DNA of 37,888 nt from Hyphomicrobiaceae bacterium (GTDB lineage Bacteria; Pseudomonadota; Alphaproteobacteria; Rhizobiales; Hyphomicrobiaceae). The stretch spans positions 1 through 37,888 of the forward strand of contig WBUN01000047.1 in NCBI GenBank assembly GCA_008933705.1, given 5' to 3'. Positions 1 through 37,888 of this stretch are shown here, one piece after another. Position numbers and translations under genes: made by a program. The notes below the pieces were generated by a model that ran no database searches, had not been told where the DNA came from, and was given only the letters and a program-made list of their open reading frames with translations. Position 1 is the stretch's first letter; every line of letters begins with the position of its first letter.

Positions 1-1134
1 CGCCAGATGGCACAGGTTGCCGGCATCAGGCACATGATAGCCGTGGCGTCCGGCAAAGGCGGCGTCGGCAAGTCGACGACGGCCGTCAACCTGGCGCTGG
101 GCCTGCAGGCCATCGGCCTGCGTGCCGGCATTCTCGACGCCGACATCTACGGACCCTCCCAACCCCGGCTGCTGGGGCTCACCGGCCGCCCGCAAGTGGC
201 GCAAGGCAACAGACTTCGGCCCCTGGAGGCCTACGGCCTCAAAGCCATGTCGATGGGCTTCCTGGTGGATGAGGGTACGCCCATCATCTGGCGCGGGCCC
301 ATGGTGGTCTCCGCGCTTACGCAGATGCTGCGTGACGTGGAATGGGGCGAACTCGACGTGCTGATCATCGACATGCCGCCCGGCACAGGCGACGTGCAGC
401 TCACCATGGCTCAGCAAGTGCCACTCTCGGGCGCCATCATCGTCTCGACGCCGCAGGACCTGGCGCTGATCGACGCGCGCAAGGGGCTGAACATGTTCCG
501 CAAGGTCGATGTGCCCGTGCTCGGCATCATCGAGAACATGAGCACGTTCATCTGCCCCAAGTGCGGCGAGCGCTCCGACATCTTCGGTCACGGCGGCGCG
601 CAAATGGAAGCAGACAAGCTGGGCATTCCCTTCCTCGGCGGCGTGCCGCTGCACATGGACATCCGCGCCAAGTCCGACGAGGGCCAGCCGATCGTTGCGA
701 CCAGCCCTGACAGCCCGCATGCGCAGATCTACCGGGAGATCGCAGCCAGGGCCTGGGAGGAACTGCAGTCGGCACTCGGTCATCGCGTCAAGCCGCCGCG
801 GCTCGAGGTCAGTGGCGACAGGGCCTCGCTGGCAGTGGCATTCGAGGACCGCAAGCCGTTTACCCTGTCGGCCGAAATGCTGCGCGTGATGAGCCCGTCA
901 GCCGAGGTGCAGGGTCACTCGCCCGATCAGCGGGTTACGGTTGCACGCAAGCGCAACGTCAAGATCAAGGAGCTCAAGCCCGTCGGCAACTATGCCGTAC
1001 GCATCGTGTTCGACGACGGCCACGATACGGGCCTCTACGCCTGGTCGTATCTGGACCTGCTGGACCGCGAACGCGACAAGCGCTGGGCCGAGCACCTCGC
1101 GGCGCTGGCACAGAAGGGGTTGGATCGCGGGTAG
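1..1134 (+). CDS. mrp: Mrp/ApbC-type iron-sulfur carrier P-loop ATPase with C-terminal DUF971 domain (5' end outside window)
   Basis: Cytoplasmic P-loop ATPase of the Mrp/NBP35 family, which carries and transfers [4Fe-4S] clusters to apoproteins. Numbered from the ATG at 7, the deviant Walker A GKGGVGKST is at residues 16-24, followed by the IYGPSQPRLLG and DMPPGTGD motifs. The cluster-binding CPKC pair is at 183-186. The last ~90 residues (from LRVMSPSAEVQGHS through GNYAVRIVFDDGHDTG) match a DUF971 (GBBH-like N-terminal) domain, which is more often a separate protein. The frame is open back to base 1 and begins almost directly at the P-loop domain. Mrp proteins of this group usually carry an N-terminal MIP18/DUF59 domain, so the gene is probably cut by the window edge and the ATG at 7 is an internal Met. 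It converges on speE with three bases between the stop codons. Family assignment is certain; the true start is unknown. Confidence 0.93.
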   Translation, partial: RQMAQVAGIRHMIAVASGKGGVGKSTTAVNLALGLQAIGLRAGILDADIYGPSQPRLLGLTGRPQVAQGNRLRPLEAYGLKAMSMGFLVDEGTPIIWRGPMVVSALTQMLRDVEWGELDVLIIDMPPGTGDVQLTMAQQVPLSGAIIVSTPQDLALIDARKGLNMFRKVDVPVLGIIENMSTFICPKCGERSDIFGHGGAQMEADKLGIPFLGGVPLHMDIRAKSDEGQPIVATSPDSPHAQIYREIAARAWEELQSALGHRVKPPRLEVSGDRASLAVAFEDRKPFTLSAEMLRVMSPSAEVQGHSPDQRVTVARKRNVKIKELKPVGNYAVRIVFDDGHDTGLYAWSYLDLLDRERDKRWAEHLAALAQKGLDRG

Positions 1135-1137
1135 GCC

Positions 1138-2088
1138 TCATTCGCGCTGTTTCGTCTTGGTCCTGGTCTTTGCCTCGTCTGAAGGCGCTTCGACCTTGGC
1201 GCTCTGCTCATCGTCGCATTCCGCATGAGCGATGGCTCCGTCAACGAGGCTCTGCATATAGGCCGGCAGCGCGAAGGCAGCGACGTGCACCTCCGGCGTC
1301 CAGCACTTCAGCTCATCGATGCCCCGTTTCCGGCGCCGTTTCTCCAGATCCTTGGCATCGAGCTTGAGGAGGTGCTTGTCGTCGCTCGCCCAATTGAGTG
1401 CAAACGGTCCACCGAAATAGCTGGGCTGAACGCACAGGTAGGGCGAGACCCGCTTGAACAGCGAAGCAAGAGCAGCCGTGGTGCCATGCAGGCGCTCCGG
1501 GAAGAGGAACGGCAGCCCGTTTTGCGTGACGAGCACGCCGCCCGGTTTGAGCGCGCGCTTGCAGCCGGCAAGGAACTCGCGCGCGTGCAACGCCGCGCTG
1601 GGCCCGATCGGCTCGGAGCTGTCGACCATGACGGCATCGAAGCGCTCGTCGGTCTCGGCGACGTACTTTTGCCCGTCGGCGATGACGACCTCGGTGCGCT
1701 GATCCTCGAAAGCTTTGCCCGGCACCTCGGGCATGTGCGCAAGCACGGCATCAATCACCGTGCGATCGATCTCGCACAAGACAGCCTTGGTGACCGAGGG
1801 ATGCTTGAGCACCTCCCGCAGGACGCCGCCATCGCCGCCACCGATCACCAGCACGCGTTTGGGCTTTTCGAGCGCCATCAACGGAACATGCGCCATCATC
1901 TCGTGATAGACGAACTCGTCGTTGGTCGTGAGCTGGCAGACGCCGTCGAGCATCAGCACGGTGCCCCACGTCGGGTTTGCAAAGATGACGAGGTGCTGGT
2001 GCCCGGTTCCCGCCTCATGCAGAACGCGCGAGGCCTCGAGGCCGACACGCCAATGCGGGTGAAGCGTCTCTTCGATCCAGCGTGTCAT
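1138..2088 (-). CDS. speE: Spermidine synthase (polyamine aminopropyltransferase)
   Basis: Transfers the aminopropyl group of decarboxylated S-adenosylmethionine to putrescine, giving spermidine and methylthioadenosine, in the cytoplasm. The 316-residue protein has the N-terminal beta domain with WGTVLMLDG and EFVYHEMMAHVPL (residues ~41-70). The nucleotide-binding glycine loop VIGGGDGGVLREVLKH starts at ~81, and the acidic motif VDSSEPIGPS carries the catalytic Asp. The C-terminal ~25 residues are charged and low in complexity and look like a dispensable tail. It lies 91 bases downstream of speD on the same strand, so the two probably form one operon making spermidine from SAM and putrescine. 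Length and motifs are normal for bacterial SpeE. Confidence 0.96.
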   Translation of the reverse strand: MTRWIEETLHPHWRVGLEASRVLHEAGTGHQHLVIFANPTWGTVLMLDGVCQLTTNDEFVYHEMMAHVPLMALEKPKRVLVIGGGDGGVLREVLKHPSVTKAVLCEIDRTVIDAVLAHMPEVPGKAFEDQRTEVVIADGQKYVAETDERFDAVMVDSSEPIGPSAALHAREFLAGCKRALKPGGVLVTQNGLPFLFPERLHGTTAALASLFKRVSPYLCVQPSYFGGPFALNWASDDKHLLKLDAKDLEKRRRKRGIDELKCWTPEVHVAAFALPAYMQSLVDGAIAHAECDDEQSAKVEAPSDEAKTRTKTKQRE

Positions 2089-2179
2089 GACACACCGTTT
2101 GTCCGCGGCATTGAGAACGGTAGGGGCGCGCGCGACGCGGTGGCCGCACGCGCCCCATGTCGTTGCAAAGGCGCAGCTT

Positions 2180-2752
2180 TCAGGCTGCCTTCCTGGCCTT
2201 GGCCTCGCGGACGGGCGTCTTCTTGCCCGCCTGCGTCGGCGCCTTGGCAGGCACCTTGATCCAGTTGCGCTCGTCCACGGCGTGAGCGCGCAAGTGCTCC
2301 TTCACCATGAGCTTGTCGGGCTCGAAGGCAGCCTTGAGCACATCGACCGTCGCGTGCGGCTTGGCACCGCCGCACATGAAGACGTCGAGCGCAGCATAGC
2401 CGGCCTCGGGCCAGCTATGGATGCTGATATGACTTTCCGACAGCACCGCCACACCAGATACGCCGCCATTGGGCGTGAAATGGTGCAGATGGACGTGGAT
2501 GAGCGTAGCGCCCGCCACTTCCACGCAACGCGTCAGCGTCTCTTTGATGTGCTTGAGATCGTCAAGCCGCTTGGCGCCGAACAAGTCTATGAGCAGATGG
2601 GTGCCGGCAAATCGGACCCCGTCACGCTCTACGAAGTAGTCTTTCCTGTCATCGTGCGCGCCGAGCGCGGTTTGACCATGATCTTCCTTTTGGGCGGTGC
2701 TTGAACGGGTCAAGTCCATCCCCAATTGGAAGAGGGAATCGGTATAGGCCAT
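2180..2752 (-). CDS. speD: S-adenosylmethionine decarboxylase proenzyme (class 1B) with N- and C-terminal extensions
   Basis: Makes decarboxylated SAM, the aminopropyl donor for SpeE. It is a self-processing pyruvoyl enzyme. The cleavage motif LSESHISIHSWPE places the cut between Glu106 and Ser107, with Ser107 becoming the pyruvoyl group. The processing His112 and catalytic Cys127 (DVFMCGG) keep the spacing of the Thermotoga enzyme. The start at 2752 is chosen because GGAGGGG stands a few bases before it; the frame stays open to 2905 without family similarity. At 190 residues it is longer than the usual ~125-140. About 40 extra residues precede the conserved core, and a Lys/Ala/Pro-rich basic tail of ~30 residues follows it. 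speD sits upstream of speE on the same strand. Confidence 0.95.
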   Translation of the reverse strand: MAYTDSLFQLGMDLTRSSTAQKEDHGQTALGAHDDRKDYFVERDGVRFAGTHLLIDLFGAKRLDDLKHIKETLTRCVEVAGATLIHVHLHHFTPNGGVSGVAVLSESHISIHSWPEAGYAALDVFMCGGAKPHATVDVLKAAFEPDKLMVKEHLRAHAVDERNWIKVPAKAPTQAGKKTPVREAKARKAA

Positions 2753-2785
2753 GAGACCCCTCCCCAACCAGCAGACAGATAACCC

Positions 2786-2819
2786 GCCGCCCCTCGACTC
2801 GGGTGAGGCGAGAGGCGGC
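2786..2819 (-). promoter_or_regulatory. Strong hairpin in the speD 5' leader
   Basis: An 11-bp stem (arms 2786-2796 and 2809-2819, one G-U pair in the transcript) with a 12-base loop lies 34 bases before the speD start on the transcribed strand. No T-run follows it, so it does not read as a simple terminator. It could be a leader structure controlling speD or an RNA processing site. I could not match it to a named riboswitch. The hairpin itself is seen directly; its function is inference. Confidence 0.4.
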
Positions 2820-2915
2820 CGGAGAGCGGTCATATGAGGCGAATCACCCCCTGGCGCAAGGGGAAAAGTCAGTCGCGACGCAAATTCTTGAACGCTCGTT
2901 TCCATGCAGGCTCAA

Positions 2916-2956
2916 TCGGAGAAATCCGACACCGCTCCTCAGTCTTTCTTGAGGAG
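2916..2956 (-). terminator. Pair of small hairpins over the end of the AsmA gene, possible weak terminator
   Basis: Two inverted repeats sit back to back: CTCCTCA/TGAGGAG (2935-2941 and 2950-2956, including the asmA stop codon) and TCGGA/TCCGA (2916-2920 and 2925-2929). Read on the minus strand they follow the last codons of the gene. No long T-run follows, so at best this is a weak or factor-assisted terminator separating asmA from speD. Confidence 0.28.
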
Positions 2957-5227
2957 CTTCTCGATGAGTTCGCGCGGCTTTACACGCTGCTGGCCATCGC
3001 CGCCGCCGAGCAGCCCCCGCAACGCATCCTGAACCTCTTGCGACTTCAGATTCTTACCAATCTGCTTGAGCGTCTCGCCTGCCTGCTCGGGGTCCTTGAG
3101 CACGCCATTGAGCTCAGGCGTGAAGGATGGCTTCTCCCACGGCCCGGAAATGCGCACCGGCACCTCGAGCCCGGCGAGATTTACGATGGCATCCTGGTCC
3201 ACCGGCTGCGCCGCAACGATCTTCGGCCGCACCGTATAGTCGATCTGACGTAGCGGCAGATTGGCGGTGCCGGCACCCGTTACGCGAACGTGCGGGTTGA
3301 TGAGGCGCATGTCCTGGTTCTGCGCAATGCCGCCGGCAATGACAAACGTGCCCGCAAACTCGCTGAAGGGCGTCGCATCGCCGGGTGCCGTCTTCAGGGC
3401 GGTGAGGCGCCCGCGCTCCAGACCCTTGAGAGCCTTCGCAATATCGAAGCCGGCGATGCTTCCGCTGATGGTCGTCAACTCGACCTTGCCGTTCAACGTC
3501 TCGACGATCTGGCGCTCTGAGGCACCTTGCCCGGCCAGCGCCAGCCTGACGTATCCTCTGCCGTCGAGCCAGTCAAAGCCCAGCGCGTCCTTGAGCAGGG
3601 GCGCCATCGACACGTCTGCGAGCTCCAAGTTGACGCCTGCAACCGGCGCCGGGCCGTTGCCGTCGAGGGTCAGGAGCCCCTGTCCGCGGCCGCTGTAGAG
3701 CTGCATGTTCTCGATCGTGATGGTTGCGACCCGGTCCTTGACGGCCAGTGCCAGCCGGCTGGGCCCGGTTGCCACGTCCTTGTAGGTCACCCGGTCGACC
3801 GAGAGCGCGAGATCGGCATCCGCGATCCCCAGCGGGGCGAGGTCGAAGACGTCGTCGCTCCAGCCACCCCCAGGGGAGCGCTTGGTGAAGCCTCGCACTT
3901 GGGTGCGGGTGGCACCGTCATTGTCGCGCCGGAGGATGTCCTCAATGGCATTCGGGGCTGCATTCTGGGGTGGCTGAGCCTGCGGAGCCTCCCCTCTATC
4001 GCGGGGTGCGCCGGAGCGCACCAGCAGCCGCCCGAGATTGAGCTCCGACAGCGTCAACCGGCCCCGGACATGAGGACGCGCGCCATTGCCCGCGATGGCA
4101 AGCTCGCCCGAGAGCGCGCTGTCTCCGACGTCGGCTTTGAGATCCTGAAGGCCGATCTCCCCGTTGGCGACGACAACGCGGCTCCCCAGAGCCAGTGCTC
4201 CGAACTCGCGCTCGCTGCCAGGCGAGCTGCCGAGCCAGCGCGCGACTGCGGCCACCGACGGTGCCTTCGCGTCCAAGGTGCCTTCGAGCGCGACGCCCTC
4301 GGCGAGCATGAGACGGCCATCGAAATTCGCCTCGAACGACCGGCCGACGAGACGCAGCCTGAGGCCCGCCTGACGCTCCTGCAACAGCGCGCGGGGTGAC
4401 CCCAGCCTGCCCTCAAAGGTTACCTTTTCGCCCCGCCAGACAAGCTCTCCTTTGCTCTCAAGGGAGCCTGCAACGTCATTGAAGGCCAGCTCGGCCTCTA
4501 GGTTGCCGATCTCGTGCCTCGACCCCGAACGCTCATCGATGTATCGCACCGTGCCGTTCGTGACGCGGATATGCGCCGGCCCGAATGCCTGCAAGGCGGC
4601 AGCGACGTCCGCCCCGTTCGTCGCCAGCCGCAGGGCGCGGGCATCGGAAGCGGTCGCGCCGGTTGCCTGGGCGTAACGCGTCCGCACTGTGGCGGCCGCG
4701 GCAAATTCCCAGCTGCGACGCCCCTGAGCATCGACGATCAGCGATATCGCCGGCCGGTTGAGCACGAGCCGCGTGACGGCAATCCGCCGCGACCAGAGCG
4801 ACGAAGGGCGCACCTCGACGTCAAGTCTCGGCATCGCCAGCGTGGGCGGCCCGCCCATGCCGGGCGGAGCTGATAAGGAGACGTCGGACAGAGCCACGGC
4901 CAGGCGCGGGAAGAACGTGATCGACGTCGGTCCCGCAACCGCCAGATCCCGCCCCGTGCGCGCCTTCACCTGCTGCACGATCTGGTCTCGAAGCAGGTCG
5001 ACGGGGGCGGCAACGAGCAGGAACGTAGCCGCGGCCGCAACGAGGCATGCAACCCCAAGAGCTGCGTAGCCGCCCACGGCAAGCCATCGCCGCTGCGGCG
5101 CCCGCGCGGACGGGCGTCGTCCGCGAGGCACACTCGCGACCGGCCCGCCGTCCGTGGTCTGAGGCAAGCGCGTGTCGTCCTGCCACAGGTGGCGGCCATC
5201 ACGCGCCGGCGATGGACGATCCGTCAT
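2939..5227 (-). CDS. AsmA family protein (inner-membrane anchored, periplasmic)
   Basis: A 762-residue protein of the AsmA/TamB-like superfamily, whose members are linked to outer-membrane biogenesis and phospholipid transport. Residues 1-48 are a polar, Arg/Pro-rich cytoplasmic segment. One membrane segment covers ~49-73, followed by the AsmA N-terminal signature (LLRDQIVQQVKARTGRDLAV, then FPRLAVALSDVSLS). The rest is a long beta-rich periplasmic domain. Near the end, the region with VELTTISGSIAGFDIAKALK and DMRLINPHVRVTGAGTANL is the typical AsmA C-terminal part. The long N-terminal cytoplasmic extension is unusual; the ATG at 5227 lacks a clear ribosome-binding site, so a later start is possible. 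It stands alone upstream of speDE and diverges from the methyltransferase at 5453. Confidence 0.88.
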   Translation of the reverse strand: MTDRPSPARDGRHLWQDDTRLPQTTDGGPVASVPRGRRPSARAPQRRWLAVGGYAALGVACLVAAAATFLLVAAPVDLLRDQIVQQVKARTGRDLAVAGPTSITFFPRLAVALSDVSLSAPPGMGGPPTLAMPRLDVEVRPSSLWSRRIAVTRLVLNRPAISLIVDAQGRRSWEFAAAATVRTRYAQATGATASDARALRLATNGADVAAALQAFGPAHIRVTNGTVRYIDERSGSRHEIGNLEAELAFNDVAGSLESKGELVWRGEKVTFEGRLGSPRALLQERQAGLRLRLVGRSFEANFDGRLMLAEGVALEGTLDAKAPSVAAVARWLGSSPGSEREFGALALGSRVVVANGEIGLQDLKADVGDSALSGELAIAGNGARPHVRGRLTLSELNLGRLLVRSGAPRDRGEAPQAQPPQNAAPNAIEDILRRDNDGATRTQVRGFTKRSPGGGWSDDVFDLAPLGIADADLALSVDRVTYKDVATGPSRLALAVKDRVATITIENMQLYSGRGQGLLTLDGNGPAPVAGVNLELADVSMAPLLKDALGFDWLDGRGYVRLALAGQGASERQIVETLNGKVELTTISGSIAGFDIAKALKGLERGRLTALKTAPGDATPFSEFAGTFVIAGGIAQNQDMRLINPHVRVTGAGTANLPLRQIDYTVRPKIVAAQPVDQDAIVNLAGLEVPVRISGPWEKPSFTPELNGVLKDPEQAGETLKQIGKNLKSQEVQDALRGLLGGGDGQQRVKPRELIEKLLKKD

Positions 5228-5452
5228 GGTGACGCCCCGCGGCAGAGGAACCAGATCCCGCGCACTCCTAAGCTCCGTTCCTTCAATGACCGCCGGTAAG
5301 ATCGCGTCAAATTATGTCACGGACAGGGTCGCGGCGAGAGGGTGCGCAGCCGTATTTCCCCTTCTGTTCCGCTCTCGCGCTCTGCCGCAGGCCGCACAGG
5401 CGGGCACCAGACTGCCTTGCACTGCGATGGCCGCTATGGGACACACACCGAC

Positions 5453-6097
5453 ATGGTGGTTTCGCGAATCAAGCCCTCGGACGGCCAAGACCTCCAACGC
5501 CTGCAGCGCCGACGCAAGCTCGTGCTTCGGGTCGGCGTTGCGTTGTGCTGCGTTGTGCTCCTCATCACCCAATCCGCGTGGCGCGTCAGCAATCCGCTCG
5601 TCTACGACCTGATCCATAGGACAGGGCTCGCGTTGATCGTGGTCTGCATCCTCGGTCGCACCTGGTGCACGCTCTATATCGGCGGCTCCAAGAAACGCCA
5701 GCTGGTCACCCTCGGGCCCTACTCGGTGGTGCGCAATCCGCTCTACATGTTCACCATCATCGGCGCGGCCGGAATCGGCGCACAGGCCGGCAGCCTGTCG
5801 ATGACTTTGCTTCTTGCCGCGCTCGTCACAGCCATCTTCTCTGTCGTGACCCGACAGGAGGAGCAGTTCCTGGCGGCAACCTTTCGAGACGAGTTCACCG
5901 CCTACGCCGCGCGCGTGCCCCGCCTCTTGCCGCGCCCGACATTGTGGCGGGAGGCCGACGAGCTGCTGGTCCGGCCGCATCTGGTAAGGCGCACGTTCCT
6001 CGACGCTTGCCTGTTCCTCCTCGCCGTGCCCGTCAGCGATGTGATCGATTGGCTGCAGCAGGTTCAGTGGTTGCCGGTGCTCTTTCACTTGCGCTGA
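5453..6097 (+). CDS. Isoprenylcysteine carboxyl methyltransferase-like integral membrane methyltransferase
   Basis: A 214-residue multi-pass membrane protein of the ICMT/PEMT-like methyltransferase group. The signature GPYSVVRNPLYM is at residues 88-99, and the following RQEEQFL plus a downstream Tyr-rich segment (FTAYAARVPRLLP) matches the SAM-binding end of the fold. Hydrophobic segments occur at ~22-40, 57-75, 99-133 and near the C-terminus (~180-200). In bacteria the substrates of such proteins are mostly unknown. The ATG at 5453 is preferred over the upstream in-frame start at 5342, because the intervening residues are not membrane-like and resemble noncoding sequence; no strong ribosome-binding site decides it. 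It diverges from the AsmA gene, leaving 225 bases for promoters. Confidence 0.82.
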   Translation: MVVSRIKPSDGQDLQRLQRRRKLVLRVGVALCCVVLLITQSAWRVSNPLVYDLIHRTGLALIVVCILGRTWCTLYIGGSKKRQLVTLGPYSVVRNPLYMFTIIGAAGIGAQAGSLSMTLLLAALVTAIFSVVTRQEEQFLAATFRDEFTAYAARVPRLLPRPTLWREADELLVRPHLVRRTFLDACLFLLAVPVSDVIDWLQQVQWLPVLFHLR

Positions 6098-6171
6098 CCT
6101 CCGGAGGTGGCGTGCGCTGTGCGGCCGTCCTATGTTCTTGGGGTATCAGTGATGTGTTGAGGAGCCCGGGC

Positions 6172-6966
6172 ATGAGCGGCCTGCGCTTTCTGGTGACAAT
6201 ACTGGTCGGTCTCATCTCCATTCCCTGGACCGACGGAGCCCGTGCCCAGTTTGCGGATCGCTGCCTCGCCGTCTCGCAAGCGCCGCATCCGGTGCAACCC
6301 GTCGCCCTCAAGAAGACGGAGGTGCGGCTCACCTTCGTCGGCCACGCAACGTTCCTGATCGAAAGCGCCGGCGGGGTGAAGATCGCCACGGACTACAACG
6401 ACTATGTGCGCCCTGCCGTGGTTCCCGACATCGCCACTATGAACCGGGCGCACACTACGCACTACTCGAATTTCCCGGATCCCGACATCAGGCATGTGCT
6501 GCGCGGCTGGAACCCCGATGGCGGACCGGCCAGGCACGACATCACCCTCAGTGACGTGCGCGTGCGCAACGTGCCCACCAACATCCGCGATTGGAGCGGC
6601 GGCTCGATCGCCTATGGCAATTCCATTTTCATTTTCGAGATCGCCGGCATGTGCATCGGCCATCTCGGGCATCTGCATCACACCCTGACCGAGCAGCAGA
6701 TCGCCCACATCGGCCAGCTCGATGTGGTGATGGTGCCCGTCGACGGCAGCTACACGATGGACACCACCGGCATGGTCGAGGTGCTCAAGTCGCTTCGTGC
6801 CCGCCTGATCCTGCCGATGCATTACTTCAACCCATACACGCTCGAGCGCTTCCTCGATCGCATTCGCAGCGACTTCCCGATCGAGATGGCGGGCGATCCA
6901 ATGGTGGTGATCTCGCAGCCGACGCTGCCGGGCGAGCCGAAGGTGCTGGTGCTGCCTGGGCATTGA
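6172..6966 (+). CDS. Exported metallo-beta-lactamase-fold hydrolase (UlaG/Lactamase_B_3-like)
   Basis: A 264-residue protein with an N-terminal signal peptide (hydrophobic ~5-18, likely cut after GARA at ~25). The MBL fold is shown by VRLTFVGHATFLIES (51-65), IATDYNDYVRP, GHLGHLHH (163-170), a PVDGSYTMD loop with Asp191, and ILPMHYF with His217. The usual HxHxDH metal motif is replaced by AHTTHYSN (93-100), so the first metal site differs from classical members while the second-half ligands remain. TTGAGGAG lies just upstream of the ATG at 6172, which is the reason for this start; the frame is open much further upstream only as an overlap with the preceding gene. Substrate is unknown; it is probably periplasmic. 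Confidence 0.85.
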   Translation: MSGLRFLVTILVGLISIPWTDGARAQFADRCLAVSQAPHPVQPVALKKTEVRLTFVGHATFLIESAGGVKIATDYNDYVRPAVVPDIATMNRAHTTHYSNFPDPDIRHVLRGWNPDGGPARHDITLSDVRVRNVPTNIRDWSGGSIAYGNSIFIFEIAGMCIGHLGHLHHTLTEQQIAHIGQLDVVMVPVDGSYTMDTTGMVEVLKSLRARLILPMHYFNPYTLERFLDRIRSDFPIEMAGDPMVVISQPTLPGEPKVLVLPGH

Positions 6967-6998
6967 CGGTGCGCGGCTTGTCCGCAGCCTCCGTCCTG

Positions 6999-7601
6999 CT
7001 ACGCCGAAGGCGGCTTGCCGCCGTATAGCCTTTCGAACTCGCGCTCGATCTCGGCCTTCCATGCGGCCATCTGCACCTCGTACTCCGGCCCGTCCCAACC
7101 CCTGTGGTCGCCGCGGGCGTAGCAGACGGCGTTGCGGTGATAGAGCATGGCGTTGACGCGATTGGCGACGAAGCTGTTCTCCGTGCGCACCACCTTGGCG
7201 GGCGTGCCCATGACAATGGAGTTGGGCGGGATCACGGTACCCTCGCGCAGGAAGCTGTGGCCGGCCACGATCGAGTTCTCGCCGAGCACCACGCCGTCCA
7301 TCAGGGTGGCGCCGATGCCGATCAAGCAGTTGTCGCCCACGGTGCACCCATGCAGCACCACGCGATGTGTGATCGAGCAGTAGTCACCGACGATCGTCGG
7401 CGTGTGGTAGCCGATGTGCACCATCACGTGGTCCTGAAGATTGCTGAACCGGCCGATGCGCACGAAATGGCTTTCAGCCCGGATGACGGCATAGGGCCAC
7501 AGGCTGGAGCCCTCGCCGATCTCAACCTCGCCGGCGGTCCGTGCGGTCGGGTCGATGTAGGCCGCCAGCGGGAATACCGATCGGTTGGGTGGTGCCTTCA
7601 T
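6999..7601 (-). CDS. Gamma-carbonic anhydrase-like left-handed beta-helix protein
   Basis: A 200-residue hexapeptide-repeat protein of the gamma-carbonic anhydrase/YrdA/CaiE group. Repeats of the isoleucine-patch type run from ~residue 18 to 130 (for example GEVEIGEGSSLWPYAVIRA, IVGDYCSI, TVGDNCLIGIGATLMDGVVL). The three expected zinc ligands are present as His62 (DHVMVH), His79 (ITH) and His84 (VLHGC). A C-terminal helix of ~50 residues packs on the helix in this family. The start at 7601 is chosen because it begins the family's normal N-terminus and AGGAT precedes it; a further open stretch to 7712 shows no similarity. Real carbonic anhydrase activity is not assured, since many relatives are inactive or of unknown function. 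The gene diverges from pyrE. Confidence 0.9.
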   Translation of the reverse strand: MKAPPNRSVFPLAAYIDPTARTAGEVEIGEGSSLWPYAVIRAESHFVRIGRFSNLQDHVMVHIGYHTPTIVGDYCSITHRVVLHGCTVGDNCLIGIGATLMDGVVLGENSIVAGHSFLREGTVIPPNSIVMGTPAKVVRTENSFVANRVNAMLYHRNAVCYARGDHRGWDGPEYEVQMAAWKAEIEREFERLYGGKPPSA

Positions 7602-7732
7602 GCCATCCTGATCCTGTCCGATGTTCGTCTTCACTGACTGTGAGCAATCCTCCTTAGCACGCGTCTGCCGGCTTGACATGAGCGGCAGGGACGGGGGATG
7701 GCTCGGCAACATCGCTATCGAGGACGCCCGCC

Positions 7733-8296
7733 ATGGCCACCGCCAACCCAGCCAAGACCCGCCTGATCGAGATCATCAAGGCGCGATCATTCTCCACAGG
7801 GGCGGAGATGAAGCTGGCATCGGGGCGCACGTCGAACTTCTACTTCAACATGAAGCCCACCATGCTCGATCCCGAAGGGGCACACCTTATCGCAACCCTC
7901 ATTCTCGATGCTCTTGCCGGCTCGCAGGTCGACCTCGTCGGCGGCCTGGAGATGGGCGCGGTACCACTGGCGACGGGAGTGGCCGTGGCCAGCCAGATCA
8001 GGGGCTGGCCCCTGCGCGCCTTCTTCGTGCGCAAGCAGGCCAAGGAGCATGGCGCCATGAAGCTGGTCGAAGGTCTCGCTCCGGGAGAAAGCCTGCAGAG
8101 CAAGCGCGTGGTCGTACTGGAGGATGTCACCACGACCGGCGGGTCGGCCATGAAGGCCATCGCCGCGCTGCAGGCTGAGGGCGCGGTGATCGAGCGTGTG
8201 ATTACCGTGGTGGACCGGCTGGAAGGCGCTGCCGAAACCTTCAAGGCCGCCGGCATCCGCTTCCAGGCTTTGCTCACCGCCGCCGAGTTCCGCTGA
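7733..8296 (+). CDS. pyrE: Orotate phosphoribosyltransferase
   Basis: Joins orotate to PRPP to give orotidine 5'-monophosphate in de novo pyrimidine synthesis. The 187 residues include [16 protein letters not shown] (27-42), the flexible catalytic loop RKQAKEHG (100-107) and the PRPP-binding motif [13 protein letters not shown] (126-138), all typical of PyrE. Length is slightly below the usual ~190-215. GAGG stands ~8 bases before the ATG. The divergent intergenic region with the carbonic-anhydrase-like gene (7602-7732) must hold its promoter. A small membrane protein follows after 9 bases and may be co-transcribed. Confidence 0.96.
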
Positions 8297-8305
8297 GTTG
8301 CGACA

Positions 8306-8527
8306 ATGGATTGGCGGCGACTGCAGATCGGCGGCTGCGTGGCCCTCTCCCTCCTGTTCAGCGGGCTCTTCTATTTCCGCTATTGGAGGTGGCGCGACTG
8401 CATTGCCCAAGCGCAGCCAAGCTGCCTCACGCCCGGCGGCGAGAACCTCACCACCGGCGGCATGATCTGGGTGCTTCCGGCAATGATATTCGCCGCCGCC
8501 GCACTCAAGCTCGCGCTAAGGCGATAG
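8306..8527 (+). CDS. Small membrane protein of unknown function
   Basis: A 73-residue protein that I do not recognise. It has two hydrophobic segments (~residues 9-26 and 52-70) with charged ends RYWRWRD and LKLALRR, and a short polar loop holding two cysteines (positions 32 and 40) that could form a disulfide if exported. It starts 9 bases after pyrE and ends 11 bases before the convergent pckA stop. This tight fit and the normal base usage support a real gene. No function can be given. Confidence 0.6.
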   Translation: MDWRRLQIGGCVALSLLFSGLFYFRYWRWRDCIAQAQPSCLTPGGENLTTGGMIWVLPAMIFAAAALKLALRR

Positions 8528-8538
8528 ACTTCCCGCGA

Positions 8539-10125
8539 TCACTCCGCCGCCTGCTTCAACGCCGGCGCGGCCGCGCGCACATCCTCGTCCACATGCAGCT
8601 CGAACTTGGCGAAGTTCTTGTTGAACATGTCGACAAGGGCCTTGGCCTGGGCGTCGTAGGCCGCCTTGTCCGCCCACGTCTCGCGGGGATTGAGGACTGC
8701 GGGATCCACACCGGGCAGCGACGTCGGCACCTGGAAACCGAACGCCGGATCGATTCGCATCGGCTGCGACTTCAGCGTGCCCGAGAGCGCCGCATCGAGC
8801 AGCGCCCGCGTCGCCTTGATCGGCATGCGCCGGCCGGTGCCGAACTTGCCGCCGGTCCAGCCCGTGTTGACCAGCCAGCAGTCGACGTTGTGCTGGGCGA
8901 TCAGCTGGCGCAGCAGGTTGCCATAGACGCTTGGATGGCGCGGCATGAACGGGGCGCCGAAGCAGGTTGAGAACGTCGCCTGCGGTTCGTTGCCCATGCC
9001 CTTCTCGGTGCCGGCGACCTTGGCGGTGTAGCCCGACAGGAAATGATACATGGCCTGGCTGGGGGTCAGCTTCGCAATCGGCGGCATGATGCCGAACGCA
9101 TCGGCGGTCAGCATGACGATGTTCTTGGGATGCCCCGCCGTGCCTGTCTTGCTGGCGTTGGAAATGAATTCGAGCGGATAGGCCGAGCGGGTGTTCTCGG
9201 TGAGCCGGCCGTCGTCGAAGTCGGGCTCGCGCGTGTCGGGCTTGAGGATGACGTTCTCCAGCACCGTGCCGAAGCGGTTGGATGCCGCCCAAATCTCGGG
9301 TTCTGCCTCCTTGGACAGGCGGATCGTCTTGGCGTAGCAGCCGCCTTCGAAGTTGTAGACGCCGTTGTCGGACCAGCCGTGCTCGTCATCGCCGAGCAGC
9401 GTCCGCTTCGGATCGGCGGAAAGGGTCGTCTTGCCGGTGCCCGACAGTCCGAAGAAGACCGCACTGTCGCCCGCCGAGCCGACGTTGGCCGAGCAGTGCA
9501 TCGGCATCACGTTCTTCTCGGGCATCACGTAGTTGAGGAAGGTGAACACGGACTTCTTGATCTCGCCCGCGTACGAACTGCCGCCGATGAGCACGAGCCG
9601 CTTGGTGAAATTGCAGGCGATCACGGTCTCCGTGCGAACGCCATAGCGCTTGGGATCGGCCTTGAAGCTCGGCAGGCAAACGACCGTGAACTCGGGCTTG
9701 AAGCCGGCGAGCTCGGAAGCCTCGGGGCGGCGCAGCAGGCTGCGGATGAACAGCGCATGCCACGCATACTCCATGAACACGCGCGTGTTCAGGCGGTGGG
9801 CTGGATCAGCACCGGCAAACAGATCCTGCACGTACAGTTTGCGCGACTTGGCATACTCACGGAAATCCGCCAGCAGCAGGTCGAACGCCTGCGGCGTGAT
9901 CGGCTTGTTGTTGTCCCACCAGATGGCGTTCTCGGTGGCGGCATCGCGAACGGTGAACTTGTCCTGGGCAGACCGGCCGGTATGGGCACCTGTCTCGACG
10001 GTAAGCGCGCCGGTCGAGGCAAAGCGCGCCTCGCCATGTCGGATGGCGTGCTCGATCAGCTCGGCCTCGCGCGTGTTGTGATGGATCTTCGTCGAGATAT
10101 CGAGTGGGAACGTTTCGATCGTCAT
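8539..10125 (-). CDS. pckA: Phosphoenolpyruvate carboxykinase (ATP)
   Basis: Converts oxaloacetate plus ATP to phosphoenolpyruvate, CO2 and ADP, the entry step of gluconeogenesis. The 528 residues are normal for the ATP-dependent form. The kinase P-loop GLSGTGKT is at 226-233, the metal/nucleotide motif LLGDDEHGW at 243-251, the PEPCK-specific HCSANVG at 210-216, and the substrate Arg region HTGRSAQDK at 48-56. It is transcribed away from chvI, the arrangement known in Rhizobiales, where pckA borders the ChvG/ChvI genes. Here a HugZ-like gene stands between them. The 268-base gap upstream (10126-10393) should hold the pckA promoter. No strong ribosome-binding site is seen before the ATG. Confidence 0.97.
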
Positions 10126-10393
10126 AAGCCGGCTGCCACTTCCGTAATAAGATTGAGTGAGCTGGACGGCATCACGCCGACACAGCCATGCTTGCGCACA
10201 CCGCTAGAGGAGGAGCGGAAGGGCGAGATTACACATTTCCGTCGCCTTGTGCACCTGAGCCTCCCTCCTCCCCATGCATTTGCGAGCACACGGTTTATGC
10301 GATCGTGTGAAATTCCGACCTGCGGCATTGCCGCACAATTGTTGCTTGCCATGGGCCCGGTCCGACTGCCCGACATGCCGCTCGAGGAAATCT

Positions 10394-11170
10394 CTATTGA
10401 TCCGGTCGGGCATTTTGCGAGCACCGCGCGCGCGCCTCCTGCACCAACCCGACCAATGCCGCGCGCGCTTCGCTGGCGGTGCAGGCAGGTTTGGCGAAGT
10501 CGATGCGAGCAGCGTTGCTGCAGTGCAGCAAATCGATCCCACCCGGATCGATTCCGGTCATTCGCCATGCCCCTGGCGCCTGGCCTGCAAGCGCCGTGGC
10601 GTAGAGGCCAATCGCATCGGCGTGGTCTTTGTTCATATGGCTGACGATGTCGGGCTCCGCAGCGACCAGGTCGCCGGCTTGCGCAATGCCTGTCAAGAGA
10701 ACCCCTGCACTGAGATCGACGATGCGCCCGAATCCGCCGATGAAATGCCCCTTTTCGATCTTCATGGCGAAGAGGGAGAAATCGGCGAAACCCGCATAGC
10801 CCTCCGCAGAGGGATGACGCGCAAGGAACCGGCGCAGCGCCGTCCGGCTCTCGGTCCGCCGAACCTCCCCGACAAGCGTCAGGCGCGCCCCAGTCATGGG
10901 ATCGCCCAGACCTCCGGTGCCATCGATCAGCAAGCCGGCGCGACAATCCTGCTCGAGATTGCGCGTGTGCAGCGCCAAGCGAGAGACGAGAAATAGCGGC
11001 GTGGAATCGGGCTCGGTTGCGACAAGAACCAGAGAAGGGTATGGATGCCCAGTCTCACGATCGAGCGTGGCCAACGAGCCCTTCAGCGCCGTACGCATGA
11101 GGCGGCGGGCGACTGGGGCCGGATCGTCGGGCCGGGCCCAGGGGGCTGCCGGCGGATTGTCTGCGGGCAT
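10394..11170 (-). CDS. HugZ-like protein: PNPOx-type split barrel plus DUF2470
   Basis: A 258-residue protein with an N-terminal pyridoxamine-5'-phosphate-oxidase-like split barrel (~20-165; [20 protein letters not shown] is its first strand pair) and a C-terminal DUF2470 domain starting near ~182 with [16 protein letters not shown]. This combination is that of HugZ and related haem-utilisation or flavin-binding proteins. Members bind haem or FMN, and HugZ degrades haem. Haem activity here is inference; many such proteins are uncharacterised. The start at 11170 is the first Met before the conserved region; the frame stays open to 11368, but that part overlaps the chvI leader and shows no family features. 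It lies between pckA and the divergent chvI. Confidence 0.85.
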
Positions 11171-11297
11171 GGCGGGAAGCGGCGCTGTTGCGGGGTTAGA
11201 GCATTCGGGTGACAATAGGCTTAAACCCGATAGACTCGCCACAATTTGTGCACGACGGAGCCATAAAGGCGTTCCGCGGCTACGGTTGAGGATGCCA

Positions 11298-12011
11298 ATG
11301 GTTATGAAAGAGAAAAGCACGATAGCTCTGGTCGACGACGAGCGGAATATCCTCACCTCGCTCGGCATGGCGCTGGAAAACGAAGGCTACAAGGTGCGCA
11401 CTTATAGTGATGGCGCCGCTGCGCTGGAAGCATTGACCGAAGAGCCGGCGGATCTCGCCATCCTCGACATCAAGATGCCGCGCATGGACGGCATGGAGCT
11501 GCTTCGCCGCCTGCGCCAGATGACCGACATGCCGGTGATCTTCCTCACCTCCAAGGACGAGGAGATCGACGAGTTGTTCGGCCTGAAGATGGGCGCCGAC
11601 GACTACATCGCCAAGCCGTTCTCGCAGCGCCTCGTCGTCGAGCGCGTCAAGGCGGTGCTGCGGCGCTTCCAGCCCAAGGAGCCGGGCGGCGCCGCGGCCG
11701 AGGCGGCGCGCGTTCTGGAAAGAGGCAAGCTGAGGCTCGACCCCGAGCGGCATACCTGCCACTGGGACGGCCATCCGGTCATGCTGACCGTGACCGAGTT
11801 CCTGATCCTGCAGGCTCTGGCGACGCGGCCCGGTGTGGTGAAGACGCGCGACGCTCTCATGGATGCGGCCTATGACGATCAGGTCTATGTGGACGATCGC
11901 ACCATCGACAGCCACATCAAGCGGCTGCGCAAGAAGTTCAAGCAGGCCGACGACGACTTCGACGTGATCGAGACCCTCTACGGCGTCGGTTACCGCTTCA
12001 AGGAGGCGTGA
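11298..12011 (+). CDS. chvI: OmpR-family response regulator ChvI
   Basis: DNA-binding response regulator of the ChvG/ChvI (ExoS/ChvI) system, which controls acid and envelope-stress responses, exopolysaccharide and host interaction in Rhizobiales. The receiver domain spans ~8-120 with acidic pocket Asp13-Asp14, phosphoacceptor Asp57 (AILDIKMP), Thr in FLTSKD and Lys in YIAKPFS. The winged-helix domain (~140-235) ends with [12 protein letters not shown], typical of the OmpR group. Three in-frame ATGs occur at 11292, 11298 and 11304. The one at 11298 is chosen because GAGG lies six bases ahead of it. chvG follows after 16 bases and is co-transcribed. Assignment as ChvI rests on the sequence plus the pckA-chvI-chvG-hprK order. 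Confidence 0.95.
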
Positions 12012-12027
12012 GCCCTAAGGAACAGCG

Positions 12028-13971
12028 ATGGCTGTTGAGACGGGCGGGTCGCGCTTTGCCGCCGGCGCCACGGAGACGCTCAGAAGAAGCTTAGCGGCCT
12101 TCGGAGCGGCGGTGCGCATGCTTGCTGCCGCCGTCACCCGTGTGACTGCAGGTGCTCGTGCCTTCGTTCGGCACAGCGGGCTCTACGAGTTCCTGACGTA
12201 TGGGCCGCTCATCCGGCTGGTCACCAGGACCCTGCAGCGTCGCATCATCTTCGCCAATATCATTGGGCTTTTGATCCTCCTCGGCGGAATCTTCTACCTG
12301 AGCCAGTCGCACGCCTGGCTGATCGAGGCCAAGCGCGAGAGCCTGCGCGCCCAGGGCGAAATCATCGCCGCTGCCATTGCGGCCAATGCATCCGTCGAAA
12401 CGGGGCGCATCGTGCTGGACCCCGACAAGCTGCCGGAGGTTGAGGGCGCCCGCAGCCCGTTCCGCGACGACGGCTTTGCAGCGCTGCAATTGTCCATCGC
12501 GCCTGAACGCGTGACGCCGATCCTGCGCCGCCTGGTACCTGCGACCGACACGCGCGCCCGCATCTATGCACATGACGGAACGCTGATCATCGACACGGCG
12601 CAGCTCCTCCAGCGCCGGCAGCTGGCGCGCCATGACACCGCGTCAGGCGGCGAGCACCAGGAGCGGGCCAAGATCAAGAACACGTGGACACGCTTCCTGT
12701 CCTGGCTGCTGCGGGGAGAGCTGCCCGTCTACCGGGAGATCGGGGGTGCCAACGGTACGGCCTATCCGGAAGTGCGCATGGCGCTCAGCGGCTCGACGAC
12801 GCCGATGCTGCTGATCAACGACAAGGGTGAGCAGATCGTCTCGGTGGCGGTGCCCATCCAGTATCGCAAGGCCGTGCAGGGCGTATTGCTGCTCTCCACC
12901 CGCCCGGGCGAGATCGATGAGGTTCTGTCCGAAGAGCGCAACGTCATTTTCGGCCTTGCGCTGCTCGCTTTGGCCACCACGCTGCTCGCGTCCTTCCTCC
13001 TGGCACGCACCATTGCGGGACCCATGCGCAGGCTGTCGGAAGCGGCGGAGAACGTCAGTCACAACATCAAGGCACGTCATGAGCTGCCCGAGCTGGCGCA
13101 CCGCGCCGATGAAGTGGGGCAGATGGCCGCCGCGTTCCGCGGCATGACGGAATCCCTCTATCGGCGCATCGAGGCGAGCGAGCGTTTCGCCCAGGACGTT
13201 GCCCACGAGTTGAAGAACCCCCTCACTGCGGCCCGTTCGACGGCCGAGGCGCTCACCTATGCCAAGACGCCGGCCCAGCAGCAGCAGCTCGTGCAGCAGA
13301 TCCAAGAGGAGCTGAAGCGCCTCAACAAGCTCATCAGCGACGTGGCCAGCGCTTCGCGGCTCGATGCGGAGCTGGCATTCGAGGAGACCGAACCGGTCGA
13401 CATTCGCCAGGTGCTGCGTGCGGTGGTGGACGTCTTCCGCGACCGCCTCGGCCCCGACCGGCTGGTGCTCGAGATTGCGCCGGCCCAGGGCAACCCCGAC
13501 GCCTACGTGGTGCGTGGCCACGAAGCCCGCCTGGGGCGTGTCCTTACGAACCTGTTCGACAATGCCATATCGTTCTCCCCGGAAGACGGGGTATTGACCG
13601 TGCGTGCGCGCCGCCTCGGCCCCGAGATCGAAATTGTCGTCGATGACGAAGGACCCGGCATTCCCCCTGGCCAGCTCGAGGCGGTGTTCGACCGCTTCTA
13701 TTCCGATCGTCCCCAGACTGATCACACCCTCGGCAAGAATTCGGGCCTCGGCCTGAGCATCTCGCGCGATATCGTCAACGCCTATGGGGGGCGCATCTGG
13801 GCAGAGAACCGCTTGGGAGAGGCCGGCACCACCGCAAGAGTGCATGCCGACCATGCCGCTCTCAAGGTGCGGCGCCAACCGGGCATACTTGGTGCACGCT
13901 TCATCGTCAGGCTGCCGGGGGCAGACACCGCGGCGACGAAGGGAGGGCAGCTGCTTGGCCGCCGCGTTTGA
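12028..13971 (+). CDS. chvG: Sensor histidine kinase ChvG
   Basis: Membrane sensor kinase partner of ChvI, 647 residues. A long N-terminal cytoplasmic stretch (1-70) precedes membrane segment 1 (~73-92). A periplasmic sensor domain runs to ~305, and membrane segment 2 is at ~306-328, followed by a HAMP domain. The dimerisation and phosphorylation motif AHELKNPL has His393. The ATPase domain shows the N box (NLFDNAISFS), G1 (VDDEGPGIPP), F box (FDRFYS) and G2 (GLGLSIS). Compared with the ~590-600 residues usual for ChvG, it has an extended N-terminus and ~20 extra residues between the G2 region (GGRIWAENR) and the last strand (GARFIVRLPG). Its last codons overlap hprK by 17 bases, which suggests translational coupling of the sensor to the PTS genes. 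Confidence 0.94.
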   Translation: MAVETGGSRFAAGATETLRRSLAAFGAAVRMLAAAVTRVTAGARAFVRHSGLYEFLTYGPLIRLVTRTLQRRIIFANIIGLLILLGGIFYLSQSHAWLIEAKRESLRAQGEIIAAAIAANASVETGRIVLDPDKLPEVEGARSPFRDDGFAALQLSIAPERVTPILRRLVPATDTRARIYAHDGTLIIDTAQLLQRRQLARHDTASGGEHQERAKIKNTWTRFLSWLLRGELPVYREIGGANGTAYPEVRMALSGSTTPMLLINDKGEQIVSVAVPIQYRKAVQGVLLLSTRPGEIDEVLSEERNVIFGLALLALATTLLASFLLARTIAGPMRRLSEAAENVSHNIKARHELPELAHRADEVGQMAAAFRGMTESLYRRIEASERFAQDVAHELKNPLTAARSTAEALTYAKTPAQQQQLVQQIQEELKRLNKLISDVASASRLDAELAFEETEPVDIRQVLRAVVDVFRDRLGPDRLVLEIAPAQGNPDAYVVRGHEARLGRVLTNLFDNAISFSPEDGVLTVRARRLGPEIEIVVDDEGPGIPPGQLEAVFDRFYSDRPQTDHTLGKNSGLGLSISRDIVNAYGGRIWAENRLGEAGTTARVHADHAALKVRRQPGILGARFIVRLPGADTAATKGGQLLGRRV

Positions 13972-14422
13972 GGTGGTGCATGGCACCTGCGTTGCGCTCG
14001 GACAGCGCGCAGCCCTGCTGCGCGGTCCGCCAGGAGCCGGCAAATCCGATCTTGCGCTGCGCTTCATCTTCCTGGCGCGGCGCGGACCGGCCGCCCTGGA
14101 GCCGCCGTTGCTGGTTGCCGACGATCAGGTGCGCATCCGGCGTGAGGGCTCTCGCCTTCTGGCCAGCGCACCTGAGACCATCCGCGGCAAGATGGAGGTG
14201 CGCGGCGTGGGCATTGTCGAGATCAAGACCCTCGCCGAGGCCGAGCTCGTGCTGGTCGTGGATTTGATCAGCGAAACGGATGTGGAACGCATGCCTGATC
14301 CCGCTGCCGCCACGCGTCTGCTGGGCCTTGATGTGCCCCTGGTGGGGCTTGCACCCAGGGAACCCTCGGCCCCGATCAAACTGGCCCTGGCCCTGGCGCG
14401 GGCTAAGGGCTTGGCGCAATAG
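13955..14422 (+). CDS. hprK: HPr kinase/phosphorylase, short alphaproteobacterial form
   Basis: Phosphorylates HPr on a serine and removes that phosphate, tying PTS signalling to metabolic state. The 155-residue protein contains only the catalytic domain: Walker A GPPGAGKSD with Lys30, and the family signature IRGKMEVRGVGIVEI in the second half. The N-terminal domain of Gram-positive HprK is absent, as is normal in alphaproteobacteria. The start is taken as TTG at 13955, because GGGAGG lies eight bases upstream and the protein then begins exactly at the first conserved strand (FEVVHGTCVAL). No in-frame ATG is available there. It overlaps the end of chvG. EIIA and HPr genes follow on the same strand. 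Confidence 0.92.
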   Translation: MAAAFEVVHGTCVALGQRAALLRGPPGAGKSDLALRFIFLARRGPAALEPPLLVADDQVRIRREGSRLLASAPETIRGKMEVRGVGIVEIKTLAEAELVLVVDLISETDVERMPDPAAATRLLGLDVPLVGLAPREPSAPIKLALALARAKGLAQ

Positions 14423-14558
14423 ATCTTCTGGGCGCTGCCGTCTTTCCCCTTGCCTCGGCACGGCAGCCTGAACCATCATGCGCCGCCTCGGGGCTAGCTG
14501 CCGGTGCGATGGGGAAGCGTCGGCCAAGGTGCCCCCATGAGAGGATGCACATCAGCAT

Positions 14559-14963
14559 ATGATCGGCGTCATCATTGTCGCCCACGGTGGGCTGGCCGGG
14601 GAATTTCGAGCGGCGCTCGAGCATGTCGTCGGCCGGCAGGAGAAGCTCGAGGCTTTCTCGATCGGTCCGGAAGACGACGTCGAACTGCGGCGCATGGAGC
14701 TCATCGAGGCCGTGCGCCGGGTCGACAGCGGACAAGGTGTGGCGGTGCTCACCGACATGTTCGGAGGCACCCCCTCCAATCTCGCCATATCGGTGATGGG
14801 GGAGACGGGCGCGGAGGTTCTGGCCGGCATAAACCTGCCAATGCTGATCAAGCTCGCCAGCATCCGTAACGAGGCGACCCTTCCTGAAGCTGTAAAGGCA
14901 GCCAAGGAGGCCGGCCGCAAATACATCTCCATAGCGAGCCAGGTACTATCGGGCGAGCCCTGA
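14559..14963 (+). CDS. PTS EIIA component, mannose family (regulatory PTS)
   Basis: A 134-residue EIIA(Man)-type domain. It accepts phosphate from HPr on His9 (VIIVAHGG), and the LTDMFGGTPSN motif of the family is present. The membrane EIIB/C/D parts of a sugar transporter are not encoded here, so this belongs to the incomplete PTS of alphaproteobacteria, which regulates rather than imports. It lies 136 bases after hprK and 15 bases before the HPr gene, consistent with one operon from chvI onward. The output target cannot be read from the sequence; in relatives this PTS influences ChvG/ChvI-linked and nitrogen-linked regulation. Confidence 0.93.
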   Translation: MIGVIIVAHGGLAGEFRAALEHVVGRQEKLEAFSIGPEDDVELRRMELIEAVRRVDSGQGVAVLTDMFGGTPSNLAISVMGETGAEVLAGINLPMLIKLASIRNEATLPEAVKAAKEAGRKYISIASQVLSGEP

Positions 14964-14978
14964 GCAGGGCCGAAGACC

Positions 14979-15263
14979 ATGTTGGACAGGCAGAAACCGA
15001 GCGCAGCGGTCACAATTCGCAACCGCAAAGGCCTGCATGCTCGGGCTTCGGCCAAGTTCGTCAAGTGCGCGGAGGGGTTCGACGCCACGGTGCGCGTCAT
15101 GCGCGACGGCCAGACGGTGGGTGGCACCTCGATCATGGGCCTCATGATGCTGGCTGCTGGGCCCGGCGCCGTCATCATGCTCGAGGCAGAGGGGCCCGAA
15201 GCGCCCGAAGCCATCGAAGCGCTGGTGGCGCTCGTCGAATCGGGCTTCGGGGAGGATAACTGA
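14979..15263 (+). CDS. ptsH: Phosphocarrier protein HPr (NPr-type)
   Basis: A 94-residue HPr. The active His20 lies in RKGLHARAS, and the regulatory Ser51 in GGTSIMGLMML is the residue expected to be phosphorylated by HprK. The 31-residue spacing equals that of His15 and Ser46 in classical HPr. It passes phosphate from enzyme I to EIIA. No enzyme I gene is in the window. It is the last gene of the chvI-chvG-hprK-EIIA-HPr run and is followed by a GC-rich hairpin. Confidence 0.95.
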   Translation: MLDRQKPSAAVTIRNRKGLHARASAKFVKCAEGFDATVRVMRDGQTVGGTSIMGLMMLAAGPGAVIMLEAEGPEAPEAIEALVALVESGFGEDN

Positions 15264-15277
15264 GCCAACAATGCGAA

Positions 15278-15297
15278 GGGCGCCGTTGCCGGCGCCC
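15278..15297. terminator. Hairpin terminator between convergent HPr and TadG-like genes
   Basis: Perfect 7-bp stem GGGCGCC/GGCGCCC (15278-15284 and 15291-15297) with a 6-base loop. It sits in the 57 bases between two converging genes, 14 bases after the HPr stop and 24 bases before the other stop. Only a weak T-rich stretch (GATCTTTGT) follows on the plus strand. It probably serves both directions. Confidence 0.6.
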
Positions 15298-15320
15298 CCG
15301 ATCTTTGTGCTCGCCCGCGG

Positions 15321-16904
15321 CTATTGCGTCAGCCGCAGCGTCGAGATCTTGAGCGCGATGTCGCGGAACGCGGCACGAAGCGCGTCGCCGCTGCTGGCGT
15401 CATAGTAGTGCGAGCTGTCCGTGGCGCACGCCTGCAGCCGGGTCTTTGCCGAAGAGCTTACCATGAAGCCGATGGTGAAGATCTCGACGTTGTTGGGACT
15501 AGCCTTCATGTTGGTGCACAACGTCGCGGCTTGCGTATTCGACGAGCCGTTCGTCCCGTTGCAGTTGATGAGCGCATTGTAGGAATCCTTGGCCCGGGCG
15601 CCCTTGCAGAACTGAGTGTTGTAGTCGCCGTCCGTCATCAGGATCATGATCTTCTTCAGCTTGTCCGTGCCGTACGGCTGCGGAATGCTGCTGCTGGACG
15701 ACCAGTAGGAGCCCCAGTTGGGAGAGAGCATGTACCAGCCCCACGCCGCGCCGATGTGGCCGGCGGTCGAGCCGGCATAGTCCAGCTTGTCGATGCGGCG
15801 CTTGAGCATGGTCTTGTCGGAGGAGAGCGGCTGGATGGAATTGATCTCGGCGTCGCTCGTATCGACCATCGAGCAGTCGGTCGTCCCGTTCGTTCCCGCG
15901 TACACGGGCCCAATCTTGTCGGCGGCCGCGCTCGGTGCCACGTCCGTATAGGCATTGGTGCCGGTCCGCTCGCTCACACAGCGGTCGGAGACCTTGTAGG
16001 TGTAGCTGCCCGAGCCGCTGGCCTTGGTGAACTTGTACCAGGTGGCCGGCGTGCCCCAGGTCCAGCTCGTGCACGGAGAGGAGCTTGTCAGGCAGCTCCC
16101 GGTCTTGAGATTTCCGCGAACCGAATTGGCCAGCGTTGCCGACCCCACGTTGACCGCGTCGGCAAACGGCACGATCGCGAGCTTGGACGTGGCTCCGCTC
16201 TGATCATCCCAGACGACGATATCGATCAGATCCTTGGCCGCCAGCTTGAGCGCTTCGAGCTTCGTTTGGCCCGATCCCGCCGATCCCGACATCGAGCCGG
16301 TGACGTCGAGCACCATGGAAATCTCGAGGCTGCTCTCGCCATTGCCGCCGGCCTTCAGCTCGGCGGTAGCTGTGGTGGTGATCTTCATGCAGGCGTAGTG
16401 ATTGCCCTGGCATCCCGCCGGGGCCGCAGCGTCCGATCCCTGGTGGAAGAGGAAGTTGAGCGCGCCGAGGAAAGGCGTACGCACCCACGATGTGGCCGTG
16501 ACGGTGAACTGGGTTTGCGCCGCATTCGGCGAGAATTCCAGCGTCGAGATCACGACGTCCTTGGGCTTGGACTGGTTGAAGTAGGTCGTTGCCGCAGCCG
16601 ACGCCTTGTTGACGACATCGCTCGTCTCGACCTGCGCGACGCGCCCGGCCGCCAGCGCGGCCGAATCAAGTGCGACCTGGTTGTGCGATGCGATGCTGTA
16701 GACGCGTCCGAAATCGACGGCGAGGCCGACAAATGCCGTGAGGGGAATGACGAGGAGACCGAAAAGCATGGCGACGCCGCCATCCTCGTTCCGGCTGAAC
16801 CGGCGCAGAAGCCCGATGCGCCGGGATGGTCTACCGTGGCGGCTCTTGTCTGGGCCGGACCGGGGCGGCGCAGTGTGGTCCAGCTGCTGGCATGACGCAG
16901 ACAT
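15321..16904 (-). CDS. TadG-like pilus-assembly protein with von Willebrand factor A domain
   Basis: A 527-residue protein anchored by one membrane segment (~42-64) within a TadE/TadG-like N-terminus (RNEDGGVAMLFGLLVIPL, then VDFGRVYSIASHNQVALDSAALAA). A vWA domain begins at ~194 with the metal-binding (MIDAS) motif DVTGSMS at Asp200, and LMTDGDYNTQFC appears later. The region after the anchor should be periplasmic, with several cysteines that could pair. TadG-type proteins assist Flp/tight-adherence pili, but no other tad/flp gene is in the window, so it is an orphan here. The start at 16904 is used because AGGGGAG stands seven bases upstream, rather than the ATG at 16928. It separates HPr from ahcY. 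Confidence 0.86.
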   Translation of the reverse strand: MSASCQQLDHTAPPRSGPDKSRHGRPSRRIGLLRRFSRNEDGGVAMLFGLLVIPLTAFVGLAVDFGRVYSIASHNQVALDSAALAAGRVAQVETSDVVNKASAAATTYFNQSKPKDVVISTLEFSPNAAQTQFTVTATSWVRTPFLGALNFLFHQGSDAAAPAGCQGNHYACMKITTTATAELKAGGNGESSLEISMVLDVTGSMSGSAGSGQTKLEALKLAAKDLIDIVVWDDQSGATSKLAIVPFADAVNVGSATLANSVRGNLKTGSCLTSSSPCTSWTWGTPATWYKFTKASGSGSYTYKVSDRCVSERTGTNAYTDVAPSAAADKIGPVYAGTNGTTDCSMVDTSDAEINSIQPLSSDKTMLKRRIDKLDYAGSTAGHIGAAWGWYMLSPNWGSYWSSSSSIPQPYGTDKLKKIMILMTDGDYNTQFCKGARAKDSYNALINCNGTNGSSNTQAATLCTNMKASPNNVEIFTIGFMVSSSAKTRLQACATDSSHYYDASSGDALRAAFRDIALKISTLRLTQ

Positions 16905-17343
16905 GAATAGACTCCCCTGAACAGACATACTCAGCGCCGCCCGAGGCTAGTCAGCAAATATTTCTGATCAGTAAAGGAATTACAGTAGTGTAGAAATATT
17001 TGCGCTCACTTATATACTTAATCTATTCAAATTTTGTTCAAATTGTTGCGTGGTTATTATTGTAATATTGACCATGAGTATCGACTTGTTGCTGCTCGCG
17101 ACTTCACAAGCCGCCGCGATCCAACCTCGACGGATCAGCGTGCTGGCTGGGAGGCTAGCCAAGAACCCGGGGACATAACGAGTTCTTTATATCTTTATTG
17201 CGCGCGTCTCCCGTAGCCGCTAAACAGGCCCAGTTCCCGGACTGGCGGCTCGTGCAGGGTCGTCCGTGATCTCGCCGCGGCCGAGGGCTATGCGCGGCGG
17301 ACCGGGTTCGGAGATCAGATCGCAACCTTCCAGGACATTGCTC
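16905..17343. other. AT-rich intergenic island between divergent TadG-like gene and ahcY
   Basis: 439 bases without a gene. The part from ~16950 to 17100 is strikingly AT-rich against the GC-rich surroundings and contains a 12-bp inverted repeat (16954-17003). It also has a tandem TTCAAATT pair (17026-17033 and 17037-17044) and several TATA-like stretches, so promoters for both genes probably lie here. The remaining ~180 bases before ahcY are GC-rich leader. I looked for an SAH riboswitch ahead of ahcY and could not recognise one. Confidence 0.6.
16954..17003. repeat. 12-bp perfect inverted repeat in AT-rich promoter region
   Basis: GCAAATATTTCT at 16954-16965 and its exact reverse complement at 16992-17003, with 26 bases between. 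It lies 50 bases upstream of the TadG-like start codon. It may be a regulator binding site, or a cruciform that helps the AT-rich region to open. Not a terminator: there is no GC-rich stem and no upstream gene on either strand. Confidence 0.6.
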
Positions 17344-18750
17344 ATGGCGCGTAGCAACGACTACATCGTGAAGGACATTGGCCTCGCCGACTGGGGGCGC
17401 AAGGAAATCTCCATCGCCGAAACCGAGATGCCGGGTCTGATGGCCACCCGCGAGGAGTACGGGGCCAGACAGCCCCTGAAAGGCGCCCGCATCGCCGGCT
17501 CCCTGCACATGACCATCCAGACCGCGGTTCTGATCGAGACCCTGAAGGCGCTGGGTGCCGACATTCGCTGGGTCTCGTGCAATATCTACTCCACCCAGGA
17601 CCATGCGGCCGCCGCCATCGCAGCGGCGGGCATCCCGGTGTTCGCGGTCAAAGGCGAGAGCCTCAAGGACTACTGGGACTACACGCGCAAGCTGTTCGAG
17701 TGGGGCGACGGGGGCATGCCGAACATGATCCTCGACGACGGCGGCGATGCCACCTTGTTCGTGCACCTCGGCGTGCGCGCCGAGGCCGGCGATGTGAAGT
17801 TCCTCGACAAGCCGGGCTCGGAGGAGGAGGAAATCCTGTTCGCTCTCCTCAAGCAGACGCTGAAGGACAAGCCCAAAGGCTGGTTCGGCGAGCTCGGCAA
17901 GGCCATCAAGGGCGTTTCCGAGGAGACCACCACCGGCGTGCATCGCCTCTATGAAATGCAGAAGAAGGGCACGCTGCTGTGGCCCGCCATCAACGTCAAC
18001 GACAGCGTCACCAAGTCGAAGTTCGACAATCTCTACGGCTGCCGTGAATCGCTCGTCGACGGCATTCGCCGCGGCACCGACGTGATGATGGCCGGCAAGG
18101 TCGCCATGGTCGCGGGCTATGGCGATGTCGGCAAAGGCTCGGCCGCCTCGCTGCGTCAGGCCGGCTGCCGCGTGCTCGTCTCGGAGGTCGATCCGATCTG
18201 CGCCCTGCAGGCGGCCATGGAAGGCTACGAGGTCACCACGATGGAGGACGCCGCACCGCGCGCCGACATCTTCGTCACGGCCACCGGCAACAAGGACGTC
18301 ATCACCATCGACCACATGCGGGCGATGAAGGATCGCGCCATCGTCTGCAACATCGGGCATTTCGACAACGAGATCCAGGTCGCGGCATTGCGCAACCTGA
18401 AGTGGACCAACATCAAGCCGCAGGTCGACGAGATCGCTTTCCCCGACGGCAAGCGCATGATCCTGCTGTCCGAGGGCCGGCTGGTGAATCTCGGCAACGC
18501 CATGGGCCATCCTTCGTTCGTCATGTCGGCCTCCTTCACCAACCAGACGCTGGCCCAGATCGAGCTGTTCACCAACCCCGGCAAGTACGAGAGGAAGGTC
18601 TATACGCTGCCCAAGCACCTTGATGAGAAGGTGGCGCGGCTGCATCTCGACAAGATCGGGGCCAAGCTCACCAAGCTGCGGCCGGACCAGGCGGAGTACA
18701 TCGGTGTGCCGGCGCAGGGGCCGTTCAAATCCGATCATTACCGGTATTGA
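17344..18750 (+). CDS. ahcY: Adenosylhomocysteinase (S-adenosylhomocysteine hydrolase)
   Basis: Splits S-adenosylhomocysteine into adenosine and homocysteine, removing the inhibitor produced by all SAM-dependent methylations. The 468 residues are standard. Visible motifs are [32 protein letters not shown], the NAD-binding [10 protein letters not shown] (~258-267), [10 protein letters not shown] and the C-terminal signature [12 protein letters not shown] is tightly bound and cycles during catalysis. The start at 17344 matches the family N-terminus ([20 protein letters not shown]); open frame upstream to 17266 has no similarity. In Rhizobiales ahcY commonly lies next to the PTS genes; here the TadG-like gene intervenes. 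A strong hairpin follows the stop. Confidence 0.97.
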
Positions 18751-18757
18751 GTGCCGG

Positions 18758-18783
18758 GGCTGACGCCGCAAGCGGCGTCAGCC
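18758..18783. terminator. Bidirectional hairpin terminator after ahcY
   Basis: Perfect 12-bp inverted repeat (18758-18769 and 18772-18783) around two bases; in RNA this gives an 11-bp stem with a 4-base loop. It starts eight bases after the ahcY stop and includes the stop codon (18778-18780) of the convergent DUF3306-GNAT gene. No clear T-run flanks it, so it may act by stability or with Rho. Confidence 0.6.
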
Positions 18784-19716
18784 GATCCATTTCTCGAGGA
18801 ACAGGCTGAGCGGACCCGCCTCGTGCGGGCCGAATGGACCGCGCTCGGCGTAGCCGCATGCACGGAGGAAGCCGAGGGCCTCCGGCTGGCGTCGGCCCAG
18901 CGCGACCCGGACGACGCTGGCACCCGCCGCCTTCGCAGCCGCCTCGATCGACTGGACGATTTGCTGGCCGACGGCCTGCCGCCGGGCATCAGGGGCAACG
19001 AACACGTGTGAGATCTCAGCCTCGCCGTCGGTGCCCACGACGAGCGCTCCGCAGCCGACCGCCGCGCTGCCGCGCCGTGCCAGGAATATTTGCGCCGCGG
19101 GATCGGGGCCCCGCTGCCTGGCGCCGGGATAGATGTGCGAGAGGTATGCCTCGAGCTGACGTAGCAGGGCATCTGCCTCATGTTGATCCGCCGCTCGCAG
19201 CGGCAGGATGGCGAGCGCCATTGCAGCAGTCTCGGGTCGCTCGCCCCCGCCGGCCGTCTCCGGGTTGCCAGGCTTTTCCCCTGCGGCCACCTCCCCGTCG
19301 GTCATGAAACCGCGGCCGATTCGGTAGGCTGTTTGGAGTGTGCCCCCCGGCACGGCGACGGCCTGGTCGGTGAAGTCGCCGGCATATTCCTGGAAGGGCT
19401 CGATAGCCGTGAAGATCGGGTCGGAGGACCACAGCTTGCGCAGGGCCTTGTACTTGATGGAATCCGGCACTCCGGGCTCGAGGAAGCGCTTGTAGTCCGA
19501 CTGCATGTCGAGCGCGTCGAAATCGACGTCGGCAAAGTCGGCCTCCGTCAGGACGCGCTTCTCGGAGGCCGCTGCACCGTCCCGCAACGCTTCCGCGTCG
19601 TCCTTCACCGTTGGCGGTGCTTCGGCGGCTGCGGGTTCGGAGCCCCCGGGCGACTCCGTGGCCTCGATCTTGCGGCGCGACCAGCGCTTCAGGAATGTCT
19701 CGTCGTTGCTATTCAT
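18778..19716 (-). CDS. DUF3306 domain protein fused to a GNAT acetyltransferase
   Basis: 312 residues in two parts. Residues ~1-145 match DUF3306 (FLKRWSRRKIE at the start, then ADFADVDFDALDMQSDYKRFLEPGV and ALRKLWSSDP). Residues ~165-312 have the GNAT fold: ALAILPLRAADQHEADALL opens it, ISHVFVAPDARRQAVGQQIV is the acetyl-CoA site (an Ala replaces one glycine of the RxxGxG motif), and ALGFLRACGYAERGPF ends it. DUF3306 is normally a stand-alone protein encoded beside DUF3305 and a ferredoxin, often near formate dehydrogenase genes. The fusion is therefore unusual. The ATG at 19716 overlaps the DUF3305 gene by eight bases, supporting coupled translation. Role: presumed accessory or maturation factor, not proven. 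Confidence 0.82.
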   Translation of the reverse strand: MNSNDETFLKRWSRRKIEATESPGGSEPAAAEAPPTVKDDAEALRDGAAASEKRVLTEADFADVDFDALDMQSDYKRFLEPGVPDSIKYKALRKLWSSDPIFTAIEPFQEYAGDFTDQAVAVPGGTLQTAYRIGRGFMTDGEVAAGEKPGNPETAGGGERPETAAMALAILPLRAADQHEADALLRQLEAYLSHIYPGARQRGPDPAAQIFLARRGSAAVGCGALVVGTDGEAEISHVFVAPDARRQAVGQQIVQSIEAAAKAAGASVVRVALGRRQPEALGFLRACGYAERGPFGPHEAGPLSLFLEKWIG

Positions 19717-20266
19717 CCTGGCGGCTTTTCGTTTCTGTCCGGCGCATGCGTTGACGCAGCACGTCAAGCGGCTCCTGCCCGAACTGGTGCTCCTCGGCCT
19801 TGTGATGCTTCTGCCGCTGCCGCTTGACGAACACCTCTTCGACGTGGTGCTCGGCCACGAACTCGGCCATCAGCTCGACCACCGCCTCCGGCATGGCCAC
19901 CGCGCCGACCGTCTCTCCGTCGCCGTGCCCGTAAGCCTCGGCCTCGTGCGGCGATGCCGTCACCAGCGCGACCTCGATGGGCGGCTCCGCCCCTTCCCCT
20001 TTTTCGCGCAGCACAACGTAGACGGAAGGGCCCCCGTCGATCAGATTGGCCCGGTAGCCTGCCGTCTCCTTCGGGTGCAGCTCCAGGGGCAGCGTTGCGG
20101 CATGGTAGTGGACGAACGCCGGGTCGCGCCTCAGCTCCCGCCATGGCGGAGCCTGAGGCGCATTGAGGAAGACAGCCACCGGCCGCCACAGATATTCCTG
20201 CCAGGGGTGATCGATCTTCTCACGGGCGATGACCACGCCCAGCGGGATCGACAGCACGCGGTCCAT
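19709..20266 (-). CDS. DUF3305 domain-containing protein
   Basis: A 185-residue soluble protein matching DUF3305: it begins with SIPLGVVIAREKIDHPWQEYLWRP-type sequence and continues with HYHAATLPLELHPKETAGYR and PSVYVVLR. Family members have no settled biochemical function, but they are encoded beside DUF3306 proteins and ferredoxin-like proteins in many alpha- and betaproteobacteria, commonly close to molybdenum-dependent formate dehydrogenases. The C-terminal ~40 residues are strongly basic and Gln/His-rich. The start at 20266 has AGAGG upstream; the open frame to 20374 is ignored as it lacks similarity. It is divergent from the iron-sulfur protein gene at 20404, sharing a 137-base promoter region, and overlaps the next gene by eight bases. 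Confidence 0.82.
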   Translation of the reverse strand: MDRVLSIPLGVVIAREKIDHPWQEYLWRPVAVFLNAPQAPPWRELRRDPAFVHYHAATLPLELHPKETAGYRANLIDGGPSVYVVLREKGEGAEPPIEVALVTASPHEAEAYGHGDGETVGAVAMPEAVVELMAEFVAEHHVEEVFVKRQRQKHHKAEEHQFGQEPLDVLRQRMRRTETKSRQDE

Positions 20267-20403
20267 CAGCGGCAGCCTCTTGCACCAGAGCCAAAGCGGC
20301 GAAAACCCATTATATAATCTTTGCGAGACGATACACGTGCCTCTAAAAACATGAGAATCGCGCCCGGTGCCCATCGTGCACCGTGTCCCCGCACGGAGAC
20401 GCC

Positions 20404-22458
20404 ATGACAGCCCCAGCCCAGAGCCAACGGCTGCTCGTCTGCAATTGCCAGCGTACCATGGAGATCGATGGCAGGCGGCTGGCCGAGGCGCTGTCGCGCG
20501 ATGAGCCTTTGCAGGTGCACTCCGAGCTGTGCCGCAGTCAGGTTGCCGCCTTCGAGCAGGCCCTGGCGTCGGGCAGCCCCCTGCACGTGGCCTGCACGCA
20601 GGAAGCCCCCTTGTTCCGCGAAGTCGCCGAGGAGAAGGGCGAAGCCGGGCTGCTCACCTTCACCAACATCCGCGAACGTGCCGGCTGGTGCAGCGACAAG
20701 GCCGCGGCCTTGCCGAAGATGGCGGCGCTGCTGGCCGAGGCGGCGCAGGTAGCCAAGCCTACCGGTGTCGCCACCTTGACATCGCAGGGCATGTGCCTCG
20801 TCTACGGCGCCGGTCAGGCTGCGCTTGATGCCGCCGTCGAGCTTTCCAGCCGTCTCAGCGTCACGCTGATGCTGAGCGACGCTACCGATGCGCTGCCGCC
20901 CGCCGTCGCCTCGGTGCCGACCTACAAGGGCCGCATCCGCAAGGCTTCCGGCCACCTCGGTGCCTTCCAGATCGAGGTCGACGGCTACGCGCCGATGCTG
21001 CCCTCGTCGAAGGCAAAGCTCGACTTCGTGATGCCGCGCAACGGCGCGCGCTCGACGTGCGACATCATCTTCGACATGTCCGGCGGACAGCCCCTGTTCG
21101 CCGACGGCCGGCGGCGCGATGGCTACATCCGGGTCGACCCTGATCACCCCGCGTCCGTCGCTCGTGCGATGCTGCAGGCGACGGATCTCGTCGGCGAGTT
21201 CGAGAAGCCGCTCTACGTCAGCTACGACGCCGGCATCTGCGCGCACGCGCGCAGCCAGAAGGTCGGCTGCACCAAGTGCCTGGACAATTGTCCCACCGGA
21301 GCCATCTCGCCGGCCGGCGACCATGTCGCCATCGATGCAGCGATCTGCGGCGGCTGCGGCAACTGCAGTGCAGTCTGCCCGACCGGCGCGGTCAGCTACG
21401 CCTTCCCACGGCGGAGCGATCTCGTTGCAAGGCTTGGCGTGCTGCTCAAGACGTACAATGCCGCCGGGGGTGCGCGCCCGATTGTGCTGTTCCACGACGA
21501 GAAGCACGGCGCGCCGCTCGTTTCGGTCATGGCCCGCCTTGGCAAGGGCCTGCCGGCCAACGTGCTGCCGGTCTCGCTGTTCTCCGTGCTGCAGCTCGGC
21601 CATGATGCGCTGGCGTCGGCCCTGGCCTTCGGCGCGGAGCAGATCGTCATCCTTACACCGCCTGAGCATCCCGAAGAGCTTGCGGCGCTGGAGGCCCAGG
21701 CGGCGTTGACGGCAGCGCTCCTCGACGGACTTGGCTACGCCGGCCCGCGCGTACGGCTCATCGACGAGCGCGATCCCGAGACCGTCGAGACCCTCCTGCA
21801 CACCCTGCCGTCCCTCCCGCCGCTCGATCAGCAGATGTTCACCGTGCTCGGAACCAAGCGCGACATCGCACGCACGGCGCTGGGCAAGCTCAAGCAGAAG
21901 GCTCCCGCGCCCGCAGAGCTGATCGCGCTGCCCGCCGGCGCGCCCTACGGACGCATCTCGGTCAACGTTGCAGGCTGCACGCTGTGCCTCTCGTGCGTCG
22001 GCGCCTGTCCGGCCAATGCGCTTTCCGACCATCCCGAACGGCCGCAGGTCGCCTTCACCGAGGCCGCGTGCGTGCAATGCGGGATCTGTGTTGCCACTTG
22101 CCCGGAGAAGGTCATCACGCTGGAGCCGCGCTACAATTTCTCGCCCGCCGCCATGACGCCTGACGTCATCAAGGCGGAGGAGCCATTCCACTGCGTCAGT
22201 TGCGGCAAGCCGTTCGGCACCAGGGCGACGGTCGAGCGCGTGCTCGACCGCTTGAAGGGCAAGCACGCGATGTTCCAGAACGAGGCGCAGGCCCGCCTCA
22301 TCCAGATGTGCGATACCTGCCGCATCACGGCAGTCTCGGAGTCCGGCAACGACCCATTCAAGGGTGCGGCCCGGCCGCGCGTGCGCACGACCGACGATTA
22401 TCTGGCCGAGGCGCAAGCGAGCAAGGACCGCAAGACGCCCGAAGATTATCTCAACTAG
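20404..22458 (+). CDS. Multi-cluster 4Fe-4S protein with HdrA-like and MvhD-like parts
   Basis: 684 residues, presumably cytoplasmic. The N-terminal ~100 residues resemble the HdrA N-terminus (CNC at 13-15, Cys43, HVACTQEAPLFRE with Cys64, TNIRERAGWC with Cys96). A degenerate Rossmann-like glycine motif YGAGQAALDAAVEL follows at ~134-147. Two [4Fe-4S] motifs begin at Cys289 (CTKCLDNCPTG) and Cys315 (CGGCGNCSAVCPTG). A middle domain (~350-510) recalls the MvhD/HdrA C-terminal fold but lacks its cysteines. Two further cluster motifs begin at Cys525 and Cys556, and two CxxC pairs at 597-600 and 636-639 could bind zinc. Such proteins accompany DUF3305/DUF3306 near formate dehydrogenase genes and are annotated only as ferredoxins. 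GGAG upstream supports the ATG at 20404; a GTG at 20383 is the alternative. Confidence 0.85.
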   Translation: MTAPAQSQRLLVCNCQRTMEIDGRRLAEALSRDEPLQVHSELCRSQVAAFEQALASGSPLHVACTQEAPLFREVAEEKGEAGLLTFTNIRERAGWCSDKAAALPKMAALLAEAAQVAKPTGVATLTSQGMCLVYGAGQAALDAAVELSSRLSVTLMLSDATDALPPAVASVPTYKGRIRKASGHLGAFQIEVDGYAPMLPSSKAKLDFVMPRNGARSTCDIIFDMSGGQPLFADGRRRDGYIRVDPDHPASVARAMLQATDLVGEFEKPLYVSYDAGICAHARSQKVGCTKCLDNCPTGAISPAGDHVAIDAAICGGCGNCSAVCPTGAVSYAFPRRSDLVARLGVLLKTYNAAGGARPIVLFHDEKHGAPLVSVMARLGKGLPANVLPVSLFSVLQLGHDALASALAFGAEQIVILTPPEHPEELAALEAQAALTAALLDGLGYAGPRVRLIDERDPETVETLLHTLPSLPPLDQQMFTVLGTKRDIARTALGKLKQKAPAPAELIALPAGAPYGRISVNVAGCTLCLSCVGACPANALSDHPERPQVAFTEAACVQCGICVATCPEKVITLEPRYNFSPAAMTPDVIKAEEPFHCVSCGKPFGTRATVERVLDRLKGKHAMFQNEAQARLIQMCDTCRITAVSESGNDPFKGAARPRVRTTDDYLAEAQASKDRKTPEDYLN

Positions 22459-22474
22459 ACCGCGTTGAGGCACG

Positions 22475-23272
22475 ATGCAGGACAGGAAATTCGACACTCT
22501 GAAACTCGAGATCGGCCAGGACCGGGTGGGCGTCGTCACGCTCAATCGCCCTGAGGCGCTCAATGCGATGAACACCCGCATGATGGAGGAGCTGCGCGAC
22601 TGCTTCGCCGGCTTCTACGTCGATCCGGAGACGGCGGCTTGCATGGTGCTCACCGGCGAGGGCACGCGCGGCTTCTGCACGGGCGCCGACCTCAAGGAGC
22701 GCAAAGGCATGACGGACGCGCAGTGGCGCCGCCAGCACGCCATCATCGAGCAGGCGTTCAAGGCCATCATGGAGTGCCCCGTGCCGATCATCGCGGCCGT
22801 GAACGGCGCGGCCTACGCCGGCGGCATGGAGCTGGTGCTCGCCTCCGACTTTGCCTACGCAGCGCAGTCCGCGCGCTTCGCGCTCACCGAGGTCACACTC
22901 GGTATCATGCCCGGCGCCGCCGGCACGCAGAATTTGCCGCGCGCCGTCGGCGTGCGCCGCGCCAAGGAGATCGTGCTGACGGGGGCACCCTTCACGGCCG
23001 AGCAGGCACTCGCGTGGGGCGTTGTCAACAAGGTTTGCCCCGACGATCAGCTCATGGAAGAGGTGCTTGCCGTGGCTGGACGCATCGCCGCCAACGCGCC
23101 GGTGTCGGTGCGGCAGGCCAAGAAGGCCATCGACAAGGGGGCCGAGCTCGACCGCATGTCGGGCTATGCCTTCGAGCTGGAGACCTATTACCGCACGGTG
23201 GTGACCGAGGACAGGCAGGAAGGCATCAACGCCTTCAACGAGAAGCGCAAGCCGCGCTACACCGGCAGGTGA
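22475..23272 (+). CDS. Enoyl-CoA hydratase/isomerase family protein
   Basis: 265-residue crotonase-fold protein. CoA-binding and oxyanion-hole elements are TLNRPEALNAMN (22-33), RGFCTGADLKE (65-75) and AAVNGAAYAGGMEL. The two acidic residues used by true hydratases are both present: Glu119 (GGMEL) and Glu139 (LTEVTLGIMPGAAGTQ), 20 residues apart as in the rat enzyme's Glu144/Glu164. Hydration of 2-enoyl-CoA in fatty-acid or amino-acid degradation is therefore likely. It starts 16 bases after the iron-sulfur protein gene and may be co-transcribed with it. No other beta-oxidation gene is near, so the physiological substrate is open. Confidence 0.93.
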   Translation: MQDRKFDTLKLEIGQDRVGVVTLNRPEALNAMNTRMMEELRDCFAGFYVDPETAACMVLTGEGTRGFCTGADLKERKGMTDAQWRRQHAIIEQAFKAIMECPVPIIAAVNGAAYAGGMELVLASDFAYAAQSARFALTEVTLGIMPGAAGTQNLPRAVGVRRAKEIVLTGAPFTAEQALAWGVVNKVCPDDQLMEEVLAVAGRIAANAPVSVRQAKKAIDKGAELDRMSGYAFELETYYRTVVTEDRQEGINAFNEKRKPRYTGR

Positions 23273-23297
23273 GCGCGCGAAGGTCTTTCCGCTTCTC

Positions 23298-23912
23298 TTA
23301 AGCCTTGGGCGGCCGCGTTTCCTCAAAAGCCGGCACAGCCTTGGAGAACGCATCGAGCCAACCGATCAGCTTGGGATGGTTCGTGCGCCATCTGCCTTCG
23401 TGGCGGAAGTCGAGATAGCCGAGCGCACAGGCCGTTGTGATATGGCCGTAGTCGGGAGCATCTGCCCATGTCGGCGGGCTCTGCTCGAGGATGTCGAGGG
23501 CCCGGTCGATCTTGGAGCGCTGGCGCACCATCCACGGCTCATGCCACTTCTCCTCCGGGCGAAAGCGCTTTTCGTAAACCAGCAGCAGCGCCGCATCGAG
23601 AATACCATCGGCAAGGGCACCGAGAGTAAGCGTCTTCCAGCGATCGGGGCCAGTGGCCGGAAACAGCACGGGCCTCGGCGCCAGGCTGTCCAGGTACTCG
23701 CAGATGACGTGACTGTCGTAGAACTGCGCGCCGCCGTCAACGATCAGGGCCGGGATCTTGCCAAGCGGATTGGCCTTGTTGATCTCCGGATTGGTGGGAA
23801 GGCTGGTGTCGACGGTAATCACCTCGATCTGGCTCTTCACCCCTTTCATGGCCGCAGCGATCTTCACCTTGCGGCCGTAGGGCGAGGCCGGGTGCGAGAG
23901 CAGCTTCATCAT
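23298..23912 (-). CDS. Glutathione S-transferase family protein
   Basis: A 204-residue protein with an N-terminal thioredoxin-like domain (MKLLSHPASPYGRKVKIAA; the glutathione-contacting NPLGKIPALIVDGG with the cis-Pro; then FYDSHVICEYLD) and a helical C-terminal domain. The family conjugates glutathione to electrophiles or reduces thiol adducts; the substrate of this member is unknown. Two adjacent ATGs occur (23912 and 23909). The first is nearer to the AAAGG ribosome-binding site. The open frame further upstream to 24065 shows no similarity. It converges on the enoyl-CoA hydratase gene with 25 bases between stops. Confidence 0.92.
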   Translation of the reverse strand: MMKLLSHPASPYGRKVKIAAAMKGVKSQIEVITVDTSLPTNPEINKANPLGKIPALIVDGGAQFYDSHVICEYLDSLAPRPVLFPATGPDRWKTLTLGALADGILDAALLLVYEKRFRPEEKWHEPWMVRQRSKIDRALDILEQSPPTWADAPDYGHITTACALGYLDFRHEGRWRTNHPKLIGWLDAFSKAVPAFEETRPPKA

Positions 23913-24531
23913 TGCGGCGAGCCTTTCGGAAGGAATTGTTGGCGGGCGTGCGTTTCGGATCGTGCCGATAGCATTGCGCATGCGCAATAGCAATTTGCTG
24001 GCGATCGCGTCGGCCTCGGCCTTGCCGGATAAAGGGGAGCCAACCCGCGCGGGCAGCGACCACATGGCCCTCGGTCGCCGCCGCAGCTACCCCGCTGAGC
24101 CGCAGCGGGTTGGCTCACCTATCTCACAACCTAGTCCGCGATCGCTCCGCCTCACAACACTGAATCCCGTTTGCGTCTGCACGCTGGGGATACCGTGCGT
24201 AACGAAGCATCGAGGACTTGATTTTTTTCGAGCCCGGAATCTCGTGCCAAGGCTCCAAATCATGAAGAAAACGAAGCAACGAAGGCGAGCCCCCGGATGT
24301 CGATCCTCCTTCCGGGCCCCGCTGGAACTCGCCCCGGCCCCTGCCGATGGATCGGCGCCGAACCCCCTCCAGGCTCGGCCTCGGCAAGAGCGGCGACAGC
24401 ATCGCTCGAACCGTGGCGACTTTCGGGCACTTTGGTGGCGCGCACATTGATCATATCAACGTGTGTCTCATGAGCCGCGTTCACGTAACAGGCCGGGAGC
24501 ACAGCACGCGTGCTGGGCAGTGACCCGCGCT
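23913..24531. other. 619-base intergenic region without a recognised gene
   Basis: Lies between two minus-strand genes. It contains a 12-bp inverted repeat (24037-24116), a 14-bp palindrome CAGCACGCGTGCTG (24503-24516) and a short T-run (24222-24228). Short open frames exist on both strands (for example a 62-codon, very basic frame from the ATG at 24261, plus strand), but none has recognisable features or a convincing ribosome-binding site. I call no gene here. Confidence 0.55.
24037..24116. repeat. 12-bp inverted repeat with a competing nested hairpin
   Basis: GAGCCAACCCGC (24037-24048) is repeated as its exact reverse complement at 24105-24116. Inside, CCCGCT (24091-24096) can instead pair with AGCGGG (24104-24109), which overlaps the right arm. 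The two pairings exclude each other. This is seen directly; whether RNA is made from the region is unknown. Confidence 0.5.
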
Positions 24532-25752
24532 TCAGCCCGCAACGACCGGTCTGAGAGAATCCACCAGCAGCCGCAGTTGCGCGTCGCTGTCCTTGATCGC
24601 AAGCTGAACGGCAAACCAATCCTGCAGCAGCTGACACACCTTCTCAGGGCTTGCGCGAGCGAGCGCACGGTCGTCTGAGAAGAGCTGCAGGTCGGCCTGC
24701 GTCCAGCCCTTCTTGGTCAAGCTTGCGGCCAGCATCTCGTAGTCGGTCTTGCGCGGCTGAGGATATACGCGCGGTGTCTTGCGCCCCTCGGCGATGGCGA
24801 GAAAGACCGTGGTCAACTGCGCCTGCAGATGCTCGGTGTGGTCCGATCCCTGCAGCAGCTTGACGACGACCGGACTGGCTTCGCCCTGCGAAATGAAGCC
24901 GTAGCACGCCTCCGTCGAGTGCTGCTTGAGCTGCACCAGATTGGTATGGAACATCTGGGCGAGGTTCTTCAGCCGCGGCAGAGCCGCTGACAGCGCGTTG
25001 TCGAGCTGCTGGCGCCGCAGCTTGACCAGCTCGCGTGCCAGATGTTGACCGACCTCCGCTTCGCTCTTCTTTGCGGCAGCAAGCGCAGCCGCTTCCTTCA
25101 GGCGCTCCGCATACCAATCGGGAAACTCGCGCTTGATGACGCGCCACAGCGCCGTCACTTGCATCTTCGCATCTATGTCCGTCGCAGACCCAGTGAGGCC
25201 GGCGAGCGGAGGAACCTGCAGACTCTTGCGATCCATGCCGTCGTAGAGGCCGCCGGAGGTCAGCGAGGTCACGAAATTCACGAGCCGGTCGCGTTGGGGA
25301 TAGGCGAGCCAGCCGGCCGCGCCAAGGGCAGCGAGCAGCAGCACCGCCAGGATCACGCGCGCCCGGCCCTTGCCGCGAGGCGCGCCCTGTCGCAGGCCGT
25401 GCTCGGACACCTCGGCGCCGACACGATGAGCCCCCGCATCGGTGCGAGGCTGCTCGCGGCCCGCGCGGACGGCGCGTTCGCTGCCGGCCCGCGCCGACCT
25501 TCGAGCCGCGGTTTCCTGAGCCGGGCCCGGGCTCGTGAACAGGGGACCGGTGGCAGGCCGTGGTGCTGTCGCAGGCGCCGGAAACACCACCATCGCCGGG
25601 CGCCAGTCCGGAAAGCCCTCCCGCCACAACAGATCCGTCGGCTGCAGATGCCCAAGCTCGATGAACTTGGTCAGCTCTGCATCCGTCAGCGGGCCGTACT
25701 GCTGGCCCTCGCGAGCAAGATACCACTGCGTTTCTGTTGCCGGCGCTGGCAT
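24532..25752 (-). CDS. GYF_2 (DUF4339) domain membrane protein
   Basis: 406 residues. Residues ~9-58 form a GYF_2/DUF4339 domain (WYLAREGQQYGPLTDAELTKF, then LLWREGFPDWRPA), a small fold that binds proline-rich peptides in some proteins. A Pro/Ala/Arg-rich linker (60-130) leads to one membrane segment (~131-151). The C-terminal ~250 residues are soluble, mostly helical with charged Lys/Ala/Glu stretches, and I do not recognise them. No signal peptide precedes, so the GYF part probably faces the cytoplasm and the C-terminal part the periplasm. It diverges from ndk; the 280 bases between must hold both promoters. Function unknown. Confidence 0.8.
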   Translation of the reverse strand: MPAPATETQWYLAREGQQYGPLTDAELTKFIELGHLQPTDLLWREGFPDWRPAMVVFPAPATAPRPATGPLFTSPGPAQETAARRSARAGSERAVRAGREQPRTDAGAHRVGAEVSEHGLRQGAPRGKGRARVILAVLLLAALGAAGWLAYPQRDRLVNFVTSLTSGGLYDGMDRKSLQVPPLAGLTGSATDIDAKMQVTALWRVIKREFPDWYAERLKEAAALAAAKKSEAEVGQHLARELVKLRRQQLDNALSAALPRLKNLAQMFHTNLVQLKQHSTEACYGFISQGEASPVVVKLLQGSDHTEHLQAQLTTVFLAIAEGRKTPRVYPQPRKTDYEMLAASLTKKGWTQADLQLFSDDRALARASPEKVCQLLQDWFAVQLAIKDSDAQLRLLVDSLRPVVAG

Positions 25753-26032
25753 GCGTCTCGTTTTCAGGCAGCTCGAATGCCGTCGTCGTTCACCGTGAGG
25801 ACTACGGGCAAATCGAGATGCTGTCTGCCTCCCCGTCTGCCCAACTTCAAATCATTGCGGGCCGAACGTCAATCGTCCAGGAAGACAATGACTTAGCTAC
25901 CGGTTGCGGCGGTGCAAAGGCAACCCGCACGCGTTTTGCACCTCGGCGGGTCGGGCCGACTTGAAGCTGTCGCCGGCCGCGAGCTATAACCCGCGCCACA
26001 CCAAGGGAAAATTACTCGTCAAGGAGCACGGG

Positions 26033-26455
26033 ATGGCCATCGAGCGTACCTTTTCCATCATCAAGCCGGATGCGACCGCGCGCAACCTGACCGGTGCGAT
26101 CAATGCGGTGATCGAGAAGGCCGGCCTCAGGATCATCGGGCAAAGGCGGGTGCGCTGGAGCACGGCCCAAGCCGAGAAATTCTACGAGGTTCATAAGGCC
26201 CGCCCCTTCTTCGGCGATCTCGTGAGGTTCATGACCTCCGGACCGATCGTCGTTCAGGTTCTGGAAGGCGAGGGGGCGATCAAGAAATACCGCGATGTGA
26301 TGGGTGTCACCGATCCGGCCAAGGCGGAGACCGGCACCATCCGCAAGCAGTTCGCCGAGAGCATTGAGCGCAACTCCGTGCACGGGTCCGACAGCCCGGA
26401 GAACGCCGCCATCGAGATCGCGCTCAATTTCAAGCCGGAAGAGATCGTCGGCTGA
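26033..26455 (+). CDS. ndk: Nucleoside diphosphate kinase
   Basis: Transfers the gamma phosphate of ATP to nucleoside diphosphates through a phosphohistidine. The 140 residues are standard. [15 protein letters not shown] opens the protein, [10 protein letters not shown] and [14 protein letters not shown] follow, and the catalytic His117 is in [16 protein letters not shown] stands seven bases before the ATG at 26033. The upstream open frame to 25904 is not part of the gene. It is followed after 43 bases by the DinB-fold gene on the same strand. Confidence 0.97.
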
Positions 26456-26498
26456 GCCGTGCGCCGATCGGCTGCGGTCCGCATGAAGGAGAGGCGGC

Positions 26499-27002
26499 AT
26501 GATCACACCTGCTTACGTGCAGGCCATGGCGGCCTATAATCGCTGGCAGAACCGCAATCTGTACGGCGCAGCCGATCGGCTCTCCGATGAGGAGCGCAAG
26601 GCGCCGCGCGGTGCCTTCTTCGGCTCCATCCATGGCACGCTCAACCACCTTCTCTGGGGCGACCAGATCTGGATGAGCCGGTTCGCCGGGACGCCCGCGC
26701 CGAAAGCTGCGAGCATCGTCCTGTCCGTCGGCCAGCATGAGGATTGGGCCGAGCTTGGCCGGGAGCGTGCGGCATTCGATGAGACCATCATGGGTTGGGC
26801 GGACCGGCTCGACGCCGGCTGGCTGAGAGGGGATCTGACCTGGTTCTCGGGCGCGGCGGGCCGCGAGATCACCAAGCCCCGTGCCCTGCTCGTCGCGCAC
26901 ATGTTCAATCACCAGACCCACCATCGCGGCCAGGTGCACTGCATGCTGACGCAGTGCGGCCTGAAGCCGGGCGATACCGACATGCCGTTGATGCCCCGCT
27001 AG
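26499..27002 (+). CDS. DinB-fold (DUF664-like) metal-dependent protein
   Basis: 167-residue four-helix-bundle protein of the DinB/YfiT family. The three metal-binding histidines are visible as His50 (HGTLNHLLWGD), His138 and His142 (HMFNHQTHHRGQ). Members range from thiol-dependent transferases and hydrolases (mycothiol, bacillithiol, glutathione) to damage-inducible proteins of unknown role. No partner that would identify the reaction is in the window. GGAGAGG precedes the ATG. It sits between ndk and the molybdopterin oxidoreductase, all on the plus strand. Confidence 0.9.
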   Translation: MITPAYVQAMAAYNRWQNRNLYGAADRLSDEERKAPRGAFFGSIHGTLNHLLWGDQIWMSRFAGTPAPKAASIVLSVGQHEDWAELGRERAAFDETIMGWADRLDAGWLRGDLTWFSGAAGREITKPRALLVAHMFNHQTHHRGQVHCMLTQCGLKPGDTDMPLMPR

Positions 27003-27081
27003 CCCGGCAGCCGGGGGAATCTTGGCCGCTATCGAGAACTCGGATAGCGTCACGCTGTCGACGAAACGGCCAGGAGCCTTC

Positions 27082-29169
27082 ATGAACGCACCCGCCAAGA
27101 TCGCCATCGGCCACTCAGCCTGCCCCCACGACTGTCCATCCACCTGCGCCTTGGATGTCGAGCTGCTGGGCAAGGACCGCATCGGGCGCGTGCACGGCGC
27201 CAAGGACAACAGCTATACGGCCGGTGTGATCTGCGCCAAGGTCGCCCGCTACGCCGAGCGCGTCCATCATCCCGATCGGCTGCTGCACCCGTTGCGCCGC
27301 AAGGGCCCCAAGGGCTCCGGCCAATTTGAGCGCATCTCCTGGGATGACGCCCTCGACATCACCGCCGAGGCCATGCTTGCCGCCGAGCGGCGGCACGGCC
27401 CGGAGGCGGTCTGGCCCTACTACTATGCCGGCACCATGGGCCTTCTGATGCGCGACGGCATCAACCGGCTGCGCCATGCCAAGCGCTACTCGCAGATGTT
27501 CCAATCCATCTGCACGACGCTGGCCTGGACCGGCTTCATCGCCGGCACCGGCAGGCTCGCGGGGCCCGATCCGCGCGAGATGGCCCAATCCGATCTGGTG
27601 GTGATCTGGGGCACCAATCCCGTCAGCACGCAGGTCAACGTGATGACTCACGCCATGCGGGCCCGCAAGCAGCGCGGCGCCAGGATCGTGGCCATCGATA
27701 TCTATCAGAACGGCACCATGCAGCAGGCCGACTTGGCGCTGTGCCTGAGACCCGGCACGGACGGCGCACTGGCCTGCGCGGTCATGCACGTTCTCTTCCG
27801 CGACGGCCATGCCAACCGGCCCTATCTCGAGAAATACACCGATTGTCCGGATGAGCTCGAGCAGCACGTGAAGGCGAAGACACCGGAATGGGCCAGCGCC
27901 ATCACCGGCCTCGCCGTCGCCGAGATCGAGACTTTCGCGCGCATGGTGGGCACGACGCCGCGCAGCTTCTTCCGCCTCGGCTACGGCTTCGCACGCTCGC
28001 GCAACGGCGCCCACAACATGCACGCGGCGCTGTGCATCCCGACCGTCACGGGAGCCTGGCTGCACGAGGGCGGCGGCGCGTTCCACAACAACGGCGCCAT
28101 CTTCCATTGGAACAAGTCGCTGATCGAAGGCCTGGACGTCGCCGACCCGCGCGTGCGCACGCTTGACATGTCGCGCATCGGTCCGGTGCTCACCGGCGAT
28201 CCCTACGACCTCAAGGGCGGCCCGCCCGTAACCGCCCTGTTCATCCAGAACATGAACCCGGTGCAGGTGGCACCCGAGCAGCGCAAGGTGAAGGCCGGCT
28301 TCGCACGCGAGGACTTGTTCACGTGCGTGCATGAGCAGTTCATGACGGCGACGGCACGGATGGCGGACATCGTGCTGCCGGCCACCATGTTCCTCGAGCA
28401 CGACGACCTCTATCAGGCCGGCGGCCAGCAAAGCATCCTCTTCGGGCCCAAGCTGATCGAGCCGCCGGGCGCGTGCCGGTCGAACCACGAGGTCATCGTC
28501 GGCTTGGCCAAGCGCGTCGGTGCCGAGCATCGCGGCTTCGACATGACGCCCCGCGAGATCATCGACTGGACGCTGCGCAACTCGCGCTGGGGCACACTCG
28601 ATGAGCTCGAAGCCAAGAAGTGGATCGACTGCCAACCCGATTTCGAGACGTCGCACTACGTGAACGGTTTCGGCTATCCCGACCGCAAGTTCCGCTTCAA
28701 GCCGGACTGGCCCAAGGTGCCGGCCGGGCGCAGCTACGACTGGGGCCTCGGCCGCGATATGCCGCGCCTGCCCGGCCACTGGGACGTGATCGAGGAGGCG
28801 GACCCTCAACATCCGTTCCGGCTCGCGACCAGCCCGGCGCGGGACTACCTCAACTCGTCCTTCAACGAGACGCCCACCAGCCGTGCAAAGGCCGGCCCAC
28901 CGCGCGTCAAGGTGCACCCCGACGACCTTGCCATGCTCGGCATCGCCGACGGAGCGCGGGTGCGCATGGGCAACGAGCGCGGCGAGATCGCGCTTGCGGC
29001 GGAGGCCTTCGCCGGCCTGCAGCGCGGTGTCGTCATCGTCGAGAGCATTGCGCCCAACGACCAGTTCGAAGGAGGCCGCGGCATCAATACGCTGACGAGC
29101 GCCGACCAGGTCGCGCCCTTCGGCGGCGCCGCCTTTCACGACAATCACGTTTGGCTGCGGGCGGCGTGA
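27082..29169 (+). CDS. Molybdopterin (Mo-bisMGD) oxidoreductase with N-terminal 4Fe-4S cluster
   Basis: 695-residue member of the DMSO-reductase superfamily. The N-terminal cluster motif is Cys14-x3-Cys18-x3-Cys22-x28-Cys51. The likely molybdenum ligand is Cys144 (QSICTTLAW). Domain features such as VVIWGTNPVSTQVN, RPGTDGALACAVMHVLF and FIQNMNPVQVAP follow, and a C-terminal molydopterin-dinucleotide-binding domain starts at ~575 (FRLATSPARDYLNSSFNET). No Tat signal is present, so the enzyme should be cytoplasmic. No electron-transfer subunit or chaperone gene adjoins it. Substrate is unknown; the Cys ligand and cluster are compatible with formate-, nitrate- or thio-type reactions. CAGGAG precedes the ATG at 27082. 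A Rid-family gene follows after 31 bases. Confidence 0.92.
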   Translation: MNAPAKIAIGHSACPHDCPSTCALDVELLGKDRIGRVHGAKDNSYTAGVICAKVARYAERVHHPDRLLHPLRRKGPKGSGQFERISWDDALDITAEAMLAAERRHGPEAVWPYYYAGTMGLLMRDGINRLRHAKRYSQMFQSICTTLAWTGFIAGTGRLAGPDPREMAQSDLVVIWGTNPVSTQVNVMTHAMRARKQRGARIVAIDIYQNGTMQQADLALCLRPGTDGALACAVMHVLFRDGHANRPYLEKYTDCPDELEQHVKAKTPEWASAITGLAVAEIETFARMVGTTPRSFFRLGYGFARSRNGAHNMHAALCIPTVTGAWLHEGGGAFHNNGAIFHWNKSLIEGLDVADPRVRTLDMSRIGPVLTGDPYDLKGGPPVTALFIQNMNPVQVAPEQRKVKAGFAREDLFTCVHEQFMTATARMADIVLPATMFLEHDDLYQAGGQQSILFGPKLIEPPGACRSNHEVIVGLAKRVGAEHRGFDMTPREIIDWTLRNSRWGTLDELEAKKWIDCQPDFETSHYVNGFGYPDRKFRFKPDWPKVPAGRSYDWGLGRDMPRLPGHWDVIEEADPQHPFRLATSPARDYLNSSFNETPTSRAKAGPPRVKVHPDDLAMLGIADGARVRMGNERGEIALAAEAFAGLQRGVVIVESIAPNDQFEGGRGINTLTSADQVAPFGGAAFHDNHVWLRAA

Positions 29170-29200
29170 GCCCCCAGGGAAACGTCCGAGGGAGGAAGAA

Positions 29201-29623
29201 ATGGCAGGCAAGTCAGGCGTCACTTACGTCAATCCGCCGAGCGCCCCGCCGGTGCAGGGCATGTACTCGCACGTCGCACGCATGCAGCCGGGCGAGCTTG
29301 CCTTCATCGCCGGCCAGGTTGCGATCGACGCCAAGGGCGTTCCCGTCGGCGTGGGCGATATGGCCGCGCAGGTGAACGCCGTGTTCGCCAACCTCGAGGC
29401 CATCCTGAAGGACCTCGGCGCCGGCTTCGAGTCGATCGTTCAGTTCACAACCTATCTCACCAAGGCGGACAACATCCCGGCTTTCATGTCTGCCCGGTCG
29501 GCCTTGTTTCCCAAGCTTTTTCCCGGCGGCAAATGCCCGCCCAACACGCTGCTCGTCATCGACCGTCTGGTGAAGCCCGAATTCCTGATCGAGGTCGAGG
29601 CCATCGCCCGCGTCCCGGGCTGA
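29201..29623 (+). CDS. Rid (YjgF/YER057c/UK114) family protein lacking the RidA arginine
   Basis: 140-residue trimeric-fold protein of the Rid family (VARMQPGELAFIAGQVAID, then VFANLEAILKDLG and IVQFTTYLTKADNIPAFM). Archetypal RidA hydrolyses reactive enamines and imines with an Arg in the motif near FPARSCVEV. The matching position here reads CPPNTLLV, with Asn where the Arg would be, so imine deaminase activity is doubtful and this is more likely one of the Rid subfamilies of unknown activity. GGGAGGAAGAA precedes the ATG. It is 31 bases behind the molybdenum enzyme and probably in the same operon. Confidence 0.9.
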   Translation: MAGKSGVTYVNPPSAPPVQGMYSHVARMQPGELAFIAGQVAIDAKGVPVGVGDMAAQVNAVFANLEAILKDLGAGFESIVQFTTYLTKADNIPAFMSARSALFPKLFPGGKCPPNTLLVIDRLVKPEFLIEVEAIARVPG

Positions 29624-29645
29624 TCTCGATCTGTTGAAGGCCGGC

Positions 29646-29671
29646 ATGGCGAGAGCTATTGCCATCCTTTT
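29646..29671 (+). terminator. Weak hairpin plus T-run after the Rid gene
   Basis: ATGGC (29646-29650) pairs with GCCAT (29661-29665) across a 10-base loop, and CCTTTT follows directly. It begins 22 bases after the Rid stop. The stem is short, so this is only a candidate Rho-independent terminator. Confidence 0.3.
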
Positions 29672-29822
29672 GCACTGAACGATACGCTGTTTGCCATTGC
29701 GCAACAGACGGGAGGACCAAAACAGCCTCGCCTTCCCCGGCGCACCTGCATTTTCGCGCCGGGACGCACTTTCACTGATCTTACGAAAAGACAAAAAAAT
29801 CATTCACTCGAGGAGGAACGCC

Positions 29823-31040
29823 ATGAGTCCGCTGCACAGCAGGCACGGCTTGGGGTTTGCCGCCGGGCTTGCCGCCATTCTCGTTTCAGCCACCGCCATC
29901 ACCGCGCAGGAGAAGAAGGACGAGGAGCCGTTCTGGGCCAAGGGGCGGCCGAAAACCGATGCGGCCATGAAAATGGCTCCCGTCGCGGCGCCACCAGTAC
30001 CCACGCCGGCCGACAAGCTACCCGTCCTCAAGGCGCCGCCGGGCTTCAAGGTCGAAGTCTACGCCAGCGGCATCCTCGATGCGCGCGGGCTGCGCCGGGG
30101 CGACAAGGGCACCATCTTCGTCAGCTCGCTGTTCGTCGCCGGCAAGATCTACGCGGTGACCGGCGAGAAGGGCAAACGCCAGGTCAAGACCATCGCCAGC
30201 GACCTGATGCTGCCCAACGGCATCGAGTTCCGCGGCGGCTCGCTGTACGTCGCCACGCCCAAGCAGATTACACGCTACGACAAGATCGAGGACAGCCTCG
30301 ACAAGCCGCCGCAGCCCGTCGTGGTCTACGACAAGCTGCCGGGCGATGTCCCTCACGGGTGGAAGTTCATCAAGTTCGGTCCGGACGGCAAGCTCTACGT
30401 GCCGATCGGCGCCCCCTGCAACATCTGCGATCCGCCCGCCACGCATGCGCAAATCTTCAAGATCAACGCGGACGGCAGCGGCGTGGAGGTGGTCGCCCGC
30501 GGCGTGCGCAACACGGTCGGCTTCGACTTCCATCCCAGGACCGGCGAGCTGTGGTTCACCGACAACCAGCGCGACTGGCTGTCCGAGGACATGCCGCTCG
30601 ACGAGCTGAACCGCATCACCAAGCCCGGCAGCCAGCACTTCGGCTTCCCCTACTGCCATTCCGGCCTGATGACGGATCCGGAGTTCGGCTGGGGCAAGTC
30701 GTGTGACGACTACACCAAGCCGGCTGCCCTGCTCGGCCCGCACGCGGCCCCGCTCGGCATGCGCTTCTACACGGGCAACAAGTTCCCTGCCAAATACCGC
30801 GGCGCCATCTTCATCGCCCGGCACGGCCCGTGGAACCGCACCAAGAAATACGCCGACGTGTCGGTGGCGTATCTCGACGCTAGCGGCAAGGTGACCTCGG
30901 TGCAGCCGTTCCTGACCGGCTTCGTCAAGGACAACCAGTACCTCGGCCGCCCGGTTGACCTGCTGGTGATGCCGGACGGCTCCCTGCTGGTCTCCGACGA
31001 CCACAACGGCGCCATCTACCGCGTCTCGTATGGCGGATAG
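29823..31040 (+). CDS. Periplasmic PQQ-dependent sugar/sorbosone dehydrogenase-like protein
   Basis: 405 residues with a signal peptide (~1-28, cut near TAITAQ) and a six-bladed beta-propeller of the soluble glucose dehydrogenase/L-sorbosone dehydrogenase type. Family markers are LPVLKAPPGFKVEVYA, LMLPNGIEF, GPDGKLYVPIGAPCNICDPP, GVRNTVGFDFHPRTGELWFTDN and IFIARHGPWNR. Such enzymes oxidise sugars or aldehydes with pyrroloquinoline quinone and pass electrons to a cytochrome c. The next gene encodes a dihaem cytochrome c and overlaps this one by 11 bases, which fits. The substrate and actual PQQ use are inferred from the family. GAGGAGGAACGCC before the ATG is a strong ribosome-binding site. 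Confidence 0.88.
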   Translation: MSPLHSRHGLGFAAGLAAILVSATAITAQEKKDEEPFWAKGRPKTDAAMKMAPVAAPPVPTPADKLPVLKAPPGFKVEVYASGILDARGLRRGDKGTIFVSSLFVAGKIYAVTGEKGKRQVKTIASDLMLPNGIEFRGGSLYVATPKQITRYDKIEDSLDKPPQPVVVYDKLPGDVPHGWKFIKFGPDGKLYVPIGAPCNICDPPATHAQIFKINADGSGVEVVARGVRNTVGFDFHPRTGELWFTDNQRDWLSEDMPLDELNRITKPGSQHFGFPYCHSGLMTDPEFGWGKSCDDYTKPAALLGPHAAPLGMRFYTGNKFPAKYRGAIFIARHGPWNRTKKYADVSVAYLDASGKVTSVQPFLTGFVKDNQYLGRPVDLLVMPDGSLLVSDDHNGAIYRVSYGG

Positions 31041-31647
31041 CACATCGCACCGTGCGCGGAGGCGGCTTCTCGCCTCCGTGCCTCTGCTGGCCGCAGCGCT
31101 CCTGCTCCCGAGTGTCCAACGCGCGCCGGCCGCTTCGCTCCGGGAGCAGATCGCGCAGTGCGCGACCTGCCATGGCGAGAACGGTCAATCGCAGAACCCG
31201 GACATTCCCTCGATCGCCGGACAGCCCAAGCTGTTCGTCATGTACCAGCTGTTCTTCTATCGCGAGGGGCGCCGCAAGCATGCCGACATGAATCGCATCG
31301 CCAGGGCCATGAGCGATGCCGACCTGCAGGCGATATCGGACCACGTCGCCAGCCTTCCCGCCCCGCCGCCTGCAACCCGCGCCATCGACGACCCGGCACG
31401 CTACCGGCGCGGCGCCGCGCTCGCCGAGCAGCGCTTCTGCCAGTCCTGCCACAACGCCGACTACTCGGGGCGCGAGCAGATGCCGCGCGTAGCCGGCCAG
31501 CACGAGCCCTATCTGCTCAAGGCGCTCAAGGACTACCGCGCGGGCGCGCGCATCGGCACCCAGGCGGCCATGGCGGAGGCCGTGCGCGGCCTCGACGATG
31601 CGGGCCTCGGCGATCTTGCCTATTTCTTGGCCCGTTTCCGCCCCTAG
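31030..31647 (+). CDS. Dihaem c-type cytochrome (cytochrome c4-like)
   Basis: 205 residues with a signal peptide (Arg-rich start, hydrophobic ~13-28, probable cut after PAA at ~35). There are two haem-binding motifs: CATCH (Cys44, Cys47, His48) and CQSCH (Cys137, Cys140, His141). The two halves look like a tandem class I cytochrome with candidate axial Met residues downstream of each motif (MNRIARAMSD; MAEAVRGLD). It is the likely electron acceptor of the dehydrogenase encoded immediately upstream, with translation coupled through an 11-base overlap. The TAG stop codon lies inside the first arm of the palindrome at 31644, so the repeat itself supplies the end of the gene. Confidence 0.93.
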   Translation: MADSTSHRARRRLLASVPLLAAALLLPSVQRAPAASLREQIAQCATCHGENGQSQNPDIPSIAGQPKLFVMYQLFFYREGRRKHADMNRIARAMSDADLQAISDHVASLPAPPPATRAIDDPARYRRGAALAEQRFCQSCHNADYSGREQMPRVAGQHEPYLLKALKDYRAGARIGTQAAMAEAVRGLDDAGLGDLAYFLARFRP

Positions 31648-31718
31648 TGTCCCGATCGCGAAGTTCGTCACCATCTGCGGCACGCTCCGAACGAACTTCG
31701 CGATCGAAAGGACACTAG
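31644..31718. repeat. Long imperfect palindrome 1 (type A)
   Basis: Arms 31644-31668 and 31691-31718. The outer stem is 9 bp (CTAGTGTCC/GGACACTAG), then a three-base bulge AAA on the right arm (31707-31709), then a 16-bp inner stem CGATCGCGAAGTTCGT and a 22-base loop. The left arm includes the TAG stop of the cytochrome gene. Confidence 0.9.
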
Positions 31719-31731
31719 CAAGTCTATGATT

Positions 31732-31809
31732 CTAGTGTGGTTCAGATTCCGAAGTCCGCTTCGGAGGCTGGTCGCACGGTGGTAGCGGACTTCGGAATCA
31801 CCACACTAG
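31732..31809. repeat. Long imperfect palindrome 2 (type A, opposite orientation)
   Basis: The outer stem is 10 bp (CTAGTGTGGT/ACCACACTAG), then a three-base bulge TCA on the left arm (31742-31744), then a 16-bp inner stem GATTCCGAAGTCCGCT and a 23-base loop. It is related to palindrome 1, but the bulge is on the other arm and stem bases differ in compensated pairs. Its last TAG is shared with the start of palindrome 3. Confidence 0.9.
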
Positions 31810-31880
31810 AGCAGGATCGCTTCAGATTGAATCACCTCGCCCCATGAGCAACGGCGCGGCTGAAGCGTGAATCCTGCTCT
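31808..31880. repeat. Long imperfect palindrome 3 (type B)
   Basis: The outer stem is 10 bp (AGAGCAGGAT/ATCCTGCTCT), then a three-base bulge TGA on the right arm (31868-31870), then an 8-bp inner stem CGCTTCAG/CTGAAGCG and a 34-base loop. TGA on the right arm equals TCA on the left arm when read from the other strand. Confidence 0.85.
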
Positions 31881-31892
31881 GCTTCCTTGGTG

Positions 31893-31955
31893 TAGAGCGA
31901 GATTCACGTTCTTGAATGGAAGCCAAGTGCTTCCATCAAGAACGATCTCGCTCTA
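31893..31955. repeat. Long imperfect palindrome 4 (type B, opposite orientation)
   Basis: The outer stem is 11 bp (TAGAGCGAGAT/ATCTCGCTCTA), then a three-base bulge TCA on the left arm (31904-31906), then 8 bp (CGTTCTTG), a one-base A bulge, 8 bp (ATGGAAGC) and the 5-base loop CAAGT. It shares AGAGC, GATTCACG and the bulge with the reverse strand of palindrome 3. The remaining 138 bases up to nadD show nothing further. Confidence 0.9.
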
Positions 31956-32093
31956 GCGTCGCGGCTCGCCTCCGCACAAGTCACGGGCCGTCTCCAGGGA
32001 GCTGCGGCAAAGGCGTTGGCGGCAAAGCCCTTTCGCGCGGCGAAGTCCTCGCGCTACTATCTCCCTCGCGTCAGTGAACCGTTGCGTGAGTAC

Positions 32094-32849
32094 ATGGCCC
32101 CACCTCCCAAGCATTTCGGCCGCATCAAGGCCCATCCTCCCCTTGCCGCTCCCGGCCAGACCATCGGCCTGCTCGGCGGCTCCTTCAACCCGCCCCATGC
32201 CGCACACCGCCTGATCAGCGAGACCGCGCTGAAGCGCCTGGGGCTGGACAAGGTGTGGTGGGTGGTCTCACCCGGCAATCCGCTCAAGCGGCGGTCGGAC
32301 CAGGCGCCGCTCGCCGAGCGCATGGTCCTGTGCCGGGCGGTGGCGAAGAACCCGCGCATCGAGATCACCGATTTCGAGGTCGATCTGCCAACCCCGTACA
32401 CGGCCTCCACGCTCGCCTTCCTCAAGAGCCGCAGCCCGCTGGTCCGCTTCGTGTGGATCATGGGCGCGGATAACCTCGCGAGCTTCGACCGCTGGCGCAA
32501 CTGGCGCGAGATCTTCACGACCGTGCCGGTGGTGGTGGTGGACCGGCCCGGCTGGCGCATGAAGGCGCTGGCATCGAAGGCCGCGCGGGCCTTTGCCGCC
32601 CAGCGCGTCCCCGAGACGGAGGCAAGGTTGCTGGCACACATGCCGGCGCCGGCATGGACCTTCCTGACCGGGCCGCTGTCGCATGTTTCCTCGACCGCCT
32701 TGCGCAACAAGGCGAAAGCACGCAGCCAATCCGTTGCAAAAAGGGTACATGCGCCCTCCGAGCTGCCCTGGAGGAAGGCCGCCCCGGAGGCTGCCGAACA
32801 GCCGAAAGTCGAGGCGCCGCCGGTGAGCGACACCGCCGCCGCCGGCTGA
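32094..32849 (+). CDS. nadD: Nicotinate-nucleotide adenylyltransferase
   Basis: Forms nicotinic acid adenine dinucleotide from nicotinate mononucleotide and ATP, the penultimate step of NAD synthesis. Visible are the nucleotidyltransferase motif GSFNPPHAAH (29-38), VRFVWIMGADNL with the substrate pocket, and the C-terminal ATP motif SHVSSTALRNK. A basic, Pro/Ala-rich tail of ~45 residues follows the catalytic domain, giving 251 residues against ~200-220 usual. The ATG at 32094 is chosen, but no good ribosome-binding site precedes it and an in-frame TTG at 32016 is possible. rsfS and rlmH follow, the order common in alphaproteobacteria. The expected upstream neighbour proA is absent. Confidence 0.94.
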   Translation: MAPPPKHFGRIKAHPPLAAPGQTIGLLGGSFNPPHAAHRLISETALKRLGLDKVWWVVSPGNPLKRRSDQAPLAERMVLCRAVAKNPRIEITDFEVDLPTPYTASTLAFLKSRSPLVRFVWIMGADNLASFDRWRNWREIFTTVPVVVVDRPGWRMKALASKAARAFAAQRVPETEARLLAHMPAPAWTFLTGPLSHVSSTALRNKAKARSQSVAKRVHAPSELPWRKAAPEAAEQPKVEAPPVSDTAAAG

Positions 32850-32860
32850 CACGGGCACCG

Positions 32861-32880
32861 CCTGCCTCTTGAAAGGCAGG
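32861..32880 (+). terminator. Hairpin between nadD and rsfS
   Basis: Perfect 7-bp stem CCTGCCT/AGGCAGG with a 6-base loop, 11 bases after the nadD stop. G-rich sequence and then GTTTATCTTTG follow. The T-rich part is too far off for a typical intrinsic terminator, so partial termination or RNA protection is as likely. Confidence 0.3.
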
Positions 32881-33016
32881 GGGGCGAGCGTTTATCTTTG
32901 TCAAGCGAGTCTCGCCGTACTCGTCGCGAGCTCGCAGTGAGCGCACGAGCTGGTGCATCGGGTCTCGTGCGCGTCCACCCCAACGGGTTTGATGGCGAAA
33001 GGATATCCAGCACAAG

Positions 33017-33424
33017 ATGTCAACAGCACTTGAGGGTGCTCTTGAGAGCACGCCTCCGGCCGAACTCGTGTCCAGACACGACTCGGGAGCCCTGCTCGCC
33101 CACCTCATGGCCTGGCTCGATGACGCCAAAGCCGAGAACGTGGTGGCGATCGACATCAAGGCCAAGTCATCCATCGGCGACTACATGGTGATCGCCTCGG
33201 GCCGGTCCGACCGGCACGTTGGCGCGATCGCCGACCAGCTCCAGCGCAAGCTCAAGGATGCCGGCTACGGCCGCATTCGCATCGAGGGCCAGCCCCAGTG
33301 CGACTGGGTGCTGATCGACGTCGGCGACATCATCGTCCACGTTTTTCGTCCCGAGGTTCGCGAGTTCTACAACCTCGAGAAGATGTGGTCGGCCGAGCGC
33401 CCGAGCGATCCGACGACGCACTGA
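33017..33424 (+). CDS. rsfS: Ribosomal silencing factor RsfS
   Basis: Binds ribosomal protein L14 and blocks joining of the subunits, lowering translation in starvation or stationary phase. The 135 residues contain the family pattern: LDDAKAENVVAIDIK, then the core SSIGDYMVIASGRSDRHV, GQPQCDWVLIDVGDIIVHVF and REFYNLEKMW. About 25 residues precede the conserved domain, and the start at 33017 has only a distant AAGGA, so the true start may be somewhat later. It sits between nadD and rlmH as in many bacteria. Confidence 0.95.
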   Translation: MSTALEGALESTPPAELVSRHDSGALLAHLMAWLDDAKAENVVAIDIKAKSSIGDYMVIASGRSDRHVGAIADQLQRKLKDAGYGRIRIEGQPQCDWVLIDVGDIIVHVFRPEVREFYNLEKMWSAERPSDPTTH

Positions 33425-33493
33425 AGCGCGCCGGCTCCGGGCGCGGCGATCGAGGCATCTCTGCCGGCAGTTGCCGGGGCGGGGGAGTTTGTC

Positions 33494-33976
33494 ATGCGCC
33501 TCATCGTTGCCGCCGTCGGCCGCCTGAAGGACGGTGCGGAGCGCGAGCTGCTTGAGCGATACCGCGGCCGGTTCGAGCCTTTGGCCAGGCGGCTTGGCTT
33601 CGCGCCGGTCGTCTGGCACGAGATCGGGGAAAGCCGTGTCTCTTCGCCCGACAAGCGCAAGGCCCAGGAGGGCGAGGCGCTGCTCAAGCTCGCCCGCGAT
33701 GCCGATCCTTTGATTGCCCTCGACGAGCATGGGCGGATGCTCACCAGCGCCACCTTTGCGCAGGTCCTTGCCAGGGCGAGAGACGACGGCTCCAAGGCAG
33801 CCGCCATTCTGATCGGCGGTCCCGACGGCCATGCTCCGGCCGTGCTCGCGGCGGCCAAGCTCACGCTTTCGCTCGGCGCCATCACTCTGCCGCATGCACT
33901 CGCCCGCGTCGTTCTGGCGGAGCAGCTCTATCGCGCCGCCACCATCCTGTCCGGGCACCCGTATCATCGCGCGTGA
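33494..33976 (+). CDS. rlmH: 23S rRNA pseudouridine-1915 N3-methyltransferase
   Basis: SPOUT-class methyltransferase acting on pseudouridine 1915 of helix 69 in 70S ribosomes. The 160 residues show the N-terminal MRLIVAAVGRLKDGAE, the knot segment AILIGGPDGH, and the C-terminal LSLGAITLPHALARVVLAEQ with ending SGHPYHRA, all diagnostic. GGGGAG stands seven bases upstream of the ATG. Its stop is six bases from the stop of the convergent small gene at 33983. Confidence 0.97.
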   Translation: MRLIVAAVGRLKDGAERELLERYRGRFEPLARRLGFAPVVWHEIGESRVSSPDKRKAQEGEALLKLARDADPLIALDEHGRMLTSATFAQVLARARDDGSKAAAILIGGPDGHAPAVLAAAKLTLSLGAITLPHALARVVLAEQLYRAATILSGHPYHRA

Positions 33977-33982
33977 GAGGCC

Positions 33983-34333
33983 TCACCGCAGTCCCCAGCG
34001 TCTGCCCAGCGGCGTCATGGACACCCTTGCAATATGGCAAAGCTCTGCCGGCAGGCCTGGCCGGACCGCGCGCGGTCGCACGCGCACGCGACCGAGCCTC
34101 TCGGCCTCCTCGATGGCAGCCTTCAGCCGATCTGGGGGCAATGCCATGCGCCGGATGAGGGCGCGAATATCGCAACCTCCGCCATCGAATTCGAGCACCC
34201 GGAGCAGATCGTAGGCATCGGCCGATAGCTGCGCCCGGTGTGGTGGTGGCGTTGCGTGCTGCACGGGCGAACCGCCTCGCAGGCTTTGGCCTTGAGGGTT
34301 TGGGAAGATGAGGGAGCAGGGGGCACAAGGCAC
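33983..34333 (-). CDS. Hypothetical protein, possibly winged-helix-like
   Basis: 116 codons, not recognised. The last ~80 residues (from LSADAYDLLRVLEFDG through RALIRRMALPPDRLKAAIEE, then RVSMTPLGRRWGLR) have the rhythm of a small winged-helix domain: three helices and a final strand-turn ending in a TPLGRR-like motif. Codon choice in that part resembles the neighbouring genes. The first ~35 residues are low in complexity, and the start at 34333 has no clear ribosome-binding site, so the gene may begin further in. It converges tightly on rlmH, which supports it being real. DNA binding is only a guess from the pattern. Confidence 0.45.
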   Translation of the reverse strand: MPCAPCSLIFPNPQGQSLRGGSPVQHATPPPHRAQLSADAYDLLRVLEFDGGGCDIRALIRRMALPPDRLKAAIEEAERLGRVRVRPRAVRPGLPAELCHIARVSMTPLGRRWGLR

Positions 34334-34596
34334 CGCGGCTCTGGGTTTGCAAGAATGCGCCTTGCGCCCTCCTGCCGCTGCCGACGAGTCCCATGTGCGC
34401 GGGCCAGAACGAGCCTGCTGGCGTCACTCCACGGGGGGCACGTTGCGCGTGCTCTCGGTGCAGCCCCCGGCTCGCACTGTCGAGACGCCTCGCGATCAGC
34501 GCCCCTCGTTGAGTCAGGGCGCGTGCATCTTCGCACGTGCCGCAGCACCGGGGATTGGCGCGCTTTGCACTTCCCACGCCCATGGTGAACGCTCCT

Positions 34597-34676
34597 TTCC
34601 GGTTCGAACGCTCCTCCGTGGTGAGCCCGTCGAACCACGGCCGGCGTGGCCGCCCTTCGACGAGCTCAGGGCGGAG
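34597..34676. repeat. 80-base palindromic intergenic repeat, copy 1
   Basis: Nearly identical to 34932-35012. Contains CCGTGGT/ACCACGG (34616-34622 and 34634-34640) and a larger dyad in which TGAGCCCGTCGAA (34622-34634) pairs with TTCGACGAGCTCA (34656-34668) with one mismatch, extended by CCGCCC/GGGCGG elements. The TTCGAC..GCTCAGGGCG theme is, from memory, a widespread REP-like element of proteobacteria. Confidence 0.85.
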
Positions 34677-34772
34677 CGCGGTATGCGACGCGGGAATGAC
34701 GTCCGTGTCGGACGATCGGTTCGGATTTCACTGCGATGGCGAGGCACTCGCGAGCCCCACCCACCAGCGTCA

Positions 34773-34790
34773 CCCCCGCGAAGGCGGGGG
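34773..34790. repeat. Small GC-rich hairpin of the widespread CCCGC/GCGGG type, copy 1
   Basis: CCCCCGC-GAAG-GCGGGGG, a 7-bp stem with a 4-base loop. It is the reverse-strand relative of the hairpin at 34893-34910 and lies inside the repeat-rich spacer. Confidence 0.75.
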
Positions 34791-34892
34791 GCCAGTGCAC
34801 CGGGCCGCGCGGGTCACATTCCCCGCAGAGCACACCCGCAGCCACGCGCCCACTCCAACGGCGCGCACACCTCTGCTGATCTGTGATCTGGG

Positions 34893-34910
34893 TTCCCGCC
34901 TTCGCGGGAA
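34893..34910. repeat. Small GC-rich hairpin of the widespread CCCGC/GCGGG type, copy 2
   Basis: TTCCCGC-CTTC-GCGGGAA, a 7-bp stem with a 4-base loop, followed by TGACGTCA. The same GCGGGAATGACGTC string recurs in part at 34690-34703, a third remnant. Confidence 0.75.
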
Positions 34911-34931
34911 TGACGTCACGTGAGGTTCCCC

Positions 34932-35012
34932 TTCCGGCTCGAACGCTCCTCCGTGGTGAGCCCGTCGAACCACGGCCGGCGCGGCCGCCCTTCGACTTGG
35001 CTCAGGGCGGAG
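34932..35012. repeat. 81-base palindromic intergenic repeat, copy 2
   Basis: Matches copy 1 except at a few positions (a T/C change near the start, a T/C change in the middle, and TTGG for GA near GCTCAGGGCGGAG). Same orientation as copy 1, 255 bases between the copies. Confidence 0.85.
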
Positions 35013-35040
35013 CCAGGGTCAGACCCCCGTTAGCACGTGT

Positions 35041-35074
35041 TCTCCGCCGTGGTGAGCCTGTCGAACCACGCGGC
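35041..35074. repeat. Partial third copy of the palindromic repeat
   Basis: Carries the left part only: CTCCGCCGTGGTGAGCC, then TGTCGAACCACG. The right half with TTCGAC..GCTCA is missing. It ends 17 bases before the stop codon of the VOC gene. Confidence 0.7.
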
Positions 35075-35090
35075 CTCCCACGGTCAAAAC

Positions 35091-35468
35091 TCACCCCTTC
35101 GGAAACGTCACGGCCTCGATCTTGTTGCCGTCGGGGTCCTTGATGAAGGCGCCATAGTAGGTGGTCATCGCCGCCTGGCGCGGGCCCGGCGCGCCGTCGC
35201 TGCGGCCGCCGGCATCGAGCGCCGCCACATGGAACGCGCGCACCTCGTCCTCGCTGGCGGCGCGCAGGCACACGTGCATGCCCGTGTCGGCCGGAATCGG
35301 CGCCATGCCGGGGCGCGCGTTCAGCCAAAACTCCGGATACTTCTTGCCGAAGCCGACGGTGGCCGGGCGCTCGACAAGGCGTGCGTATCCCAGGGGCGCC
35401 AGCACGCGCTCGTAAAAGGCGGCGCCGGCGGCCAAGTCGCGCACGGGGATGGACACGTGATCGATCAT
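35091..35468 (-). CDS. VOC (glyoxalase/bleomycin resistance fold) family protein
   Basis: 125-residue protein with one pair of beta-alpha-beta-beta-beta modules. It opens with MIDHVSIPVRDLAAGAAFYE (His4 a likely metal ligand), has HVCLRAASEDEVRAFH in the middle and ends with YYGAFIKDPDGNKIEAVTF, where the Glu is the usual last ligand. Members include glyoxalases, dioxygenases and resistance proteins; the activity of this one cannot be stated. GGAGG precedes the ATG. It follows glyS on the same strand after 19 bases and is probably co-transcribed. Confidence 0.92.
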   Translation of the reverse strand: MIDHVSIPVRDLAAGAAFYERVLAPLGYARLVERPATVGFGKKYPEFWLNARPGMAPIPADTGMHVCLRAASEDEVRAFHVAALDAGGRSDGAPGPRQAAMTTYYGAFIKDPDGNKIEAVTFPKG

Positions 35469-35487
35469 GGCTCTTGCCTCCCCCCAA

Positions 35488-37656
35488 CTATCCCGCGATC
35501 CTGGAAAAATCCGCCACGTTGAGCGTCGCCGCGCGGATCTCTGACAGCAGCGCCAGACGGTTGGCGCGCAGCCGGGCGTCGTCGGCGTTGACGGTCACCC
35601 TGTCGAAGAAAGCATCCACCGGCGCGCGCAGCTCGGCCAGCGCCCGCATGGCGCCAGCGAAGCTCTCCACGTTGATGGCAGCCGCGGTGTCGGCCTTCAC
35701 CTTCTGGATGGCCTCGTGCAGCACCATCTCCTCGCGCTCGCGCAAATGACCAGGATCGGCGGTGCCGGCGTAGCTCGTCTTGTCCTTCTTCTCCTCGTCG
35801 CGCAGGATGTTGGTGGCGCGCTTGACGCCGATCAGCAGGTTGGCGCCGTCGTCGGTCCTGAGGAACTCGCCGAGCGCCTCCACCCGCTTCACGATCAGCG
35901 CCAAATCGTCCTGGCCGCCGAGCGAGAACACCGCGTCGATCAGATCGTGCCGCGCCCCCTTCTCACGCAGGTGCACCTTCAGGCGGTCGGCGAAGAAGGC
36001 GAGGAGGTCAACCGAGTTCGACGACACTTGTCGTCCATTCCAACTCACTAGAGCGCGGCCAACCCCGTGCACGAACGGGCCACCAGCCTTTCGTTTCTCG
36101 GCGATCGCGACTGCGGTCGCCGATTTCTCCACCAAGTCGGCTGCTCGCTCGAATATTGGAATAAGCGGCAACCGCAGATCATTCTCCAGCACGATGCGGA
36201 TCACGCCCAGCGCCGCGCGCCGGAGCTGGTAGGGATCGCCCGAGCCGGTCGGCTTCTCGCCGATCGCCCAGAAGCCCACCAGCGTGTCGAGCTTGTCGGC
36301 CAGCGCCACGGCCACCGCCACCGCGTCGCCCTCCTCCACCCTGGGCACCGTGTCGTTCGGCCCCTTGGGCTTGTAGTGCAGCTCGATGGCGCGAGCGATC
36401 TCCGGCTTGGTGCCGGCGGCCTCCGCATAGTAGCGGCCCATCAGCCCTTGCAGCTCGGGGAACTCTCCCACCATCCCCGACACGAGGTCGGCCTTGCACA
36501 ATTGCGCCGCGCGCCGCGCATCCTCCGGCACCGCGTCCACCGAGCCCGCGATCTGGTAGGCAAGCTCCGCGATGCGCTCCACCCGCTCCTTCTGCGAGCC
36601 CAGCTTCTCATGGAAGGTGATGCCGCCGAGCGCGCTCGCCATCTCGTCGAGCGGCTTCTTCAGGTCCTGCTCCCAGAAGAACTTGGCGTCCGACAGCCGC
36701 GCGCGGATCACCTTCTCGTTGCCGGCGATGATCTCCGCCCCGCCGTCCTTGGCGAGGAGGTTGGACACGAGCAGGAAGCGGTTGGCGAGCTTGCCCGTCT
36801 TGGGGTCCTTGAGCGAGAAGCACTTCTGATGCTGCTTCATGGAGGTGATCAGGCATTCGGCCGGCACGGCCAGGAACGCCTCGTCGAAATGGCCCATCAG
36901 CACGGTCGGCCACTCGGTCAGCCCGGCGTTCTCGTTGAGCAGCGCCTCGTCCTCGACGAGGGCCAGCTTGTGCTTCTTGGCCAACTCGCGCGCCTGCGCG
37001 CCGATCAGCGCCGCGCGCTCGGCCGCATCGAGGATGACCTTGTGGCTCTTGAGGCCCTTGGCGTAGCCGGCGGCGCTCTCCACCTCGAACGGCGCATTGC
37101 CGTGGAAGCGATGGCCGCGCGTGGTCCTGCCGCTCTCCACCTCCTCGATGGCAAACGGCACAACCTTGCCGTCGAGCAGGCACACGATCGCGTGCAGCGG
37201 CCGCACCCACGTCGTGCGGCCGGCACCCCAGCGCATCGACTTCGGCCAGGGGAACCTGGCCGCCACCTCGGGCACCACCTCGGCGATGATCTCGCCCGCC
37301 TTGCGGCCGGGCTTCTCGATCTTCGCCACGTAGAAGTCGCCCTTCTTGGCGTCCGTGACGACCTGCGCGTCGCCGATCGACTTGAGGCCCGCCGCCTTGA
37401 GGAAGCCGGCGATGGCGGGCTCCGGCGCGCCGACGCGCGGGCCCTTGCGCTCCTCGCTGATGCCCGGCGATTTCGCCGGCAGCCCTTCCAGCACCAGCGT
37501 CAGCCGGCGCGGGGTGGCATAGGCCCTGGCCTCGCCGGCGGCGAGCCCCTGCGCCTTCAGCCCTTCGGTGACAAGCCGCTTCAGATCCTCCGCCGCGCGC
37601 CCCTGCATGCGCGCCGGGATCTCCTCGGAAAACAGCTCCAGCAGCAGCTCAGCCAT
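35488..37656 (-). CDS. glyS: Glycyl-tRNA synthetase beta subunit
   Basis: Beta subunit of the alpha2-beta2 bacterial glycyl-tRNA synthetase, which provides tRNA recognition while the alpha subunit (GlyQ) activates glycine. 722 residues, slightly above the usual ~690. It begins with [17 protein letters not shown], continues with FPKSMRWG-type sequence ([19 protein letters not shown]) and [13 protein letters not shown], and ends in an anticodon-binding-like helical domain ([19 protein letters not shown]). The start at 37656 matches the family N-terminus. The frame remains open to 37818 through a repeat and is not coding. glyQ would be expected further upstream, beyond the right edge. Confidence 0.96.
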
Positions 37657-37669
37657 TGTGTGTCTCCGA

Positions 37670-37723
37670 CGCTTTCCGCGAACGCCGACGAGATTCCCCT
37701 CCCCCTTGTGGGGAGGGGTTAGG
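37670..37723. repeat. 54-base direct repeat, copy 1, upstream of glyS
   Basis: Identical over 54 bases to 37835-37888. Contains CCCCTCCCC-CTTGT-GGGGAGGGG, a 9-bp stem with a 5-base loop. It begins 14 bases before the glyS start codon, so it lies in the glyS leader. Confidence 0.9.
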
Positions 37724-37834
37724 GGTGGGGGGAACCCCGACCGCAGATGGTCTGCCATCCCCCACGTCATGTTGAAGACACGCCTTCGGCGTGATGGGGG
37801 AGGGAATTCGTGCTCCATCCGTCGGTAGCGTTGT

Positions 37835-37888
37835 CGCTTTCCGCGAACGCCGACGAGATTCCCCTCCCCCTTGTGGGGAGGGGTTAGG
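37835..37888. repeat. 54-base direct repeat, copy 2, at the right window edge
   Basis: Exact second copy, same orientation, 111 bases after the first ends. It runs into the window end, so the true length may be greater. The sequence between the copies (37724-37834) holds a CACGCC/GGCGTG hairpin and C-rich and G-rich complementary stretches. Confidence 0.9.

What the first reader, a model, noticed from the sequence alone, without database searches (positions are those of the whole stretch)
31644..31955. Four consecutive long palindromes with one shared architecture, alternating orientation and compensatory stems
Each palindrome has an outer stem of 9-11 bp, a three-base bulge on only one arm, an inner stem of 8-16 bp and a loop. 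The bulge is AAA (right arm), TCA (left), TGA (right = TCA on the other strand), TCA (left), so the units alternate in orientation, as in the BIME arrangement of REP elements. Units 1 and 2 are related (CTAGTGT, CGAAGT) but differ by paired changes, such as CC/GG against GG/CC in the outer stem. Units 3 and 4 are related to each other through AGAGC and GATTCACG. Conserved shape with covarying sequence and a fixed bulge suggests recognition of a bulged hairpin, for example by a REP-associated HUH transposase (TnpA-REP/RAYT) encoded elsewhere, or a selected RNA structure. I do not know a named family with exactly this description.
Basis: partly seen in the sequence, partly recalled or inferred. 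Interest (0 to 1): 0.75.

Follow-up and report, generated by a model that had tools for sequence, protein, structure and literature searches.

The report
Twin-hairpin mobile DNA from IS630 transposons
The four palindromes are two abutting, non-coding mobile elements, each made of a pair of hairpins whose outer edges resemble the ends of IS630-type jumping genes, which gives a concrete, testable mover for a class of two-armed repeats in alphaproteobacteria whose mobility had been left open.

Summary
Element A (31644-31809; 11 full-length host copies at 98-100%) and element B (31806-31956; 16 near-full-length copies) each hold two hairpins; A sits in B's terminal CTAG. A covariance model finds A-type elements in 21 of 36 genomes of the family; 35 of 45 stem pairs show two-sided compensation. 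The 3-4 base bulge is on the INNER arms (A: 59 of 59 scorable hairpins; B: 35 of 35; wider set 97 of 98). A's OUTER arms resemble the termini of IS630 insertion sequences: an intact host IS630 ends CTAGTGTCGTGATTCTGAAGTCCG, A ends CTAGTGTGGTGATTCCGAAGTCCG. Most informative empty sites show insertion at a single CTAG. No Y1/RAYT transposase was found and G-U pairs are rare, so REP/BIME and a primarily RNA role are unlikely. Best reading: IS630-mobilised MITEs whose inner, phase-shifted end copies cannot be cut (last step inferred). The two-arms-plus-linker plan matches the description of CIR repeats, and most Rhizobium repeat hairpins examined share the bulge rule. B's link to IS630 is weaker than A's.

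The parts
31644..31809 (.). Element A: 166-bp two-hairpin MITE, CTAG at both ends
   Evidence: 11 full-length copies at 98-100% in the host; CM R1 full-length match (the window copy is also in the model's alignment); empty sites in relatives for two other copies
31644..31718 (.). Hairpin 1 of A; outer (left) arm CTAGTGTCCCGATCGCGAAGTTCG; inner (right) arm carries the AAA insertion 31707-31709
31719..31731 (.). Linker of A (CAAGTCTATGATT), followed by an inner CTAG
31732..31809 (.). Hairpin 2 of A; outer (right) arm, read inwards, CTAGTGTGGTGATTCCGAAGTCCG, resembles the right end of the intact IS630 on C23; inner (left) arm carries TCA 31742-31744
31806..31956 (.). Element B: two-hairpin MITE with CTAGAGC...GCTCTAG ends; its left CTAG is where A is inserted
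31806..31880 (.). Hairpin 3 (B, left); inner arm insertion TGA (TCA on the other strand) 31868-31870; GAATC (GANTC) at 31829-31833, position 24 from the end as in most IS630 left ends examined
31892..31956 (.). Hairpin 4 (B, right); inner arm insertion TCA 31904-31906; outer arm read inwards CTAGAGCGAGATCGTTCTTG
31644..31647 (+). CTAG at the left end of A; the TAG at 31645-31647 is also the stop codon of the upstream ORF 31030-31647
   Evidence: at another A site (L014) the CTAG, ending an open frame, is kept in two relatives

Best explanation
[quoted passage not shown] Each is made of the two ends of an IS630-family (Tc1/mariner-type) insertion sequence, where each end has become a hairpin by an inverted copy of itself. 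A transposase encoded elsewhere would bind the two outer arms, cut at CTAG (TA) and paste the whole two-hairpin unit into another CTAG, duplicating CTAG or the TA in it. The inner arms are near-perfect copies of the ends but with 3-4 extra bases about 10 bp from the terminus; this should turn the binding site by about a third of a turn relative to the cut site, so that inner ends are not used and the unit moves whole. Shown here: unit boundaries, copy number, CTAG target, resemblance of A's outer arms to IS630 ends in host and relative, inner-arm insertion rule, Watson-Crick stem covariation. Inferred: that IS630 transposase moves them, and that the inner insertion disables the inner ends. For B the link to a second IS630 group is weaker.
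For: Host has an intact 1177-bp IS630 with CTAG at both ends (NCBIfam transpos_IS630 284.9 bits against a cut-off of 100; DDE_3). A profile of 27 A-type outer C-arms without the CTAGTGT ranks that IS's right end first of 6,842 positions, and in a same-genus relative ranks the right ends of two tandem IS630 copies first and second of 7,958, their left ends third and fourth. A site in C77: 3 same-genus relatives have the uninterrupted sequence with one CTAG; C9 site: in 2 relatives the alignment reaches and keeps CTAG. B: one relative has the empty site with one CTAG. Nested or tandem units share a single CTAG: A in B (window), IS in IS, element in element. Inner-arm insertion: A 59 of 59 scorable of 64 hairpins, B 35 of 35 scorable of 38, wider set 97 of 98 scorable of 102. 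Second IS630 group: right ends CTAGAGC or TTAGAGC in 16 of the 17 loci where an end was located, of 20 fetched. GAATC at position 24 of the left end in 12 of 13 such IS and in 10 of 22 B copies. ISY100, an IS630: the 24-bp end repeat is footprinted and 30 bp per end suffices (PMC2170065, passages).
Against: No movement has been observed. The profile of the other (T) arm ranks the host IS's right end first and its left end only fifth, with a non-IS position second, and has no IS end in its top five in G002. B profiles rank an IS630 end first in only 1 of 11 IS loci. Two alignments that span a site lack CTAG: one A site in G005, one B site in G002. Of 9 A sites and 10 B sites examined, only 2 and 2 gave an alignment at the junction. 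In two Rhizobium-type repeats (L173, L174) the second hairpin shows no 3-4 base inner insertion. IS ends were located by looking for CTAG or TCTA after the stop, so only the letters further in are independent. TA and CTAG duplication cannot be told apart.
Confidence: 0.8

Rival explanations
1. REP/BIME-like repeats moved by a Y1 (RAYT/TnpA-REP) transposase that reads the bulged hairpin.
For: Alternating orientation, hairpins with a bulge, multi-copy.
Against: No PF01797 match in the host genome, while the same search rings in 5 of 14 control genomes. Hairpins of 65-78 nt whose outer arms (A) match DDE-type IS630 ends. CTAG target present once when empty and on both sides when filled; Y1 transposition duplicates no target (established knowledge).
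Confidence: 0.03
2. The hairpins are kept for a function in RNA (3' end protection, attenuation or processing of transcripts) and mobility is secondary.
For: Strong covariation; a 2008 study calls rhizobial RIME/Sm repeats sequences of unknown function with conserved secondary structure (PMC2573895, passages).
Against: G-U is rare: 11 cells against 1169 Watson-Crick in 44 pairs, and 11 more in the 45th pair; units have exact mobile-element borders; Rfam has no match in the window at gathering scores.
Confidence: 0.1
3. IS630 MITEs, but the inner insertion is not a lock on the inner ends: it is a by-product of how the hairpin arose, or breaks up a long palindrome so that SbcCD or replication does not destroy it.
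For: Long perfect palindromes are unstable in bacteria (established knowledge); a bulge would help on either arm. Two Rhizobium-type second hairpins lack the insertion.
Against: Either arm would do, yet the insertion is on the inner arm in 97 of 98, 59 of 59 and 35 of 35 scorable hairpins. If stems are corrected from one arm to the other, a neutral bulge should be erased (inference).
Confidence: 0.3
4. Each single hairpin is the mobile unit and pairs are chance neighbours.
For: Each hairpin of A is bounded by CTAG on both sides; B left hairpins without a right one exist, e.g. two in tandem in L040.
Against: The places listed in the model search are full-length two-hairpin matches of about 163-170 bp (the model favours such matches); a unit inserted in another brings both hairpins and the linker; empty sites lack the whole unit.
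Confidence: 0.05

Closest known systems
RUP of Streptococcus pneumoniae (MITE of IS630-Spn1)
   Same: Small non-coding intergenic repeat, ends like those of an IS630 in the same genome, TA target (review PMC2229807 section 8, read whole)
   Different: Section 7 of the same review says repeats other than CIR have no arms or linker and fold by 5'-3' end pairing; here each end is its own hairpin with an inner-arm insertion
CIR1-4, Caulobacter CcrM-associated intergenic repeats (Chen and Shapiro 2003, not held)
   Same: About 110 bp, two long inverted-repeat arms joined by a linker, GANTC sites, TA at the termini, in alphaproteobacteria (PMC2229807 section 7 read whole; table passage)
   Different: The review leaves the mechanism of mobility open and its table gives no TIR; here ends, target, empty sites and a candidate transposase are given. 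Published CIR sequences were not compared
RIME and other rhizobial repeats; Bru-RS of Brucella
   Same: Repeats of Hyphomicrobiales; Rhizobium and Sinorhizobium repeats fetched here (L162-164, L173-175) have the two-hairpin plan, with an inner-arm insertion in every first hairpin folded and in the second of L163 and L164
   Different: That RIME1 has two palindromes is recalled; the founding paper was not held, so whether the fetched repeats are RIMEs is untested. Second hairpins of L173 and L174 lack the insertion. No Brucella sequence was compared
REP/BIME with RAYT
   Same: Alternating orientation of hairpins
   Different: No Y1 transposase found in the genome, different size and ends, CTAG insertion

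Membership tests
IS630-derived MITE | Ends resemble those of an IS630 element, ideally in the same genome | tested here: met
   A: C-arm profile ranks the IS right end first of 6,842 positions (own) and first/second of 7,958 (G002); T-arm profile supports the right end in the host only. B: shares CTAGAGC; inner part ranks first in 1 of 11 loci only
IS630-derived MITE | Insertion at TA with TA duplication | tested here: met
   Single CTAG in empty sites in 3 relatives (A, C77), CTAG kept in 2 (A, C9), 1 relative for B; against: two spanning alignments without CTAG; TA versus CTAG duplication not separable
IS630-derived MITE | Multi-copy, recent, small | tested here: met
   11 full-length copies at 98-100% of a 166-bp unit
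IS630-derived MITE | Mobilised in trans by the IS transposase | not testable with these tools
   Needs a transposition or excision assay
CIR | Two inverted-repeat arms plus linker | tested here: met
CIR | GANTC sites | tested here: met
   27 of 28 A-type elements hold at least one; B of the window holds three; 18 of 22 B copies hold at least one
CIR | Sequence similarity to published CIR1-4 | not tested
   Paper not held
RIME | Sequence similarity to published RIME1/RIME2 | not tested
   Paper not held; similar plan in Rhizobium repeats only
REP/BIME-RAYT | Y1 (RAYT) transposase in the genome | tested here: not met
   PF01797: 0 matches; assembly 96.4% complete
REP/BIME-RAYT | Short hairpin with GTAG/GTGG foot | tested here: not met
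   Hairpins are 65-78 nt with CTAG ends, compared with table passages of PMC2817692

The most novel reading that the evidence does not exclude
A general class of alphaproteobacterial 'twin-hairpin' MITEs, including CIR and RIME repeats, in which an IS630 end is duplicated as an inverted, phase-shifted decoy (3-4 extra bases) that folds with the real end yet cannot be cut; GANTC sites inherited at a fixed place (position 24) from the IS630 left end would tie transposase binding or expression to CcrM methylation and so to the cell cycle, as Dam does for IS10 (recalled).
Probability: 0.3. Interest if true: 0.8.

Novelty: new variant of a known kind. Interest (0 to 1): 0.55.

Why it matters
Two-armed or palindromic intergenic repeats (Bru-RS 1994, RIME 1995, CIR 2003; references seen) are long catalogued in alphaproteobacteria. 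The 2007 review says more information is needed on how CIRs move, and a 2008 study calls rhizobial repeats of unknown function. The present data name a transposase family, a target site and a structural rule, so the question can be put to an excision assay. The position-fixed GANTC in IS630 left ends offers a reason for the CcrM association.

Tried and rejected
Rfam at gathering thresholds: no match in the window. RAYT: no match. B against plasmids by distant blastn: no match. Are A sites mostly TAG stop codons? Open frames upstream are common in this GC-rich DNA (627 of 2280 random positions have 80 or more open codons), so nothing can be concluded. Profile test for B ends: negative in 10 of 11 loci. 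Empty sites: 2 of 9 A sites and 2 of 10 B sites gave an alignment at the junction; of these, one relative per element spans it without CTAG. A search for IS630-A-type transposase motifs in the loci of the named-genome scan printed nothing. An early arm aligner gave cluttered end gaps and was replaced by block matching. Scoring of B changed: with an 11-base second block 24 of 38 hairpins were unclear and the 14 scorable were +3 (12) or +4 (2); with an 8-base block 35 were scorable. One search used a third, joint scoring. L088 was dropped from the alignment list, and L017, L018 and L100 (near-duplicates) were left out of A1. The one negative offset (-3, L253) comes from a model hit framed across a nested array. 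The sets overlap by several elements (same genome places fetched twice). For B, 22 copies were scored; shorter fragments were left out. Of 20 second-group IS loci, L150, L157 and L159 were left out because no end was located; for the left-end GANTC count L142 and L160, whose nearest CTAG lacked AGAGC, were left out and 13 were used.

Full report
WHAT IS THERE. The window at 31644-31956 holds four palindromes as described. A search of the host genome splits them into two units. Unit A, 31644-31809, is 166 bp from CTAG to CTAG; 11 full-length copies are 98-100% identical, with unrelated flanks, and two contig-end pieces overlap and may be one more copy. Unit B, 31806-31956, has the ends CTAGAGC...GCTCTAG; 16 near-full-length copies counting the window (the others 78-95%) and 23 partial matches were seen in the stretches fetched. 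The CTAG at 31806-31809 is at once the right end of A and the left end of B: A went into B's terminal CTAG. A contig-end copy (L019) also abuts a B fragment at the shared CTAG.

ARCHITECTURE. Related A-type units occur in 18 of 60 genomes (host included) by blastn and in 21 of 60 by a covariance model: 21 of 36 of the same family, 0 of 24 from other families of the order. At most 47 candidates per genome were scored, with stricter filters, and a place can match on both strands, so these are not copy numbers. On 28 A-type units the two-hairpin fold keeps 95.6% of 1256 cells paired; 35 of 45 pairs have a change on both sides (164 cells, 0 of 500 shuffles as high, slid structures 11-23; the fold was derived from this alignment). 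G-U is rare: in 44 pairs 11 G-U, 1169 Watson-Crick, 48 other; the 45th pair, at the loop, which I left out there, adds 11 U-G. That points to palindromic DNA kept in step rather than to a fold selected in RNA (inference).

THE BULGE RULE. The bulge lies on the arm facing the partner hairpin. Of 64 hairpins in 32 A-type units, 59 could be scored: 39 have 3 and 20 have 4 extra bases on the inner arm, none on the outer. In 51 units from model searches, 98 of 102 hairpins could be scored: +3 53, +4 39, +2 3, +5 1, +1 1, and one -3 that comes from a hit framed across a nested array. The two sets overlap. In B, 35 of 38 hairpins could be scored, 34 with +3 and one with +4. The insertion sits about 10 bases (A) or 12 bases (B) from the end.

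WHAT MOVES THEM. No Y1/RAYT gene was found in the host. Five DDE_3 (IS630) matches were. The intact one (C23) is 1177 bp with ends CTAGTGGAGTGATCGACAAATCAG and CTAGTGTCGTGATTCTGAAGTCCG; it is an IS630 transposase by NCBIfam. A same-genus relative has two tandem copies of a 70% identical IS630 that share one CTAG, with right end CTAGTGTCCTGATTCCGAAGTT, against A-type outer arms such as CTAGTGTCCCGATTCCGAAGTT. With the CTAGTGT left out, the C-arm profile still ranks these right ends first; the T-arm profile does so in the host only and places the left end fifth. A second IS630 group has TAGAGC at the right end in 16 of 17 loci where an end was located, of 20 fetched; plasmid records, some annotated as IS630, also show it. 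B begins and ends with the same letters, and one IS (L156) has a left end, CTAGAGCATGATCATCTTTGATGGAATCGCG, that ranks first for both B profiles; in the other 10 IS loci tested no end does. So A's parentage is well supported, B's moderately.

TARGET. For the A copy on C77, three same-genus relatives carry the uninterrupted site with one CTAG; for the copy on C9, two relatives keep CTAG where the alignment reaches it, while a third aligned through without it. The other 7 A sites gave no alignment at the junction. For B, of 10 joined sites two had spanning alignments: one with CTAG, one without. Units inserted into units confirm borders: in L333 two units share one CTAG; in L253 (Bradyrhizobium MAG) a whole two-hairpin unit sits in an inner CTAG of another. 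In these cases the unit moved whole, and an inner CTAG served as target.

MECHANISM (inferred beyond this point). IS630 elements cut and paste at TA; ISY100 transposase protects almost all of the 24-bp end repeat and 30 bp per end are enough (PMC2170065, passages). A two-hairpin unit offers four such ends within 166 bp. Extra bases between terminus and binding core on the two inner ones would put them out of phase and leave only the outer pair usable. The hairpins may help the transposase, or be a relic of how the unit arose; the data do not decide.

GANTC. In 12 of 13 left ends of the second IS630 group, GAATC begins at position 24, and all 13 have GANTC between 15 and 45, where about 6% would be expected from the density in these loci (the 13 are homologous, so not independent). 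B copies have GAATC at the same position in 10 of 22. CIR repeats were named for CcrM (GANTC) sites of unknown role (PMC2229807 section 7). Descent from an IS630 left end would explain them.

KNOWN KIN. The review PMC2229807 (sections 7 and 8 read whole, others by passages) describes CIRs as two arms plus linker, unlike other bacterial repeats of that kind, with mobility unexplained, and RUP as probably moved by IS630-Spn1. Rhizobium and Sinorhizobium repeats fetched here have the same plan: 4 unpaired bases on the inner arm of the first hairpin in the three folded (L163, L164, L173), 3-4 on the inner arm of the second in L163 and L164; the second hairpins of L173 and L174 lack it. PMC2573895 mentions RIMEs and other repeats as of unknown function (passages). 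The 2024 MITE review calls CIR strictly intergenic and has no whole-word IS630 or RIME (passages). Nine listings showed no title or abstract start that links CIR or RIME to IS630; most listed papers were not opened and subscription papers are mostly not held, so this is no proof of absence from print.

HOST. A same-family genome (G025) has a contig of 1,027,330 bases, the length of a record titled Hyphomicrobiaceae bacterium; a same-genus genome (G002) has one of 47,050 bases, the length of a record titled Hyphomonadaceae bacterium. The titles disagree; Hyphomicrobiaceae is my guess.

Noticed in passing
L143, L146, L147, L152, L154, L156, L158, L166-L171, left IS ends: GAATC (GANTC) at exactly position 24 from the terminus in 12 of 13 IS630 left ends, and a further GATTC at position 54-60, shortly before ATG in several, in 12 of 13: possible CcrM control of IS630.
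   Followed up: partly
L114 1450-3797 (G002): Two IS630 copies in tandem that share one CTAG, in a genome where all 47 candidates scored matched the A-type model: a possible active pair of mover and passenger.
   Followed up: partly
L053, L054, L055 (host C87, C45, C54): Another short element with CTAGTGTT ends and a different inner part; in L055 a relative of it lies inside an A-type element.
   Followed up: no
query 1277-1310 (flank of L026): An unrelated intergenic repeat around GCTCCGGCCGGGATGACA with dozens of matches, mostly in G001, G002 and G005.
   Followed up: no
host genome: CTAGTGT is rare (61 + 68) against its reversed control (229 + 208), and many of the listed places belong to these elements.
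   Followed up: no
L040 1004-1170: Two B left hairpins in tandem without a right hairpin.
   Followed up: no
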